From Tamilnaduibacter salinus (GTDB taxonomy: Bacteria > Pseudomonadota > Gammaproteobacteria > Pseudomonadales > Oleiphilaceae): a DNA stretch of 64,000 nt. This document shows positions 1-64,000 of this stretch, piece by piece. The position numbers were made by a program, and so were the translations under genes. Under the pieces are notes generated by a model that saw nothing but the letters and a program-made list of their open reading frames with translations, was not told the origin of the DNA and made no database searches. The DNA lies in the NCBI RefSeq assembly GCF_003096655.1, contig NZ_QEKQ01000006.1, positions 62,001-126,000 on the forward strand, written 5' to 3'. Position 1 is the stretch's first letter. Each line of letters starts with the position of its first letter.

Positions 1-665
1 TTCGAGAGCAGCAGGAACTGATCGCCGCTTTTGATCGGTATGCCGGTCCGGTGACGCGACTGTTGCGGGACCATCCCGACCGGACGGGCTGGCAACGGGC
101 CCTGGAGATCGGCCCCGGGGAGGGCGCCTTTCTTGACACGCTCAGTGAACTGTGTACATCGGTGACCGCACTCGACAATTCCTCGGACATGCTGTCGCGC
201 AGCGAGGAAAGCTGCCGACAGGCCGGACTGGACAATGTGGACTTTGTGCTCGGCTCAACGGATGCGCTGGCACCGGACGCGACCACGTCGTACGATCTCA
301 TCGTTGCCAACATGGTGCTGCACCACGTGGCCAGCCCGGCGGCCATCCTGTCAGACAGTGCCCGTTTGCTGGCAGGCGGCGGCACCCTGATCGTCAGCGA
401 TCTGTGTCGCCACGACCAGAACTGGGCCCGCAACGCCTGCGGTGATCTCTGGCTCGGGTTCGAGCCGGAGGAACTGACAGCGTGGGCCGGCGATGCCGGC
501 CTCGATGCCGGTGAGACACTGTTTATCGGTTTACGTAATGGCTTCCAGATTCAGGTCCGTGAGTTCCGGAAGCCGTCACACACCGCTACCCAGGGAACCT
601 CTGAAAAAGTTTCTGATGCGGTGAAGTTCGAGGCGCACGGAGCGCAGAAAGCGAGGCATACCTGA
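1..665 (+). CDS. SAM-dependent methyltransferase, probably C-terminal part of an ArsR-type regulator/methyltransferase (5' truncated by window)
   Basis: The reading frame is open from base 3, so the gene begins outside the window. A SAM-binding motif I (EIGPGEG) is encoded near bases 105-125, an acidic motif (VTALDNS) follows, and NMVLHHV lies near base 310, all typical of class I methyltransferases. From memory, the ending LRNGFQIQVREFRKP is characteristic of ArsR-methyltransferase proteins encoded upstream of metK in marine gammaproteobacteria; the N-terminal HTH would lie outside the window and is inferred. The natural end is probably near FRKP (base 575). The last 23 residues and the stop codon are supplied by the inserted repeat element that follows. 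The gene likely senses or handles SAM-cycle metabolites, given metK, ahcY and metF downstream. Confidence 0.7.
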   Translation, partial: REQQELIAAFDRYAGPVTRLLRDHPDRTGWQRALEIGPGEGAFLDTLSELCTSVTALDNSSDMLSRSEESCRQAGLDNVDFVLGSTDALAPDATTSYDLIVANMVLHHVASPAAILSDSARLLAGGGTLIVSDLCRHDQNWARNACGDLWLGFEPEELTAWAGDAGLDAGETLFIGLRNGFQIQVREFRKPSHTATQGTSEKVSDAVKFEAHGAQKARHT

Positions 666-751
666 CTGGTAGGTGAGCTTTTGACCGAGGGCGCGCACGC
701 CCATCGCGTAACGAAGAAATTCGCCGTAGCAGGGACTTTTTCAGAGGTTCC
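594..751. mobile_element. MITE-like element, 158 bp, perfect 17-bp terminal inverted repeats
   Basis: The left end GGAACCTCTGAAAAAGT (594-610) is repeated exactly in inverted orientation at 735-751. The element is flanked on both sides by CAG (591-593 and 752-754), consistent with a 3-bp target-site duplication. It has no room for a transposase, so it would need one supplied in trans; the 3-bp duplication and the end sequence suggest, without proof, an IS5-type family. It sits directly after the methyltransferase core, replaces that gene's stop codon, and separates it from metK, so it may also carry part of the metK promoter or leader. Confidence 0.8.
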
Positions 752-805
752 CAGTCATTTTTAGACGCGCATATTGCGCACACACAACAAAAGGGTTGAT
801 TCACT

Positions 806-1996
<1,191 letters not shown>

Positions 1997-2025
1997 GGCC
2001 GGCGACCGGGAACTGACCAGGTATT

Positions 2026-2207
2026 GGCCACGGAAAGACACAGAAAGCACGGAAACGCCCTTCGGGCGAGATTTAAAAGGTTTGAAAGTTTTAAGGTTTT
2101 AAGGTCTGAAGGGCATTGCCCTCAGGCGCTTCCCCCGCGCTTAAACTTTCAAACTTTAAGACATTAAGATCATTCTTTTTCCGTGCTTTCCGCGTCTTTC
2201 CGTGGCC
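2026..2207. repeat. Long inverted-repeat element between metK and ahcY
   Basis: Two 30-base arms (2026-2055 and 2178-2207) are reverse complements with only two mismatches; each contains CACGGAAAGAC-type and GCACGGAAA blocks. Inside are a small hairpin CGCCCTTCGGGCG (2056-2068), AT-rich arms built from TTTAAAAGGTTTGAAAG and its near complement CTTAAACTTTCAAACTTT, and a second small palindrome around AGGGCATTGCCCT. The whole unit could fold into one long hairpin in RNA or DNA. A partial second copy lies at 45194-45268. No SAH riboswitch was recognised in this gap, although SAH riboswitches often precede ahcY in gammaproteobacteria. Confidence 0.85.
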
Positions 2208-2236
2208 CACAACTCTCTTAATGACAGGAGAACACC

Positions 2237-3631
2237 ATGAGCACTCCGGCTGAAAAAATGACCGACCAGGCGGACTTCAAGGTTCGCGACATCAGCCTCG
2301 CCGATTGGGGCCGTAAGGAAATCGCCATCGCCGAGAGCGAGATGCCGGCACTAATGGCGCTGCGCCACAAGTACCAGGGTGAGAAGCCGCTACAGGGCGC
2401 CCACATCATGGGCTGCATCCACATGACCATCCAGACGGCCGTGCTGATCGAGACGCTGAAGGCGCTCGGCGCGGAGGTGCGCTGGTCCTCGTGCAACATC
2501 TTCTCGACGCAGGATCATGCCGCTGCGGCGATGGCCGATCAGGGCATTCCCGTCTTTGCCTGGAAGGGCGAGACCGAGGAAGAATACGAGTGGTGCCTGC
2601 ACCAGACCGTGGGCGCCGAAGCCGACGGCTGGGAACCCAACATGATTCTGGACGACGGTGGCGACCTGACGGCTCTGCTCCACAATGAGTACCCGGAGAT
2701 TCTGAGCCGCTGCCATGGCGTCACCGAGGAAACCACCACCGGCGTCCATCGCCTGCAGGAGATGCTGCGGGACGGCACGCTCAAGGTCCCGGCGATCAAC
2801 GTCAACGATGCGATCACCAAGTCGAAGAACGACAACAAGTACGGCTGCCGACACAGCCTGAACGATGCCGTCAAGCGTGCCACCGACCACCTGATGGCGG
2901 GCAAGAAAGCACTGGTGATCGGCTACGGCGACGTCGGTAAAGGCTCTGCCGCTTCCCTGCGCCAGGAAGGCATGATCGTGAAGGTCACCGAGTCCGATCC
3001 GATCTGCGCCATGCAGGCCTGCATGGATGGCTTTGAGGTGGTGTCGCCGTACAAGAACGGCGTCAATTCCGGCACCGAGTCGTCCATCGACACCGATCTG
3101 CTGCAGAACACGGACCTGCTAGTGACCACAACCGGCAACGTCAATGTCTGTGACGCCAACATGCTGAAAGCGCTCAAATCAGGTGCGGTCGTGTGCAACA
3201 TCGGTCACTTCGATAACGAGATCGACACCGAGTACATGCGCAAGCACTGGGAGTGGGACGAGATCAAACCACAGGTCCATCTGGTGCACCGCGACAAGAA
3301 CGCCGGTGATCACCTGATCCTGCTGGCCGAGGGCCGTCTGGTGAACCTGGGCAACGCCACCGGTCATCCGTCGCGGATCATGGATGGCTCATTCGCCAAC
3401 CAGGTTCTCGCCCAGATGCACCTGTTCGAGCGCCGCTTCGGCGACCTGCCGGAGGACGCACGGGCCAAGGGCGTCTATGTCCACGTGCTGCCCAAGCACC
3501 TGGATGAGGAAGTGGCCCGGGCCATGGTGGAAGGCTTCGGCGGTACGATCACCCGCCTGACGCCGGAACAGGCCCAGTACATCGGCGTCGATGTCGAAGG
3601 CCCCTACAAGCCCGACAGCTACAAGTACTGA
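2237..3631 (+). CDS. ahcY: Adenosylhomocysteinase
   Basis: AhcY hydrolyses S-adenosylhomocysteine to homocysteine and adenosine, relieving product inhibition of methyltransferases. The 464-residue protein shows the NAD-binding signature [14 protein letters not shown] near residue 226, the catalytic-region [14 protein letters not shown] upstream of it, and the family C-terminus ending [12 protein letters not shown] 2237 is preceded by ACAGGAGA, a strong ribosome binding site. It lies between metK and metF in one direction. The 240-base gap from metK is filled by the long inverted repeat, so transcription from metK may be attenuated or the transcript processed there. Confidence 0.98.
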
Positions 3632-3693
3632 TCGGGTGCTTTCCCGGCCTGCCTGCTACCGCGGGCAGGCCGGTGATGACCAACGAGGCAGTC

Positions 3694-4563
3694 ATGGAAT
3701 CCCAGAAACAGTTCAAACGTCGATTCAGTTTCGAGTTCTTCCCGCCAAAAACCGACAAGGGCGAAGAGAAGCTCCAGAAAACACGCGACAGGCTCGCGGA
3801 ACTGAACCCCGATTTCTTCTCGGTCACGTTCGGAGCCGGTGGCTCCACACGGGACCGGACGCTTGAGACGGTCACCCGCCTGCACAGTCAGGGCATCTCA
3901 ACAGCGCCACATCTGTCCTGCGTCGGCGCAACGCGCGAGAGCATTGCCGAGCTGCTGGACCTGTACCGGGAAAACGGTGTTGAGCGGATCGTCGCCCTGC
4001 GCGGCGACATGCCCTCCGGCATGGGCGGGGCCGGCGAGCTGCGCTATGCCAACGAGCTGGTGGAATTCATCCGCGAACACAGCGGCGATTACTTCAACCT
4101 CGAGGTGGCCGCCTACCCGGAATTCCACCCCCAGGCGCCGACGGCCGAAGCGGACCTGCAGAATTTCGTCCGCAAGGTGAAAGCCGGCGCGAACAGCGCC
4201 ATCACCCAGTACTTCTTCAATGCGGACAGCTATTTCTACTTCATCGACCGGCTGGAGAAGATGGGCGTGACGATTCCCGTCGTGCCGGGCATTATGCCGA
4301 TTGTGAACTACAGCAAGCTGGTGCAGTTTTCCGATATGTGCGGCGCGGAGATCCCCCGCTGGATCCGCAAGCAGCTGGACGCCTATGGCGACGACACGGA
4401 AAGCATCAAACAGTTTGGCGAGGACGTGGTCACGCGGCTTTGCGAACAGCTCCTCGATGCCGGCGCACCAGGCCTGCACTTCTACACCCTGAACCAGGCC
4501 AACGCCAGCACTCACATCTGGCGCAACCTGGGGCTGGATCAGTCCAAACGCATCGCTTTTTGA
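3694..4563 (+). CDS. metF: Methylenetetrahydrofolate reductase
   Basis: MetF reduces 5,10-methylene-THF to 5-methyl-THF, the methyl donor for remethylation of homocysteine made by AhcY. The 290-residue FAD-dependent TIM-barrel protein carries the N-terminal SFEFFPPKT motif, FGAGGSTRDRT near residue 50, and the family core through LRGDMP and TQYFFNADSYFYFI. Upstream GTG 3673 and ATG 3676 are also in frame, but ATG 3694 is preferred because GAGG lies six bases before it and family proteins start shortly before SFEFFPPK. It is 62 bases after ahcY and probably co-transcribed. Confidence 0.96.
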   Translation: MESQKQFKRRFSFEFFPPKTDKGEEKLQKTRDRLAELNPDFFSVTFGAGGSTRDRTLETVTRLHSQGISTAPHLSCVGATRESIAELLDLYRENGVERIVALRGDMPSGMGGAGELRYANELVEFIREHSGDYFNLEVAAYPEFHPQAPTAEADLQNFVRKVKAGANSAITQYFFNADSYFYFIDRLEKMGVTIPVVPGIMPIVNYSKLVQFSDMCGAEIPRWIRKQLDAYGDDTESIKQFGEDVVTRLCEQLLDAGAPGLHFYTLNQANASTHIWRNLGLDQSKRIAF

Positions 4564-4688
4564 CCCCCATGGGCAGCGGCCATACAAGCGTGGTCGCCCC
4601 GACTGGCCTCTGCGCCCCTCGGCATCTGGGCGACAGAGCGCTAATGTAGGCGACTGTTGCCAACAATAACCCGACAACAGGAGTCTCC

Positions 4689-5582
4689 ATGAGCATTCAG
4701 GCCCGTCTGGTCAAAGCATTCAGTCGCCGTGCCCTGCGTCGCGAAGGGCTGGCCGGTGACCGGCTGGTGCGCCACCTGCGCCGCGCCTTCAACAACACCC
4801 CCGTGATCCGGCTGATCCCGCGGGGTATCGAGACCGAACGGATCGACACCCTCGCCTTTCGGGGCGATTATCTGGGCCACTCCGATCCGAAGGTCACCGT
4901 CCTGTTTTTCCACGGGGGCGCCTACATCGCCGGTGAGACCCGCACTTACCACAACCTGGCGGGACGACTGGCCAAACAGCTTCAGGGCGAGGTGTATCTC
5001 CCGACCTACCCGTTTGCTCCCGAACATCCGTTTCCTGCGGCCGTCAACCGCTGCCTCGAGGCGTACAAGTACCTGCTGGATCAGGGCAAGGATCCGGCCA
5101 ATATTGTGATTGGCGGGGACTCCGCCGGGGGCGGGCTGTCGCTGGCTACTCTGCTGCACGCCCGTGACAAGGGGCTGCCCATGCCGCGGTGCGGTGTGCT
5201 GCTCTCGCCCGGCACCAACTGCTTTCCGAACGAGGAACTGCTGAAACGCAATGACCCGACAGACGACATGCTGTCGGCCGACACCATTCGCAACGTGATT
5301 GAGGTCTACGTACCGAACCCGGACGACCGAAGCCACCCGTACGCCTCACCAGGCACCGCAGACCACACCGGACTCCCGCCATTGATGATCACTGCCTGCA
5401 ACGAGGAAGTCCTCTACGGCGACGCCCTCGATGCCAAGGCCTCGGCGGAAAAAGCGGGGGTGCCGGTGGAGTGGCTTGAACGGTCAGGACTGTTCCATGT
5501 CTGGCCGATCTTCGTGCCCTTTGTGCCGGAGGCCAATCAGGATCTCAAACGGATCGTTCAGTACATCCGACGCCAGCGCTGA
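4689..5582 (+). CDS. Alpha/beta hydrolase, HSL-type esterase/lipase
   Basis: This 297-residue protein belongs to the hormone-sensitive lipase (alpha/beta hydrolase fold-3) family, which hydrolyses short-chain esters in the cytoplasm. The oxyanion motif FFHGGAYIAGE is near residue 74, the nucleophile elbow GDSAGGG near residue 143, and candidate acid and His are in NEEVLYGDAL and GLFHVWP near the C-terminus. No signal peptide is seen. ATG 4689 has an ACAGGAG ribosome binding site. The substrate is unknown. An SDR follows on the same strand after a gap with its own AT-rich control region. Confidence 0.9.
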   Translation: MSIQARLVKAFSRRALRREGLAGDRLVRHLRRAFNNTPVIRLIPRGIETERIDTLAFRGDYLGHSDPKVTVLFFHGGAYIAGETRTYHNLAGRLAKQLQGEVYLPTYPFAPEHPFPAAVNRCLEAYKYLLDQGKDPANIVIGGDSAGGGLSLATLLHARDKGLPMPRCGVLLSPGTNCFPNEELLKRNDPTDDMLSADTIRNVIEVYVPNPDDRSHPYASPGTADHTGLPPLMITACNEEVLYGDALDAKASAEKAGVPVEWLERSGLFHVWPIFVPFVPEANQDLKRIVQYIRRQR

Positions 5583-5648
5583 CATCGTCGGCGTGTTGCA
5601 TTGGAACCTCTGACTGGTTGACATGCTGACCGACTTTCGATTTGATAG

Positions 5649-5679
5649 TTATCGAATTATAAAACTGAAAGATCGATAA
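5649..5679. promoter_or_regulatory. AT-rich dyad upstream of SDR gene, possible operator
   Basis: TTATCGA (5649-5655) and TCGATAA (5673-5679) form inverted arms separated by 17 bases in a strikingly AT-rich stretch of an otherwise GC-rich region. It lies 25-55 bases before the SDR start, a usual place for promoter and repressor sites. No regulator is encoded next to it, so function is inferred. Confidence 0.35.
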
Positions 5680-5703
5680 TACACCGTCAACGAGGATCGA
5701 CCG

Positions 5704-6504
5704 ATGCCATTACCACAACCAACCCCAGACGCCCGGGCCGTCATCACCGGTGCTTCCTCAGGCATCGGGGAACGCCTCGCCCATGAGCTGGCCCAGCGTG
5801 GTCACTCACTGATGCTGGTGGCCCGCCGCGTGGACAAGCTGGAAACACTGGCCGAGCAGTTGCAGACCGAACACGGGGTGACGGTGGATCTGCGCCCCTG
5901 CGACCTGACCGACCGGGAGGCACGGGCCACGCTACGTGAGGAGCTGGCAAACCAGACCGTTTCTGTGCTCTGCAACAACGCGGGCTTCGCCACATTTGGA
6001 AAGCTCTGGAAGAGCGACCCGGAGCGCGAGCGGCAGGAAGTGGAACTGAACGTCGCGGCCGTCCAGGATCTCACCATGGCGGTTCTTCCCGGCATGGTCT
6101 CACGGGGCGCGGGGGCCGTGCTGATCGTTGGTTCAACCGCCGGCATTCAGCCTCTTCCGGGCGCCGCCACGTACTCCGCGACCAAGGCGTTCGCCAATAC
6201 CTTTTCCGAGGCGGTTCATTCGGAACTTCAGGGCACCGGCGTCACCTGCACATTGCTGGCACCCGGTCCGGTTCACACGGAATTCATGCAGGCCGCGAAC
6301 GTCCCCAAAGCCGAGCATCAAGTGCCCGGATGGGCCTGGCTGACCGCTGATCAGGTGGCGCGAAGCGCCGTCGCGGGTCTGGAAAACGGACAACGGACGG
6401 TTGTTCCGGGCGCGCTGGCCAAGCTGTTCCTGCACAGCGGGCGCCACACACCCCGCAGCCTGCTGCTACCTCTGGTCCGGCGGACACTGAACCGGATCGG
6501 CTGA
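5704..6504 (+). CDS. Short-chain dehydrogenase/reductase (SDR)
   Basis: A classical SDR of 266 residues. It shows the cofactor-binding TGASSGIG near residue 17, NNAG near residue 91, a Ser in VGSTAG and the catalytic YSATK near residue 158. LVARR after the second strand suggests NADP(H) preference. The profile resembles the DltE/YqjQ-type reductases acting on lipid-like or ketone substrates, but the substrate cannot be told from sequence. ATG 5704 follows ACGAGGATC. The gene has its own AT-rich upstream control region and stands alone between the esterase and a small membrane protein. Confidence 0.9.
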   Translation: MPLPQPTPDARAVITGASSGIGERLAHELAQRGHSLMLVARRVDKLETLAEQLQTEHGVTVDLRPCDLTDREARATLREELANQTVSVLCNNAGFATFGKLWKSDPERERQEVELNVAAVQDLTMAVLPGMVSRGAGAVLIVGSTAGIQPLPGAATYSATKAFANTFSEAVHSELQGTGVTCTLLAPGPVHTEFMQAANVPKAEHQVPGWAWLTADQVARSAVAGLENGQRTVVPGALAKLFLHSGRHTPRSLLLPLVRRTLNRIG

Positions 6505-6570
6505 GCTGTTCCCTGTCGACGTTCGCCCTATAATGGAGGGGTAAGATCACCTCTCCATGAGGGCATCGCA

Positions 6571-7077
6571 ATGGTCGAACAGCTCCCGGCCGATACCGGC
6601 ACCCGACTGCTGTTAACCCCCAACCGGTCCCTGAGCTGGCACGGCAACGTCCGTGTCTGGCTCGCGCTGGTGGCCCTTTCCATGATCGTGGTGAGCGGAA
6701 TGAGTCTCGCCGGCGCCTGGCTGGTGCTCCCGTTTGCCGGGCTGGAACTGGCGGCACTGGCGGCCGCACTCTACGTCACGGCGCGCCACTGTCAGCAGAA
6801 GGAGGTGTTGACGCTGTCAGCGGACACGATCCGCCTGGAGAAAGGCATCGATCACAAGGACAGCGAGTGGGAATGGCCCCGCCAGACGGCCCGTATCGAC
6901 ATTCATACCCCCCGGCATCCCTGGACCACTCCCAAGCTCTCCCTGCGGCACCATGCCCGGGACGTGTCACTGGCCCCCTTTCTCAACCATGAGGACGTGA
7001 CCATCCTGATCGGCATCCTGGAGGAACAGGGCGTCCAGCTCCAGAAGCGGGCGCCACCCACCATGGCCTGGTTCTGA
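6571..7077 (+). CDS. DUF2244 family membrane protein
   Basis: A 168-residue protein with the DUF2244 layout: a short polar N-terminus (LLTPNRSLSW), two close hydrophobic segments at about residues 30-50 and 53-72, then a soluble C-terminal domain with RLEKG and the WPRQTARI stretch. Family function is not established, though relatives occur near respiratory genes in alphaproteobacteria. Its stop codon abuts the stop codon of the convergent DUF4112 gene with no intervening base. Confidence 0.8.
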   Translation: MVEQLPADTGTRLLLTPNRSLSWHGNVRVWLALVALSMIVVSGMSLAGAWLVLPFAGLELAALAAALYVTARHCQQKEVLTLSADTIRLEKGIDHKDSEWEWPRQTARIDIHTPRHPWTTPKLSLRHHARDVSLAPFLNHEDVTILIGILEEQGVQLQKRAPPTMAWF

Positions 7078-7551
7078 TTACAGCACCACCAGTCCCGCCA
7101 CGACAGCGATACCGATCAGAATCATCACACCGGGCCAGAACCAACGTCGCCAGGCTGGCCGGGGAGGTGTGGGCGCCATCTTCTCGTGCAGATGCGCACG
7201 GAGCATGGCGGCATTGCGATCGTTCGCCCGCCAGAACAGATCAAAGGCATCGCCGGCCACCGGCACCAACCCGACAACGAACTCCACAAGGACGTTACCA
7301 AGCATCCGGGTGACGAGTTTCGACCCGGCCCCGACTTTTATGGCCTCCACAATCAGGTACAGCGACAGTCCGAAGCCGGCCAGATCACCAATGCCGGGCA
7401 ACAACCCGATCAACGGGTCCAGACCAAATCGTATCCGAGTGAAGGGGACGCGAAACTGACTGTCGAGAAGGCGCGCATACCGGTCGATCCGAGCCAGCGA
7501 CTGCTCGTAACGGATGGTTCCGGGGGCCGTGGTCGATTCCTGCTGGGTCAT
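7078..7551 (-). CDS. DUF4112 domain protein
   Basis: A 157-residue protein. The core LDSQFRVPFTRIRFGLDPLI followed by GLLPGIGDLAGFGLSLYLI and GLVPVAGDAFDLFWRAN matches the DUF4112 family, small membrane-associated proteins of unknown function. A C-terminal hydrophobic helix (about residues 137-156) probably anchors it in the inner membrane. ATG at 7551 is preceded by a CAGGA sequence. It converges on the DUF2244 gene with zero spacing, leaving no room for a separate terminator. Confidence 0.8.
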   Translation of the reverse strand: MTQQESTTAPGTIRYEQSLARIDRYARLLDSQFRVPFTRIRFGLDPLIGLLPGIGDLAGFGLSLYLIVEAIKVGAGSKLVTRMLGNVLVEFVVGLVPVAGDAFDLFWRANDRNAAMLRAHLHEKMAPTPPRPAWRRWFWPGVMILIGIAVVAGLVVL

Positions 7552-7640
7552 TCCTGAGCCTTGGTTGTGAATTCGTCCCGTGGATCATAATCCAGATCGG
7601 CCGGTCTCACCTATCATGTGCCTATGAGCCGGGGGAAACC

Positions 7641-7862
7641 ATGACGTCATCCTTCAATCGCCCCTATCAGCGGGGTGCCCTGCTGCGAAAACTGGACGGC
7701 TATGCCCTTCCCGATAGCGCCCGAGACACCGGAGCCCGATCCTGGGCCCAGTTCACACTGCAGTATCTGCTGTCACACCCGGCAATCACCTGCGCCATTC
7801 CGGCCACCACACGCGTGGACCACGTCCGGGAGAATCTGGCCCCGGCGCCCGGAATCACCTGA
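7641..7862 (+). pseudogene. Aldo/keto reductase remnant (C-terminal quarter only)
   Basis: The 73-residue product NRPYQRGALLRKLDGYALP...SWAQFTLQYLLSHP...CAIPATTRVDHVREN matches the C-terminal end of aldo/keto reductases. The barrel core with the catalytic Tyr, Lys, Asp and His is missing. It starts at an ATG with a decent GGGGGAAA ribosome binding site, so a fragment may be translated, but it cannot be an active reductase. The end also departs from the family tail. This is best read as a deletion remnant. Confidence 0.75.
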
Positions 7863-8005
7863 TGCTGGTCATACCGACCATCTGGTGCCTGTTCAACGGC
7901 GCCACTCTGCTTATACTGGATGCATCCCTGTCCGGCGGCATGCTGTTCGGCGCCGCGCTGCTCAGCGTCATCGCCCGGACTCTGTCCACCCGGCAGACGC
8001 ATTGA
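7862..8005 (+). CDS. Small hydrophobic ORF of 47 residues, likely remnant of a membrane protein
   Basis: The ATG overlaps the stop of the aldo/keto reductase remnant (ATGA). The product begins MLVIPTIWCLFNGATLLILD, is mostly hydrophobic with two possible membrane segments, and ends RTLSTRQTH. It resembles, from memory and with low confidence, the C-terminal end of DUF6064-type membrane proteins. It is either a decayed gene end or a small membrane peptide translationally coupled to the remnant. Confidence 0.35.
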   Translation: MLVIPTIWCLFNGATLLILDASLSGGMLFGAALLSVIARTLSTRQTH

Positions 8006-8060
8006 CTTGCCGCGTCAGCCCCCTACAGTCATCGTTGATTGTGAAAGAAAGGACCATTCC

Positions 8061-9065
8061 ATGGCACGTCCCCGAATCCTCATCGCCGGCGCCGGCAGCG
8101 TGGGCTGCTACGTCGGCGCCCGCCTTCTGGCCGGCGGTGCCGATGTGGTGTTTCTCGGTCGACCACGACTGCAGTCCGTGCTGGCCGAGCATCCCCTGCT
8201 CGTCACCGACTACGAGGGGTTCCGCTTTGAAACCCGGTTGTCCGGCGATCAGTACGTAACAACGCCCGACGCGGTGGGCCCGGTGGACCTTGTGCTGGTC
8301 ACCGTCAAATCAGCGGCCACTCGTGAGATGGGCGAACAACTGTCGAGCGTGCTGCCTGATGACACACCGGTCATCAGTCTGCAGAACGGCGTATCCAATG
8401 CGCAGCAGCTGGCGGACGCCCTGCCCCGGGCCCGTGTCCTTGCGGGCATGATTCCGTTCAATGTGCTGCAACAACCGCCGGCGCACTTTCACCACGGCAC
8501 CGAAGGCCATCTCATGGCGGCGCGGGACGACCGTCTTGCCCCGTTTCTGGACGCCTTCAAAGCGGCAGGGCTGCCGCTGGAGCTTCGCAGTGACATGACC
8601 TCCGTGCTCTGGTCCAAGCTTCTGTTGAATCTCAACAATCCGATCAACGCACTGGCCGGCGTCCCGCTGCTTGAAGAGCTCTACCAGCGGGACTACCGGC
8701 GCTGTCTCGCCATGGCACAATTCGAAACCCTGTCGCTTCTGAGAACCGCAGGCATTCGCCCCATACAGCTGACCAGCGTGCCGACCTGGCTCATTCCGTA
8801 CGTCATGCAACTCCCGGACTGGCTGTTCAAGCGACTGGCCTCAAAGATGCTCGCCATTGATCCGGTGGCCCGATCCTCCATGTGGGAGGACCTGGAAGCC
8901 GGTCGACCGACCGAGGTCAACTGGATCAACGGGGAAGTGGTCACGCTCGCCCAAAACCTTGGCAGACGCGCCCCCGTCAACGAGGCCCTGACCCGACTGG
9001 TCCACGAATGCGAACAGCACCGGCGCCGATGGACAGCCTCCGAACTGCTGTCGTCACTGAGTTGA
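8061..9065 (+). CDS. panE: 2-dehydropantoate 2-reductase
   Basis: Ketopantoate reductase family, NADPH-dependent, which makes pantoate for pantothenate and coenzyme A synthesis. The 334-residue protein starts with the Rossmann motif ILIAGAGSVGCYVGARL (residues about 6-22), has LVTVKSAATREMG at the end of the nucleotide domain, the SLQNGVSN stretch, and the catalytic Lys region SVLWSKLLLNLNNPINAL near residue 185. ATG 8061 is chosen over an upstream in-frame start because GAAAGGACC lies just before it and the Rossmann fold begins at once. It may be a paralogue acting on another 2-oxo acid. Its end overlaps the convergent TIGR02647 gene by 12 bases. Confidence 0.88.
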   Translation: MARPRILIAGAGSVGCYVGARLLAGGADVVFLGRPRLQSVLAEHPLLVTDYEGFRFETRLSGDQYVTTPDAVGPVDLVLVTVKSAATREMGEQLSSVLPDDTPVISLQNGVSNAQQLADALPRARVLAGMIPFNVLQQPPAHFHHGTEGHLMAARDDRLAPFLDAFKAAGLPLELRSDMTSVLWSKLLLNLNNPINALAGVPLLEELYQRDYRRCLAMAQFETLSLLRTAGIRPIQLTSVPTWLIPYVMQLPDWLFKRLASKMLAIDPVARSSMWEDLEAGRPTEVNWINGEVVTLAQNLGRRAPVNEALTRLVHECEQHRRRWTASELLSSLS

Positions 9066-9293
9066 GAGAATGGCGAGGAGCTTGTGGGCCTGATCCACCG
9101 CCTCAATCCCCAACGTGGTGAGGTAGCCACCATCTTTTTGCGTAATCAGGCCCTTGCCATAAAGGCGCTCAGCGGCGTCCACCATTTCCGGCGACGCCGA
9201 ATGCTGGTGAACCTTGATCCCTTCCAGGGCAGTGGCGTCGCGGAACTGGACCAGCAGGTTCAGTTCGTCCAGCAGACTCGGGGTAAAGGCCAT
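9054..9293 (-). CDS. TIGR02647 family small protein
   Basis: A 79-residue protein whose sequence (starting MAFTPSLLDELNLLVQF, with EGIKVHQHS, AAERLYGKGLI and GGYLTTLGIEA) fits the TIGR02647 family of small conserved gammaproteobacterial proteins. The C-terminal part resembles a winged-helix-like segment and relatives are sometimes annotated as DNA-binding, but function is unknown. It overlaps the 3' end of panE on the opposite strand by 12 bases, including both stop codons. Confidence 0.8.
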   Translation of the reverse strand: MAFTPSLLDELNLLVQFRDATALEGIKVHQHSASPEMVDAAERLYGKGLITQKDGGYLTTLGIEAVDQAHKLLAILSTQ

Positions 9294-9528
9294 GATCGCT
9301 ATTCCTATTGTTGATGTGCCTCATTCATTTGTAACCGAGGATGGACCAGCGCACAAAAAAGAAAGCGAGGTTTTGACCACGCATCCGGCATCGACCATTC
9401 TCCTTTGATGGGGGCGTGTCTGTCACAGGCATGCACGATCAGGGATGGCGTTCGTTTCCGCGACCGGCTGAACGCATGGGTGGCAGCCGCTCGGTGCAGC
9501 GCCGCAGTACCAGGGGTCCATTGCTGTC

Positions 9529-10809
9529 ATGCGATCCACAGACTCTGACGGTGCCAGTGCGGGCGCCGGACAGAACGGCTCTGCCTCCCGGCACCATCAG
9601 ATACAGGTGCCCGTCGACGCATTAACCCTCGGCATGCATGTGGAGGAACTGGATCGTCCGTGGACGGACGTACCGGTTCTGTTTCAGCGTTTTGTGATCC
9701 GGACTGAAGAGCAGCTATCCACCCTGCGCCATTACTGCGTCTGGGTCTGGGTGGATGCCAATGCCTCGGAGTGCGACGCGGACTGGGGCGCCATGGCCAT
9801 GAAACGCGGAGCCGTCCGGACTGTGCACCCGCTCCCGGAGCAACATCCGCTGTCGGAAGAACTGCCCCGGGCCCGGAAAGCCTATCGGAAAACCCGGAAT
9901 TACGTAGACTCCCTGCTGGCGGACATCCGCAACCAGCAGACCATCGAGCTTGAGGAGGCTCGCCCCGTCATTGAGGCATGCGCCACCAGCATCCAGGCGA
10001 ATGCCAACGCCATGTTCTGGCTGGGTCGCGTCCGTTCAGAGGATGCCTACACGGCGGAGCATTGCGTGCGGGTGGCGATACTGGCCATCGGTTTCGGGAG
10101 TAGCCTCGGGCTGAACGACGCGGACCTGACCACCCTCGGCCTTTGCGGCCTGCTGCACGACATCGGCAAACTGCGAGTCCCCGACGCCATCCTCAACAAA
10201 CCCGGTCGGCTGACGCCGGAGGAGATGGCGGAAATGAAGCGCCACACGGAGTACGGTTATGCCCTGCTCACCAAACAGGGCGACTTCGACCCGATCGTTC
10301 AGGACACGACCCTGTCCCACCACGAGCGAATGGACGGGCGGGGCTACCCAGGCGGTAAGCCGGGCTCCTGCATCAGCCGTTTCACCCGCATTGTCACGAT
10401 TGTCGATGCGTTCGACGCCATGACCAGCGACCGCACCTATCAAAAAGGCGTTTCGACCGCCGACGCCCTGCGCATCCTGTTCAAGAATCGGGGTGACCAG
10501 TTCGATGCGGAACTGGTCGAGCACTTCATCCGAATGATCGGCATCTACCCGCCCGGCAGCCTGGTGGCTCTTAACACCGGCGAAGTCGCCCTCGTGCTGG
10601 CCAACAACCCGCGCTACAAACTCGCTCCGAAGGTAGAGGTAGTTCTCGGGCCGGACAGGCAACCCTGCCGTCGACGGGTACTCGACCTCGCAACGCACCC
10701 CGAATCGGGCGATGGCACACCCTACGCCATCACCGAACCACTCCCGGATGGCGCCTACGGGTTCTCCCTGCAGGCCCACATCGAGCAACAGGGCACCGCT
10801 GCCGGCTGA
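9529..10809 (+). CDS. HD-GYP domain cyclic-di-GMP phosphodiesterase with N-terminal DUF3391
   Basis: The 426-residue protein has a DUF3391 region (about residues 25-130, beginning IQVPVDALTLGMHV) followed by an HD-GYP domain. Metal-binding HD is in LLHDIGKLRVPD near residue 209, and HHERMDGRGYPGG near residue 265 carries the GYP signature. AFDAMTSDRTYQKG completes the domain. HD-GYP proteins hydrolyse c-di-GMP or related cyclic dinucleotides. No receiver or membrane segment is present, so the input signal is unknown. ATG 9529 is used; the first 24 residues are low-complexity and the true start may be slightly downstream. Confidence 0.92.
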   Translation: MRSTDSDGASAGAGQNGSASRHHQIQVPVDALTLGMHVEELDRPWTDVPVLFQRFVIRTEEQLSTLRHYCVWVWVDANASECDADWGAMAMKRGAVRTVHPLPEQHPLSEELPRARKAYRKTRNYVDSLLADIRNQQTIELEEARPVIEACATSIQANANAMFWLGRVRSEDAYTAEHCVRVAILAIGFGSSLGLNDADLTTLGLCGLLHDIGKLRVPDAILNKPGRLTPEEMAEMKRHTEYGYALLTKQGDFDPIVQDTTLSHHERMDGRGYPGGKPGSCISRFTRIVTIVDAFDAMTSDRTYQKGVSTADALRILFKNRGDQFDAELVEHFIRMIGIYPPGSLVALNTGEVALVLANNPRYKLAPKVEVVLGPDRQPCRRRVLDLATHPESGDGTPYAITEPLPDGAYGFSLQAHIEQQGTAAG

Positions 10810-10937
10810 AGCATCCCGATGGCGCCCTCAATTCGTTTTGCAATTAGACCAAAGGCGAAGTCCGACCACTTCCATCCGGTCATCAATGGTCTATGCTGAC
10901 AAGGAATGCCATTAACGATAAAAGAACAGGAGGATTC

Positions 10938-11702
10938 ATGAACGGCAAATGGCTCACCTCTCTCAGTGCCGCCGTCGCGTTGTCACTCGGCTCCACCATG
11001 GCGAGTGCCGAGACCCTCTCCGCGGTCACCGATCCGAGCTTCGTTCCCTTTGAAATGATGGACCAGGAATCCGGCGAGATGGTCGGTTTCGACATGGACA
11101 TCCTGCAGGAAGTCGCCAAGCGCGCCGGTTTTGATTACAACCTGCGGACCATGGACTTCAACGGCATTATCCCGGCCCTTCAGACCGGCAATGCCGACAT
11201 TGCACTGGCTGGGATCACCATCACCGAGGAGCGCGAGAAGATCGTCGACTTTTCAGATCCGTACTACGACTCCGGCCTGCGTCTGCTGATCCGGGCCAGC
11301 AATGACAACGTCGACGAGCTGGCGGACCTGGAGGGCAAGAAGATTGGCACCAAGATCGGCTCGACCAGTTACGACTACCTGACGGCGAACCTGGACGACA
11401 CAGAAGGGGTCACGCCGTATCCAGGCAGCTCCGACATGTACATGGCTCTGATGTCCGGCAGCGTCGATGCGGTCTTCTACGACGCTCCCAATGTGGGCTA
11501 CTTCTCCCGCACCAAGGGCGAAGGTAAGGTAAAAACTGTCGGCCCGCTGTATGAAGGTCAGCAGTACGGCATCGCCCTTGTAGACGGCAGCGAGTGGGTG
11601 GACGACGTCAACGATGCGCTGGCCGCCATGAAAGAAGATGGCACTTACAAGACGATCTATGAGAAGTGGTTCGGCAAGATGCCGGAAGACATGGGTATGT
11701 AA
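10938..11702 (+). CDS. Polar amino-acid ABC transporter periplasmic substrate-binding protein
   Basis: A 254-residue family 3 solute-binding protein. An N-terminal signal peptide (KWLTSLSAAVALSLGSTMASA, split after residue 3, cleavage after ASA) is followed by FVPFEMMDQESGEMVGFDMD and DFNGIIPALQTGNADI, the usual binding-protein motifs. It delivers a polar amino acid, perhaps glutamine, to the permease and ATPase encoded downstream. ATG 10938 has a strong AGGAGGA ribosome binding site; an earlier in-frame ATG at 10893 lacks one. A strong hairpin after the stop may raise the amount of this protein over the membrane subunits. Confidence 0.93.
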   Translation: MNGKWLTSLSAAVALSLGSTMASAETLSAVTDPSFVPFEMMDQESGEMVGFDMDILQEVAKRAGFDYNLRTMDFNGIIPALQTGNADIALAGITITEEREKIVDFSDPYYDSGLRLLIRASNDNVDELADLEGKKIGTKIGSTSYDYLTANLDDTEGVTPYPGSSDMYMALMSGSVDAVFYDAPNVGYFSRTKGEGKVKTVGPLYEGQQYGIALVDGSEWVDDVNDALAAMKEDGTYKTIYEKWFGKMPEDMGM

Positions 11703-11726
11703 CCGTCATCCTGTCCACCCGGAATG

Positions 11727-11754
11727 AACCGGCCTCCCGCCCGGGAGGCCGGTT
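11727..11754 (+). terminator. Intercistronic hairpin (12-bp perfect stem, 4-nt loop)
   Basis: AACCGGCCTCCC (11727-11738) pairs exactly with GGGAGGCCGGTT (11743-11754) around a GCCC loop. No T-tract follows, so it is more likely a partial attenuator or an mRNA 3'-end stabiliser that favours the binding-protein message over the downstream permease and ATPase. Confidence 0.6.
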
Positions 11755-11786
11755 GAACGCTTTCAGAACCTGACAGGAGATTCCCT

Positions 11787-12458
11787 GTGGACTCCGGCTT
11801 CACGTTTGACTGGGGAGCAGCCTTTGGCTCCCTGCCGTATCTGATCAAAGGCATTCCCTACACCCTGCTGATTTCCTTTGGCGGCCTCGCCATTGGGTTC
11901 GTGATCGGCATCATTTTCGGGCTTCTCAGTATCAACAAGAACCGGCTGCTGCGATGGCCCGCCACTGCCTATATCGAGGTGTTTCGAGGCACGCCGATTC
12001 TGGTACAGGTACTGTTCATCTTCTACGGCCTGCCGGACATTGTCGGCGGCCCGATCAACGCGCTGACAGCCGGCATTGCCGCCATTGCGCTCAACTCCGG
12101 GGCCTACATCTCCGAAGTGGTCCGGGGCGGCGTCCAGTCGATTGACTCCGGCCAGAGCGAGGCCGGCCTGTCGCTGGGCCTGACCCGCAACCAGACGTTC
12201 TGGTCCATCATCTGGCCCCAGGCACTTCGTCGGATGATTCCACCGCTGGGCAATCAGGCCATTGTCAGCATCAAGGACACGTCGCTGTTCTCGGTGATCG
12301 GCGTGGGCGAGCTGGTCCGTCAGGGCCAGGTCTACATCGCAACGACGTTCACCGCGTTCGAGGTGTACTTCATGGTGGCCCTTCTGTACCTGGCGATCAC
12401 CCTGACACTGTCCCTGCTGCTGCGGATCGTCGAACGTCGCGGCATTGCTTCAACCTGA
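11787..12458 (+). CDS. Polar amino-acid ABC transporter permease
   Basis: A 223-residue HisM/GlnP-type inner-membrane permease with about five membrane segments. The N-terminus LPYLIKGIPYTLLIS is typical, and the EAA-type loop appears as EAGLSLGLTRNQTFWSIIWP near residue 130. The start is GTG 11787, preceded by ACAGGAGA. It forms the membrane channel with the binding protein upstream and the ATPase downstream; 12 bases separate it from the ATPase gene. A single permease gene suggests a homodimeric channel. Confidence 0.93.
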   Translation: MDSGFTFDWGAAFGSLPYLIKGIPYTLLISFGGLAIGFVIGIIFGLLSINKNRLLRWPATAYIEVFRGTPILVQVLFIFYGLPDIVGGPINALTAGIAAIALNSGAYISEVVRGGVQSIDSGQSEAGLSLGLTRNQTFWSIIWPQALRRMIPPLGNQAIVSIKDTSLFSVIGVGELVRQGQVYIATTFTAFEVYFMVALLYLAITLTLSLLLRIVERRGIAST

Positions 12459-12470
12459 CGGAGCCGTCTC

Positions 12471-13217
12471 ATGCAACACATTGTCGACATGACCAATCTC
12501 GACAAATACTTCGGCGACCTCCACGTGCTGCAGGACATCAACCTGTCCGTCAGCCCCGGCGAGGTGGTCGTGGTGATCGGCGCCAGCGGGTCGGGCAAGT
12601 CCACCCTGATCCGCTGCGTCAATGGACTGGAGGAGTTCGAGTCCGGCTCACTGGTCGTGGATGGCCATGAGCTGGCGCCCAAAGGCGCCAACCAGCAGAA
12701 CCTGCAGAACATTCGCAAGGAAGTGGGCATGGTGTTCCAGCAGTTCAATCTGTTCCCGCACCTGTCCGTCAAGGACAACGTCATGCTCGCGCCCATGAAG
12801 GTGCGCGGCGCCAGCCGGTCAGAAGCGGCCGACAGCGCCATGAAACTGCTGGACCGGGTTGGTATTGCCAATCAGGCGGACAAGTCGCCGAAGCAGCTCT
12901 CGGGCGGTCAGCAGCAGCGCGTAGCCATTGCCCGGGCCCTGGCCATGGAACCCCGCCTGATGCTGTTTGACGAGCCCACCTCGGCGCTGGACCCGGAGAT
13001 GATCGGGGAGGTGCTGGACGTCATGCGGGAACTGGCGAAGGAAGGGATGACCATGATGGTGGTGACCCACGAGATGGGCTTCGCGCGCGAAGTGGCCGAC
13101 CGGGTCATCTACATCCACGGTGGTCGTATCGTGGAAGAAGGCAAACCCGCAGACGTGTTCGACCATCCTCAGAACGAGCGCACACAATCGTTCCTCTCAC
13201 GGGTACTCAAGCATTGA
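12471..13217 (+). CDS. Polar amino-acid ABC transporter ATP-binding protein (GlnQ-like)
   Basis: The 248-residue ABC ATPase shows Walker [10 protein letters not shown] near residue 38, the Q-loop in [10 protein letters not shown], the signature [15 protein letters not shown] near residue 142, Walker [13 protein letters not shown] near residue 163 and the switch His in VVTHEMGFA. It energises amino-acid uptake through the adjacent permease. ATG 12471 follows a GGAG motif. Its TGA stop forms one arm of a palindrome shared with the convergent DUF2505 gene. Confidence 0.95.
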
Positions 13218-13233
13218 GGGGCGTTGCCCCTCA
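13215..13233. terminator. Palindrome containing the stop codons of two convergent genes
   Basis: TGAGGGGCGTTGCCCCTCA is a perfect 8-bp stem with a GTT loop. The first TGA is the stop of the ABC ATPase gene and the final TCA is the complement of the DUF2505 stop. It could act as a bidirectional weak terminator, although no T-tract follows on either strand. Confidence 0.6.
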
Positions 13234-13722
13234 GGCCATCAGCTCCCTTATGACGTCGTACTCCCGCTCCATTTTGTAGCGGGAGTCTTCCACCAGAAAC
13301 CGGGCGATTTTCTTGCCCAACAGCGGCACATCGCACCGCACGTTCAACGAGACATGGTTGGTACAGATATCCCCATTGTCTTTCAGGCGCATGTTGCCGC
13401 GAATCCTCGCCGGCACACCATCGACGTGTATCCGGAATTCACAGTGCCATTCCCGGTCGTCCTTGCGAAACCAGTGTTCCTCCTGGCGCACGGCATTCCA
13501 CGGTCGGTGGAAGGCGGACAACGCATTCGGTACCGGTACGGAAGAGGCCACATCCCGGGCCACCACCAACTTACCGGACGACTCGTCCCGATCCCGGATT
13601 TTCACCGCCACGTTGCGGTTTCCCAACCGGTTGTTTTTCTCATGAATCACGGATTCATCGAAGAACGTATCGAGCACCCGGTCGATGCCGGCGTCGTACG
13701 GATGAACCACCTCGACTTTCAT
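13231..13722 (-). CDS. DUF2505 family protein
   Basis: A 163-residue protein beginning MKVEVVHPYDAGIDRVLDTF and containing SSVPVPNALSAF and VPLLGKKIARFLVEDSRY, consistent with DUF2505, a START/SRPBCC-like family that may bind hydrophobic ligands. Function is unknown. The start at 13722 is chosen because AGGAGACAG precedes it; the open frame continues further upstream across the opposite strand of bioA without a ribosome binding site. It is divergent from bioA. Confidence 0.8.
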   Translation of the reverse strand: MKVEVVHPYDAGIDRVLDTFFDESVIHEKNNRLGNRNVAVKIRDRDESSGKLVVARDVASSVPVPNALSAFHRPWNAVRQEEHWFRKDDREWHCEFRIHVDGVPARIRGNMRLKDNGDICTNHVSLNVRCDVPLLGKKIARFLVEDSRYKMEREYDVIRELMA

Positions 13723-13920
13723 TGCCTGTCTCCTGTTCTCAGTGCCGGTCATCATCCATGATCCGGCGGAAATCCGACATTGGCCCGACCACCAGAGCCC
13801 CGGGGCAAAAGAGTCAGGACGCCGGCCTTTGCCCGGATCATTCACGAACCGACTGTACGAGTATCCCGGCGGGTCAGTATCATGGAGCCCCTTACAACCC
13901 CGGGATGGAGACAAGCGCCA

Positions 13921-15270
13921 ATGAACAACGCCGACCTGGTACGACGGGATCTGAACGCCGTCTGGCACCCCTGCACCCAGATGAAGGACCATGAGACGCT
14001 GCCACTCATCCCCTTCAAGCGTGGCAAGGGCGTCTGGCTGGAGGACTTTGAGAACAACCAGTACATCGATGCCGTCAGTTCCTGGTGGGTGAACCTGTTC
14101 GGCCATGCCAATCCGCGCATCAATGCCGCTATCCGCGAGCAGACGGAGACACTGGAACACGCCATGCTGGCGGGGTTTACCCATGAGCCGGTGATCAACC
14201 TCTCGGAACGGCTGATCGAGGTCACTCCGGACGGGCTGAACAAGTGCTTTTACGCCGATAACGGCTCCTCGGCCATCGAGGCCGCGCTCAAAATGAGCTA
14301 CCACTACTGGAAAAACCACGGCAAACCCGGGAAAAAGAACTTCGTCAATCTGGGGAACAGCTACCACGGCGAAACCCTCGGCGCGCTGGCTCTGGGCGAT
14401 GTGGGCCTCTACAAGGCCACCTACCAGCCGCTGCTGATGGAGGTATTCACCGCACCGTCTCCGGACGCCTTCAACCGGGAAGAGGGCGAGAGCTGGGAAG
14501 ACTACGCGATCCGGCAGTTCGAGCACATGGAGCGCATCCTCGCCGAGCATCACGATGAGATCTGCGCGGTGGTCGTGGAACCGCTGGTCCAGTGTGCCGG
14601 CAACATGCGCATGCACCACGCCATTTACCACACCATGCTGCGCAAGGCGTGCGACAAGTATGACGTGCACCTGATTGCCGATGAGATCGCAGTGGGTTTC
14701 GGGCGCACGGGTACGCTCTTCGCCTGCGAACAGTCCGGCATCTCACCGGACTTCATGTGCCTGTCTAAGGGCCTGACCGCCGGCTATCTGCCACTGTCGA
14801 TCGTCATGACCACCAACGACGTTTACGACGCGTTCTATGACGACTATGAGACCCTCAAGGCGTTCCTCCACTCCCACAGTTACACGGGCAATCCGATTGG
14901 CTGCGCCGTTGCCCTGTCCACCCTCGACATTTTCCGGGACGACAATGTCATTGAGCGCAACAAGGCGCTGGCCCAGTGCATGGGTGACTCGGTGGCGCAT
15001 CTGGCCGACCACCCCCATGTCGGCGACATCCGCCAGCACGGCATGACGCTGGCGATTGAGCTGGTCAAGGACAAGGCCACCAAAACGCCCTTCCCCTTCC
15101 AGGAGCGACGGGGCATCCGCGTCTATCAGCACTCGATCACCCGCGAGGCGTTGCTGCGGCCGCTGGGCAACGTGATCTACTTCATGCCGCCGTACGTCAT
15201 TACAGAGAGCCAGATCCAGCACCTGGCGCAGGTGGCCACCGAAGGCATCGATAAGGCGACGAGGGACTGA
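13921..15270 (+). CDS. bioA: Adenosylmethionine--8-amino-7-oxononanoate aminotransferase
   Basis: BioA transfers the amino group of SAM to 8-amino-7-oxononanoate in biotin synthesis and uses PLP. The 449-residue protein has the N-terminal VWHPCTQMKDH, the substrate-site SSWWVNLFGHANP, the PLP phosphate region NGSSAIEAALKM, the Asp-containing LIADEIAVGFGRTG and the PLP Lys in CLSKGLTAGYLP near residue 282. ATG 13921 has GGAGA upstream; an ATG at 13880 lacks a site. It lies six bases before rsmE, the same pairing as in Pseudomonas. No other biotin genes are in the window, nor was a BirA box seen. Confidence 0.96.
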   Translation: MNNADLVRRDLNAVWHPCTQMKDHETLPLIPFKRGKGVWLEDFENNQYIDAVSSWWVNLFGHANPRINAAIREQTETLEHAMLAGFTHEPVINLSERLIEVTPDGLNKCFYADNGSSAIEAALKMSYHYWKNHGKPGKKNFVNLGNSYHGETLGALALGDVGLYKATYQPLLMEVFTAPSPDAFNREEGESWEDYAIRQFEHMERILAEHHDEICAVVVEPLVQCAGNMRMHHAIYHTMLRKACDKYDVHLIADEIAVGFGRTGTLFACEQSGISPDFMCLSKGLTAGYLPLSIVMTTNDVYDAFYDDYETLKAFLHSHSYTGNPIGCAVALSTLDIFRDDNVIERNKALAQCMGDSVAHLADHPHVGDIRQHGMTLAIELVKDKATKTPFPFQERRGIRVYQHSITREALLRPLGNVIYFMPPYVITESQIQHLAQVATEGIDKATRD

Positions 15271-15275
15271 ACCGC

Positions 15276-16016
15276 GTGCGCGTGCCCCGGATCTACACCG
15301 ACAGCCCCCTGACGCCAGGCGACGACACCCTACTCGACTCGCCGGCCGCCCAGCATGTGGGACGCGCACTCAGGATGCAGCCCGGTCAGTCGCTGGTGCT
15401 GTTCAATGGTGACGGCTACGATTACCCGGCGGAGCTGGTGCAGGTCACCAAGTCGACCGTCACCGCCCGACCGGGAACGCCCGTACCGGGCCAGGCCGAA
15501 TCGCCACTACAGGTGCATCTCGGGCAGGTCCTGTCCAGGGGGGATCGCATGGATTATGCGATTCAGAAAAGCACCGAACTGGGTGTTGCCAGCATCACAC
15601 CGCTGTTCAGTGATCGCTGCGAGGTGCGATTGAAAGGCGACCGGGCCGAAAAACGCCAGCGGCACTGGCAACAGGTGGCCATCAGCGCGGCCGAGCAATG
15701 CGGTCGGGCGCGGGTGCCAGCCATCCACCCGGTGACGTCCCTGTCCGACTGGTTCGCCCGGAACGGCTCAGCGGACCTCCGGCTGGTGCTGCATCATCGC
15801 ACCGAGCATTCACTGTCGGAATGGGGTCGGCCGGGAACGCTGGCGTTGCTGATTGGTCCCGAGGGCGGCCTGAATGAGGCGGAAATTGAGACCGCACTGG
15901 CACACAACTATCACCCGGCCGCGCTTGGCCCCCGTGTCATGCGGACAGAGACCGCCCCAGTTGCCGCCCTGTCAGTATGCCAGTGGCTTTGGGGAGACTT
16001 TGCGCAGGGGCCGTAG
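15276..16016 (+). CDS. rsmE: 16S rRNA (uracil1498-N3)-methyltransferase
   Basis: RsmE methylates U1498 of 16S rRNA with SAM. The 246-residue protein begins RVPRIYTDSP, has the PUA-like N-terminal domain (HVGRALRMQPGQSLVLFNG), the MDYAIQKSTELGVASITPL stretch near residue 90, and the SPOUT-fold SAM site LLIGPEGGLNEAEIE near residue 190, ending RVMRTETAPVAAL. The start is a GTG right after bioA with GAGG upstream, so the two genes are probably translated from one message. Confidence 0.95.
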   Translation: MRVPRIYTDSPLTPGDDTLLDSPAAQHVGRALRMQPGQSLVLFNGDGYDYPAELVQVTKSTVTARPGTPVPGQAESPLQVHLGQVLSRGDRMDYAIQKSTELGVASITPLFSDRCEVRLKGDRAEKRQRHWQQVAISAAEQCGRARVPAIHPVTSLSDWFARNGSADLRLVLHHRTEHSLSEWGRPGTLALLIGPEGGLNEAEIETALAHNYHPAALGPRVMRTETAPVAALSVCQWLWGDFAQGP

Positions 16017-16064
16017 AGTGAGAATCGCCCCGGTGCCGGATCAACCAGAAGGAAGAACGACCAA

Positions 16065-17333
16065 GTGCCTGCATTCACTGCTCCACTCCGGAGGCGCGGC
16101 TGGCTGATACCGCTGCTTCTTGTTCTTGCAACGACAGCCATCGTCACGCTGCTGTTTGTTCTTCGTCCAGCGCCTCCCGAATCCCAGGCGACTGAGAAGA
16201 CATGGCCGGTCCAGGTCACCGAATTGACCGACCGGCGCCACGCCCCGGAGATCCGGCTGTTCGGCCGGGTCGAAACGCCGTTCCAGACAACGCTGACGGC
16301 GGCGGTGACCGCCGACGTGGAGAGTCTGCCGGTTCTGGAAGGCCAGTCGGTTGAACAGGGTGAGGTGATCGTCCGGCTCGATGACCGCGATGTCGACCTG
16401 ACCCTCCGCCAGCGCCAGGCCAATGTGACGGAGCTGCAGAGCCAGATCGATCAGGAGCGGCGACAGCATGCCGCCAATCAACAGCTGCTTGATCAGGAGC
16501 GGTCCCTGGTGACCATTGCCAAGCGGCGCCTGGAGCGTGAACAGCGACTCGGACAATCCGATCTGAGCAGCCAGTCCCAGGTTGACCAGGCCCGGCAGGC
16601 ACTGGCCTCCGCGCGGATGACACGCATCAACCGCGAACTCGCCGTCAGTCAGCACGAGGCCCGCATGCAGGCCCTCAACGCCAGTCTTGAGCGCGCGAAG
16701 GCCCAGCTCGAACAGGCCCGGCTGGACCAGCAGCGGACGACGGTACAGGCACCGTTCAGCGGCACGGTCACCGACATTGCCGTCAGCCCCGGCGAACGGG
16801 TCCGCCCGGGAGAGCCTTTGGCCAGTCTGTATGGTAACGATCCGCTGGAAGTGCGGGCGCAACTCCCCATGGGCCAGCTCTCACTGATTCGCCAGGGTCT
16901 GCATTCGGACGCCCCGCTGAACGCTCGACTGACCATTGACGGAGCGCATTATTCGCTGCGGCTGGCGCGCCTCTCCGGCCAGGTGAACGCCGGAGCCGGT
17001 GGCGTCGACGGCTTCTTCCGCTTCCGGGAACGGTCTCCGGCCCTGCCGCTCAACCAGACTCTGGAACTGACCCTGACACTCCCGGAGCAGAGCGGCCTGT
17101 TCGCCGTTCCCGTCTCTGCGATGTATCAGGGAGACACGATTTACCGGGTTGAGGAGCAACGATTAAGGGCCGTCGATGTCACGGTGGCCGGCAGCCGGTA
17201 TGTGGACGGGCAGCAGCAACGGCTGGTTCGCAGCGACGCCCTCTCCGCCGGCGATCGCATTCTGACGACCGCGCTGCCCAATGCCGTTGAAGGCCTGCGA
17301 GTGCGGATACGGAATCAGGCAGGTGACGAATGA
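16065..17333 (+). CDS. RND efflux periplasmic adaptor (membrane fusion protein)
   Basis: A 422-residue HlyD/AcrA-type adaptor. One N-terminal membrane helix (about residues 12-33) anchors it; no lipobox Cys is seen. The first lipoyl half-motif is near VLEGQSVEQGEVIVRLDDRD, followed by a helical hairpin rich in Gln, Arg and Glu (about residues 100-220) and the second lipoyl half with PFSGTVTDIAVSPGERVRPG. It links the RND pump to an outer-membrane channel. The start is GTG 16065 after AGGAAG. Its stop overlaps the pump start by four bases (ATGA). Confidence 0.93.
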   Translation: MPAFTAPLRRRGWLIPLLLVLATTAIVTLLFVLRPAPPESQATEKTWPVQVTELTDRRHAPEIRLFGRVETPFQTTLTAAVTADVESLPVLEGQSVEQGEVIVRLDDRDVDLTLRQRQANVTELQSQIDQERRQHAANQQLLDQERSLVTIAKRRLEREQRLGQSDLSSQSQVDQARQALASARMTRINRELAVSQHEARMQALNASLERAKAQLEQARLDQQRTTVQAPFSGTVTDIAVSPGERVRPGEPLASLYGNDPLEVRAQLPMGQLSLIRQGLHSDAPLNARLTIDGAHYSLRLARLSGQVNAGAGGVDGFFRFRERSPALPLNQTLELTLTLPEQSGLFAVPVSAMYQGDTIYRVEEQRLRAVDVTVAGSRYVDGQQQRLVRSDALSAGDRILTTALPNAVEGLRVRIRNQAGDE

Positions 17334-20300
17334 CAGACAGTGACCGTCCTCAGCGAACGGATCTTCTGAGCCGTTTCGCCCGTCACCGGGTGGCGGCCAA
17401 CCTCCTGATGCTGCTGATGGTCATGGCCGGCACGTTTGCCCTGGGCAACCTGAATCGCCAGTTCTTTCCGAACTTTGCCACCGACTTCATCACGATCCAC
17501 GTCACCTGGCCCGGCGCCAGCGCCGAAGATGTGGCGCGCTCGATCACCACACCGCTGGAGCAGGAGTTGGGCAACCTGGACAGCGTCAAGGAGATGAGCT
17601 CCACCTCTTACCGGGGCGCCAGCAGCATCGTGCTCGAGTACGAGGAAGGAACCGACATGGGCATTGCCTTGGATCAGGTCAACGAGCATGTGGATCTGGT
17701 CCGCAACCTGCCCTCGGATTCCGAACGCCCTGAGATCAGCAAGGTGATCCGCAATGAGGAGATCGCCACGGTCATTCTCACCGGCGATACTCGCCTCGAA
17801 TCCCTCCGCAGCCTGGCGTACCAGTATGAGGAGGAACTGCTCGACCGGGGCATTGCGAAGGTGAACATTACCGGCCTGCCGGAGCGCCAGATCGCCATCG
17901 AAGTCCGCAGCAATGCCATTGCCCAGCTCGGTCTCTCACTGCCGCAGATCGGTCAGCGTGTTATCCAGCGCAGCCAGGACATCCCTGCCGGTACCGTAGG
18001 CGAGTCGGAAGCCGCGAGGGACGTTCGGAGCCTGCAGAAAGGACGCACGGCAGAGGCGTTTGGAGACATGCCGGTACTCACCACAGCGGACGGCCGTCGC
18101 CTGACACTTGATGATCTGGCCCGGGTACGGGAACGGTCAAAGGATAACAGCGTGCAGGTGTTCCACAATGGCCAGCCCGCCGTTCTAATGCAGCTCATGC
18201 GAGCCGAAACGACTGACGCGCTGGATTCAGCCGACACCATGAATCAGTGGCTGGCGGACACCCGACCCACCCTGCCGGAGGGCTTGTCCCTGCTCGCCTA
18301 TAAAGAGCAGTACCAGTACATCGTCGAGCGCATCAATCTGCTTCTTAAGAACGGCATCGGCGGGTTGATTCTGGTCGTCAGCATTCTGTTCCTGTTTCTC
18401 AACGGCCGGATCGCGTTCTGGGTCGCGGCGGGCATTCCCATCTCTCTGATGGGGACGCTGGCCATCCTCTGGCTCAATGGTGGCAGCATCAACATGATCA
18501 GCCTGTTTGCGCTGATCATGGCGCTGGGCATCATCGTTGATGATGCCATCGTGGTGGCCGAAGACGCGATGACGCACTACCAGTCCGGCGAACGGTCACT
18601 TCAGGCCGCCGAAGGCGGCGCCCGACGGATGCTGGTCCCGGTGATGAGTTCATCGCTGACCACAATTGCCGCCTTCCTGCCGCTGATGCTGGTCAGCGGC
18701 ATCATTGGCGACATTTTGAAGGATATTCCATTTGTCGTGATCTGCGTGATCGTGGCGTCACTGATTGAGAGTTTTCTGATTCTACCAGGGCACCTGCGCG
18801 CCTCTTTCCATCGTCACCAGCACCGCGACGAAGGACCGTTACGCGAACGCCTGGACCGGGCCTTCGCGCGCTTCCGGGATAATGTGTTCCGACCCGTCGC
18901 CCACTGGAGTCTCAACCACCGCGGCACCGTGATCGTTGCCACCCTCTCCGCGCTCGCGCTGAGCCTGTCGGTCGTGATCAGCGGCCATGTCCGATTCACC
19001 TTTTTCCCGACACCGGAATCCTCGCGCGTGATTGCCAGCGTCAAGTTCACGGCCGGTACGCCCCCGACAACGGTGAAAGACTATGGAAGACAGATGGAGG
19101 ACGTGCTAAGGCAGGTAACGGACCGGCTCACCAGCGAGGACGACGCACTGATTGATGTCGCCCTGTTGGAGCTGAACCGGGGCTCCTTCGACGGCGGGAT
19201 GAACATGGAGCGTGGCGAGCAGTACGCCATGGTGTCCGTGGAGCTGGTGCCTTCGGACCAGCGGACAGTCCGCAACCCGGAGCTGATCCAGGCCTGGCGG
19301 GAAGCCCTGCCAAGGCCGTCAGGACTGGAACAGCTGTCGATTACCAGCCCGTCCGGCGGCCCCCCGGGCAAGCCGGTGGATGTGTTCCTGTCGGGCGCCG
19401 ACGCCGACACCCTGAAGAAGGCCGCAGAAGCCCTCAAGACGGAACTGAGACAATACGAGGGTGTAACCGACATCCTAGACGACCTGCCCTGGGGGCAGCA
19501 GCAGTCGATTTTCTCCCTGACGCCCATGGCCGAATCGGTCGGCCTGACCATTGAAGACGTTGGGCGGCAGATGCGGGCCGCATTTGATGGCCAGTTGCTG
19601 CAGGTGTTCTACGACCAGCACGACGAAGTGGAAGTCCGGATCATGCTGACTCCGGAGGAACAGGAGCGCACCGAGACCTTGCAGACGCTCCCGATCGTGA
19701 CGCCGGCCGGCGAGACCACGCCGCTGGCGAACGTCATCAGAATCGAGCCTCGTCGCGGACTGGAGTTGCTCCGCCATACGGACGGTAAGCTGGGCGTGCA
19801 CGTCACCGCGGACGTCGATACCACCGTCACCAACGCCAACCAGGTCCTGAGCGATCTGGAGGCGGACGTGTTGCCGGGGCTGACCCGCCAGTACGGTGTT
19901 CAGGCCAGCTTTCAGGGTAAAGCGGAGGACCAGCGCGAGACCACGGGCGACATGAAGACCGGCGCGCTGATCGGGCTGGTGCTGATCTACGTGATCCTGG
20001 CCTGGGTGTTCGGCACCTATACCTGGCCGCTGGCGGTTATGCTCGCGATCCCGTTCGGTCTGTGCGGCGCCATTCTGGGGCACCTGTTGCTGGGCATCGA
20101 CCTGACCATTCTGTCGCTGTTCGGGATGTTCGGCCTGGCCGGGATCGTCATCAATGACTCGATTATTCTGGTGACGTTCTACAAGCAACTCCGGGAGCGC
20201 GATGTGCCCGTCCGTGAGGCGCTGCTTGAAGCGTCCTCAGCACGGCTCCGAGCCGTGCTGCTCACCTCACTGACCACCATCGGCGGGCTCCTGCCGCTGC

Positions 20301-20506
20301 TGTTCGAAACGTCCCTTCAGGCACAGTTCCTGATTCCGATGGCAGCCAGCATCGCATTCGGCCTCGCGGTCGGTACCTTCCTGATCCTGCTGGTGATTCC
20401 GGTGCTGCTGTCGTTCATTGAGGACGGTCGGTCACGACTGCCCGGGCGGACACGTCCGGGCGGCTCAGGTCGCTCCCAACCCGCTTCCGAAGAGTGGTCA
20501 CATTGA
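17330..20506 (+). CDS. RND-type multidrug efflux permease
   Basis: A 1058-residue inner-membrane pump of the AcrB/HAE1-related group. It has the twelve-helix RND layout with two large periplasmic loops. The proton-relay Asp pair is in IIVDDAIVVAEDAM near residue 403, and the second-half equivalent lies in GIVINDSIILVTFYKQL near residue 940. It forms a tripartite pump with the upstream adaptor, but no outer-membrane factor is encoded nearby, so a TolC-like channel must come from elsewhere. Substrates are unknown, and no local regulator is visible. Confidence 0.95.
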   Translation: MTDSDRPQRTDLLSRFARHRVAANLLMLLMVMAGTFALGNLNRQFFPNFATDFITIHVTWPGASAEDVARSITTPLEQELGNLDSVKEMSSTSYRGASSIVLEYEEGTDMGIALDQVNEHVDLVRNLPSDSERPEISKVIRNEEIATVILTGDTRLESLRSLAYQYEEELLDRGIAKVNITGLPERQIAIEVRSNAIAQLGLSLPQIGQRVIQRSQDIPAGTVGESEAARDVRSLQKGRTAEAFGDMPVLTTADGRRLTLDDLARVRERSKDNSVQVFHNGQPAVLMQLMRAETTDALDSADTMNQWLADTRPTLPEGLSLLAYKEQYQYIVERINLLLKNGIGGLILVVSILFLFLNGRIAFWVAAGIPISLMGTLAILWLNGGSINMISLFALIMALGIIVDDAIVVAEDAMTHYQSGERSLQAAEGGARRMLVPVMSSSLTTIAAFLPLMLVSGIIGDILKDIPFVVICVIVASLIESFLILPGHLRASFHRHQHRDEGPLRERLDRAFARFRDNVFRPVAHWSLNHRGTVIVATLSALALSLSVVISGHVRFTFFPTPESSRVIASVKFTAGTPPTTVKDYGRQMEDVLRQVTDRLTSEDDALIDVALLELNRGSFDGGMNMERGEQYAMVSVELVPSDQRTVRNPELIQAWREALPRPSGLEQLSITSPSGGPPGKPVDVFLSGADADTLKKAAEALKTELRQYEGVTDILDDLPWGQQQSIFSLTPMAESVGLTIEDVGRQMRAAFDGQLLQVFYDQHDEVEVRIMLTPEEQERTETLQTLPIVTPAGETTPLANVIRIEPRRGLELLRHTDGKLGVHVTADVDTTVTNANQVLSDLEADVLPGLTRQYGVQASFQGKAEDQRETTGDMKTGALIGLVLIYVILAWVFGTYTWPLAVMLAIPFGLCGAILGHLLLGIDLTILSLFGMFGLAGIVINDSIILVTFYKQLRERDVPVREALLEASSARLRAVLLTSLTTIGGLLPLLFETSLQAQFLIPMAASIAFGLAVGTFLILLVIPVLLSFIEDGRSRLPGRTRPGGSGRSQPASEEWSH

Positions 20507-20698
20507 CCGGACGGTCGGCCTGAGCGTCATTGACATCCCGACCTCCCGAACAGATGATGCGGGAACCCGGACGACACCATGAGCGTGTGACCGGTGGAGG
20601 GGCCACCGAAAGGCTCCCCGGACAAGAAGAACAACCCAAAAGAATAAGAGGCTGCGGCACGTGCAGCCGCGAGAAAAAAATAACCGACGAGTGACTCC

Positions 20699-21928
20699 AT
20701 GAGCGCGCTGTTGCAAGACACACAATTCTGGCAATACCTGAGCATTCCGGTGATTGCGGCCCTGATCGGCTGGGTCACCAACTGGCTGGCCATCAAGATG
20801 ACCTTCTATCCCCTCGAGTTCATCGGCATCCGCCCCATCTACGGCTGGCAGGGCATCATTCCCTCCAAGGCCCGGAAAATGGCAGCCATCAGCGTCGACG
20901 CCACCATTTCAAAAATCGGCACGGTGCAGGAGATCTTCGAGCAGATCGATCCCGGCGTACTGGCCGAGTATGTGGTCGAGTCCGTCGATCCCAGAATCGA
21001 GGAGTACGTGGACGAGCTGATGCTCCACGAGTACCCAACTTTCTGGGAAAACCTGCCAACCTCGGCCCGCAACATGGTCTATGACCGGGTGCGCAAATCC
21101 ATGCCGGGTCAGGTGGACAATCTTGTCGGTGACATTTCGGACAACATTGAGGACCTGCTGGATATCAAGGGCATGGTGGTGGATCATCTGGCCCAAGATA
21201 AACGCCTTCTGAACAGAATATTCCTGGAGTGCGGCGACAAAGAGTTCCGTTTTATCGTCAATTCGGGCTTGTACTTCGGTTTCCTGTTCGGCCTGGTCCA
21301 AATGACGGTCTGGTATTTCTATTCCGCCTGGTGGGTCCTGCCGCTATTCGGTCTGCTGGTTGGGTGGGCGACCAACTGGATTGCGCTCAACGTCATTTTC
21401 CGACCGCTCAACGAGAAGAAGGTCGGCCCGGTACGGGTACAAGGGCTGTTTCTGAAACGCCAGCCCGAGGTGGCTGAATCGTTCACCTACATCGTCACTC
21501 ACGAGATTCTGACGGTAGGCAACATCATTGGCTCAGTCCTCAACGGTCCCAACGGGGAGCGTGCGCAGAACATGGTCCGCAAGCACATCAAACCGCTTGT
21601 TGACGAGACCGCCGGTATGGGCAAGGCGCTCACCCAGATGGCGTTCGGCCCAACCGGGTTCGCGACGCTCAAGAACAAGGTCGGCGAGAAGGCCCTGGAA
21701 CTGTCGGCCACCTCCTTCCACAACCCGGTGTTCGAGAAAGACCGGGCGGAGGCAGTCCAGCGCATCATGGTCGAACGCATGGTGGCGCTCTCCTCAGAGG
21801 AATTCCAGGACCTGCTGCGGCCCTGCTTCCAGGAAGATGAGATCAAGCTGATCATGGTGGGGGCATTTCTCGGGATGTGCGCCGGTATCTCCCAGCTGAT
21901 CTTCATCTTCGGCCATCAATTCATGTAG
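20699..21928 (+). CDS. DUF445 family membrane protein
   Basis: A 409-residue protein of the DUF445 family, of unknown function. A hydrophobic N-terminal segment leads into GWVTNWLAIKMTFYPLEFIG, and a near copy GWATNWIALNVIFRPLNEKK recurs near residue 225, an internal repeat typical of the family. A further helix closes the C-terminus (KLIMVGAFLGMCAGISQLIF, one long hydrophobic stretch). Soluble helical regions lie between. It stands alone, 190 bases after the RND pump. Confidence 0.88.
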   Translation: MSALLQDTQFWQYLSIPVIAALIGWVTNWLAIKMTFYPLEFIGIRPIYGWQGIIPSKARKMAAISVDATISKIGTVQEIFEQIDPGVLAEYVVESVDPRIEEYVDELMLHEYPTFWENLPTSARNMVYDRVRKSMPGQVDNLVGDISDNIEDLLDIKGMVVDHLAQDKRLLNRIFLECGDKEFRFIVNSGLYFGFLFGLVQMTVWYFYSAWWVLPLFGLLVGWATNWIALNVIFRPLNEKKVGPVRVQGLFLKRQPEVAESFTYIVTHEILTVGNIIGSVLNGPNGERAQNMVRKHIKPLVDETAGMGKALTQMAFGPTGFATLKNKVGEKALELSATSFHNPVFEKDRAEAVQRIMVERMVALSSEEFQDLLRPCFQEDEIKLIMVGAFLGMCAGISQLIFIFGHQFM

Positions 21929-22068
21929 GACCCGGGTGGGTGGCAACCTCCCACACCCTTTCTATACTGACCAGTTGAGGGACGCCTCAGTGCAGGCGCC
22001 CGTTGCAGGCCCGACAGTGTCCGTACCGCTTGATCCGGACGGCCAACACGCAGGGAGTCGCCAAACGA

Positions 22069-23106
22069 ATGTGGCGCGTTTTACGCTGGTTCAAGAGAGA
22101 GCAGCCATCGGCTCCCCCCACTCGGAGTCACTTGCTCAATACGGCTCATGAAACACCGGCTGGCGACGACACGCAGCTGCCATTGCGACGGCTGGAAGCA
22201 TCGCTGTTTTGCTGGTTGCTCGACACCCCTCCGCACAAGCTTCGCCACGAGGACCCCAACGAACCCGAGGTCCGCCAGGAGATTCAACGACGGTTGCGCC
22301 AATCCGGACTGACGGAGCTCCCCCGCAAGCCATCGGTGCTGCCCCGACTGATGAGCGCCCTGGCAGATGAACGCATCAACCGGCATGACCTTACCGAGAT
22401 CCTGCTTGCGGACCCGTCGCTGACCACTCAACTGCTGGACGTCGCGAACAGCCCATTCTTCAAACCAGGCGACCAGTCTATTGAATCCGTGGAGCATGCG
22501 GTATTCATGCTGGGCCTGGATGGCATCCGCAACGTTGCCTCGGCGGCGATCATGCGCCCGATGATGGCTGCGCGGAACAGCCAGGAGGCCCTATTCGCCC
22601 AGCGCACCTGGCGCTGGGGCCTTGCCTGTGCACGATCAGCCGAACTGATCGCCAACACGCATGGTGGGGACGGTAACGGCTTCTTCATGGTAGGCCTGCT
22701 GCCGGCACTGTCCTACATCACACTACGCCGGGAAGTGGTCCATATTGCGAAGGGAACCGGCGACCGGATCGCGGTCACGCCGGCGCTGATCCGCAGCCTG
22801 TTAAAGAGCTGGGACTGGGAAACCACACAGAAAATCGCCGAAGCCTGGCACCTGCCACCGCAGTACCACGCCTGGCTTCTGGCGGCGGAACGGCCCGCGC
22901 CCCGGACGGCACACAGCCCACTCAATGACGGCATTATCCTTGGCACGCGCGAAGTTCTGCGCCGCGCCAACCAGCTCAACCTCCCCGAGGACACGCTGCA
23001 GGCGGCGCTGCAGCTCAGCGAATCCCAGTTTCAGTCCATCCGCGCCTCGCTTCTGACGATGCTTCAGAGCGACCGATCCGGGAAACCGGACACTCCCAGC
23101 GCCTGA
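22069..23106 (+). CDS. HDOD domain protein
   Basis: A 345-residue protein with an HDOD domain from about residue 95 to 290: LPRKPSVLPRLMSALAD, LTEILLADPSLTTQLLDVANS, and VEHAVFMLGLDGIRNVASA. HDOD proteins are non-catalytic relatives of HD phosphohydrolases and act in signalling. The first 70 residues are divergent. ATG 22069 is preferred because it opens a plausible basic N-terminus after GGGAG, but spacing is long and an earlier TTG is possible. Its stop lies one base before the stop of the convergent YihY-family gene. Confidence 0.85.
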   Translation: MWRVLRWFKREQPSAPPTRSHLLNTAHETPAGDDTQLPLRRLEASLFCWLLDTPPHKLRHEDPNEPEVRQEIQRRLRQSGLTELPRKPSVLPRLMSALADERINRHDLTEILLADPSLTTQLLDVANSPFFKPGDQSIESVEHAVFMLGLDGIRNVASAAIMRPMMAARNSQEALFAQRTWRWGLACARSAELIANTHGGDGNGFFMVGLLPALSYITLRREVVHIAKGTGDRIAVTPALIRSLLKSWDWETTQKIAEAWHLPPQYHAWLLAAERPAPRTAHSPLNDGIILGTREVLRRANQLNLPEDTLQAALQLSESQFQSIRASLLTMLQSDRSGKPDTPSA

Positions 23107-23107
23107 T

Positions 23108-24460
23108 TCAGTCGGGTGCTTCCGCAGGCTCCGTGGCCGACGATGCGCCTGCCGGGGCCTGCCCCGAAGCCAGCAGCTCCGCCAGTGTTCGGCGGTCATC
23201 GCCACCGCCAGCGCTCCGGATATCGTCAGGGACAACGGTTGGCACCCGCTCGACCAGACCGTCTTCGTCGGCACGCACGACACGAAGAATGTCCTGGACG
23301 GTAATCAGGTCCAATGCTTTGCCGGGAATCAGCCCGTCACCACTCTCCCCGGCCAGACTCAGTAACCGGGCCCGGATCAGCTTGTCGCTCACCCGACGGG
23401 TGACTTCTCCCGGCACACGCATGCGATGCTCCAACACCTCCTGACACGGCGCCGGTTCTCCCCGGCTGAACGGCACCGCGGCCATCCACATCAGAGCCAG
23501 CCCGACCGATTCCTGCAGCTCGGGGGAGTAACGCACCTCGGCCCGTTTGGCAACCGCCGCCGGGTGCTGAAGGTAGAAGACGATGCTGGCGCCAATCAGC
23601 AGGATCAGCCAGTTCAGGTACAGCCAGATCAACAGAATGATGCCGATGGCAAAGCTGGAATAAATGGCCGCGTACTTGGCAGACCCCGCCACGAAGGAGG
23701 CAAACAACAGACTGCCGGCCTGCCAGGATACCCCTGCCAGAAGACCGCCGACCAGGGCATAACCAATCCGGACCCGCGTGTTGGGCATGAAGACGTACAC
23801 AAAGGAGAAGGCAAGCACCACCAGGAAGAAGGGCATCAGACGGCTGACTTCCAGAATCAGCATGCCGAAGGGCTCGACGGTCATCAGCGCCTGAACGATG
23901 TCCGACGACAGAATGGTCGCGCTGATCCCAATGGCCGAAGCCATCAATAGCGGCCCTACCATAATGACGCTCAGATAGTTACTGAACCGCTGGGCGACCG
24001 AACGCATCTGGGGAACTCGCCAGATCATATTGAATGATCGCTCGATCTTCTGGACCAGGGAAATGACGGTGTAGACCAGCAGCACCAACCCGACCGATCC
24101 CAATACCCCGACCTTCATGTTATCCACGAATCCGAGGATGCGGTCCGCCATCTCGAGCCCCTGCTCGCCCATGGGCTCGAAGAACTGGTACATCAGCGGC
24201 TCCATACGCTGATGAACACCGAGGGCTTTGAGCACTGAAAAGCTCAGAGCCATCAGCGGCACAATGCTCAGAAGAGTCGTATAGACCAGGCTCATGGCAT
24301 GCAGCGTCAACTGACCATTGATGACATCGCGGATCACCGCATAGCCGGTTCGACCAACACGGTACAACCAGGTCCAGGGGAACGATTCCGGCGGGTTGGG
24401 ATTGGCGAGAATCCAGTTCTCCGCCGCCTGCAGGCGGTCCTTCAATCGAATCGTCGTCAC
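23108..24460 (-). CDS. YihY/virulence factor BrkB family membrane protein
   Basis: An inner-membrane protein of about 450 residues. The signature LHAMSLVYTTLLSIVPLMAL, KIERSFNMIWRVP and the six or so membrane helices match the YihY/UPF0761 family, whose function is unsettled. A C-terminal extension of about 150 residues contains a winged-helix-like region (REPAPCQEVLEHRMRVPGE onwards) as in many gammaproteobacterial members. The start is uncertain: GTG 24460 gives TTIRLKDRLQAAENWIL as the N-terminus and is preferred; a GTG at 24529 would overlap the upstream methyltransferase gene by 32 bases and has no ribosome binding site. Confidence 0.87.
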   Translation of the reverse strand: MTTIRLKDRLQAAENWILANPNPPESFPWTWLYRVGRTGYAVIRDVINGQLTLHAMSLVYTTLLSIVPLMALSFSVLKALGVHQRMEPLMYQFFEPMGEQGLEMADRILGFVDNMKVGVLGSVGLVLLVYTVISLVQKIERSFNMIWRVPQMRSVAQRFSNYLSVIMVGPLLMASAIGISATILSSDIVQALMTVEPFGMLILEVSRLMPFFLVVLAFSFVYVFMPNTRVRIGYALVGGLLAGVSWQAGSLLFASFVAGSAKYAAIYSSFAIGIILLIWLYLNWLILLIGASIVFYLQHPAAVAKRAEVRYSPELQESVGLALMWMAAVPFSRGEPAPCQEVLEHRMRVPGEVTRRVSDKLIRARLLSLAGESGDGLIPGKALDLITVQDILRVVRADEDGLVERVPTVVPDDIRSAGGGDDRRTLAELLASGQAPAGASSATEPAEAPD

Positions 24461-24497
24461 AGTGGTTATCCCGTCGCTTTGAGGCGCCGCCCGCCTG

Positions 24498-25055
24498 TCA
24501 GGGTTGTTTCTTGCGGCAGATGTAGACACAGGCCGGTGGCATGTTAAGCATCACCCATCGGGTGTCCACGTCATCATAGATGGCACTGAGGTAGGGTAAC
24601 AGCTGCCGGGAGTACTGAAAGGCGATGAACAGTCCTCCGGGACTGAGTGTTCGGTGGATGACCGCCAGCAGATGCTCGCGCGCTGTGTCGTCCAGGTTGG
24701 CAAACGGCAGGCAGGAAACAATGCAGTCCGCCTGCCCCGGGCCGCGCTGTTTGAGCACCCGCTCCAGCTCAAAGGCATCCCTCTCCAGCCAGACGCCCGG
24801 AAACCGCGACATCAGATCGGTCCGCATGTGCGGATCCTGCTCAAAGCAGTAGAACCGGGACTGCGGGCTGCGCAATCGATTGATGGCCTGGGTGACCACG
24901 CCCGTTCCGGCACCCAGCTCGACCACGGTATTGGCCCTCTGCCAATCGACCGCCTCCATCATGGAACCCACCAGCATCCGGGAGCTGGGCAGAACGCTGC
25001 CGATCTGGGCCGGCGATTCAATGAATTTCCTGATAAAACGCCAGTGCTTTCTCAT
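24498..25055 (-). CDS. Class I SAM-dependent methyltransferase, PmtA-like
   Basis: The 185-residue protein begins MRKHWRFIRKFIESPAQIGS and has SAM motif I VVELGAGTGVVTQAI near residue 44 and SCLPFANLDD near residue 112. The small size, FIRKFI..P..IGSVLPSS start and LPF motif resemble the phospholipid N-methyltransferase (PmtA)/ribosomal RNA adenine dimethylase-like group, so a phospholipid substrate is possible but unproven. ATG 25055 follows CAGAGGAC; a longer GTG start at 25130 would run into the preceding gene. Confidence 0.8.
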   Translation of the reverse strand: MRKHWRFIRKFIESPAQIGSVLPSSRMLVGSMMEAVDWQRANTVVELGAGTGVVTQAINRLRSPQSRFYCFEQDPHMRTDLMSRFPGVWLERDAFELERVLKQRGPGQADCIVSCLPFANLDDTAREHLLAVIHRTLSPGGLFIAFQYSRQLLPYLSAIYDDVDTRWVMLNMPPACVYICRKKQP

Positions 25056-25104
25056 CAGGCGCTGTCCTCTGGCTCTTCTTGTTGTTGCAGTGGTGCCCTG
25101 CCAT

Positions 25105-26058
25105 TCAACCGGTTGCGTGTTTATGGACACTGTTTCTCAGGTTTTCAGCCGTCTTCTCAACAATACTCTGTCTCGCCTCCCGGCTCGCCCAGGCGCAATG
25201 GGGCGTGACAATCAGGTTGGGAATGTCCCCTGCGAGCAGCGGATTGCCATTGCGAGGCGGCTCCCCCGTCAGCACATCAAAGCCGGCACCACCGATGCGA
25301 CGCTCACGAAGTGCCTCCGCCAACGCCGTTTCATCCACCAGCCCACCCCGGCTGGTATTGATGATCAGCGCCTCGTTTTTCATTGCCGCCAGCTCCGACG
25401 CTCCGATCAACCCGTCCGTCTCGGGCGTCAGCAGGCAATGGAGGGAAAGCACGTCGACATGCGGCAACAGCTCCTCAATCGGTGCTCTCGGGTAACCATC
25501 CACATCACCGGCCGACTGTCCCGGACGGGCACCCAGCACCACTTTCATCCCAAATGCCTCGGCCCGGCGCGCCACGGCGCGACCGATATCGCCGAACCCG
25601 ACAATGCACAGGGTCTTGCCTTCCAGCTCCATCACCGGATGATTCATCAGGCAGAACTGGGGGCTCTCCGCCCACGCACCGGCCTGGACATCCTGGTGAT
25701 AATCGATCAGGTGCGTCGCCAGGGCGAGCATCAACGCCACCGTATGCTGCGCGACGGTCGAGGTGCCATAGCGGGTGGCATTCAAAACGGTGATGCCGGC
25801 GGCCTCGGCGGCCGGCAGATCAATGTTGTTCTTCCCAGTCGCCGTCAGGACGATGGTATGGAGATCAGGGCAGGCATCGAAATGGGACTGGTTCAGAACC
25901 ACCTTATTGGTCACGACAACCCCGAAACCACGAATACGCTCCAGCACCTGGTCGGGCGCCGTCCTCTGGTAACAGGTCAGACCGCGAGCCGCCTCTTCCA
26001 TAGGTGTCAGGTCGATATCGTCGCCGAGGGTGGCCGCATCCAGAAATACTGCGCTCAT
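25105..26058 (-). CDS. D-2-hydroxyacid dehydrogenase (glycerate dehydrogenase-like)
   Basis: A 317-residue NAD-dependent 2-hydroxyacid dehydrogenase. It shows the substrate-binding GKNNIDLPAA region, the nucleotide motif VGFGDIGRAVARRA near residue 155, the catalytic Arg in INTSRGGLVDE, Glu in LTGEPP and His in VTPHCAWAS. The overall sequence fits hydroxypyruvate reductase/glycerate dehydrogenase (HprA), so it may link serine and glycerate metabolism. It starts at ATG 26058 on the minus strand with a poor ribosome binding site (AAGGAGCC just upstream is close). Confidence 0.88.
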   Translation of the reverse strand: MSAVFLDAATLGDDIDLTPMEEAARGLTCYQRTAPDQVLERIRGFGVVVTNKVVLNQSHFDACPDLHTIVLTATGKNNIDLPAAEAAGITVLNATRYGTSTVAQHTVALMLALATHLIDYHQDVQAGAWAESPQFCLMNHPVMELEGKTLCIVGFGDIGRAVARRAEAFGMKVVLGARPGQSAGDVDGYPRAPIEELLPHVDVLSLHCLLTPETDGLIGASELAAMKNEALIINTSRGGLVDETALAEALRERRIGGAGFDVLTGEPPRNGNPLLAGDIPNLIVTPHCAWASREARQSIVEKTAENLRNSVHKHATG

Positions 26059-26196
26059 GGCTCCTTATCCATCCGGGCAGAGGGTTTGGAAACCAGCACG
26101 AGGCCAACGGTTTCCTGAGCCCCTGTAGCTTACACTCAAAATCGGGGATAACCATACCGTGAACGGGGGATTACGGGAAAGTGACAGGGCATCACC

Positions 26197-26224
26197 AAAA
26201 AAGCGCCGGAGCGGACCCCGGCGC
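26197..26224 (-). terminator. Rho-independent terminator for the binding-protein gene
   Basis: Read on the minus strand, a 7-bp GC stem (GCGCCGG at 26203-26209 with CCGGCGC at 26218-26224) is followed by six T residues. It lies about 55 bases after the stop of the minus-strand binding-protein gene, and is the clearest intrinsic terminator in the window. Confidence 0.85.
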
Positions 26225-26227
26225 GAA

Positions 26228-26251
26228 CAACCCACCGAAGGGTGTGGGTTG
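26228..26251 (-). terminator. Second hairpin after the binding-protein gene
   Basis: CAACCCAC (26228-26235) pairs exactly with GTGGGTTG (26244-26251) around an 8-base loop, directly before the intrinsic terminator. It may protect the message 3' end or act as a first pausing hairpin. Confidence 0.5.
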
Positions 26252-26277
26252 ACCAAACAATCATCTCAGCCGCCCGA

Positions 26278-27027
26278 TCAGCGGTACTGGCTCAGAACCG
26301 AGGCACGCTCCTGATCGGACAACGCATCCAGCGCACTCTGCAACGTACTGACGACCTCGTCCGGCGTGTCTTTGTGGAAGGCATAGAACAGTTCGCCCTC
26401 GCTCAGGACGTGCACCACTTCAAAGTTGTCGGTATCAAACCCGGCATTGTTAATCAGCCAGAACGCCACGTTCTGCTCATAAGCCCAGAGGTCGACCCGA
26501 CCGGCCTGCAGCTTGCGCATCGCCGGTTCCGGCTTGGGGTTGAGATCCAGGTTGCCGTCGGTGGCGCCGGCATCACGGACCAGCTCCTCGGCAACGTCGT
26601 CCCGGACGACGGCGATGCTCGGGCTGGCGAAATCCGACGCGCTGTTCAACGTCACATCACTGCCCTTTTTCGCAATCAGGGCGATCTTTGTATCCGTGAT
26701 CGGGCCGGCCCATTTGAAAAGCGGCTCGCGCTTCTCGGTCCGGGTTGTCGCAAACAGCATGGTCTGCGGTTTGTTCTGAAGCGTCTGATAGCCGCGTGCC
26801 CAGGGCAGTAACTGAATATCCGATCGCTGAATACCGAGGCCGGCCTTGTCGGAGGCCGCCATCAGCATGTCAACGCTGATGCCTTTCAGCTCTCCATCCA
26901 CCCTGAAATTAAAGGGCGGGTAGGTCTCGGTCATCATCTGGTAGTCCTTCAGATCAGCGGTCGCCATGCTGCTGAACACCGACGCCGTCGCCAGGATGGC
27001 AGTGCAAAGTAGAGTCTGAATTCGCAT
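26278..27027 (-). CDS. Periplasmic substrate-binding protein (family 3 type), no transporter genes adjacent
   Basis: A 249-residue protein with a signal peptide (MRIQTLLCTAILATASV start, cleavage near ATA) and the bacterial extracellular solute-binding fold: TETYPPFNFRVDGELKGISV, then GYQTLQNKPQTMLFATTRTE. It resembles the group of small binding proteins in marine gammaproteobacteria that lack a dedicated ABC transporter. No permease or ATPase follows; a chemoreceptor gene lies upstream on the same strand, so a sensory role is possible. It ends in a clear terminator. Confidence 0.85.
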   Translation of the reverse strand: MRIQTLLCTAILATASVFSSMATADLKDYQMMTETYPPFNFRVDGELKGISVDMLMAASDKAGLGIQRSDIQLLPWARGYQTLQNKPQTMLFATTRTEKREPLFKWAGPITDTKIALIAKKGSDVTLNSASDFASPSIAVVRDDVAEELVRDAGATDGNLDLNPKPEPAMRKLQAGRVDLWAYEQNVAFWLINNAGFDTDNFEVVHVLSEGELFYAFHKDTPDEVVSTLQSALDALSDQERASVLSQYR

Positions 27028-27088
27028 ACGCTCACCTTGTGTCGTGGGTTTCTGGTCTTCGACAGCAAACGATCTGCTGCTCCGGACG

Positions 27089-28618
27089 TCACACCCGGAA
27101 CTGCTTGATCAGACGCTCCACCTTGTCCGACAGCTCTCTGAGGCTGTTTGCTGCGCCTTCCGTGTCCTGGGTGCCCTGTGCGGCCGACTCGGTCACCTCC
27201 AGCATCGCGTGCAGGCTCTTCTGAATGTCCTCGGAAACAGCGGTCTGCTGTTCGGCCGCACTGGCAATCTGGGTATTCATTTCGTGGATAGTGCCAATCG
27301 CCTCGGAAACCTGATTGAGGGCCTCATCCGCCTCGCGGGAGCGCTCGACGGTCTCATCGCCCTGCTGGCGACTTTTTTCCATCACCGCGACCGCGTCACT
27401 CGCCCGCTTCTGCAGCCGTTCGGTCATGCCCTGAATCTGTTCGGTGCTGTCATGGGACCGCTTGGCAAGGGCCCGGACCTCGTCCGCGACCACCGCAAAT
27501 CCCCGCCCCTGCTCACCGGCCCGAGCGGCTTCGATTGCCGCATTAAGCGCCAGTAGATTGGTCTGATCGGAAATATCGCGAATGACGTCAAGAATAGTGC
27601 CGATCTCGCCAACCTCCTCCTGCAGCGAGCCGATCACCTGGGACGCTTCCTTCACCTCATCCGCCAGCCGACCAGTGGACTCGGCAGTCCCCTCGACAAT
27701 ATCTTTCGCCCGATTGCCCTGCTGATCCGCTTCACTGGCAGCGCTGGCCGCTTCCGCCGCGTTTTCGGCCACGGTCTGAGAGGAGGTGTTCATCTCGGTC
27801 ATCGCCGTCGCCACCTGGTCGGACTCCTCCCTCTGGCGGTTTGAGCCGGCGGCCGTGTCCTGCGCGATGTCCTGCAGACGCGCCACCTGGGCATCGAGAT
27901 CATCAAACGACTGGACGAACTGGCGCACCAGGGTGTGAATCTTTTCGGTGTATTGATTGAAACCGGTTGCGAGCTGCCCGATCTCATCCTGTCGATCCAC
28001 CTCCAGGCGCCGTGTCAGGTCGCCTTCCCCCTGGGCAATGTCCATAAGCGCTGCGGAAACGTTGCGGATAGGGCGCGTGACAAAGTAGCCGATGATCAGG
28101 CGAGTGGCCGCCACCAGCACCACCACCATGATCACCACCTGAACCAACAGCAGATTTCGGGCGGACGACTGAAGCGCGGCCAGGGCGCTGTAATCCGCGA
28201 CGATCACCAGGCGCCCGACTGTCTTCATCTCGCCATTGTTGTCGTATTTGAGCGGCTCATCGTGGGCAATTGCGGCATTCTCGGGGATAGCCTCGATCGC
28301 CTGGGGCTCCTCGGCTTCTGCCGAACTCTGAAGGCCGGCCACCACTTCGCCGGCATCATTGAACACCACAATGGCCCGTACGGCGTCAGCGACGACCTCG
28401 GCCCTCACGATGTTACCGGTCTGATCGAACTGGTAATTCCAGAGAGTGGGCGGAATATTCTGGGCCAGCCGTCCGCGGGTTGCTTCAAGCTGACTGTCCA
28501 TCTGGTCACGAAAGCTCTCGCTCGTTGACTGATAACTGTACACGCCGAAACCGGCCATCAGCACAAGAACCGTGATCGCGACCAGAACGTTGACCCGAAG
28601 ACTCAAACTCTTTTTCAT
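27089..28618 (-). CDS. Methyl-accepting chemotaxis protein
   Basis: A 509-residue transmembrane chemoreceptor. The first helix is near residues 8-28, a periplasmic domain of about 140 residues follows, the second helix lies near residues 150-172, then a HAMP domain ([18 protein letters not shown] onward) and the signalling domain. The hairpin tip [20 protein letters not shown] near residue 350 is diagnostic for CheW/CheA coupling. No chemotaxis kinase genes are close. A 61-base gap separates it from the downstream binding-protein gene on the same strand, so the two may share a transcript. Confidence 0.94.
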
Positions 28619-28797
28619 GACGCTCAGCGCCCTATCAGGAGATCAGATCGCCTCCCTGACACGTCGATTGGTGCGCTTCATCCCTCAACGCCCGCAGCCT
28701 TAACGAGTATGATTTCGTTAGGGTCTGCAATAAAGCGTAGTCAATAATCGCGACTCCGACGAACGTCGCATTGATGATTAACAACATTTCAAAAATA

Positions 28798-28811
28798 GTG
28801 ACTTGCGTCAC
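28798..28811. promoter_or_regulatory. Palindrome in the divergent MCP/tpm promoter region
   Basis: GTGAC-TTGC-GTCAC is a perfect 5-bp inverted repeat with a 4-base spacer, 62 bases before tpm in an AT-rich gap shared with the divergent chemoreceptor gene. It could be a dimeric repressor or activator site; no regulator is assigned. Confidence 0.35.
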
Positions 28812-28873
28812 GTTCTGCGCCAGACCATCCATAGTGAAGTCACAGTAGAGCCTCACCCGACAGGAGACACATC

Positions 28874-29536
28874 ATGGATCACGAGTTCTGGCATGCCCGC
28901 TGGGCCCGACAGGAAATCGGTTTCCACGAGGGGACGGTCAACCGCTACCTCCATGATCACTGGTCGGAACTGGTGCGCCACGGCAACGAAACCGTGCTCG
29001 TGCCCCTGTGCGGCAAAGCGCGAGATATGTGGTGGCTTCACGATCACGGTCACCCGGTCATGGGCGTCGAACTGAGCCCGATTGCCTGCAAGGACTTCTT
29101 CGAGGAGGCGGAAACCCGGGCACACGTGACACCCGGCCAGCCATTCACCCGCTATCGACATGACGACCTTGAGCTCTGGTGCGGGGATTTTTTCCAACTG
29201 GTGCCGGAGGATGTCCGGCATGTGCGACTGGTCTATGACCGGGCCGCGCTGATCGCCCTGCCGCCGAAGCTGCGCAAGGAGTATGCCGTGCATCTGAGCG
29301 CAATCCTGCCCGACAGCGCCGCGATGCTGCTGATCACACTCGACTACGACAATCCGGACCTGAAGGCACCGCCCTTTAACGTGCGGGATGACGAGGTTGA
29401 TGAGCTGTTCGGTGCCGATTTCCGAGTCGAGCATGTGCTGACCAACACACTCGCCCACGACCACCCATTCGCGAAGCGCCGCGGGCTGACCGGGGCGACA
29501 GAAAGCGTCTTCCGGCTCACACGGCGCACCTCATAA
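28874..29536 (+). CDS. tpm: Thiopurine S-methyltransferase
   Basis: Bacterial TPMT transfers methyl groups from SAM to thiopurines and to selenium or tellurium oxyanions, and is linked to metalloid tolerance. The 220-residue protein starts MDHEFWHARWARQEIGFHE and contains VLVPLCGKARDMWWL near residue 42, GVELSPIACKDFF near residue 65 and LVYDRAALIALPP near residue 120, all conserved in the family. ATG 28874 has an ACAGGAGA ribosome binding site. It is a single-gene unit. Confidence 0.95.
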   Translation: MDHEFWHARWARQEIGFHEGTVNRYLHDHWSELVRHGNETVLVPLCGKARDMWWLHDHGHPVMGVELSPIACKDFFEEAETRAHVTPGQPFTRYRHDDLELWCGDFFQLVPEDVRHVRLVYDRAALIALPPKLRKEYAVHLSAILPDSAAMLLITLDYDNPDLKAPPFNVRDDEVDELFGADFRVEHVLTNTLAHDHPFAKRRGLTGATESVFRLTRRTS

Positions 29537-29608
29537 TAAACGGGTCAGAAAGAGCCGAATCGGAACGAACGGATCGGTCTCAGACCTGTCTCAAGAGTGA
29601 AACCTGAA

Positions 29609-29623
29609 CTAGACTGACGTCAG
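29609..29623 (+). promoter_or_regulatory. Possible sigma-S-like promoter element and palindrome upstream of prkA
   Basis: CTAGACT (29609-29615) resembles the CTATACT -10 element favoured by RpoS and overlaps the perfect palindrome CTGACGTCAG (29614-29623). It lies about 150 bases before prkA. In E. coli the homologous yeaGH genes are RpoS-dependent, which makes the guess reasonable, but no clear -35 element is present. Confidence 0.3.
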
Positions 29624-29764
29624 GGGACCCGGAATCCGCGACCGGCGCAACCGGAACCCAACCTGCCATATTCACGACACTCACCAACGAGCCGCCGGTA
29701 TACGCGGTTTTGGACAATGGAAACGGAGTCAACGGGCGTGTAGTCATCGAAGCGAGGGGCGACT

Positions 29765-31687
29765 ATGAGTATTCTGCAGCAATTCCAAGACCGGTATGAG
29801 GCCACCCGGGAGGAAGAACTCTCCCTGGAGGAATACCTGGAACTCTGCAAGAAGGACCCATCGGTCTACGCCTCAGCACCCGAACGGATGCTGATGGCCA
29901 TCGGCGAACCGGAGCTGGTGGACACCTCCCAGGACGCCAGACTCTCCCGCATATTCTCCAATAAGGTGATCAAGCGATACCCGGAATTCTCCGAGTTCTA
30001 CGGCATGGAAGACGCCGTCGAGAACATCGTGTCGTTCTTCCGTCACGCGGCACAGGGACTGGAAGAAAAGAAACAGATCCTCTACCTGCTCGGACCAGTC
30101 GGGGGTGGCAAATCCTCCCTGGCGGACAAACTCAAGCACCTGATGCAGAAAATCCCTTTCTATGCCATCAAGGGCTCACCGGTCAACGAGTCCCCGCTGG
30201 GCCTGTTTGATCCGGAAGAGGATGGCCCGATTCTGGAAGAGGAATACGGCATCCCCGTGCGCTACCTCAAGCCAATCATGTCGCCCTGGGCGGTGAAACG
30301 GCTTCACGAATACGGCGGCGACATCAGTCAGTTCCGGGTGGTCAAACGCTACCCGTCAGTGCTCGACCAGATCGGCGTGGCCAAGACCGAACCCGGCGAT
30401 GACAACAATCAGGACATCTCGGCGCTCGTCGGCAAAGTCAACATCCGCATGCTGGAGGACTTCTCCCAGGATGATCCGGACGCCTACAGCTTCAGCGGCG
30501 GCCTGAGCAAGGCCAACCAGGGGCTGATGGAATTCGTCGAGATGTTCAAGGCGCCGATCAAAGTGCTGCACCCGCTGCTGACCGCCACTCAGGAAGGCAA
30601 TTACAATACGACCGAAGGGATGAGCTCGGTGCCGTTCGACGGCATCATCCTCGCGCACTCCAACGAGACGGAGTGGCAGACCTTCCGGAACAACAAACAC
30701 AACGAGGCGTTCCTGGATCGGGTCTACATCGTCAAGGTGCCCTATTGCCTGCGGGTCACGGAGGAAATCGACATCTACCGCAAACTGTTGCGCGAAAGCT
30801 CGCTGGCCGGCTCGCCCTGCGCGCCGGACACCCTCGACATGCTCGCCCAGTTTACGGTGCTCTCACGCCTCAAGGAGCCGGAGAATTCGTCCATCTACTC
30901 CAAGATGCGGGTCTACGACGGCCAGAACATCAAGGACACCGACCCCAAGGCCAAGTCGATCCAGGAGTACCGCGACACGGCCGGCGTCAACGAGGGCATG
31001 GACGGACTATCGACACGGTTTGCGTTCAAGATCCTCTCCAAGGTGTTCAACTTCGACACCACCGAGGTGGCGGCCAACCCGGTGCACCTGCTCTACGTCC
31101 TGGAAAAACAGATTGAGCAGGAGCAGTTCCCGGCGGATGTGCAGGAACGCTACCTGCGCTTCATCAAGGAATACCTGGCGCCGCACTACGTCGAGTTCAT
31201 CGGCAAGGAAATCCAGACGGCGTATCTGGAAAGCTACAGCGAGTACGGACAGAACCTGTTCGACCGCTACGTGACCTATGCCGACTTCTGGATTCAGGAC
31301 CAGGAGTATCGTGATCCGGAGACCGGCGAGATGTTCGATCGGTCTGCGATCAACGACGAACTGGAGAAAATCGAGAAGCCGGCCGGCATCAGCAACCCGA
31401 AGGACTTCCGCAACGAGGTGGTCAACTTCGTCCTCCGGGCGCGGGCCAACAATCAGGGCCAGAACCCGTCCTGGCTGAGCTATGAGAAGCTGCGCAGCGT
31501 CATTGAGAAGAAGATGTTCTCCAACACCGAAGACCTGCTGCCGGTCATCTCCTTCAACCCGAAGGCGTCGGAAGACGATCAGAAGAAACACCGGCAGTTC
31601 GTGGAACGGATGGTCGACCGCGGTTACACCGAGAAGCAGGTGCGTCTGCTGGCTGAATGGTACCTGCGGGTCCGCAAGTCGCAGTAA
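29765..31687 (+). CDS. prkA: PrkA-type serine protein kinase (YeaG homologue)
   Basis: The 640-residue protein has the PrkA AAA+ domain with Walker A LLGPVGGGKSSLADKLKHL near residue 112, followed by the C-terminal kinase-like domain. It begins MSILQQFQDRYEATREEELS, typical of the family. In gammaproteobacteria it is encoded with YeaH and SpoVR and takes part in nitrogen-starvation and stationary-phase stress responses; substrates are poorly known. ATG 29765 has AGGGGC upstream. A strong hairpin separates it from yeaH. Confidence 0.96.
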   Translation: MSILQQFQDRYEATREEELSLEEYLELCKKDPSVYASAPERMLMAIGEPELVDTSQDARLSRIFSNKVIKRYPEFSEFYGMEDAVENIVSFFRHAAQGLEEKKQILYLLGPVGGGKSSLADKLKHLMQKIPFYAIKGSPVNESPLGLFDPEEDGPILEEEYGIPVRYLKPIMSPWAVKRLHEYGGDISQFRVVKRYPSVLDQIGVAKTEPGDDNNQDISALVGKVNIRMLEDFSQDDPDAYSFSGGLSKANQGLMEFVEMFKAPIKVLHPLLTATQEGNYNTTEGMSSVPFDGIILAHSNETEWQTFRNNKHNEAFLDRVYIVKVPYCLRVTEEIDIYRKLLRESSLAGSPCAPDTLDMLAQFTVLSRLKEPENSSIYSKMRVYDGQNIKDTDPKAKSIQEYRDTAGVNEGMDGLSTRFAFKILSKVFNFDTTEVAANPVHLLYVLEKQIEQEQFPADVQERYLRFIKEYLAPHYVEFIGKEIQTAYLESYSEYGQNLFDRYVTYADFWIQDQEYRDPETGEMFDRSAINDELEKIEKPAGISNPKDFRNEVVNFVLRARANNQGQNPSWLSYEKLRSVIEKKMFSNTEDLLPVISFNPKASEDDQKKHRQFVERMVDRGYTEKQVRLLAEWYLRVRKSQ

Positions 31688-31693
31688 AACGGT

Positions 31694-31722
31694 GCTCCGG
31701 CGGGCGCCGGGCCCGCCGGAGC
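31694..31722 (+). terminator. Intercistronic hairpin between prkA and yeaH (12-bp perfect stem)
   Basis: GCTCCGGCGGGC (31694-31705) pairs perfectly with GCCCGCCGGAGC (31711-31722) around a GCCGG loop, seven bases after the prkA stop. It lacks a T-tract and resembles the hairpin after the ABC binding-protein gene, suggesting message processing or partial attenuation inside the operon. Confidence 0.6.
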
Positions 31723-31753
31723 CGACAGGCAGACTCACGGGAGTACCGCCATT

Positions 31754-33052
31754 ATGGGGATGAGAACCCACATCGTTGACCGTCGCCTGAACGGCAAGAA
31801 TAAGAGTGCCGTGAACCGCGAGCGGTTTCTGCGTCGTTACCGCAAGCACATCAAGCGTGCCGTGTCCGACGCGGTCCAGCGCCGTTCGATCACCGACATC
31901 GAGCGCGGGGAAGATGTCAGCATCCCAAGCCGGGACATTGATGAACCGGTCTTCCACCACGGTCGTGGCGGACACCGGGAGATGGTCCACCCCGGCAACA
32001 AGGAGTTCGTCACCGGGGACGAACTGGACAAACCCCAGGGCGGCGAGGGCGAAGGCCAGGGGTCGGGACAGGCCAGCCCCGATGGCGAAGGCATGGACGA
32101 TTTCGCCTTCCAGATCACTCAGGAGGAGTTTCTCGATTTCCTGTTCGATGATCTGGAGCTGCCCAACCTTGCCCGGAAGAAACTCAAAGACACCGAAACA
32201 TTCCATTACGAGCGCTCGGGCTTCACCACCCAGGGCATTCCCGCCAAGCTGGACGTGCTGCGGTCACTACGTGGGGCCCACGCCCGGCGGCTGAGCCTGA
32301 GTGGTAAGCGCCGCCGCCGGCTTCGTGACATGGAAGCCCAACTGGCGGAACTGAAGGCTCACCCCGAGAGCGACGACCCGGCCTTCAGCCCCAGCGAGCA
32401 GATTGCCGAGCTGGAGGAGAAGATCGCCGAGCTGAAGCAGAATCTCAAGCGCGTCCCATTTCTCGACGAAATCGACCTGCGCTACCGCCAGCATGTGAAG
32501 CGCCCGCGCCCGGCGACCAGCGCCGTCATGTTCTGCCTGATGGACGTCTCCGGCTCCATGACCCAGGGGCACAAGGACATCGCCAAGCGCTTCTTCATCC
32601 TGCTGTACCTGTTTCTCAAGAAGAACTACAAGAAGATCGATGTGGTCTTCATCCGCCACCACACCAGCGCGAAGGAAGTGGACGAGGAGGAATTCTTCTA
32701 CTCCCGCGAGACCGGCGGCACCATCGTTTCCAGTGCCCTGAAACTGATGAAACAGATCATCGACGAGCGCTACCCGCCCTCGGAATGGAACATCTACGCC
32801 GCCCAGGCCTCGGACGGCGACAACTGGAATGACGATTCCCCGATCTGCGGCAAGATCCTGGGCGAGTACCTGTTACCGATGATTCAGTACTACGCCTATG
32901 TCGAGATCACGCCGCAGGATCACCAGATGCTCTGGTACGAATACGAGAAGCTGATGGAGCAGGACCCGGACAGCTTCGCCATGGAGCAGATCACGGACGC
33001 CGCGGACATCTACCCGGTCTTCCGACAGCTGTTCGAGAGGAAAGCCGCATGA
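31754..33052 (+). CDS. yeaH: YeaH/YhbH family protein (DUF444)
   Basis: A 432-residue DUF444 protein. The basic N-terminus ([20 protein letters not shown]) and a Gly-rich linker near residues 95-115 precede a von Willebrand A-like domain whose MIDAS-type motif [14 protein letters not shown] lies near residue 262. It also contains QASDGDNW and a C-terminal [17 protein letters not shown]. It is encoded with PrkA and SpoVR and probably acts with the kinase. Its stop overlaps the spoVR start (ATGA), so translation is coupled. Confidence 0.94.
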
Positions 33053-34587
33053 GCAATACCGCCGACACCCGCACGCACCGGCGCCCGATTTCCGAAGCCT
33101 CGGAATGGAGCTTCGATCTGGTGGAGCAGTACAACGAAGCCATCGACGAGTGCGCGGCCGAGTTTGGGCTGGACACCTACCCGAACCAGATCGAAGTCAT
33201 CAGCGCAGAGCAGATGATGGATGCCTACAGCTCGGTGGGCATGCCCGTGGGATACCACCACTGGTCATTCGGCAAACAGTTTCTGGAAACCTGGCGCGGC
33301 TACAAGCGCGGTCAGATGGGGTTGGCCTACGAGCTGGTCATCAACTCCAACCCCTGCATCGCCTACCTGATGGAGGAGAACACCCTGCCCATGCAGGCGC
33401 TGGTGATCGCCCACGCCTGCTACGGCCACAACTCATTCTTCAAGGGCAACTACCTGTTCCGCACCTGGACCGACGCCAGTGCCATTATTGACTATCTGGT
33501 ATTCGCAAGGAGCTATGTGTCCGAATGCGAAGAGCGATACGGCGTCGAGGAGGTCGAAAAGCTGCTGGACTCCTGTCATGCCCTGATGAACTTTGGTGTG
33601 GACCGTTACAAACGCCCTTCTCCAGTATCCGCCATCGAGGAGCGCCGACGGCAGGAGGAACGTGAAGAATATCGGCAGCGGCAGGTGAACGATCTCTGGC
33701 GGACCATTCCGGACATGAATCCCGACGAGGACGGTGAGGACAGCGAGCATCAGCGCTTCCCTGCCGATCCACAGGAGAACCTGCTGTACTTCATCGAGAA
33801 GAACGCCCCGCTGCTGGACACCTGGCAGCGGGAAATCATCCGCATCGTGCGCAAGATGGCGCAGTATTTCTATCCCCAGCGCCAGACTCAGGTCATGAAC
33901 GAGGGCTGGGCCAGCTTCTGGCACTACACCCTGCTTCACCGTTTATACGACAAGGGCCTGGTCACGGACGGATTCATGCTGGAGTGCCTCGACAGCCACT
34001 CTGGCGTCATTTACCAGCCACCGTTCGACAGCCCCTACTACTCCGGGCTCAATCCCTACACACTGGGCTTCTCGATCTACTGCGACCTGCGCCGCATCTG
34101 CGAGGCCCCCACGGAAGAGGACCACCACTGGTTCCCGGACATTGCCGGTGGCGACTGGCTGAAAACCGTCCACTTTGCCATGCGCAACTTCAAGGACGAG
34201 AGCTTCATCCAGCAGTTTCTGTCCCCTAAAGTCATGCGGGACCTGAAACTCTTCGCCATCTCCGATGACGATCAGGAAGACGTGTATCGCATTACCGCCA
34301 TTCACGACGAAGCCGGGTACCGGAATCTCAGGGAAAAGCTGGCCCGACAATACAACCTGAGCTATCGCGAACCCAACATCCAGGTCTGGAACGTCAACCT
34401 GCGCGGCGACCGCTCACTGACACTGCGCCACACACCGCAAGACCGGATTCCACTCGGCGAAAGCACACAGGAAGTGCTGCGCCATGTGCATCGGCTGTGG
34501 GGGTTCGATGTGCACCTGGAAAGCGTGGAGGACGGCACCGTGGTGGGCGAGTATCACTGTCCGCCGCAGCCGATGGAGGACGAATAG
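33049..34587 (+). CDS. SpoVR family protein
   Basis: A 512-residue SpoVR-family protein, named after a Bacillus spore cortex gene but in gammaproteobacteria part of the PrkA-YeaH stress module. It has [11 protein letters not shown] near residue 67, [15 protein letters not shown] near residue 124, [20 protein letters not shown] near residue 283 and [16 protein letters not shown] near residue 333. The His and Glu-rich motifs suggest a metal site but activity is unknown. The start overlaps yeaH by four bases. Confidence 0.95.
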
Positions 34588-34669
34588 AGCGTCTACTCCA
34601 GAGGATATCCGCCCCGTGATCCATCCGGTACACTCGACGGGACCTACAACAATAAGACGGAGACGAACC

Positions 34670-35440
34670 ATGTCCGCACAGCAACCGATCCCCTCCAAAA
34701 AAGGCGTCGTCAGTGACGAGGAATGGCAACTGCGGGTGGATCTGGCCGCGGCCTACCGGCTGATCGCCCTCTATGGCTGGGATGACCTGATCTTCACGCA
34801 CATCTCCGTGCGCATTCCCGGCGACGAACATCACTTTCTGATCAACCCCTACGGGATGATGTTCGACGAAATCACCGCCTCAAGCCTCGTGCGGATCGAT
34901 CAGGACGGCAACAAGCTCAACCCCGATGATTACGATGTGAACCCGGCCGGCTTCACCATCCACAGCGCCATTCATGCCATCCGCGAGGATGCGGCCTGTG
35001 TCATGCACACCCACACCACCGAAGGCGTCGCGGTGTCGGCCCAGCAGGACGGGCTATTGCCGCTGTCCCAGCAGAGCCTGTTTCCACTGTCGAACCTGGC
35101 CTATCACGATTACGAGGGCGTGGCGCTGCGCGAGGACGAGAAAGCCCGGCTCCAGAAGGATCTGAGCAATAACAACTTTATGATCCTGCGCAACCACGGG
35201 CTGCTAACCACCGGCGGCAGCATCGCCGATGCGTTCCTGGGCATGTACATTCTGCAGAAAGCCTGTGAGGTCCAGATTCAGGCCCTGTCCGGCAACCGGG
35301 CCATGACACCGATCCCGGACGGCATCGTCGAGACCATTCGCCAGCAGGCGGATCAGGTGACGAAAGGAATGGGCGGCAACCTGGCCTGGCCGGGGCTGCT
35401 GCGCAAGCTGGACCGCTGCAATCCGGGCTACGAAGACTGA
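34670..35440 (+). CDS. Class II aldolase/adducin family protein
   Basis: A 256-residue protein with the class II aldolase/adducin fold. LIFTHISVRIPGDEHHFLI near residue 43, the zinc-ligand region CVMHTHTTEGVAVS near residue 108 and LRNHGLLTTGGSIADAF near residue 170 are visible. Members may be aldolases, epimerases or non-catalytic. The start ATG 34670 has CGGAGA upstream. It follows spoVR by 82 bases but has no obvious functional tie to the stress operon. Confidence 0.88.
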   Translation: MSAQQPIPSKKGVVSDEEWQLRVDLAAAYRLIALYGWDDLIFTHISVRIPGDEHHFLINPYGMMFDEITASSLVRIDQDGNKLNPDDYDVNPAGFTIHSAIHAIREDAACVMHTHTTEGVAVSAQQDGLLPLSQQSLFPLSNLAYHDYEGVALREDEKARLQKDLSNNNFMILRNHGLLTTGGSIADAFLGMYILQKACEVQIQALSGNRAMTPIPDGIVETIRQQADQVTKGMGGNLAWPGLLRKLDRCNPGYED

Positions 35441-35493
35441 CTGGATCCACCCGTTGACTGAGCCGGCGGACCGCCAGGGAATGGCGCCCCGGC

Positions 35494-36570
35494 TCAGGAG
35501 CTGGCGAGCGCGGGGGCCAGAGGCATGATGCCGGTACCACGCAGGATGGACCAGGCGACGCTCAGCGCCGAGCTCTGGTCGGTCGCCAGATACCATTTGG
35601 TTTCCCGGCCGCGGTAACGGGTCTTATGGTAGCTCAGCGCCTTGAAGGCGTAGAGACTGTTACCGCGTTCGTAGACGAGCTGCGCAATCCGCCGGATCAG
35701 CGGACGGTCACCCTCCATGGCCTCAACGCCGTGCAACGGTGAAATGCCAAGCGATAGCTCGCGGATGCCCTCTTCCCGGAACCGATTGATGGCCTCGATA
35801 ATGATGAAGTCGAGCAGGCCGGTGGGCGCATTTTCCATATCCTGCCGCAGGATGTTGGCGGTGTAGCCCACCACCTCGCCGTTCTCGAAGTAGGGGTCAA
35901 AGAACACATAGCCCAACATGCGATCCCCCTGGTAGGCGTAGAACTTGCGGACGCCCCACTCGTTGTCCATCACCGGAGGACGCGTCAACAGCCGTAGCTC
36001 CCGGCAGCCGACCGCCTTGTGACCACGCCACTGTTCGGAAATGGACTCGACACGCGCCCGGTCCACTGTCTCCCAGGTCTGCTCCTGGACGGTCACACCC
36101 TCGCGCTTGCCCAGGTTGGAGGCATGGCGGAGCTGTTTCTTGCTCTTACCCGCAACAGAGAAGTTGCCCACATCGACCGCAAACTCGGTTCCGAACTCGT
36201 TGATTCGCAGACCCGCTTTTTCCAGATCCCGGGCCACGCTGGCGTCAATTCCCATGAACATGTGACGCCCCGGCACCTCATTCAGAAACGCTCGCAGCAA
36301 CCAGTAGCGCATGGCCGGTTCACAGACGGGATTGGCGAAGACCAGGTTGAAACGCCCGGCGATGGTGCGAATCGGGAAGTAGGCCACGAATCCGACGTCC
36401 GCTGAGCCAAACCGCGACACACCCGCCTGCAGGTTGAAGTAGGCACTGGACTGGCTTCCGTAACGGGCAACCAGTTGTTGGCATTGGTCGTCCGTCAATG
36501 AATGATCCGGATTTCCACTGAAGGAAACGACTGATCGGGAAAACAGCTCCCGTGGCGGCAGATAAGTCAT
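35494..36570 (-). CDS. DUF2156 (phosphatidylglycerol lysyltransferase C-terminal-like) protein
   Basis: A 358-residue soluble protein with the DUF2156/LPG-synthase C-terminal fold, a tandem GNAT-like domain that uses aminoacyl-tRNA in MprF. QLRHASNLGKREGVTVQE near residue 150, VFFDPYFENGEVVGY near residue 225 and REEGIRELSLGISPLHG near residue 270 fit the family. No flippase membrane domain is present, so this is a stand-alone catalytic-like module. ATG 36570 is preferred over a TTG three codons earlier. An acceptor lipid or peptide is not identifiable. Confidence 0.82.
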   Translation of the reverse strand: MTYLPPRELFSRSVVSFSGNPDHSLTDDQCQQLVARYGSQSSAYFNLQAGVSRFGSADVGFVAYFPIRTIAGRFNLVFANPVCEPAMRYWLLRAFLNEVPGRHMFMGIDASVARDLEKAGLRINEFGTEFAVDVGNFSVAGKSKKQLRHASNLGKREGVTVQEQTWETVDRARVESISEQWRGHKAVGCRELRLLTRPPVMDNEWGVRKFYAYQGDRMLGYVFFDPYFENGEVVGYTANILRQDMENAPTGLLDFIIIEAINRFREEGIRELSLGISPLHGVEAMEGDRPLIRRIAQLVYERGNSLYAFKALSYHKTRYRGRETKWYLATDQSSALSVAWSILRGTGIMPLAPALASS

Positions 36571-36796
36571 GGTAGACAAGCGTCCTTACCGAGACATTGT
36601 TTTTGTGATTGATTTTTACACAAAGTTACAGGACGCGGTGGCCCATGATGAAGGACGAGTTGTTCGTTTCTTGACGGCGAGCACAAAAATAGATGGAACC
36701 GACACACTTCCAGCGGGAATCCGTGACGAATGTCGCATCGTTATACACATGACGGGGTGGTAGCGCCACGGGGATGACGACATAAGTGGTTATAAA

Positions 36797-37756
36797 TCAG
36801 ATCGTTGCAATCTGATTGAGGTCCGCATTGCCTCCGGTGATGATCAGCGCCGCGCCCTCGTCCACCGCCGATGGGACCCGGTCCTCCAGCAACGCTGCCA
36901 GCCCGACAGCCGCCCCCGGCTCCACCATCAGCCGGGCCCGGGTCAGCAGCTCGCGGGTCGCCTCGACAATGGCCGCTTCACTCACCGTGACAATGTCATC
37001 CACCACCGCCCGACTCACCCGATAGGTGTGCTCGCCAACCACGGCGGGAGCGAGACTGCCGGCCCAGGTCGTCACCGTCGACAGGCTCGCAGTGGCATCC
37101 TGTTGTTGCCAGGCATTGCGCATGGTCCCCGCACCGGCTGGCTCGACACCGATCACCGTGATGTCCGGGCGTACCGCCTTGACCGCCACTCCCAGACCGG
37201 AAATCAGGCCACCGCCGCCGATTGGGCACACAATCCGGTTCAGATCCGGTTGCTGCTCGAGCAGTTCCAGCCCCACGGTCCCCTGCCCGGCCATGACGCG
37301 AAGGTCATTATAGGGGTGCACCAGCGTCAGGTCGTACTCCTCCCGCAGGCGGTGGCACTCCGCGACTGCCTCCTGAATACCACCGTGCAGAATCACATGA
37401 CCGCCCAGTTCGCGCGTCCGCGCCACCTTCATGGGGCTGGCCCCCTCCGGCATCACGACCGTCACCGGCACCTGACGCCTCGCGCCTGCCCAGGCGAGTG
37501 CCATCGCGTGATTGCCGGCCGATACGGTGATCAGGCCATTCGCCAGTTCGTCATCAGAGGCGGTGAGCAACCAGTTCAACGCCCCCCGGGCCTTGAAACT
37601 ACCGGTCCGCTGCAGCGACTCGGCTTTCAGCCAGAGCGGGTGGTCCCGGAACGTGTCGAGATCCGGTGCGCGGAGCAGCGGTGTGGGCGGCAGGTGTGGG
37701 GACAGGCGTTCGGCGGCCTGCTCGATCTCAGGACGAGTCAATGGCAGATCCGGCAT
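36797..37756 (-). CDS. Threonine/serine dehydratase-like PLP enzyme
   Basis: A 319-residue fold-type II PLP enzyme. The PLP lysine lies in RTGSFKARGALNWL near residue 52, followed by VSAGNHAMALAWAGA, the phosphate-binding GGGGLISGLGVA near residue 183 and TGGNADL near the C-terminus. It has no C-terminal ACT domain, so it resembles catabolic or serine racemase-type enzymes rather than biosynthetic IlvA. ATG 37756 follows GGGAGGA, a strong site. It is divergent from the PhoD-like gene. Confidence 0.88.
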   Translation of the reverse strand: MPDLPLTRPEIEQAAERLSPHLPPTPLLRAPDLDTFRDHPLWLKAESLQRTGSFKARGALNWLLTASDDELANGLITVSAGNHAMALAWAGARRQVPVTVVMPEGASPMKVARTRELGGHVILHGGIQEAVAECHRLREEYDLTLVHPYNDLRVMAGQGTVGLELLEQQPDLNRIVCPIGGGGLISGLGVAVKAVRPDITVIGVEPAGAGTMRNAWQQQDATASLSTVTTWAGSLAPAVVGEHTYRVSRAVVDDIVTVSEAAIVEATRELLTRARLMVEPGAAVGLAALLEDRVPSAVDEGAALIITGGNADLNQIATI

Positions 37757-37857
37757 GACGAAATCCTCCCTTCTCTCAGGCAACCGGCGTCATCACTGAC
37801 AAACCCACTCTCAGGGGATATCGTACCGCTATAACAACTCAATGGAATCGATCCCAT

Positions 37858-39798
37858 ATGACCGATCCGGCGTCCGTCGACATCGGCGACTCACTGCCAC
37901 CCGTCATTACCGGGCCCATTCTGAGAGAGCTGACACCGGACCGTATGACACTGTGGCTTGTCACCACACGACCCCTCAAGCTGCGGGTACGGGTCACCGG
38001 TGCAGATGGGCGCGAGTTACTGGACCAGCGGCTGGAGCACGCGCCAGAGAAGGCGCTGCCCATCGGTCGATCGGCATTCGTTCAGCAGATTACCGTTTCC
38101 CCGGATACGCCCTTCCCGACGGATCAGTGCCTGCACTGGGATCTTGGTCTGTTGGGCGAACCCGCCGCCTGGATCGCCGACTGGGCACCGCACCTGTGCC
38201 ACGAGGGGCAGTCCTCACCGACGATGGTGGTCAGCCAACGCATCCGCCAGATACTTCACGGTTCCTGTCGACGTCCCCATCACGACTCCGATGACGGGCT
38301 GTGCCGGGTCGATGCAACGATCCGGGAGAAAGGTCCCGACAGCGCCGACCGGCCAGCGATGCTGCTGATGACCGGTGATCAGATCTACGCCGACGACGTC
38401 GCCGGCCCCGTGCTGCATGCCATCCAACAGCTGATCCGGCGGCTGGGGCTGTTCGGCGAGTCGCTGGAGGGGGCCATCGTTGAGGATAGCGATGCCCTGA
38501 TGGCACACGAGCACAGCCTCTATGGCCGCCAAAGGCTCCTGCCCGACTCGCGTCCGAACCAGACCATGATTCAGCAGGTCTTTGGCGGGGTCCGCAAACC
38601 GATTTTCACCAGCGACCACGCCTGGAATCACCTGGCCACCTTCAGCGAAGTGATGGCCATGTACCTGCTGTGCTGGTCGCCCGTACCCTGGCGTCTGATC
38701 GACATGACCGCACCGGAACTGCCAGCGGACGAGTCGGCGCATTACCGGCGCGAAGCCCCCATCGTCCATCAGTTCGTGACGGGGTTGCCCGAAGCGGCCC
38801 GGGCCATGGCGCATCTGCCGGTCTATATGATCTTTGACGATCACGACGTCACCGACGACTGGAACCTGTCCGCCGCCTGGGAGGAAACCGCTTACGGTCA
38901 TCCCTTCTCACGGCGCATCATCGGCAACGCCCTGCTCGCCTACCTTCTGTGCCAGGCCTGGGGCAATGCGCCGGAGCGGGTTCGTCCTCTGATCGACGGC
39001 GTCCGGAGCCTGCTCGATCAGGTCAACGACGGCTGGCTTCCGTCGACCGACCAGAATCACATGATCGACCGGCTTCTGCGCTTCGAGCAGTGGCACTACA
39101 CACTGCCCACATCGCCCAGAATCGTGGTGCTGGACACCCGAACACGCCGCTGGCGCAGTGAAATCGATCCGAGCCGTCCGTCGGGCCTGCTGGACTGGGA
39201 GGCACTGACCGAATTCCAGCAGGATATGCTCGATCAGGAAGCGGTGATCGTCGTCTCACCCGCCCCGATGTTCGGGGTCAAGCTGATCGAAGCCATCCAG
39301 AAAGCATTCACCTTCCTTGGTCAGCCCCTGACGGTGGACGCGGAAAACTGGATGGCTCACCGGGGCGCGGCCAGTGTGCTGCTGAACATTTTCGGCCACC
39401 GGCGCACGCCACGATACTTCACCATTCTCTCTGGAGACGTTCACTATTCCTTTGCCTACGACATTCGACTGCGGCGCCGCCCCGGCGGGCCCTCAATCTG
39501 GCAGATCACCAGCAGCGGCTTTCGCAACGAATTCCCGCATCAGTTGCTGGAATGGCTGGATCGTCTCAATCGGTGGCTGTTCGCGCCCTGGTCACCACTG
39601 AACTGGTTCACCAAGCGGCGCCGCATGAAGGTGATGCCGCGTCGTCCGGAAGGCCGGGATGCCGGAGAACGGCTCTGGAACCAGGCGGGGGTCGGGCTGG
39701 TGCATTTCCAGCCGGATGGCCAGCCCGACGACATCCAGCAGCTCGGTGCCAGCGGCGGCGGCACTCGATTTCACGCCTCGGATGAACGCGAGCACTGA
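37858..39798 (+). CDS. PhoD-like metallophosphatase family protein
   Basis: A 646-residue protein with a calcineurin-like PhoD domain. An N-terminal beta domain (residues 1-125) precedes HGSCRRPHHD, the metal-binding LLMTGDQIYADDVAGP near residue 172, MIFDDHDVTDDWN near residue 325 and a late ILSGDVHYSFAYDI near residue 520. No signal peptide is visible, unlike secreted PhoD, so it may be cytoplasmic. Substrate unknown. The N-terminal and C-terminal extensions are longer than usual. Two bases separate its stop from that of convergent argP. Confidence 0.85.
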   Translation: MTDPASVDIGDSLPPVITGPILRELTPDRMTLWLVTTRPLKLRVRVTGADGRELLDQRLEHAPEKALPIGRSAFVQQITVSPDTPFPTDQCLHWDLGLLGEPAAWIADWAPHLCHEGQSSPTMVVSQRIRQILHGSCRRPHHDSDDGLCRVDATIREKGPDSADRPAMLLMTGDQIYADDVAGPVLHAIQQLIRRLGLFGESLEGAIVEDSDALMAHEHSLYGRQRLLPDSRPNQTMIQQVFGGVRKPIFTSDHAWNHLATFSEVMAMYLLCWSPVPWRLIDMTAPELPADESAHYRREAPIVHQFVTGLPEAARAMAHLPVYMIFDDHDVTDDWNLSAAWEETAYGHPFSRRIIGNALLAYLLCQAWGNAPERVRPLIDGVRSLLDQVNDGWLPSTDQNHMIDRLLRFEQWHYTLPTSPRIVVLDTRTRRWRSEIDPSRPSGLLDWEALTEFQQDMLDQEAVIVVSPAPMFGVKLIEAIQKAFTFLGQPLTVDAENWMAHRGAASVLLNIFGHRRTPRYFTILSGDVHYSFAYDIRLRRRPGGPSIWQITSSGFRNEFPHQLLEWLDRLNRWLFAPWSPLNWFTKRRRMKVMPRRPEGRDAGERLWNQAGVGLVHFQPDGQPDDIQQLGASGGGTRFHASDEREH

Positions 39799-39800
39799 TC

Positions 39801-40670
39801 TCAGCGGATCGCCGTGTCCTGCAACCGATCCGTGAGCTGCGCCAATGCATCGCCGCTGTGACGCCAGTAGTGCCAGTAAAGCGGCACATCCAGCGCGTAG
39901 GTCGGATCCACGCGAACCAGCGCGCCAGCCTCCAGTTCCGAGGTGACCTGACTTTCCGGAATCATGCCATAGCCCATCCCGGCCAGCGCCAGTCGCACAA
40001 ACCCTTCAGAGGACGGACACAGGTGATGCGGGAACGGACCAGTGTACCCCCGGTCCGCCATGAACCGGTGCTGAAGCTGATCGTTGGGGCCGAATACGAT
40101 GGCCGGAGCCTGCCCGAACGCCGCCACCGTGACACCCGATGGGAACTGGCTTGCCATGTAGTCCGGAGAAGCCAGTGGCCGGTAACGCATGGTCCCCACC
40201 CGGACGCAGCGCGCCCCGACGATGGGCTGGTCACTACTGCACAGACAGGCCGCCACATCGCCTTCGCGCATCCGACGCAGCCCGACATCCTGATCTTCAA
40301 TCACCAGGTCCATCAGTAGACCGGACTCCCGGCAGAAGGCCCCAACGACACTGCCCCACCAGGTCGCCAGGCTGTCCGCATTGATGGCGATGCGAACCCG
40401 TGCCGTACTCTCAGCCAGCGCCGGCAGCGTGTCGCTCAGGTCCCGTTCCAGCAGCCGGACCTGATGGTAGTGGTTCAGCAACCGCTGACCGGCGGGCGTG
40501 GCGCGCGGCACCGACTGGCGGGCCAGAACCGGCTGTCCGAGTCGTACTTCGAGGGTTTTGATGCGCTGGGAGACGGCGGACTGGGACAACCCCAGAGCCT
40601 CCCCAGCACGTTCAAAACCGCCACACTCAACGACCAGGGCCAACGCATGAAGCAGCTTGTAATCGATCAT
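39801..40670 (-). CDS. argP: LysR-type regulator ArgP
   Basis: A 289-residue LysR-family regulator. The N-terminal HTH reads ECGGFERAGEALGLSQSAVS with QRIKTLEVRLGQPV after it, and the start DYKLLHALALVVE is typical of ArgP (IciA). ArgP activates the arginine/lysine exporter gene argO and responds to these amino acids. Its divergent neighbour is a LysE/ArgO exporter, the classic pairing, and a dyad lies in the 101-base shared region. Its end abuts the PhoD-like gene. Confidence 0.93.
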   Translation of the reverse strand: MIDYKLLHALALVVECGGFERAGEALGLSQSAVSQRIKTLEVRLGQPVLARQSVPRATPAGQRLLNHYHQVRLLERDLSDTLPALAESTARVRIAINADSLATWWGSVVGAFCRESGLLMDLVIEDQDVGLRRMREGDVAACLCSSDQPIVGARCVRVGTMRYRPLASPDYMASQFPSGVTVAAFGQAPAIVFGPNDQLQHRFMADRGYTGPFPHHLCPSSEGFVRLALAGMGYGMIPESQVTSELEAGALVRVDPTYALDVPLYWHYWRHSGDALAQLTDRLQDTAIR

Positions 40671-40687
40671 CAGGTTTTCTTATGCCT

Positions 40688-40716
40688 TATCATCAGAATG
40701 ATTTTTTTGGATGATA
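40688..40716. promoter_or_regulatory. Dyad in argP-argO divergent region, probable ArgP site
   Basis: TATCATC (40688-40694) and GATGATA (40710-40716) are inverted arms 15 bases apart with an AT-rich centre containing seven T residues. The site lies between argP and argO, where a LysR regulator is expected to bind. Assignment to ArgP is inferred from position. Confidence 0.5.
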
Positions 40717-40771
40717 GCACCGCCCTAAGATAGGCCTTCAACAGGACAACGCACGGAAGGAGGGAAAGAGC

Positions 40772-41389
40772 GTGGTTGCAAGCTATCTGACCGGGCTGGT
40801 GGTCTGCATCGGCATCATCGTCGCCATTGGCGCCCAGAATGCCTACCTGCTGGGCCAGTCCGTACGTCGCCAGCATCATTGGCCCAGTGCGGCCCTGTGC
40901 ATCAGCTCTGATGTGGTGCTGTTCAGCGCCGGCATGCTCGGCGTCAGCGCGGCACTCGTGGCAATGCCCACAGCACTCGAAGTCCTTCGATGGGTTGGTG
41001 TGGTCTTTCTGGGCTGGCTGGCAGCGCAGTCCTTCTGGCGCGCAGCCAAGGGCCGAGCCGGGCTCGAAGAGGACGGTGCGGCCGGTCAGGGCCTCAAAGG
41101 CGTGTTGCTGACCACCCTGGCGGTGACGGTGCTCAACCCCCAGGTCTATCTGGACACCCTGCTGCTGATTCCCGCCATTGGCATCCAGCAATCATACCCA
41201 CTGCTTTTCCTCGTGGGAGCCATCAGTGCCTCCATTCTCTGGTTTTCACTGCTGGCCTGGGGCGGCTCCCGGCTCGCCCCCTGGCTGGCAAAGCCGGCCG
41301 CCTGGCGGATCATCGACGGCGGCATCGGCCTGACCATGCTGGTCATTGCGGTGGGTCTGGCTCAGGGGCCGGTGGCCCCGGCTGCCTGA
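40772..41389 (+). CDS. argO: LysE/ArgO family amino-acid exporter
   Basis: A 205-residue membrane protein with about six helices. IGAQNAYLLGQSVRRQHH near residue 18 and VTVLNPQVYLDTLLLIP near residue 118 are LysE-family signatures. It exports arginine and/or lysine across the inner membrane. The start is GTG 40772 after GGAGGG. Divergent argP is its likely activator. Its last 28 bases overlap the 3' end of the opposite-strand lipase chaperone gene. Confidence 0.93.
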   Translation: MVASYLTGLVVCIGIIVAIGAQNAYLLGQSVRRQHHWPSAALCISSDVVLFSAGMLGVSAALVAMPTALEVLRWVGVVFLGWLAAQSFWRAAKGRAGLEEDGAAGQGLKGVLLTTLAVTVLNPQVYLDTLLLIPAIGIQQSYPLLFLVGAISASILWFSLLAWGGSRLAPWLAKPAAWRIIDGGIGLTMLVIAVGLAQGPVAPAA

Positions 41390-42423
41390 TCCGATGACTC
41401 GCTGGCCCGAATTCGGTCCAGCGCTTCGACCCGACGCCGTTGCGACTCATCGAAATGCCGGTCGCGAAGCCGCTGGATCGCCTCCTGTCGGTCCGGCGCC
41501 GCCAGTCCACTGTTGAGAATGGCCTGTCGTTCCTGCCGGTACTGATCATACCGCTGCTGCCACTGTTCCCGCTGCTGATCCAATTGTTCAAGACGCCGGG
41601 CGGCCTCCGGCCCCAGCTTTTCCATTCGGTAGGCCTGAATCGCCTGATCACTGACACCCTCCTGCCGCATGGAGGAAACGGCCTGGCTGACCGCGGCCGG
41701 AGAATCCGGCTGGGTCAGCAGCGACCGGATACGCTCAGGCGCATTGTCCCGCAACTGATCCAATTGCCGCTGGCGCTCGGTCGCCGAGAGGTCCGGGTTC
41801 TCCTGAATCGCCTGACGGGACAGCCGATAGTCACTGTACTGATGCGCCATACCAAAAAACGCATCCGCCGCCTCGGCGCCCAGTACGCTTTCACGGATCG
41901 CCTGCCGCTGGGCCAGCGTCGCCTCCATGTCCGACACCGTGCCGTCGTGGGCGGGCATTTCCGACAGCGCCTGCTTCATATCGAGGTATCGCAGAAACAG
42001 GTCCCAGGCCTGGGAGGCCGCTTTCGGTGGGAGGCTGGATTCAATGTGGGCCGCCAGCAATGCGCTAGCGGTCTCCGGATCCACCTCGCCGATGGTGGAC
42101 AGGAAGTACTCGAACACCCGTCGCACATCCGGCGTCAGTTTCAGGTTGCCCGCCGCGTCGGTCGTCAGGCTGCCATCCACCCGAGTGCCTTCCAGCGACT
42201 CCGGGCGCGCTTGCTGGCGGCCCTCGCGGGCATACCGGGCCAGACTGCCGGTCGGGAGTGCCGGATCACCTCCGTTCAGTTCAGTGGACTCCCCTGCGGG
42301 GGCATCCGATGATCCAACGGATGTCCCGGGTTCGACCGACAAGGCCCCGACAACCAGCCAGAACCCACCGGCCAGGACCACAAAAACACTGACAAAAAAC
42401 GCCACGCGACTGATTTTTTTCAT
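41362..42423 (-). CDS. lifO: Lipase chaperone (Lif foldase)
   Basis: A 353-residue steric chaperone that folds secreted lipase in the periplasm. It has one N-terminal membrane anchor (about residues 5-27), a Pro/Ser-rich linker, and the Lif signature region GTRVDGSLTTDAAGNLKL followed by RRVFEYFLSTIGE near residue 95, the counterpart of RxxFDY(F/C)LS. Long Gln/Arg-rich helices follow, the extended lipase-embracing part. ATG 42423 has GGAG eight bases upstream. It is divergent from the lipase gene instead of following it. Confidence 0.93.
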   Translation of the reverse strand: MKKISRVAFFVSVFVVLAGGFWLVVGALSVEPGTSVGSSDAPAGESTELNGGDPALPTGSLARYAREGRQQARPESLEGTRVDGSLTTDAAGNLKLTPDVRRVFEYFLSTIGEVDPETASALLAAHIESSLPPKAASQAWDLFLRYLDMKQALSEMPAHDGTVSDMEATLAQRQAIRESVLGAEAADAFFGMAHQYSDYRLSRQAIQENPDLSATERQRQLDQLRDNAPERIRSLLTQPDSPAAVSQAVSSMRQEGVSDQAIQAYRMEKLGPEAARRLEQLDQQREQWQQRYDQYRQERQAILNSGLAAPDRQEAIQRLRDRHFDESQRRRVEALDRIRASESSDQAAGATGP

Positions 42424-42574
42424 CAAACCCACTCCGAAGCTCATGAATTACCAGCTTAGCGCGCCTGTCCACCACCGTTCCCGATAAGATCCCGGATTCT
42501 GAGAGACTGGCACATTCTGACCATCGTTTCTGATCGCGAGTTGGCTACACTCAAATCGTGCGTTGATGAATCGC

Positions 42575-42591
42575 CCCGGCTTTCAGCCGGG
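42575..42591 (+). promoter_or_regulatory. Hairpin in lipase leader region
   Basis: CCCGGCT (42575-42581) pairs with AGCCGGG (42585-42591) around a TTC loop, about 60 bases before the lipase start. It would lie in the 5' leader if transcription starts upstream, and could shield the message or affect translation. No T-tract follows. Confidence 0.4.
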
Positions 42592-42650
42592 ACACAACAA
42601 CAATCAAACGCCACCAAAAAATGAGAACGAACAACAACAAGAGGTCAAAC

Positions 42651-43586
42651 ATGACAATGAAACAGTGCCTGACCGCGGTGGCGATCGCCATCGCCCTGTG
42701 TCTGCCCACCGTCGCGAGTGCCGGTTACACCGACACCCGTCACCCCATTGTGCTGGCCCATGGTCTGTTCGGCTTTGACGACATTGCCGGTTATGACTAC
42801 TGGTATCAGATTCCCGAGGCGCTCCGCAGTGGCGGCGCCGAGGTGCATGTTACCCAGGTTGCCGCCGCCAACAGCACGGAAGTGCGGGGAGAACAACTGG
42901 CGCGCCAGGTGGAGTCCATTCTCGCCAGCACCGGCGCCAGCAAAGTCAACCTGATCGGCCACAGTCACGGCGGTCCGACGGCGCGGTATGTCGGGTCCGT
43001 TTACCCGCAGTATGTCGCCTCCGTTACGACCGTTGCCGGCGTCAATAAGGGCTCGCTGATAGCCGACGCCGTTGCTGGTGTGGCCGGAGCCCTGCCCAAT
43101 GACGGTGCACTGATTGGCAGCATCGTGGACACATTCTTCGCCGGATTCATCGACTTCATTTCCGGTGGCGGGTATGACCAGAACTCACTTGCGGCGCTGA
43201 ACTCGCTGACCACCGAAGGCTCTGAGGCATTCAACCAGCGCCACCCGGAGGGCATTCCACAATCACGTTGTGGGGAGACAGCGGAGCTGGCCAGTAATGG
43301 CGTTCGTTATTTTTCCTGGTCTGGCGCCAAGCCGGTCACCAGCATCTTCGATCCACTCGACGGCGCTCTGGGCACCACAGGATTGCTCTATTCGATACAG
43401 GGCCTGCGCAGCGATGGCCTGGTGGGCACCTGTTCCAGCCATCTGGGTAACGTCATTCGTGATGACTACCGAATGAACCACCTGGACGAGGTCAATCAGG
43501 TTCTGGGCATTGTGGACCTGTGGGAGACCGATCCGGTGACGGTCTTCCGTCAGCAGGCCAACCGGCTCAAGCACCGGGGGTTGTAA
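42651..43586 (+). CDS. Secreted triacylglycerol lipase (family I, foldase-dependent)
   Basis: A 311-residue lipase with a signal peptide (MTMKQCLTAVAIAIALCL start, cleavage after ASA) and mature start GYTDTRHPIVLAHGLFGFD, the oxyanion region of Pseudomonas/Burkholderia-type lipases. The nucleophile is in LIGHSHGGPTARY near residue 103. Two Cys (SRCGE and LVGTCSS) may form the usual disulfide; Asp in SDGLVG and His in RMNHLDEVN complete the triad. It needs the neighbouring Lif chaperone and type II secretion. ATG 42651 follows AGAGG; no alternative start with a better site is seen. Confidence 0.94.
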   Translation: MTMKQCLTAVAIAIALCLPTVASAGYTDTRHPIVLAHGLFGFDDIAGYDYWYQIPEALRSGGAEVHVTQVAAANSTEVRGEQLARQVESILASTGASKVNLIGHSHGGPTARYVGSVYPQYVASVTTVAGVNKGSLIADAVAGVAGALPNDGALIGSIVDTFFAGFIDFISGGGYDQNSLAALNSLTTEGSEAFNQRHPEGIPQSRCGETAELASNGVRYFSWSGAKPVTSIFDPLDGALGTTGLLYSIQGLRSDGLVGTCSSHLGNVIRDDYRMNHLDEVNQVLGIVDLWETDPVTVFRQQANRLKHRGL

Positions 43587-43594
43587 CGCCGTCT

Positions 43595-43624
43595 GCCTGT
43601 CGGGCCCATGAACGCCCGGCAGGC
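43595..43624 (+). terminator. Hairpin after the lipase gene
   Basis: GCCTGTCGGGC (43595-43605) pairs with GCCCGGCAGGC (43614-43624), eleven base pairs including one G-T, with an 8-base loop, nine bases after the lipase stop. The following CCCTTTCCC is only weakly T-rich. Confidence 0.5.
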
Positions 43625-43778
43625 GATTCCCTTTCCCACCATTCCCTCCTGGCATTCCGGCCGACTGTCCGACAAACTCACAGAGATTGTGAACGGGAAC
43701 CTGTCACGCCCGCATTACGTTCTGTAACCTGCGTAATCGTGCGCCCACTGCATCGGCCGGATTGCATAAAGGAGTCTC

Positions 43779-45179
43779 ATGAAACGGCTAAGCCCCCTCG
43801 ACGCCGCCTGGCTGGCGGTCGAGTCTGACGACACGCCCATGCACGTTGGCACCCTGCAGATCTTCTCGCTGCCGTCGGACGCCTCCGACACGTTCCTGCG
43901 GGATATGGTCCAGCGCATGAAGGCCAACTGTGAGGTGGAACCTCCGTGGAACGACAAGCTTTTTCGTCCCGGCACCATCGGTCGGATACTCGCTCCGGCC
44001 TGGAAAGTCGACAAGCACATTGATCTGGACTATCACGTCCGCCATTCCGCGCTGCCTAGCCCCGGCAGTGAGCGGGAACTCGGTGTTCTGGTCTCCCGGC
44101 TGCACTCCCACCCGCTGGATTTCTCCCGCCCACTGTGGGAGTGCCACATCATTGAGGGGCTGGAAGACAACCGGTTCGCGCTCTACACCAAGATGCACCA
44201 CTCACTGATCGATGGCATCAGTGGTGTGCGGCTGATGCAGAAAATCCTTTCCACCGATCCGGACAAGCGCAACATGCTGGCCCCCTGGTCGGTGGCGCCA
44301 CAGAAGCGCGACCGCAGCACACCCGAAACCGCGCCGACGATCCCGTCCGCCTATCGTGAAGCCATGAAGGCGCTGCGCATCCAGGCGGATACCCTCCCGC
44401 GACTGACCAGTGCGATGACGCGACTGGCCAACGCAGCCCGGCACGACGATGACCGGCTGACAGCACCATTCACGGGCCCGCGGTCCAGCATTAATCGCCG
44501 GGTGACGGGTCAGCGCCGGTTCGCCACACAGCACTATGATCTGGACCGGCTGAAACGCCTCGCCAAACAGGCGGACGCCTCGCTCAACGACATCGTGCTG
44601 TATCTTTGTGGCACGGCTCTGCGACGCTTCCTGGTGGAGCAAAACAATCTGCCGGAAGCACCGCTGACGGCGGGCATCCCCGTGAACATCCGCCCGGCGG
44701 ACGATGAAGGAACGGGCACGGCCATCAGCTTCATGATTGCCAGTCTCGCCACGGACGAAGCGACGCCGAAAGCGCGATTGGAGGCCATCAAGACGTCGAC
44801 GCGCATCGCCAAGGAGCACCTGCAGAGCCTGCCCCGTCATGCGCTGAATCAATACACCATGCTGCTGATGTCACCCTACATCCTGCAGTTGATGTCAGGA
44901 CTGGGCGGCCGGATGCGGCCGGTGTTCAACGTCACGATTTCCAACGTGCCCGGCCCCGAAGAACCGCTCTACTATGAGGGCGCCCGGCTGGAGGCAATGT
45001 ACCCGGTGTCCCTGATCGCCCATGGCGGTGCACTCAATATCACCTGCCTGAGCTACGCGGGCTCGCTGAACTTCGGCTACACCGGCTGTCGCGACACCCT
45101 GCCGAGCATGCAACGACTGGCGGTATACACCGGCGAGGCATTGGATGAGTTGGAAGGAGTGTTGGCGGGGGCGTCGTAG
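43779..45179 (+). CDS. Wax ester synthase/acyl-CoA:diacylglycerol acyltransferase (WS/DGAT)
   Basis: A 466-residue bifunctional acyltransferase that makes wax esters and triacylglycerol as storage lipid. The catalytic HHxxxDG motif appears as KMHHSLIDGISG near residue 136, preceded by RPLWECHIIEGL. The start MKRLSPLDAAWLAVES and later NVTISNVPGPEEPLYYEGA fit the family (UPF0089). ATG 43779 has AAAGGAG upstream. It sits between a secreted lipase and a desaturase locus, which together would supply, desaturate and store fatty acids. Confidence 0.95.
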   Translation: MKRLSPLDAAWLAVESDDTPMHVGTLQIFSLPSDASDTFLRDMVQRMKANCEVEPPWNDKLFRPGTIGRILAPAWKVDKHIDLDYHVRHSALPSPGSERELGVLVSRLHSHPLDFSRPLWECHIIEGLEDNRFALYTKMHHSLIDGISGVRLMQKILSTDPDKRNMLAPWSVAPQKRDRSTPETAPTIPSAYREAMKALRIQADTLPRLTSAMTRLANAARHDDDRLTAPFTGPRSSINRRVTGQRRFATQHYDLDRLKRLAKQADASLNDIVLYLCGTALRRFLVEQNNLPEAPLTAGIPVNIRPADDEGTGTAISFMIASLATDEATPKARLEAIKTSTRIAKEHLQSLPRHALNQYTMLLMSPYILQLMSGLGGRMRPVFNVTISNVPGPEEPLYYEGARLEAMYPVSLIAHGGALNITCLSYAGSLNFGYTGCRDTLPSMQRLAVYTGEALDELEGVLAGAS

Positions 45180-45193
45180 AACAACGCTGTATT

Positions 45194-45268
45194 GCCACGG
45201 AAGAACACGGCAATCACGGACGCGTCCTTCGGACGGACTATGAGGTTTTAAAGTCTGAAAGTTTTAAA
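45194..45268. repeat. Partial second copy of the metK-ahcY repeat element
   Basis: GCCACGGAA-type blocks, then the hairpin CGTCCTTCGGACG (45223-45235), then GGTTTTAAAGTCTGAAAG align with the left half of the element at 2026-2110. The small stem differs by a compensatory C-G to T-A change (CGCCC/GGGCG versus CGTCC/GGACG), so pairing is kept. The copy ends on GTTTTAAAC, which holds the TAA stop of the opposite-strand TetR gene. Confidence 0.7.
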
Positions 45269-45914
45269 CCCCTTCCTTTGCCTTCCGCCCCGACTCCCAG
45301 TGCTCCGCCCCGATAAAGATGAGCTGCAGGAAGCGGGTTGTGCGGTCACGGATCTGCTGGATCTGGGCGTCGTCGTCCGGAGAGACACCGAGCAGATCCG
45401 TAAAGCTGAACGCCACGGTCCGGACCACCAGGTCGCAGGTCAGTTCGAGATCGGCGTCGCCAAGATGGCTCATGACCCCCATCCGGCGCAGGTCGTTGGC
45501 CAGCTCGGTGGCGAAATAGCGCATCTCGCTGCGGATGCCGTCCTGGACCGCCCGACTTTCACCCGCCAGACCCTGCGCCATAAAAAAGAAGAAATCGCGG
45601 TTCGCCTCCACGTGGCGAATGAAGATATCCACGGACTCCTCAATCAGGCGCTCGTCCGCCTGGACGACATTGATCCTCGCCTCGCGCATCATACGGCGCA
45701 GTACCAACCCAAGCTGATCCACCAGTTCCAGGCCCAGATCGTCCATGTTGCGGAAATTGCGATAGAACGAGGTCGGCACCACACCAGCCTGCCGGGTGAC
45801 TTCCCGGATACCGAGTGAGGCATAGTGGCGGCCCTTGCCCACGAGTGTCAGGGCCGATTCCATGAGTTTTTCCCGGGTCTCTCCCGGCTTCCGGCGCTTT
45901 TTGCGATCGGTCAT
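45264..45914 (-). CDS. TetR-family regulator, FabR/DesT-like
   Basis: A 216-residue TetR-type regulator. The N-terminal HTH contains GIREVTRQAGVVPTSFYRNF, followed by MDDLGLELVDQL as in FabR and DesT, repressors that sense the acyl-CoA saturation state and control desaturase genes. The C-terminal ligand domain includes FFFFMAQGLAGES. The gene is divergent from a ferredoxin reductase-desaturase pair with a large operator in between, the same arrangement of functions as Pseudomonas desT-desCB. ATG 45914 is preferred; a GTG four codons earlier is possible. Confidence 0.87.
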   Translation of the reverse strand: MTDRKKRRKPGETREKLMESALTLVGKGRHYASLGIREVTRQAGVVPTSFYRNFRNMDDLGLELVDQLGLVLRRMMREARINVVQADERLIEESVDIFIRHVEANRDFFFFMAQGLAGESRAVQDGIRSEMRYFATELANDLRRMGVMSHLGDADLELTCDLVVRTVAFSFTDLLGVSPDDDAQIQQIRDRTTRFLQLIFIGAEHWESGRKAKEGV

Positions 45915-46094
45915 AGGGGGCGTCACTTCACAAAACCGTTAGTCTACCTTTTCCAGCCCGCCTCAGTAACTAAAACACACCCGCACACACGACTCCGATC
46001 CGGCCAAACCAACATCCATCAATATAAAACCCTATTCAGAACAGTCACTTCTCAGCTCCCCATAAAAATACCGATGGAAATCCGATTTTAGTGT

Positions 46095-46123
46095 TTGACA
46101 GCAAAAGTCTCTGTGTGTACATT
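46095..46123 (+). promoter_or_regulatory. Sigma-70-type promoter for the desaturase operon
   Basis: A perfect TTGACA -35 (46095-46100) is 17 bases from TACATT (46118-46123), a four-of-six match to the -10 consensus. Transcription would start near 46130, about 45 bases before the reductase gene, inside the operator palindrome. Confidence 0.7.
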
Positions 46124-46153
46124 CGTTCACAGAATGTGAACAGTCGTACACAC
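46113..46153. promoter_or_regulatory. Large palindromic operator overlapping the desaturase promoter
   Basis: Arms GTGTGTAC and GTTCACA (46113-46131) are mirrored by TGTGAAC and GTACACAC (46135-46153) around a GAA centre, with four unmatched bases inside each arm. Fifteen of nineteen positions per arm are symmetric. The site covers the -10 region and the likely start point, an ideal place for repression by the divergent TetR-family regulator, perhaps as two dimers. Confidence 0.75.
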
Positions 46154-46173
46154 GGCAGATGAGGAGACGCACC

Positions 46174-47277
46174 ATGCTGTCGGTTTTTGAGAACAACAGC
46201 GCCATGCGCTGGCTCGGCAAACAGCTTTTTAACCGCGAGGATCCGGCCGCGTTTTTCGACCCGATCCTGTCCATCATCAACCCGATGATGGTCCGCGGTC
46301 TGACCCCGGCGCGCGTGGAAGCCATCACCCACGCCGCGCGGGACACGAAGACCTTTCACCTCAAGCCGTCACCGCGCTGGTCCGGCTTCCGGGCCGGTCA
46401 GCACATCAACATCAACGTGGAAATCGACGGCGTTCGCTGCCACCGCACGTTCAGCCTGTCCTCCGCGCCGGCGCAATGGGAACAGGACGGCACGATCACC
46501 CTGACCATCAAGCGCCTGCCGGGCGGCAAGGTGACCAACTGGCTCCACGACCGGCTGGAGACCGGCACGGTCGTTGGCATCAGTGAGGCGTTCGGCGAAT
46601 TCGACATCCCCAACGTCGAGCAACCGCTGCTCTATCTTGCGGGCGGCAGCGGCGTGACGCCGGTACTGAGCCACCTGGTGACACTGGCGGATCAGGACTA
46701 CCGCGCGCCGGTCACTGTGCTCTATTACGTGCGCACCCAGGCCGATGAGATCGGCGCCGAAACGCTGCGGGCGCTGCAAGCGCGCTGGCCGGCGCTCACG
46801 CTGGTCATTCATCGCACGGATGAGGACGGCCCGTCGGCCCTGATGAACGAGGCGCATCTGGAGCAGGTTCCGGGCATCAAAGCCCGTCACTGCTTCCTGT
46901 GCGGCCCGCCCGGGCTGATGGATCTGGCGCAGGACCTGCTCGGCCGCTTTGGCATCCGGGAGGAGCAGATCAGCGCCACCTTCTTTACCGCACCGACGCC
47001 GGTCGAGGTGAGCGAGCCGCTGGGCGGCGAAGTCCGCTTTGCCGGCAGCGACGTTACCGTCGAATCCGAGGGGGATGCCCCGCTTCTGGAAATTGCCGAA
47101 GCGGCGAAGCTCAACCCCAAGCACGGCTGCCGCATGGGCATCTGCCACCAGTGCAGCTGCCGCAAGACCAGCGGCACTGTCGTTAACCGGCTGACCGGCA
47201 AAGCATCCGGGCCCGGCGAGGAGACCATTCAGCTCTGCATTTCAGTGCCGCAGGGCGACGTTGAAGTGGATGTCTGA
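46174..47277 (+). CDS. Flavodoxin/ferredoxin reductase with 2Fe-2S domain (DesC-like)
   Basis: A 367-residue electron-transfer protein. It has an FAD domain (HRTFSLSSAP near residue 93), an NAD(P) domain (LYLAGGSGVTPVLSHL near residue 152 and CFLCGPPGLMD near residue 240) and a C-terminal plant-type 2Fe-2S domain with CRMGICHQCSC near residue 318 and a last Cys in IQLCIS. It would pass electrons from NAD(P)H to the desaturase encoded next. ATG 46174 is preceded by GAGGAGA; an upstream in-frame ATG includes that site. Confidence 0.92.
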   Translation: MLSVFENNSAMRWLGKQLFNREDPAAFFDPILSIINPMMVRGLTPARVEAITHAARDTKTFHLKPSPRWSGFRAGQHININVEIDGVRCHRTFSLSSAPAQWEQDGTITLTIKRLPGGKVTNWLHDRLETGTVVGISEAFGEFDIPNVEQPLLYLAGGSGVTPVLSHLVTLADQDYRAPVTVLYYVRTQADEIGAETLRALQARWPALTLVIHRTDEDGPSALMNEAHLEQVPGIKARHCFLCGPPGLMDLAQDLLGRFGIREEQISATFFTAPTPVEVSEPLGGEVRFAGSDVTVESEGDAPLLEIAEAAKLNPKHGCRMGICHQCSCRKTSGTVVNRLTGKASGPGEETIQLCISVPQGDVEVDV

Positions 47278-47330
47278 ACCGGCTGTTCATCACCCACCGG
47301 TTGATCGGACGCACACAGGAGGAAATCGAC

Positions 47331-48404
47331 ATGCAACAGCTGACCAACGAACAACTCGATAACCTGGCCCGTGACCTGGACGCGATCCGCGATGAGGTCA
47401 TGGCCGATGTCGGCGAGCGGGATGCCCGCTACATCCGCCGCGTCATCCGCACACACCGTGCCCTGGAAATCGGCGGCCGCGCCATGCTGCCGTTCGGCTT
47501 CCTGCCGCCGCTATTCATCGCGGGCACGGCATCGTTGGGCATCGCCAAGATCCTGGAAAACATGGAGATTGGCCACAACGTCATGCACGGCCAGTACGAC
47601 TGGATGAACGATCCGTCGCTCCACTCCCAGACCTACGAGTGGGACACGGTCTGCACCGGCGATTCCTGGCGCTATACCCACAACTACGAGCACCACACCT
47701 ACACCAATGTCATCGGCAAGGACCGGGACTACGGCTATGCCGTCCTGCGCCTGAGCGACGACGTGAAATGGCATCCGGGGCACCTGCTGCAGTTCATCAA
47801 TTTCACGCTGCTCAGTGTGTTCTTCCAGTGGGGTGTGGGCCTGCACGAGCTGGAAACCGAGCGTATGCGTCGGGGTGAAATCAAGCTGTCGGACAAGCGC
47901 GAGGTGCTTCGCGACCTGATGCGCAAAGGCGGCCGGCAGGCGTTCAAGGACTATGTATTCTTCCCGCTGTTGACCTTTCCGGTCGCACCGATCGTGCTGG
48001 CCGGTAACATCGGGGCGAACCTGATCCGTAACCTCTGGGCATCCAACGTCATCTTCCTGGGCCACTTTACCGAAGACGCGGAAACCTTCAGTGAAGACAT
48101 GCTGGAAGGCGAGAGCCGCGGTCAGTGGTACCTGCGTCAGCTCACCGGCTCCAGCAACTTCACGGGCAACAAGTGGATGCACATCCTGAGCGGCCATCTG
48201 AGCCACCAGATCGAACATCACGTGTTCCCGGACATGCCGGCCCACCGGTACCGGGAAATCGCGCCGCGTGTCCAGAAGATCTGTGAGAAGTACGGCCTGC
48301 ATTACAACTCCGCCAGCTTCGCCAGCCAGTACAAGACCGTGCTGCGCAAGGTGTTCCACTACTCCCTGCCGGATCGGATCCGCACCCGCCTGCAGGCCGC
48401 ATAA
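47331..48404 (+). CDS. Membrane fatty acid desaturase (DesB-like)
   Basis: A 357-residue integral-membrane desaturase. Three His boxes are present: GHNVMHGQYDW near residue 82, HNYEHHTYTN near residue 120 and HQIEHHVFPD near residue 293, which bind the di-iron centre. Hydrophobic segments lie between. It likely introduces a double bond into acyl chains (acyl-CoA or lipid-bound; Delta-9 by analogy to DesB) using electrons from the upstream reductase. ATG 47331 follows AGGAGGAA. A hairpin follows the gene. Confidence 0.93.
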   Translation: MQQLTNEQLDNLARDLDAIRDEVMADVGERDARYIRRVIRTHRALEIGGRAMLPFGFLPPLFIAGTASLGIAKILENMEIGHNVMHGQYDWMNDPSLHSQTYEWDTVCTGDSWRYTHNYEHHTYTNVIGKDRDYGYAVLRLSDDVKWHPGHLLQFINFTLLSVFFQWGVGLHELETERMRRGEIKLSDKREVLRDLMRKGGRQAFKDYVFFPLLTFPVAPIVLAGNIGANLIRNLWASNVIFLGHFTEDAETFSEDMLEGESRGQWYLRQLTGSSNFTGNKWMHILSGHLSHQIEHHVFPDMPAHRYREIAPRVQKICEKYGLHYNSASFASQYKTVLRKVFHYSLPDRIRTRLQAA

Positions 48405-48412
48405 AGACCATT

Positions 48413-48438
48413 CCCTGCCGATCCCGCTATCGGCAGGG
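48413..48438 (+). terminator. Hairpin after the desaturase gene
   Basis: CCCTGCCGAT (48413-48422) pairs perfectly with ATCGGCAGGG (48429-48438) around a CCCGCT loop, nine bases after the stop. The downstream sequence lacks a strong T-tract, so termination may be partial. Confidence 0.6.
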
Positions 48439-48522
48439 CCGACCTGATTTGTCATACTGTTCCCGACGCATTCATCCGGGGCCGCCAGCGGCGGTCCCGG
48501 CGTTTCTCGTTTCGGAGCTGTC

Positions 48523-49515
48523 ATGGGAACCAGTCAACTGGTGGACCGCTTCGGCCGGACCATCCGGTATGTCCGGCTGTCCGTAACGGACCGCTGTGAC
48601 TTCCGCTGCGTCTACTGCATGGCCGAAGACATGGAATTCCTGCCCAAACCCCAGATCCTCTCGCTGGAGGAACTGGCCCGGGTGGCACGGTCATTCGTCG
48701 ATCTCGGCACCGACAAGATCCGCCTGACCGGCGGCGAGCCATTGGTCCGCCGCGATGTGATGGAGCTGGTGCGGGAAATCGGTGGTATGGGCCTGCGGGA
48801 TTTCACCATGACCACCAACGGCAACCAGCTCCCGCGATTTGCCGATGAGCTGCGCGCAGCGGGTCTGCACCGGGTCAACATCAGCCTGGATTCCCTCGAC
48901 CCGCAACGGTTCTCGCAGATCACCCGAACGGGTCGCCTCGAGCGTGTTCTGGACGGCATAGACGCGGCCCGCGAAGCGGGATTCCCGGGCATCAAGCTCA
49001 ACACCGTGATCCTGAAGGGCCGGAACGACGACGAGGTTCCGGAGCTGATCGAGTTTGCCCGGAAAAAACAGATCGACATCAGCTTCATCGAAGAAATGCC
49101 GCTGGGGGAAATCAGCGAGCACAGCCGGGCAGAAAGCTTCTGCAGCAGCGACGAGGTGCGGGACATCATCCGCCAGCGTCACGAGCTGCTGCCGGCTGCC
49201 ACTGACACCGGCGGCCCGTCCCGCTACTACCGAATGCCCGACAGCCCGATCCGGGTCGGATTCATCTCACCGCACTCCCACAACTTCTGCGACACCTGCA
49301 ATCGCGTCCGCTTGACGGTGGAAGGCCGGCTGCTGCTCTGCCTGGGCAACGAGCACTCGGTGGACCTGCGGGAGGTCCTGCGCAACCATCCGACCGATGA
49401 CACGCCCGTGCGCGATACCATCATCAAGGCGATGGACCTCAAGCCCGAACGCCACCACTTCAGCACCGACGGCGACGTCCAGATCCTGCGCTTCATGAAC
49501 ATGACCGGCGGCTGA
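48523..49515 (+). CDS. moaA: GTP 3',8-cyclase (molybdenum cofactor biosynthesis)
   Basis: MoaA is a radical-SAM enzyme that starts molybdopterin synthesis from GTP. The 330-residue protein has the radical-SAM CDFRCVYC motif near residue 26, the C-terminal second cluster in [19 protein letters not shown] near residue 260, and the ending MTGG with the conserved GG tail needed for activity. ATG 48523 has CGGAG upstream. No other Mo-cofactor genes are close, so the partners (moaC and others) lie elsewhere. Confidence 0.97.
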
Positions 49516-49567
49516 ACCGGTCCGTCTCCCGACGCGTACCCGGAGGACCACTGTCAGGAGACACCAC

Positions 49568-51100
49568 ATGCGCCACCTCATCCTTATACTCGGCGATCAA
49601 CTTACAACCGGCATCAGTGCCCTGGCCGATGCCGATCCGGCTCAGGACCGGATCGTGATGGCCGAGGTGCACAACGAGGCCTCCTACACCAACCATCACC
49701 GCAAGAAACTGGTTTTGCTGTTCAGCGCCATGCGCCACTTCGCGGCAGCACTCGAAGACGTCGGCTGGACGGTGGATTACCAGCGCTATCATCCGGACAA
49801 CCCCAATCAGTCTCTTGAAGCCGTGCTTGATCGCACCATCCGGGAGAACGCGCCGGAACGCGTGGTCGTCACCGAATGCGGCGAGTGGCGGCTGCATGAG
49901 CAGATGATGGGGTGGGCGGACCGGCTGAGCTGCCCGGTCGACATCCGCGAAGACACCCGGTTTCTGGCCAGCAAATCCGAATTCGCCGCCTGGGCCAAAG
50001 ACCGAAAACAGCTGCGGATGGAATTTTTCTACCGGGAGATGCGTCGCAAGACCGGCCTGCTGATGACGGACGATGGCCAGCCCGAGGGTGGTCAGTGGAA
50101 CTTCGACGCCGACAACCGCCGCAAATGGAAGGGCGCCCCTCCGGCTCCGGGCCCGTTCCGTGTCACGCCAGATGCCATGACCCGTGACGTGATCGAATCG
50201 GTAAACGAGTTCTTCCCGGACCATTTTGGCACCACTGACGACTTCCACTTCGCCGTCACACACCAAGACGCACAGGGCGCTCTCGAGCACTTCCTCGACT
50301 TCGCACTGCCGTGTTTCGGCGACTACCAGGACGCCATGTCCGACGACGAGGACTGGCTGTTCCACTCCGTGTTGTCGCCCTACATCAACTGCGGCCTTCT
50401 GGATCCGCTTGCCGTCTGCCAGGCTGCGGTGGATCGCTACCACGACGGCATGGCACCGCTAAACGCCGTCGAAGGCTTCGTCCGCCAGATCATCGGCTGG
50501 CGCGAATTCGTGCGCGGCATCTACTGGCTTCATATGCCCGCCTACGCGGAGGAGAACCGACTCGGCAACACCCGCGCCCTGCCCTGGTTCTACTGGACCG
50601 GCGACACGGACATGCACTGCATGCACCGAGCCATCGACGCCACCCGCCGGAACGGCTACGCTCACCACATCCAGCGTCTGATGGTGACCGGCAACTTTGC
50701 CCTGTTGGCCGGCGTCACACCGGCGGAAATCTGCGACTGGTATCTGGCCGTCTATGCGGACGCCTACGACTGGGTGGAGCTGCCTAACACGCTGGGCATG
50801 GTCATGCACGCCGATGGTGGCTATCTGGGCTCCAAGCCCTACGCCGCCAGCGGCAAATACATTCAGCGCATGTCCGACTACTGCAAGCACTGCCGCTACG
50901 ACGTAAAGCAGTCTTTTGGCGAAAACGCCTGTCCATTCAACGCTTTGTACTGGCATTTCGTCGATCGCCACCGGGATCAGTTCGGCAGCAATCATCGGAT
51001 GGGAATGATCTACCGGAACTGGGACCGCCAGCCGACCGAACGCCGAGACGCCATCATTGCCAGGGGCGAGTACCTTCTGTCACAACTCGAAACGCTCTAA
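49568..51100 (+). CDS. FeS-type bacterial cryptochrome/(6-4) photolyase (PhrB-like)
   Basis: A 510-residue photolyase of the FeS-BCP group that repairs (6-4) photoproducts with FAD and a 4Fe-4S cluster. The N-terminal antenna domain begins LILILGDQLT. The cluster Cys set is visible: AEICDWY near residue 390, YCKHCRYD near residue 440 and ENACPFNALYW near residue 458. FAD-domain motifs WREFVRGIYWLHMPAY and MHADGGYLGSKPYAASGKYI are present. ATG 49568 has CAGGAGA upstream. A TonB receptor gene begins 20 bases after its stop. Confidence 0.94.
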   Translation: MRHLILILGDQLTTGISALADADPAQDRIVMAEVHNEASYTNHHRKKLVLLFSAMRHFAAALEDVGWTVDYQRYHPDNPNQSLEAVLDRTIRENAPERVVVTECGEWRLHEQMMGWADRLSCPVDIREDTRFLASKSEFAAWAKDRKQLRMEFFYREMRRKTGLLMTDDGQPEGGQWNFDADNRRKWKGAPPAPGPFRVTPDAMTRDVIESVNEFFPDHFGTTDDFHFAVTHQDAQGALEHFLDFALPCFGDYQDAMSDDEDWLFHSVLSPYINCGLLDPLAVCQAAVDRYHDGMAPLNAVEGFVRQIIGWREFVRGIYWLHMPAYAEENRLGNTRALPWFYWTGDTDMHCMHRAIDATRRNGYAHHIQRLMVTGNFALLAGVTPAEICDWYLAVYADAYDWVELPNTLGMVMHADGGYLGSKPYAASGKYIQRMSDYCKHCRYDVKQSFGENACPFNALYWHFVDRHRDQFGSNHRMGMIYRNWDRQPTERRDAIIARGEYLLSQLETL

Positions 51101-51120
51101 TCACGAGACAGGGCATCAAC

Positions 51121-53181
51121 GTGAGACAGCGACACCTTATCGGCGTATTCAGTATTCTGCTCCTGGCCGAGGCGGCGCAGAGTCAAGGTCCGAGCCACCC
51201 GGATGATACGGTAATCAAGGTCAGTTCGCCCCGCCTCACCCGACCACTCTACGAGACGCCAGCGGCGGTCTCGGTGGTGAATCGCCCCGCCATACAGACC
51301 GGTCAGCAACGGCTGCATCTGTCGGAGTCACTCGACACGGTCCCGGGGCTGTTTTTCCAGAATCGGACCAACTTCGCACAGGGCCTGCGGCTGTCGACAC
51401 GCGGGTTCGGGGCGCGCGCACCGTTCGGCATCCGGGGCATTCACATCCAGGTCGACGGTATTCCCTCCACCCTTCCGGACGGACAGGCCCAGATCGATGC
51501 CCTGAGCCTGGATTCCACCGAACGGATTGAGATCGTCCGCGGGCCATCGTCCGTCCAGTATGGCAATGCGGCGGGCGGAGCCATCGCCGTCACCACCGCC
51601 TCCGGCGATCAGTCACCGCCCGGCGCCACGCTGCGGCTCGACGGTGGTAGCCATGGCTATCGCAAGGGCACGGTGGAAGCCAGCGAACAGTGGGCGGACA
51701 CCAGCGCCCATGCCAGCCTGAGCTGGCTGGACTTCGAGGGCTACCGGGAGCAGAGCGAGGTCCGACAGGGCCGGCTCAACACCCGCATCGCCCATGACTG
51801 GTCGGGCGGACAGCGCCTGACGGTCACGCTCAATGCGCTGGATACGCCGACAGCGGAAGATCCCAGCGGCCTGAGCCGGACGGAAGTCGCCGAGGACCGG
51901 CAACAGGCCACGGAATTCGCCCGAAGCCTGGATTCCGGACAGACGGTCGATCAGCAAACGATCGGCCTCAATTACGAAGACCCGGCCCTGCTGCCGGGCA
52001 CACTGACCCTCAATACCTTTTTCACTCACCGGGACTTCGCCCAACAGTTGCCCTTTCCCGGCAGCAGCCGCATCTCCTACGACCGGCTTTTCTACGGCTC
52101 GGGTGCCGACTACCAGGGTCGCACGTCACTGGTCGGGCATCGCCTGCGCTACAGCGTCGGTGCCGAGGTCAACCACCAGTCCGACGAACGACGCCGGTAC
52201 GAGATCGGCGTGAATGGCGACAATCAGGGGCAGGTTCAGGACGAAACCCAGACGGCGACCGAAGCCGGTGTGTTTGCCCAGGGCGATCTGGCCCTGACAT
52301 CGGCCCTGTCGCTATCACTGGGCGCCCGGTTCGACCGGCTGCGCCTGGCCATCGACGACCAGCGGCTTTCGGACGGGGATGATTCCGGCGAACGGATCTA
52401 CCGGGAAACCAGCGGCTCAGCGGGGCTGAACTACCGCATTACACCAAGCCATCAGGCCTACGCGACGATCGGAACCGCTTTCGAATCCCCCACATTCACG
52501 GAATTCGCCAATCCGGACGGCAGTGGCGGGTTCAACCCCGAAATCGGTCCTCAGGACGCCCTGAATCGGGAGATTGGCCTGCGTGGCACGGTGGGGCGTG
52601 GACTCAGTTACGAGTTGGCGGCCTTCTCGATCACCGTTGACGACGAGATTCTGCCCTTCGAACAGAATGGCCGAACCTTCTACGAAAATGCCGGGGAAAC
52701 CCAGCGCGACGGTATTGAGCTGGGCGTGGACTGGTCCCTCTCCTATGCGTGGCGGCTCACCAGTGCGCTGACCCTGGCGGACTACCGCCTGGAGAACTTT
52801 CGGGACAGCCAGGGCAATAACGTAGACGGCAACCGCTTTCCCGGTCTGCCCCAGGAGCAGTGGGTCAGCGAACTGACGCGGCGTTCCACCGACCAGGCAT
52901 TCGCGGCCGTGGAACTCAGTTACACGGGTGAGGTCTATGCCGAGAACAGCAACCAGACCCGGGTGTCCGACTACTGGCTGGTGAACCTGCGCGCCGGTGA
53001 CTCGTTTGCAATCGGCGAGCAGACCATCGACGTCTACGGCGGGCTCAGGAACGTCACGGACGAGGCGTACTTCAGCAATATCCGGGTCAATGCCAACTCA
53101 GACCAGCCCGTTGACCAACGGGGCTATTTCGAACCCGCCCCGGGGCGCACGATCTATCTCGGCGTGGCACTGAATCTGTGA
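51121..53181 (+). CDS. TonB-dependent outer-membrane receptor, YncD/PqqU-like plug
   Basis: A 686-residue receptor with a signal peptide (MRQRHLIGVFSILLLAEA start), a TonB-box-like DTVIKVSS, and a plug with LRLSTRGFGARAPFGIRG and VDGIPSTLPDGQAQID, followed by ERIEIVRGPSSVQYGNAAGG. The rest is a beta-barrel ending GRTIYLGVALNL. The plug wording resembles YncD/PqqU-type receptors (pyrroloquinoline quinone uptake) from memory; ligand remains unproven. The start is GTG 51121, only 20 bases after the photolyase stop, so the two may be co-transcribed. Confidence 0.9.
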   Translation: MRQRHLIGVFSILLLAEAAQSQGPSHPDDTVIKVSSPRLTRPLYETPAAVSVVNRPAIQTGQQRLHLSESLDTVPGLFFQNRTNFAQGLRLSTRGFGARAPFGIRGIHIQVDGIPSTLPDGQAQIDALSLDSTERIEIVRGPSSVQYGNAAGGAIAVTTASGDQSPPGATLRLDGGSHGYRKGTVEASEQWADTSAHASLSWLDFEGYREQSEVRQGRLNTRIAHDWSGGQRLTVTLNALDTPTAEDPSGLSRTEVAEDRQQATEFARSLDSGQTVDQQTIGLNYEDPALLPGTLTLNTFFTHRDFAQQLPFPGSSRISYDRLFYGSGADYQGRTSLVGHRLRYSVGAEVNHQSDERRRYEIGVNGDNQGQVQDETQTATEAGVFAQGDLALTSALSLSLGARFDRLRLAIDDQRLSDGDDSGERIYRETSGSAGLNYRITPSHQAYATIGTAFESPTFTEFANPDGSGGFNPEIGPQDALNREIGLRGTVGRGLSYELAAFSITVDDEILPFEQNGRTFYENAGETQRDGIELGVDWSLSYAWRLTSALTLADYRLENFRDSQGNNVDGNRFPGLPQEQWVSELTRRSTDQAFAAVELSYTGEVYAENSNQTRVSDYWLVNLRAGDSFAIGEQTIDVYGGLRNVTDEAYFSNIRVNANSDQPVDQRGYFEPAPGRTIYLGVALNL

Positions 53182-53225
53182 AACACGAGGCTGCCCCAAC
53201 CCATTGCGGGCGGGGCGGCCCGGCA

Positions 53226-54503
53226 TCATCCGCGAGCAGCGCTGAGGGCCTGGTCGATGTCGGCAATAATATCGTCGACGTGCTCGATTCCGATCGACAG
53301 GCGCACCATGTCCCGACTGACACCCGCCTTGGCAAGCTCCTCGTCATCGAGCTGACGGTGGGTGGTGGTCGCAGGGTGACACGCCAACGACTTCGCGTCC
53401 CCGATATTCACCAATCGGACGATCAGCTGCAGGGCGTCGATAAACCGGGCGCCGGCCTCCTCTCCGCCTTCGATACCAAAGCTGAGGATGCCCCCGGCCT
53501 TGCCATCCATGTACTTCTGCACCAGCGGATAGGAGGGGCTGCTTTCCAGTCCGGCGTACTTCACCCAGCGGACCTGTGGATGATTCTCCAGATGCTTCGC
53601 CACGGCCAGACCATTCTCGCTGTGCCGGTCCATTCGCAGCGGCAGTGTTTCAATGCCCTGCATCAGCAGGAAGGCGTTGAACGGCGACAGGGCTGCACCC
53701 ATGTTCCGCAATGGCGCCACGCGACAGCGACCAATGTACGCCGTCTCGCCCAGCGCCTCGGTATACACCACCCCGTGGTAGGACGGGTCCGGCTCGACCA
53801 TCATCGGAAAGCGGTCACCATGCTCCGCCCATGGGAACTTCCCGGAATCGACGATGACACCGCCCACGGTGGTGCCGTGGCCGCCCATGTATTTGGTCAG
53901 CGAGTGCACCACAATATCCGCACCGCTCTCAATCGGTCGCCAGAGGTACGGCGTCGGCACCGTGTTGTCGACAATCAGGGGCACCCCCGCCTCGTGGGCA
54001 ATGACCGCCAGCTTCTCGACATCCACGACGTTCGCATTCGGGTTGCCGACGGTTTCGCAGAACACCGCTTTGGTCCGGTCATCGATCAACGCCGCCAGTG
54101 ACTGGGGGTCTTCCCCGTCGCCGAAGCGTGCTTCGATGCCCATGTTCGGCAAACCGTGGGCGAACAGGTTGTAGGTGCCGCCATACAGCTGACTGGTCGT
54201 CACGATGTTGTCACCGGCGCGCGTGATGCACTGAATGGCGTAGGTGATCGCCGCCATACCGGAGGCCACAGCCAGGCCACCAATGCCACCTTCCATTTCG
54301 GCAACCTTCTGCTCCAGAGACCCGTTGGTCGGGTTCATGATGCGGGTATAGATGTTGCCCTCTACTTTAAGATCAAACAGATCCGCCCCGTGCTGGGTGT
54401 CGTCGAATGCGTAGGACGTGGTCTGGTAAATCGGCTGTGCAACCGCGCGGGTGGTGGGGTCTGGGGCGAAGCCACTGTGGATGGCTTTGGTCTCTATTTT
54501 CAT
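53226..54503 (-). CDS. metY: O-acetylhomoserine aminocarboxypropyltransferase/sulfhydrylase
   Basis: A 425-residue PLP enzyme of the Cys/Met metabolism family, which makes homocysteine from O-acetylhomoserine and sulfide. The start TKAIHSGFAPDPTTRAVAQP, the PLP Lys in VHSLTKYMGGHGTT near residue 205, and DALQLIVRLVNIGDAKSLA near residue 355 match MetY. It offers direct sulfide assimilation and feeds the methionine/SAM cycle genes at the left of the window. ATG 54503 has CAGGGAA upstream. No SAM riboswitch was recognised ahead of it. Confidence 0.93.
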   Translation of the reverse strand: MKIETKAIHSGFAPDPTTRAVAQPIYQTTSYAFDDTQHGADLFDLKVEGNIYTRIMNPTNGSLEQKVAEMEGGIGGLAVASGMAAITYAIQCITRAGDNIVTTSQLYGGTYNLFAHGLPNMGIEARFGDGEDPQSLAALIDDRTKAVFCETVGNPNANVVDVEKLAVIAHEAGVPLIVDNTVPTPYLWRPIESGADIVVHSLTKYMGGHGTTVGGVIVDSGKFPWAEHGDRFPMMVEPDPSYHGVVYTEALGETAYIGRCRVAPLRNMGAALSPFNAFLLMQGIETLPLRMDRHSENGLAVAKHLENHPQVRWVKYAGLESSPSYPLVQKYMDGKAGGILSFGIEGGEEAGARFIDALQLIVRLVNIGDAKSLACHPATTTHRQLDDEELAKAGVSRDMVRLSIGIEHVDDIIADIDQALSAARG

Positions 54504-54596
54504 GTCAGTTCCCTGTGTGCATCTGAATGGCAGGATTCGTGTTGTTATGTGCTACAGCATTCTCCCGGAGTCAGCGGGCGATTGCCAACCGGTTTC

Positions 54597-56288
54597 TCAA
54601 CCGGCCGGCCCCACCTCACAGGCCAGCACCAGCGCCCAGAACTCGGAAAAATCGTTCACCACCACATCGGGCTTGTGAGGATGCCGGTGGGTGCCGGGGA
54701 AGATCTTCTCCAGCCAGGGTAGATCCCACTGGGCGCCGTTGAAGAAAACGGCGGTCATGCCAGCCGTTTTTGCGGCGATGATATCGGTGGTGCTGTCGCC
54801 GACGTACCAGACGCTCGGGTCGGCGGGATAATGCAGCTTCTCCGCCGCCAGCAGGAGCTGATCGGGATGCGGCTTGCGGTGCTCGACATCGTCGCCACAG
54901 ACGGTGGTGTCGAACAGGTGACGCCAGCCGGTGTCCTCCACACAATCCAGTTCGTGCTGGAAGAATTCACTGTCTCGATTGGTGATCACACCCACCTGGA
55001 TGCCCAGATTGCGGAGGCTGGCCAGCATCTGGCTGACCTTGGGCTCAAACGATTTCACCTCGCCATAGTGCGTCCGGTAGTGACGGTTGAAGGCCTCATG
55101 GGCCACCTTCTTGGCCGCCTGATCCTCGCCAAACAGCACCTCAAAGATGTCGGTTCGGGAGATTTTACGGTCTGCCCGGACCTTCGGATGAAGCCGGGCG
55201 AACTCCCGGACATACGCCACCAAGCGGGCATCCTCGGGCGTCTTGCTGTCCTCGGGAGTCATCATCCGCTCGGTCAGTCCGAGTGAATCGAACTCGGGCA
55301 GCATGTCGTCGACGGCGTGGTACATGGCATCCAGCGTATCCACCAGCGTCGCGTGCCAGTCGAACAGGATCACCCGGGGGCGGATCAGTTTCGCCACCGC
55401 CGGGTGCCAATCCGCCTCCTGGCGGGGCTCGGGCGGTTTCGGCGCGGGATAGGGTTCCGGTCGCACCTCGGCCACACGGGCCGCGAACTCACCGGGCGGG
55501 TGGTCCAGCCCGGCCAGCGTGCCCATCAGTTCCTCGAAACTGTGCAGGATCGCTTCCGGGCGCGCCGGTTTGCGGAACCAGCTCCGGATCTTGTCGTCCT
55601 CCCAGCCGGAGCCATTGAAGAACACCGGCGCGACCCCGGCATTGTTGGCCGTCACCATATCCGTCTTGCCATCGCCGACGTACCAGACATGCCGATCCGG
55701 CGCCACACCGACCTTCTCGACGGCCCGGAGAATCATCTCCGGATCGGGTTTGTAGCGGGTGAGATCATCCGCGCAGACGATGGCGTCAAACAGATCGTCC
55801 CACCCCAGCAATGCCATTTCCTTTTCCAGGAACTCCCGACTGCGGTTGGTGGCGATTACCCGCCGAATGCCCAGCTTCCCGATCGCCTCCAGATAGGCCC
55901 GGACACCCTGCTGATAGGGTTTGACCTCCCCAAAGTGGCGCCGGTAACAGGCATTGTAGGCCTCGTGGGCAATGCGTTTCGCCTCGCGGTCGTCCCCGAA
56001 GATGGCGTTGAAAATATCCGTCCGGGACACCCGGCGCTCGGCGAGGATGCGGGGATGGAGACGGCGGAAGATACGGATGTAGCGCACAAGCCGGGCGTCG
56101 TCGGAGGTCGCGCAATCGGCCTCAGGCAGCAGTCGCTCCACCAGCCCAAGATCCTCCAGCTGGGGCAGCATCTCCTCCATCGCGCTGAACATGGCATCGT
56201 GCGTGTCCGCCAGTGTGCCATGCCAGTCGAACAGGAGCGTGTGGGGTGCTAGCAGATCGCGGTTTTCAACGGTCAAAGCGCTCTCCAT
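54597..56288 (-). CDS. Tandem HAD-like hydrolase protein with two HAD halves
   Basis: A 563-residue protein made of two homologous HAD domains (about residues 14-235 and 300-530) joined by a Pro-rich linker (PYPAPKPPEPRQE). Each half has motif I as LLFDWHGTLADT or ILFDWHATLVDT, motif II in VIATNRS or VITNRDS, a motif III Lys in RYKPDPEM or RKPHPDQ, and motif IV as YVGDGKTD or YVGDSTTD. The second motif I Asp of the usual DxDGT is His in both. Catalysis is likely but different from standard phosphatases. Substrate unknown. The ATG lacks a clear ribosome binding site. Confidence 0.9.
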   Translation of the reverse strand: MESALTVENRDLLAPHTLLFDWHGTLADTHDAMFSAMEEMLPQLEDLGLVERLLPEADCATSDDARLVRYIRIFRRLHPRILAERRVSRTDIFNAIFGDDREAKRIAHEAYNACYRRHFGEVKPYQQGVRAYLEAIGKLGIRRVIATNRSREFLEKEMALLGWDDLFDAIVCADDLTRYKPDPEMILRAVEKVGVAPDRHVWYVGDGKTDMVTANNAGVAPVFFNGSGWEDDKIRSWFRKPARPEAILHSFEELMGTLAGLDHPPGEFAARVAEVRPEPYPAPKPPEPRQEADWHPAVAKLIRPRVILFDWHATLVDTLDAMYHAVDDMLPEFDSLGLTERMMTPEDSKTPEDARLVAYVREFARLHPKVRADRKISRTDIFEVLFGEDQAAKKVAHEAFNRHYRTHYGEVKSFEPKVSQMLASLRNLGIQVGVITNRDSEFFQHELDCVEDTGWRHLFDTTVCGDDVEHRKPHPDQLLLAAEKLHYPADPSVWYVGDSTTDIIAAKTAGMTAVFFNGAQWDLPWLEKIFPGTHRHPHKPDVVVNDFSEFWALVLACEVGPAG

Positions 56289-56383
56289 TAAATCGCAACT
56301 GGTTCGCTACCAGCCAGTATAGACTGACCCAAACCACTTCCGGCACCGTAAAACCGCTACCCAGTTGTTGATAACCGGACTCC

Positions 56384-56527
56384 ATGCATCAGAAACCTCA
56401 CCTACCCACAAAGGATTGTGCCGTGTGCGGGCGCCCCTTTGCCTGGCGTCGCAAATGGGCGAAAGACTGGGATCAGGTACGCTATTGCTCCCAGCGATGC
56501 CGCCGACAGCGCCGGAGGGGTGTATGA
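56384..56527 (+). CDS. DUF2256 small Cys-rich protein
   Basis: A 47-residue protein beginning [20 protein letters not shown] and ending [14 protein letters not shown]. Two CxxC-like pairs (CAVC and CSQRC) can bind a zinc ion, and the [10 protein letters not shown] centre is the DUF2256 signature. The family is known to sit beside cryptochrome/photolyase genes. Its TGA overlaps the start of the downstream photolyase gene (ATGA), so the two are translationally coupled. Its function in the repair or sensing pathway is not known. Confidence 0.9.
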
Positions 56528-58038
56528 CAACCGTCGTCTGGTTCAAGCGCGACCTGCGGGTGGACGATCATCCGCCTTTGCATCACGCCGTGGCCTCGGG
56601 CCGGGACGTATTACCGCTCTACGTCATCGAACCGGCGTACTGGCAGTTGCCGGATACCAGCGAGCGTCAGTGGGCGTTCGTGCGTGAGAGTCTGGTGGAA
56701 CTGGACCACCGGCTTCGGGAACGCGGCAGCGCCCTGATCGTCCGGGTTGGCCGGGTCACAGACGTCCTGTCAGAACTGCGGAGTCGTTTCGATGTGGACA
56801 CGGTTCTGGCGCACCAGGAAACGGGCAACGACTGGACGTTCCAGCGTGACCGGGACGTTCTGGCCTGGTGCCGGGATCAGTCGGTCACCTTTCGGGAGTG
56901 GCGACCCTATGGAGTGGTGCGCCGGCTGCCGGACCGGGATCTTTGGGACCGCGAATGGCAGCGCATCATGCGGGCGGAACCAGTGCCGGCCCCCAGCTCG
57001 ATCCCGGCCTTGCCTGACGGACTCGACACGAACTGGCCAGGCGAGCCGACGCTCGCGGACCGACGCTCCTGCCCCGGACGGCAACCTGGCGGCGACCGCG
57101 CCGCGCGCAAGCTGCTTGACACGTTTCTGGAACGCCGCTGCGTCGGCTATCAACACAACATCTCCAGTCCGAACACCGCGACCCACGGATCGTCCCGGCT
57201 GAGCCCACACCTGGCGCACGGCACCATCAGCCTTCGACGGGTCTATCAGGCGGCGAAAATGGCCGGTGCTGACCGACGGGCACTGCCCCGCAAGCAGCGC
57301 AGCCTCACCAGCTTTCGTTCCCGGCTGCACTGGCACTGCCACTTCATCCAGAAACTGGAAGATGAGCCGGAGCTGGAATTCCGGGCGATTCATCGAGAGA
57401 TGGAGCACCTCAAATCCGGTCCGAATGACCCTGAGCGGTTGGAGCGCTGGCGCGAGGGGCAAACAGGCTGGCCGCTGGTAGACGCCTCCATGCGGGCCCT
57501 TCACGCCACCGGATGGATCAACTTCCGCATGCGCGCGATGCTAATGGCCGTCGCCAACTACCACCTCTGGCTACACTGGCGTGAGCCGGCGCTCCACCTG
57601 GCCCGACAGTTCACCGACTTCGAGCCCGGCATCCACTATCCGCAGGCCCAGATGCAGTCCGGGCTGACCGGCATCAATGCACTAAGGATCTACAACCCGG
57701 TGCTTCAGAGCCAGAAACTGGATGCAGACGGTCGCTTCATCCGCCAGTGGATTCCGGAGCTGACTGACGTGCCCTGCGAATGGATTCATCAGCCCTGGCT
57801 GATGTCAGCGGATCAACAGGCCCGTTTTGGCGTTGGCACCTATCCGCAGCCCATCTGTGACCATGAAGAGGCCTCCCGGACCGCGCGGCGAGCGGTGCGC
57901 GAATTCCGACGCCAACACGTCAGCGAGGCGGAGACGAATCGTGTTCTCGACCGGCATGGCAGCCGCAAGGGACCACCTCAGAAACGACCGAAACCACCCC
58001 GGGAAAACGCCGGGGATGACCAGATGACCCTGTTCTGA
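56524..58038 (+). CDS. Cryptochrome/photolyase family flavoprotein (DUF2256-linked clade)
   Basis: A 504-residue flavoprotein with the photolyase N-terminal domain ([20 protein letters not shown]) and the FAD-binding domain ([20 protein letters not shown] near residue 316). Where class I CPD photolyases have a Trp-rich stretch (WQW), this protein has [20 protein letters not shown], so it belongs to a different clade; whether it repairs DNA or senses light is open. A basic, Pro-rich C-terminal tail (residues about 480-500) follows. ATG 56524 overlaps DUF2256. Confidence 0.92.
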
Positions 58039-58040
58039 GC

Positions 58041-58451
58041 TCAGGACCAGCGCCGGGCGAGAAACCAACCACCCACCATGGCCAGCAGCATGGCCGCCAG
58101 CGGCCACGACAGCCCCGCTATCGAGGCAACGGCTGGACCGGGACAGTATCCGGACAGGCCCCAGCCGATGCCAAACAGCGCGGCGCCCCCGATAAGGCGG
58201 CCATCCAGATCCCGGCGCGTGGGGATATGAAATACGTCCCCAAACAAAGGGTCGCCACGGTGCCAGGCCAGACGAAAGCCAACAAAGGTGGTGACGACGG
58301 CCCCGCCCATGACGAACGCCAGTGTCGGATCCCAGGCACCTGCAATATCCAGAAAACCGATGACACGGGCAGGATCGGTCATGCCGGATACCGCCAGGCC
58401 AAGACCAAACAGGAGACCGGCCAGATACCCCATCAACGCTTTCAGGTTCAT
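58041..58451 (-). CDS. YeeE/YedE-type sulfur transporter half (PmpB-like)
   Basis: A 136-residue membrane protein with about four helices. GLAVSGMTDPARVIGFLD near residue 18 and the Cys motif GLSGYCPGPAVASI near residue 98 are typical of YeeE/YedE (TsuA-type) proteins, which move thiosulfate or other sulfur compounds. ATG 58451 overlaps the stop of the other half by four bases and has GGGAG upstream. Its end lies two bases from the convergent photolyase stop. Confidence 0.88.
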   Translation of the reverse strand: MNLKALMGYLAGLLFGLGLAVSGMTDPARVIGFLDIAGAWDPTLAFVMGGAVVTTFVGFRLAWHRGDPLFGDVFHIPTRRDLDGRLIGGAALFGIGWGLSGYCPGPAVASIAGLSWPLAAMLLAMVGGWFLARRWS

Positions 58452-58906
58452 GCGCCAACTCCCATAAGATGCCGCGACACATAAACCGTCACCATTCCCG
58501 CCACCAAAAACGTGACGGTCGCCATTAACGAACGAACCGACAGGCGCGACAGACCGCAGACACCGTGACCACTGGTGCAACCGCTACCGATACCGGTTCC
58601 GAAACCGACCAGCGCACCGGCCGCCAACATCAGGCCAGCGCCGCCGACTGGGGGGCCGACGACCGCATCTGGTTGACCGGCGACATTGCCACCTTCGCCC
58701 AATAACAAAAGCAGAACCGGCCCACTGACCAGTCCCAGCAGGAATGTCAGTCGCCAGGCCGTGTCGCCGGTCGGGCGATCAAACAGTAATCCGGACACAA
58801 TGCCACTGATACCGGCAACCCGACCCAGCGCCGCCATCAGCCAACTGGCGGACGCGCCGATTAAAACACCACCGAGTAGCCCCTGCAGAGCCGACCCCCA
58901 ATCCAT
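58448..58906 (-). CDS. YeeE/YedE-type sulfur transporter half (PmpA-like)
   Basis: A 152-residue membrane protein. SGIVSGLLF near residue 40 and the Cys pair motif GIGSGCTSGHGVCGLSRLS near residue 108 are the hallmark of the first YeeE/YedE half. It pairs with the next gene to make one channel, the pmpA-pmpB arrangement known from BigR-regulated sulfide operons. ATG 58906 follows GGGGAGG. It lies 82 bases after the SulP gene on the same strand. Confidence 0.88.
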   Translation of the reverse strand: MDWGSALQGLLGGVLIGASASWLMAALGRVAGISGIVSGLLFDRPTGDTAWRLTFLLGLVSGPVLLLLLGEGGNVAGQPDAVVGPPVGGAGLMLAAGALVGFGTGIGSGCTSGHGVCGLSRLSVRSLMATVTFLVAGMVTVYVSRHLMGVGA

Positions 58907-58988
58907 ACTTGATGACCTCCCCAATAAAGCCGCATCAAAACGACGTCAATACCGACAGAGCTGCGTCCAAGAGCTCCGCAATGCACCA

Positions 58989-60758
58989 TCACGCTGTGCG
59001 TGACGAAAAGCCGGACGCTGATTTCAGCCCCCGGGCAGCCCCCGCCCCATCCCGATTGGTGAGAGCCTCCCAGGCCGCATAGGTACTCAGGAACACTTGC
59101 CCCGTCAGCTCGTGACAGAACTCCGTGTTTTCCAGACGATCCATAACCGGGCCTTTCACTTCCGCCAGATGCAGGCGTACACCTGCGTCTCTGAGGCGGG
59201 CATTGATCGCCTCCAGACTCTCCAGCGCAGAGGCATCGATGATGTTGACGGCCTGGCAGGTCAGCACAAGATCGGTCAGGCAGGCTTGATTGGACACCAG
59301 CGCCAGCACGGTGTCTTCCAGATACCGGGCGTTCGCGAAATACAGACTCTCGTCCACTCGCAGAAACACGACTCGCTGATTGGTTTCCACATCATGCCGC
59401 TCAATATTCCGGAAGTGCTCCGTTCCCGGAACCCGACCGACGACCGCGCTGTGCGGTCGACTGCTGCGATACAGGTGTAATCCAATGGAAAGCCCGACGC
59501 CCACGAGAATACCGCTTTCAACCCCATGAAGAAGCGTCAACAGGAGCGTGGCCAGCATGGCGATACCATCGGGTACGGAATAGGCCATGGTCCGACGAAT
59601 CGCTGGCAGGTCAATCAGAGTGCCAACCGCAACGATGATCGTCGCCGCCAGCGTGGCCTTGGGAAGAAACGCCAGCGGTTCGGTCAGCGTGAGCGTCGCC
59701 AGGGCAATGCCAACCGCCGTCAGAGCCCCCGCGACCGGCGTCACGGCACCGGCCTCGAAATTCACCACTGAACGCGAAAAACCACCGGATACCGGCGACC
59801 CACCACTGACGCCGGCGCCCACATTCGACAACCCCAGCGCAATCAGCTCTTTGTTGGGATCAATCCGTTGGCGACGTTTTGCCGCCAGCGTCTGAGCGAC
59901 GGAAACGGACTCCACAAAGCCCACGAGGCTGATGAGAACCGCCGCCGGCAGTAGCGTGCGCCAAAGGGACGTGTCCATGGAGGGCATTGCCAGCGTCGGC
60001 AGCCCACTGGGTACCTGCCCAACCAGATTGACACCATCACCGCCAAGCTTGAGCCCCCATGCCACCAGGGTCGTCACAATGACGGCAGAGACCGGCGCCG
60101 CCTTCGTGATCAGATCCGCGGCCCGCTGGGTCAGACCCACTCCCGTTAGAACAGAGCGCAGATAGTTCCGGCACAGGTAAAGGTAAGCCAGAACACCAAA
60201 CCCGATGACCATCGTCGTCACATTGGCACTATCCAGCCCGTTGATGAGCCCCGCCCCCATCTCGATCAGGTTACTGCCCCGGTATGGTATGCCCAGCAAG
60301 TGCCCCAGCTGACTCGCGGCGATCAGAATGCCGGAAGCGGTCACGAATCCTGAAATCACCGGATGACTGAGAAAATTCGCCAGAAACCCGAGTCGCAGGA
60401 CGCCCATACCGACCAGCACCACACCTGAGAGGCTCGCCAGAACCAGGGCGGCCCCGACGTACTCCGGGCTTCCAGCTTCAGCAATACCGCTCAACGCTGA
60501 GGCCGTCATCAACGAGGCCACGGCAACCGGGCCAACGGCCAGCGTGGCGCTGGTCCCAAAAACCGCGTATATCACCAGCGGCAGCATGCTGGCATACAGC
60601 CCGACTTCGGGAGGGAGCCCAGCGAGCAGCGCATACGCCAATGCCTGCGGCACCAGCATCAGGGTAACGATCACCGCCGCCAGCAAATCACTGACAAACG
60701 CGTCCCCACGATATCCTTCCAACCAGCTGGCAATCGGCAGCAGTCGACCAAACCTCAT
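58989..60758 (-). CDS. SulP family anion transporter with STAS domain
   Basis: A 589-residue transporter with many membrane helices (residues about 15-405), including DLLAAVIVTLMLVPQALAYA near residue 24, and a C-terminal STAS domain (about 430-560; LTCQAVNIIDASALESLEAI). SulP proteins carry sulfate, bicarbonate or related anions. Its start overlaps the stop of the sulfide:quinone oxidoreductase gene by four bases, so a sulfur oxyanion (sulfate, sulfite or thiosulfate) is the likely cargo here. Confidence 0.93.
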   Translation of the reverse strand: MRFGRLLPIASWLEGYRGDAFVSDLLAAVIVTLMLVPQALAYALLAGLPPEVGLYASMLPLVIYAVFGTSATLAVGPVAVASLMTASALSGIAEAGSPEYVGAALVLASLSGVVLVGMGVLRLGFLANFLSHPVISGFVTASGILIAASQLGHLLGIPYRGSNLIEMGAGLINGLDSANVTTMVIGFGVLAYLYLCRNYLRSVLTGVGLTQRAADLITKAAPVSAVIVTTLVAWGLKLGGDGVNLVGQVPSGLPTLAMPSMDTSLWRTLLPAAVLISLVGFVESVSVAQTLAAKRRQRIDPNKELIALGLSNVGAGVSGGSPVSGGFSRSVVNFEAGAVTPVAGALTAVGIALATLTLTEPLAFLPKATLAATIIVAVGTLIDLPAIRRTMAYSVPDGIAMLATLLLTLLHGVESGILVGVGLSIGLHLYRSSRPHSAVVGRVPGTEHFRNIERHDVETNQRVVFLRVDESLYFANARYLEDTVLALVSNQACLTDLVLTCQAVNIIDASALESLEAINARLRDAGVRLHLAEVKGPVMDRLENTEFCHELTGQVFLSTYAAWEALTNRDGAGAARGLKSASGFSSRTA

Positions 60759-62047
60759 TGAGCGTTATCCTGGCTGGCTTTCAGAGCGGATCGCCGTGCC
60801 GGCGAGGCGAGCCATTCACGGCCCTTGAGCATCCCGTGCCAATAGAGCAACGGCAGCTGGTTTGCTTTCAGAAACCAGGCCGCCCGCGTCGCTTTCGTAC
60901 CATCGTTCACCCATTTTGGGAAACTCGGCTGCAGCGCCCCACCATACCCGAACTCGGCAAGAACAATACGACCACGCTCAACCGTCAACGGGCAGGAGCC
61001 ATAACCCAGGTAAGCCGCCTCAAGCGGGCGATCATCCAGCGATGCCATCAGATTCTCGGCAACAACCGGCGCCTGTTTTCGGACCGCAGCGGCCGTCTTT
61101 GCGTTCGGCGTGCCACTGGCATCCCCAAGACCGAAAATATCCGGATAGTGGCGGTGTCGCAGCGTATCGTCCTCAAGATCGAGCCAACCTGACTCATTGC
61201 CAAGCCCCGACTGGGCGATGAACCCAGGCGCTGTCTGCGGGGGGACCACATGAAGCATGTCAAATGATCGCTCGACGACCGGTTGCCCATCCACACCCAA
61301 TTGTCGAAACCGGGCGATCTGTTGAGGGCCGTCGACTCCAACGAGCTGCTCCTCAAAACACAGATCAATGCCGTACCGATCGATGTACTCCTGAAGGGCC
61401 GGTACATAGGCATCCACTCCGAACAGCTTTGCCCCTGTATTATGGAAGGCAACGTCGATATCACCGAGACGCCCCTGCCGACGCCAGTGATCGCACGAGA
61501 GATACATGGCCTTCTGCGGCGCACCCGCGCATTTGATCGGCATTGGCGGCTGAGTGAAGCGGGCAGTGCCACCCTTCAGTTTCTGGACGAGGGACCAGGT
61601 GTAGGGCGCAAGGTCATAGCGGTAATTGGACGTCACCCCGTTCGCACCAAGGGTTTCCGTGAGGCCCTCAATGGCACCCCAGTCCAATGCCAGTCCCGGG
61701 GCCACGACGAGGCGCTCGTAGGCAAGCCGTTGTCCATCGGAGAGAACCACTTCGTGCCGACCAGGGTCGACCCGCTCCGCTCCCACGTTATACCAGGTCG
61801 CTTTGGACGGGATCACGCCGGACATGCTCTTGCGGGTGGATTCCGGGCGAAACACACCGCCGCCCACCATCGTCCAACCCGGCTGGTAACTGTGAGTGGT
61901 GGCGGGATCAACGATCGCGATATCGAGTGAGGACTTCCGCTTGAGCAGGCTCGCGGAGACCGCGATCCCCGCAGCGCCACCCCCAATCACCACGATCTGG
62001 TGGGCGTGATTCACCCCCGTTCTCCGGTCCGCTTCTGCCGTCATCAT
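60755..62047 (-). CDS. Sulfide:quinone oxidoreductase-like flavoprotein
   Basis: A 430-residue FAD protein with IVVIGGGAAGIAVSASLL near the N-terminus, the active-site Cys in PIKCAGAPQKAMYLSCDHW near residue 155 and a second Cys in GYGSCPLTV near residue 355, the pair expected for SQR. It oxidises sulfide to sulfane sulfur and reduces quinone at the membrane. Upstream persulfide-processing genes fit this role. ATG 62047 (or the next ATG at 62044) follows GAGGTG; earlier in-frame starts are less likely. Confidence 0.92.
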   Translation of the reverse strand: MMTAEADRRTGVNHAHQIVVIGGGAAGIAVSASLLKRKSSLDIAIVDPATTHSYQPGWTMVGGGVFRPESTRKSMSGVIPSKATWYNVGAERVDPGRHEVVLSDGQRLAYERLVVAPGLALDWGAIEGLTETLGANGVTSNYRYDLAPYTWSLVQKLKGGTARFTQPPMPIKCAGAPQKAMYLSCDHWRRQGRLGDIDVAFHNTGAKLFGVDAYVPALQEYIDRYGIDLCFEEQLVGVDGPQQIARFRQLGVDGQPVVERSFDMLHVVPPQTAPGFIAQSGLGNESGWLDLEDDTLRHRHYPDIFGLGDASGTPNAKTAAAVRKQAPVVAENLMASLDDRPLEAAYLGYGSCPLTVERGRIVLAEFGYGGALQPSFPKWVNDGTKATRAAWFLKANQLPLLYWHGMLKGREWLASPARRSALKASQDNAQ

Positions 62048-62129
62048 CCACACCTCATCGATTGCTGAAGAGAACCCCAACGTTCAGGTTCCGAATTCAC
62101 GCCCTATGAGCGTATATTTGGACGCGCCG

Positions 62130-62549
62130 TCATCCATCGATCATCTCGCGGATGGGCTCGGGATCATGGCCCGCCTCATGGGCGGCTTTGAGGAGTCCGG
62201 GAATATCGCAACCGGGCTTCCTGCTCCTGGCATGGGCCCAGAGGTGGACCGCTCGACGACCTGTCCGACAAAAGGCCAGAACCGGCGATGGTGCATGGTC
62301 AAGCGCCTGGCCAAAGGATTCGATATCGTCGTCGGAGTACTCTCCCGGCGAGACCGGCACGCTATGCCATTCCAGCCCAAGGGCCTCGGCCCTTGCCCGG
62401 AGGGACTCCTCTCCGGGATGATCCTCGGCCTCACCGGGACGACGGTTGCAGATCACTGTCCGGAATCCCCGGTGGGCCACCTCTTTGAGGTCATCCGGCG
62501 TCACGGCATCCGCGATGGAAACCGCAGGCTCTATCTGCTGAATCTTCAT
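62130..62549 (-). CDS. DUF442/TIGR01244 protein (phosphatase-like, BLH N-terminal module)
   Basis: A 139-residue protein. It starts MKIQQIEPAVSIADAVTPDD and holds the Cys-x5-Arg phosphatase-like loop AFCRTGRRAV near residue 93. In BLH (beta-lactamase-like hydrolase) proteins this domain is fused to a persulfide dioxygenase; here it is a separate gene 12 bases downstream of the MBL gene. It is thought to act as a sulfurtransferase-like partner, but the chemistry is inferred. Confidence 0.88.
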   Translation of the reverse strand: MKIQQIEPAVSIADAVTPDDLKEVAHRGFRTVICNRRPGEAEDHPGEESLRARAEALGLEWHSVPVSPGEYSDDDIESFGQALDHAPSPVLAFCRTGRRAVHLWAHARSRKPGCDIPGLLKAAHEAGHDPEPIREMIDG

Positions 62550-62561
62550 CAGAACCTCCTC

Positions 62562-63428
62562 TCAGAAACGGTTGATCGGCACCTTCAGATAAATCTGACC
62601 ATTGTCCTCGGCCGGCGGCATGTGCCCGGCCCGCATATTCACCTGTACGGAGGGCAAGATCAGCCGAGGCATACCCAGCCCGGAGTCCCGCTTGGTCCGC
62701 ATCTGAACAAAGTCATCTTCGCTAACACCATCGTGAACATGGATGTTCGCCCGGCGCTCCTCGCCGACCGTGGTCTCATGCTGGTGCTCATCGCGCCCTG
62801 GCGCCTTGTAGTCGTGGCACAGAAAAATCCGCGTCTCATCGGGAAGAGACAGTACTTTCTGAATGGAGTGGTAGAGCGTTCGGGCGTCACCACCAGGGAA
62901 GTCGCACCGGGCCGTTCCGAAGTCCGGGGCGAACAACGTATCGCCAACAAAGGCCGAGTCACCAACCACATACGTCAGACAGGCCGGTGTGTGACCGGGG
63001 GTATGAAGGACTCGGGCCTCGAGTTCCCCGATGCGGAACGAATCCCCCTCCTCGAACAGGCGGTCGAACTGGCTGCCGTCGCGGGCAAACTCCGTTCCGG
63101 CATTAAAAGCCTTACCGAATATGTCCTGAACCTCCACGATCCGGGCGCCAATGCCCGTTTTCCCGCCGAGCTTCTCGTGCAGGTACGGCGCCGCGGAAAG
63201 GTGATCGGCGTGCACGTGCGTCTCCAACACCCACTCCACCGACAGGTCGTGCGTTCGAACGTAGTCAATGATCGCGTCCGCTGAGCGGACGTCGGTCCGG
63301 CCGGCGTCGTAATCGAAATCCAGCACGGAATCCACAATGGCGCAGGACCGGCTGTCCGGGTCCTGAACGATGTAACTGAATGTGCTGGTCGGCTCATCAA
63401 AGAAATGGGTGACGATCGGGCGTTGCAT
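62562..63428 (-). CDS. MBL-fold persulfide dioxygenase-like protein (BLH C-terminal type)
   Basis: A 288-residue metallo-beta-lactamase-fold protein. THVHADHLSAAPYL near residue 77 is the HxHxDH metal motif, HTPGHTPACLTYVVGD gives another His, and VGDTLFAPDFGTARCDFPGG and FLCHDYKAPGRDEHQHETT match the BLH/ETHE1-like persulfide dioxygenase group. It would oxidise glutathione persulfide to sulfite downstream of SQR. ATG 63428 follows GGAGGAG. It leads the operon after a 144-base gap; a regulator such as BigR was not found in the window. Confidence 0.91.
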   Translation of the reverse strand: MQRPIVTHFFDEPTSTFSYIVQDPDSRSCAIVDSVLDFDYDAGRTDVRSADAIIDYVRTHDLSVEWVLETHVHADHLSAAPYLHEKLGGKTGIGARIVEVQDIFGKAFNAGTEFARDGSQFDRLFEEGDSFRIGELEARVLHTPGHTPACLTYVVGDSAFVGDTLFAPDFGTARCDFPGGDARTLYHSIQKVLSLPDETRIFLCHDYKAPGRDEHQHETTVGEERRANIHVHDGVSEDDFVQMRTKRDSGLGMPRLILPSVQVNMRAGHMPPAEDNGQIYLKVPINRF

Positions 63429-63572
63429 GGCTCCTCCCACAAACCGCTCGGTTTGACGTTTCACATGATCTTTAGGCCACCATAACCCAACTTTTTAATC
63501 TAAGCATAGACTTTTTTGTTATATATGAGCTCTGACGAGATGAACAGCCATCATGAGGAAGGCAGTGTCTGG

Positions 63573-64000
63573 TCAGCCGCCGATGGCGGTGACCATCAGC
63601 GGAATATAGATCAGGGAGAACAGGGTACTGAGCAGCGCCGTCCCGGCCGCCTGACGGGGCGCCGTTTCCAGGAGCGTCGCAATAACGACCGTATTGGCCG
63701 CGATCGGGGTGATCGAGATGAGGAACACAGCCTGATAGACCGCCGATTCGTACAACCCGAAGACATGACTGTCCAGCCACCAGAATGCCATGGCGAGCAT
63801 GGGCCAGAGCAGAAACTTGCCGAAAAAGGCGAGAGCAGTGAATCTCGGATTGCCAACCAGCCCGCGGAAGCTGGTGATGCTCATACCAATGATCATCATG
63901 CCAAAGACACTGTAGGCACCGCGCAGGTTATCGAACAGCGGGACGAAGACCTCTGGGATCGCCCCGCCCGACAGGTTGACGACCGCCGCCAGACCAAAGG
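63573..64000 (-). CDS. AEC family transporter (auxin efflux carrier type), 5' part outside window
   Basis: The frame is open to the right edge and encodes the C-terminal part of an AEC-family membrane transporter. Visible pieces include GAIPEVFVPLFDNLRG, GMMIIGMSITSFRG, and the conserved AVFLISITPIAANTVVIATL near the end, with four membrane helices. Family members export organic acids or other small molecules; substrate unknown. It precedes the sulfide operon on the same strand but with a 144-base gap, so it may be a separate unit. Confidence 0.85.
   Translation of the reverse strand, partial: FGLAAVVNLSGGAIPEVFVPLFDNLRGAYSVFGMMIIGMSITSFRGLVGNPRFTALAFFGKFLLWPMLAMAFWWLDSHVFGLYESAVYQAVFLISITPIAANTVVIATLLETAPRQAAGTALLSTLFSLIYIPLMVTAIGG

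Follow-up and report, generated by a model that had tools for sequence, protein, structure and literature searches.

The window, the whole stretch of 64,000 nucleotides of Tamilnaduibacter salinus DNA that was analysed, carries on its minus strand six co-directional open ORFs in the order PDO (an MBL protein), DUF442, SQR, SulP, YeeE half 1 and YeeE half 2 (Table 1). The run is flanked by a photolyase gene on the plus strand ending at 58038 and by a membrane-transport gene ending at 63573. Gaps of 12 bases (PDO to DUF442) and 82 bases (DUF442 to SQR) separate the first three genes, and overlaps of 4 bases each join SQR to SulP and the two YeeE halves to one another; the SQR ORF is open as far up as a TTG at 62080. 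ORF analysis, profile searches and active-site inspection confirmed the six genes, their order, the 12-base gap and both overlaps as given in the initial annotation, and support its view of a single sulfide-oxidation gene run in which import and export genes are present. The cluster is predicted to be a sulfide/persulfide detoxification operon and represents a recurring bacterial gene set that is not unique to the window.

Table 1. Features of the predicted sulfide/persulfide detoxification operon and its upstream region (positions in the window)
Feature	Position	Strand	Basis
PDO, persulfide dioxygenase, MBL fold, PDO2/ETHE1-like, 288 aa	62562..63428	-	profiles, PDB sequence match, kept ligands, tree
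DUF442 sulfurtransferase, rhodanese-like, TIGR01244, 139 aa, C94/R99	62130..62549	-	profiles, kept residues
SQR, sulfide:quinone oxidoreductase, human SQOR-like, 430 aa from ATG at 62047	60755..62047	-	similarity, redox Cys
SulP, SLC26-type anion transporter, 589 aa, carrying a STAS domain; export of sulfite or a related anion inferred	58989..60758	-	profiles; TauE slot exchange
YeeE/YedE half, first of pair, 152 aa, C109 kept	58448..58906	-	weak TsuA match, residue conservation
YeeE/YedE half, second of pair, DUF6691, 136 aa, C103 kept	58041..58451	-	profile, residue conservation
Conserved promoter/operator element (putative), 47 bases	63482..63528	-	ungapped alignment of 17 upstream regions; model R1 matches

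Profile searches assigned the PDO to Lactamase_B and to the dioxygenase part of NF040641, and its sequence matched PDB entry 4ysk, a P. putida PDO, with an E value of 1e-117. The ligand residues H71, H73, D75, H76, H146, D163 and H205 are each kept in all 69 aligned relatives; both the metal ligands and the similarity to solved members are those of a persulfide dioxygenase. SQR matched human SQOR (6mp5, E = 4e-85), and its redox cysteines C173 and C352 are each present in 80/80 aligned relatives, as in SQOR-like enzymes. The DUF442 protein matched the BLH_phosphatase and TIGR01244 profiles, and the catalytic residues C94 and R99, numbered following the available part of PMC6441731, are each conserved in 56/56 aligned relatives. 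For the DUF442 domain of a Cupriavidus SQR, the same excerpt describes rhodanese activity and the formation of thiosulfate from GSSH and sulfite (PMC6441731); thus, thiosulfate is a likely product here besides sulfite.

YeeE half 1 gave no Pfam match and a weak match to TsuA, and half 2 was assigned to DUF6691. Cysteines C109 of the first half and C103 of the second are each kept in 38/38 aligned relatives. According to the accessible portion of PMC10812762, paired YedE1E2 imports zero-valent sulfur and needs one cysteine in each half. The pair of the window shows the corresponding features of a YedE1E2/PmpAB importer, two short halves (152 and 136 aa) with one conserved cysteine each, where C109 and C103 were equated with the published Cys104 and Cys101 by position, not by alignment to those proteins.

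Gene order was surveyed in named genomes around the best 80 of at least 586 confirmed SQR candidates, a choice that favours close relatives of SQR. In 63 of these loci a PDO gene precedes SQR on the same strand. DUF442 makes up the front part of an SQR fusion in 31, is encoded by its own gene immediately ahead of SQR in 25, and was not detected there in 24. Both YeeE halves precede SQR in 34 loci and follow SulP in three, from Halomonas beimenensis (L003), H. cerina (L004) and Vreelandella nanhaiensis (L014), which share the exact six-gene order of the window; alphaproteobacteria have the same gene set with the YeeE pair placed earlier. Directly after SQR we found SulP in 42 loci, TauE in 21 and neither in 16 (13 of them without DUF442), with one locus cut off; TauE was sought with four queries, one of them annotated as 'hypothetical protein', and the counts may lack divergent members. 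In a class-wide survey, an even draw of 369 genomes that yielded 45 SQR places, SulP immediately followed SQR, in the same orientation, at nine, which is beyond chance. The coupling of SQR and SulP is therefore recurrent both in the close set and across the class, and the initial impression that SQR and SulP are an unusual addition finds no support; SulP also occurs in the Blh/ArsR-type operon of Chelatococcus.

The initial annotation had further taken the MBL protein and the DUF442 protein to be the two parts of Blh on separate genes. In a tree of 95 MBL proteins, the PDO of the window groups with SQR-linked PDOs, and a branch with a support of 100 parts it from the clade that holds 8/8 Blh MBL domains. 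Its identity reaches 83% with a Marinobacter PDO and 56.7% with the best Blh MBL domain. A Blh origin of the MBL protein was rejected by an AU test (p = 5.5e-44), in which the window protein was held alone with the eight Blh domains, without its close kin, in addition to the tree. The proposed descent is thus unsupported for the PDO. Among the 80 SQR loci, fused DUF442 is always joined to SQR and never to MBL. The second PDO of the same genome (contig C10) is itself Blh-type (71.8% identity to a Blh domain), with no DUF442 beside it, and in V. nanhaiensis L014 a Blh-type PDO occupies the same position as the window's (75.0% identity to a Blh MBL domain, 52.1% to the PDO of the window).

PDO and DUF442 might still act together as a split Blh, with DUF442 serving PDO instead of SQR, as the earlier reading implied. 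The short gap between the two genes compared with that from DUF442 to SQR is in line with this, as are PDO-DUF442 runs in the family that have no SQR after them (L153, L178). The DUF442 tree, built from 131 columns and showing long branches, does not settle the branching of the window protein relative to Blh: AU tests gave p = 0.315 with the window's clade held with Blh and p = 0.572 with the seven remaining Blh held together apart from the rest, the long rows L133, L162 and L124 having been left out (L162 is one of the eight Blh). Against a split Blh stand the non-Blh descent of the PDO, the frequent fusion of DUF442 to SQR and to no MBL protein in the same loci, and the identity of the window DUF442, which reaches 43.8% with SQR-fused DUF442 and 34.5% with Blh DUF442. 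We consider such a partnership unlikely.

The SulP protein comprises Sulfate_transp and STAS domains and scores above the cut-off of TIGR00815, as expected for a SulP/SLC26 member. The SulP family is best known for importing or exchanging sulfate, bicarbonate or chloride, and the exporter usually named for sulfite leaving the cell is TauE, which reportedly is a sulfite exporter (cited to Weinitschke 2007). In the 80 SQR loci, SulP and TauE alternate in the slot after SQR, and none has both within 6.5 kb; a quickly built SQR tree of 84 rows, 25 forks of which are unresolved, requires at least nine changes between them. Two pairs of close loci differ by an exchange in place. The sequences of L075 and L081 agree at 91.6% over the 4416 bases that end with SQR; SulP (1.8 kb) follows in one locus and TauE (0.9 kb) in the other, after which a further 712 bases align at 93.1%. 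In the pair L045 and L065, identity is 84.6% over 4522 bases, followed by the differing segment and by 86% identity over only 86 bases. Both transporters also accompany Blh genes in six annotated loci: TauE lies downstream in Rhizobium, Bosea and Neorhizobium and SulP in Chelatococcus, a TauE-family gene lies upstream in Serratia, and neither is in view in Ensifer. Because SulP and TauE alternate and swap in one slot, SulP most likely exports sulfite or a similar or derived anion, as judged from genomic context.

Alternatively, SulP could have an ordinary role in importing or exchanging sulfate, bicarbonate or chloride and aid the operon in an indirect way, such as by counter-transport of anions or by scavenging sulfate. 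Its best sequence match in the PDB, the Arabidopsis sulfate transporter SULTR4;1 (E = 2e-97), and weaker, below-cut-off matches to DauA and BicA models would fit such a role; moreover, five TauE-family genes are found elsewhere in the genome, so sulfite export need not depend on SulP. The replacement of a sulfite exporter by a sulfate importer would be unexpected at a slot where no locus has both families nearby and the two are swapped between close loci, and we regard an import or exchange function as the less probable, though not negligible, reading. When SulP matches were ranked by likeness to the window's, 17 of the first 30, one of the next 30 and none of the following 30 had a listed SQR or PDO no more than 3 kb away, these being the first 90 of a longer list of matches. 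Judged against the best 90 SulP matches listed, SulP directly follows PDO at 2 of 65 PDO places in the class-wide set, so the tight PDO-SulP pair is mainly a feature of the window's family. We found no report of SulP as an exporter in such operons in the open-licence literature.

Related arrangements have been described. The FisR-activated operon of Acinetobacter baumannii, given in the accessible part of PMC7315123 as pdo1-sqr-tauE-homoserine dehydrogenase, likewise combines PDO, SQR and an anion exporter gene for sulfide clearance; in the window, SulP replaces TauE, a DUF442 gene and the YeeE pair are additional, and the gap upstream has no sigma-54 boxes. A plasmid of Agrobacterium tumefaciens F2, with a protein annotated 'DUF442/Sulfide:quinone oxidoreductase', carries PDO, the YeeE pair (annotated hypothetical and assigned by similarity search), DUF442 and SQR in one run as in the window, whereas DUF442 is a separate gene in the window, the YeeE pair comes last and not second, and SulP stands where F2 has a TauE-like gene. 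The BigR/Blh operon (blh-bigR-YeeE-YeeE-TauE on Rhizobium and Bosea plasmids), as far as the portion of PMC5823870 at hand describes it, shares PDO and DUF442 domains, the YeeE pair and an exporter, but differs in that Blh is one fused protein whose MBL domain belongs to another PDO clade, BigR is encoded in the operon and SQR is absent. Of the hallmarks of that operon, the window has the YeeE/YedE pair; its PDO and DUF442 are separate ORFs in place of a fused Blh, and an ArsR-type BigR with a cysteine pair is missing. In the mto clusters of Methylophaga thiooxydans, described around methanethiol oxidase, genes for PDO, SqrB and SulP are named, as are present in the window; the available text lists pdo, sqrB and sulP, with no mention of DUF442 or YeeE, and reports expression of a SulP permease during growth on dimethylsulfide (PMC6548844). 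This naming is the nearest published precedent for SulP in such operons among the sources at hand.

A BigR-type regulator was sought in the genome, and the genes beside the cluster were compared in relatives. The PF01022 profile, which detects both BigR references, gave four matches in the genome, none of them a BigR-type ArsR; by eye we take them to be an ArsC-ArsR fusion, an ArsR-methyltransferase and two AsnC/Lrp-like proteins. The initial statement that no BigR is present thus holds. Neither did the region 63429-63572 contain a sigma-54 box (TGGCAC-N5-TTGC, up to 2 mismatches), and no constant regulator gene lies beside the cluster in seven relatives, as judged by eye from the first 50 residues of neighbours. 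A sigma-70 scan returned one site, inside the cluster, against 1.8 expected.

The suggestion that 63429-63572 be searched for an operator was a good one, as this region holds a conserved, putative promoter/operator element of 47 bases. Taken from the window and from Marinobacter, Halomonas, Vreelandella and further family members, 17 upstream regions align over these 47 bases without gaps, with the consensus ATAT-N11/12-CTATGCTTA(T/G)A(A/T)C; the copy in the window lies 54-100 bases before the PDO start codon, and the three loci with the exact six-gene order (L003, L004, L014) carry the same element. The training rows were picked by a regular expression from 20 regions (L096 and L097 missed the pattern, and L116 was excluded because it duplicates L012), and of the nine invariant columns the picking pattern itself fixes five; independent support therefore comes from sites that the derived sequence-only model R1 finds elsewhere. 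In the own genome, the window site (E = 1.4e-6, a training row) is the only strong match, the next having an E value of 0.16.

The element was found shortly before SQR in 17/17 loci that have SQR outside the operon (L101-L114, L117-L119; E up to 0.05), four of which carry a divergent PDO gene. Locus L115 has two copies, one before SQR and one, a training row, before PDO-DUF442. At E up to 0.05 the element was absent from all ten plasmid loci. A further 32 hand-chosen sources gave matches at E up to 1 in 11, two of which are the window site itself, with six before SQR genes outside operons and one before a DUF442 gene; in Marinobacter daepoensis (L016) a match precedes the DUF442 gene and none precedes SQR. 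The remaining 21, for the most part operons from different groups (Marinomonas and sphingomonads among them), gave none at this threshold, so the element is not general.

Within the family, matches with E up to 0.2 occurred in 86 of 121 genomes (own included); at this threshold, chance alone is expected to give a match in about a fifth of the genomes. We read 79 places in relatives and the C2 site of the own genome, chosen blind to the neighbouring genes and with most recognised SQR and operon sites left out. At 69 of the 79, a pathway or peroxiredoxin gene adjoins the element downstream: PDO then SulP at 55 (with DUF442 between them in L178), YeeE at five, PDO alone at three, PDO-DUF442 at two, SQR at one and peroxiredoxin at three. 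The arrangement of element, PDO and SulP thus accounts for 55 of the 80 places read, with a median gap of 15 bases.

Because the element recurs before SQR outside the operon, before PDO-SulP, before the YeeE pair and before a few peroxiredoxin genes, SQR, PDO-SulP and YeeE-DUF442 look like modules of one regulon that are gathered into one operon in the window. The element could instead be a conserved core promoter, or be kept by common descent, without serving as a regulator's site: it includes a -10-like hexamer (T-A-n-A) and shows modest dyad symmetry, and the family genomes are related. We judge this improbable, as several kinds of first gene (SQR, PDO, YeeE, peroxiredoxin) have the element ahead of them at separate places, L115 carries it twice, the DNA around it looks unconserved by eye, and the own genome has one strong match. 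The best dyad axis, at columns 24/25 and only slightly ahead of other axes, overlaps the -10-like hexamer; such an overlap would suit a repressor, though an activator or an unusual promoter may be at work. We found no report of this element in the open-licence literature.

The best explanation of the cluster, to which we assign a probability of roughly 0.6, is a detoxification operon in which SulP discharges sulfite or a derived anion, the YeeE pair imports sulfur and a trans-acting, sulfur-responsive regulator acts on the element. By analogy with published relatives, from which the enzyme activities and the direction of YeeE transport are predicted, SQR would oxidise H2S, pass the electrons to quinone and make persulfide; DUF442 would pass sulfane sulfur from one carrier to another, with transfer to sulfite yielding thiosulfate; and PDO would convert glutathione persulfide to sulfite. 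SulP would discharge sulfite, or thiosulfate or sulfate derived from it, from the cell, which is the job of TauE in sister operons, and the YeeE pair would bring extracellular sulfane sulfur back into the cytoplasm for PDO, as described for YedE1E2 in the part of PMC10812762 available. We infer the substrate and direction of SulP from the slot exchange, and from the element a shared regulator that is not BigR-type and probably not sigma-54/FisR-type, acting at 63482-63528.

A wider proposal, offered tentatively and at somewhat less than even odds, is that this SulP subfamily is a dedicated sulfite/thiosulfate exporter interchangeable with TauE, and that a Marinobacter/Halomonas-type sulfane-sulfur regulon stands under the one element, read by an undescribed sulfur sensor. 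This regulon would comprise SQR, PDO-SulP, YeeE pair-DUF442, peroxiredoxin and possibly an H2S methyltransferase. Sulfite from persulfide dioxygenase must leave the cell, and the exchange of SulP and TauE in place makes a new role for SulP directly testable; it would concern a widespread family usually labelled 'sulfate permease'. By outlining a sulfide regulon across many marine bacteria, the element offers a handle for finding its sensor.

The ten places in the family without a pathway gene beside the element all fall into the second 40 fetched, which are mostly weaker matches, and are taken as chance matches; two of them lie before an Fnr-like gene (L254) and before a PAPS reductase gene (L256). 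Two Crp/Fnr genes are also located near the second PDO of the own genome, with nothing that ties them to the element.

In the PDO-DUF442-SQR-SulP run of Vreelandella nanhaiensis and of two genomes from the window's family, an in-place exchange appears to have affected the dioxygenase itself. In these runs, the persulfide dioxygenase (PDO) was assigned by tree and identity comparison to the clade that holds Blh, the fused MBL-DUF442 protein of BigR operons. The operon of Agrobacterium F2 is followed by annotated cytochrome bd oxidase genes, and the gene after SulP in Marinobacter pelagius presumably encodes a CydA-like protein, as recognized by its first residues. In Sphingomonas albertensis, a single 560-aa ORF gave matches to SQR as well as to a portion of the MBL query and is possibly another fusion.

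Coordinates of the features in relatives and in the Tamilnaduibacter salinus assembly (G000; contigs C2 and C10)
Feature	Genome or contig	Position	Fetched locus
Blh-clade PDO in the run	V. nanhaiensis		L014 7394-8374
Blh-clade PDO in the run	Family genome		L095
Blh-clade PDO in the run	Family genome		L091 and L154
Cytochrome bd oxidase genes after the operon	Agrobacterium F2		L164 8011-10408
CydA-like protein (presumed)	M. pelagius		L010 11999-13429
560-aa ORF	S. albertensis		L036 8524-10206
Weak element copy	C2	G000:C2:228388-228416	L175 1501-1529; L217
Second PDO (Blh-type) and peroxiredoxin gene	C10		L150 7591-8505 and 9828-10454
Second DUF442 gene	C2	G000:C2:103561-103875	L167 1405-1830
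ArsR-type HTH-methyltransferase fusion gene	Window	1-665	L084 1438-2505

Copies of the element, the conserved 47-base sequence before the window PDO, also occurred at other genes. YeeE pairs with a copy of their own were found at L181, L189, L199, L206, L240, and L255; in L199, a PDO-SulP pair lies on one side of the element and a divergent YeeE pair on the other. The second PDO of T. salinus has no adjoining DUF442, SQR, or SulP gene in its locus, where two genes for Crp/Fnr-type regulators are located upstream; the downstream peroxiredoxin gene carries a very weak copy (E 1.5), and three peroxiredoxin genes of relatives likewise have the element. The weak copy on C2 (E 0.16) lies 47 bases ahead of a gene for a 207-aa UbiE-type SAM methyltransferase. 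The UbiE type includes the marine enzymes that methylate H2S and methanethiol (MddH), for which induction by H2S and/or MeSH is reported (PMC12904073).

The second DUF442 gene of T. salinus neighbors a gene that we take to be ferrochelatase-like. The ArsR-type HTH-methyltransferase fusion gene crosses the left end of the window, and the region for the HTH lies outside, roughly 200-340 bases to the left of position 1; such fusion proteins can act as regulators of methionine-cycle genes.
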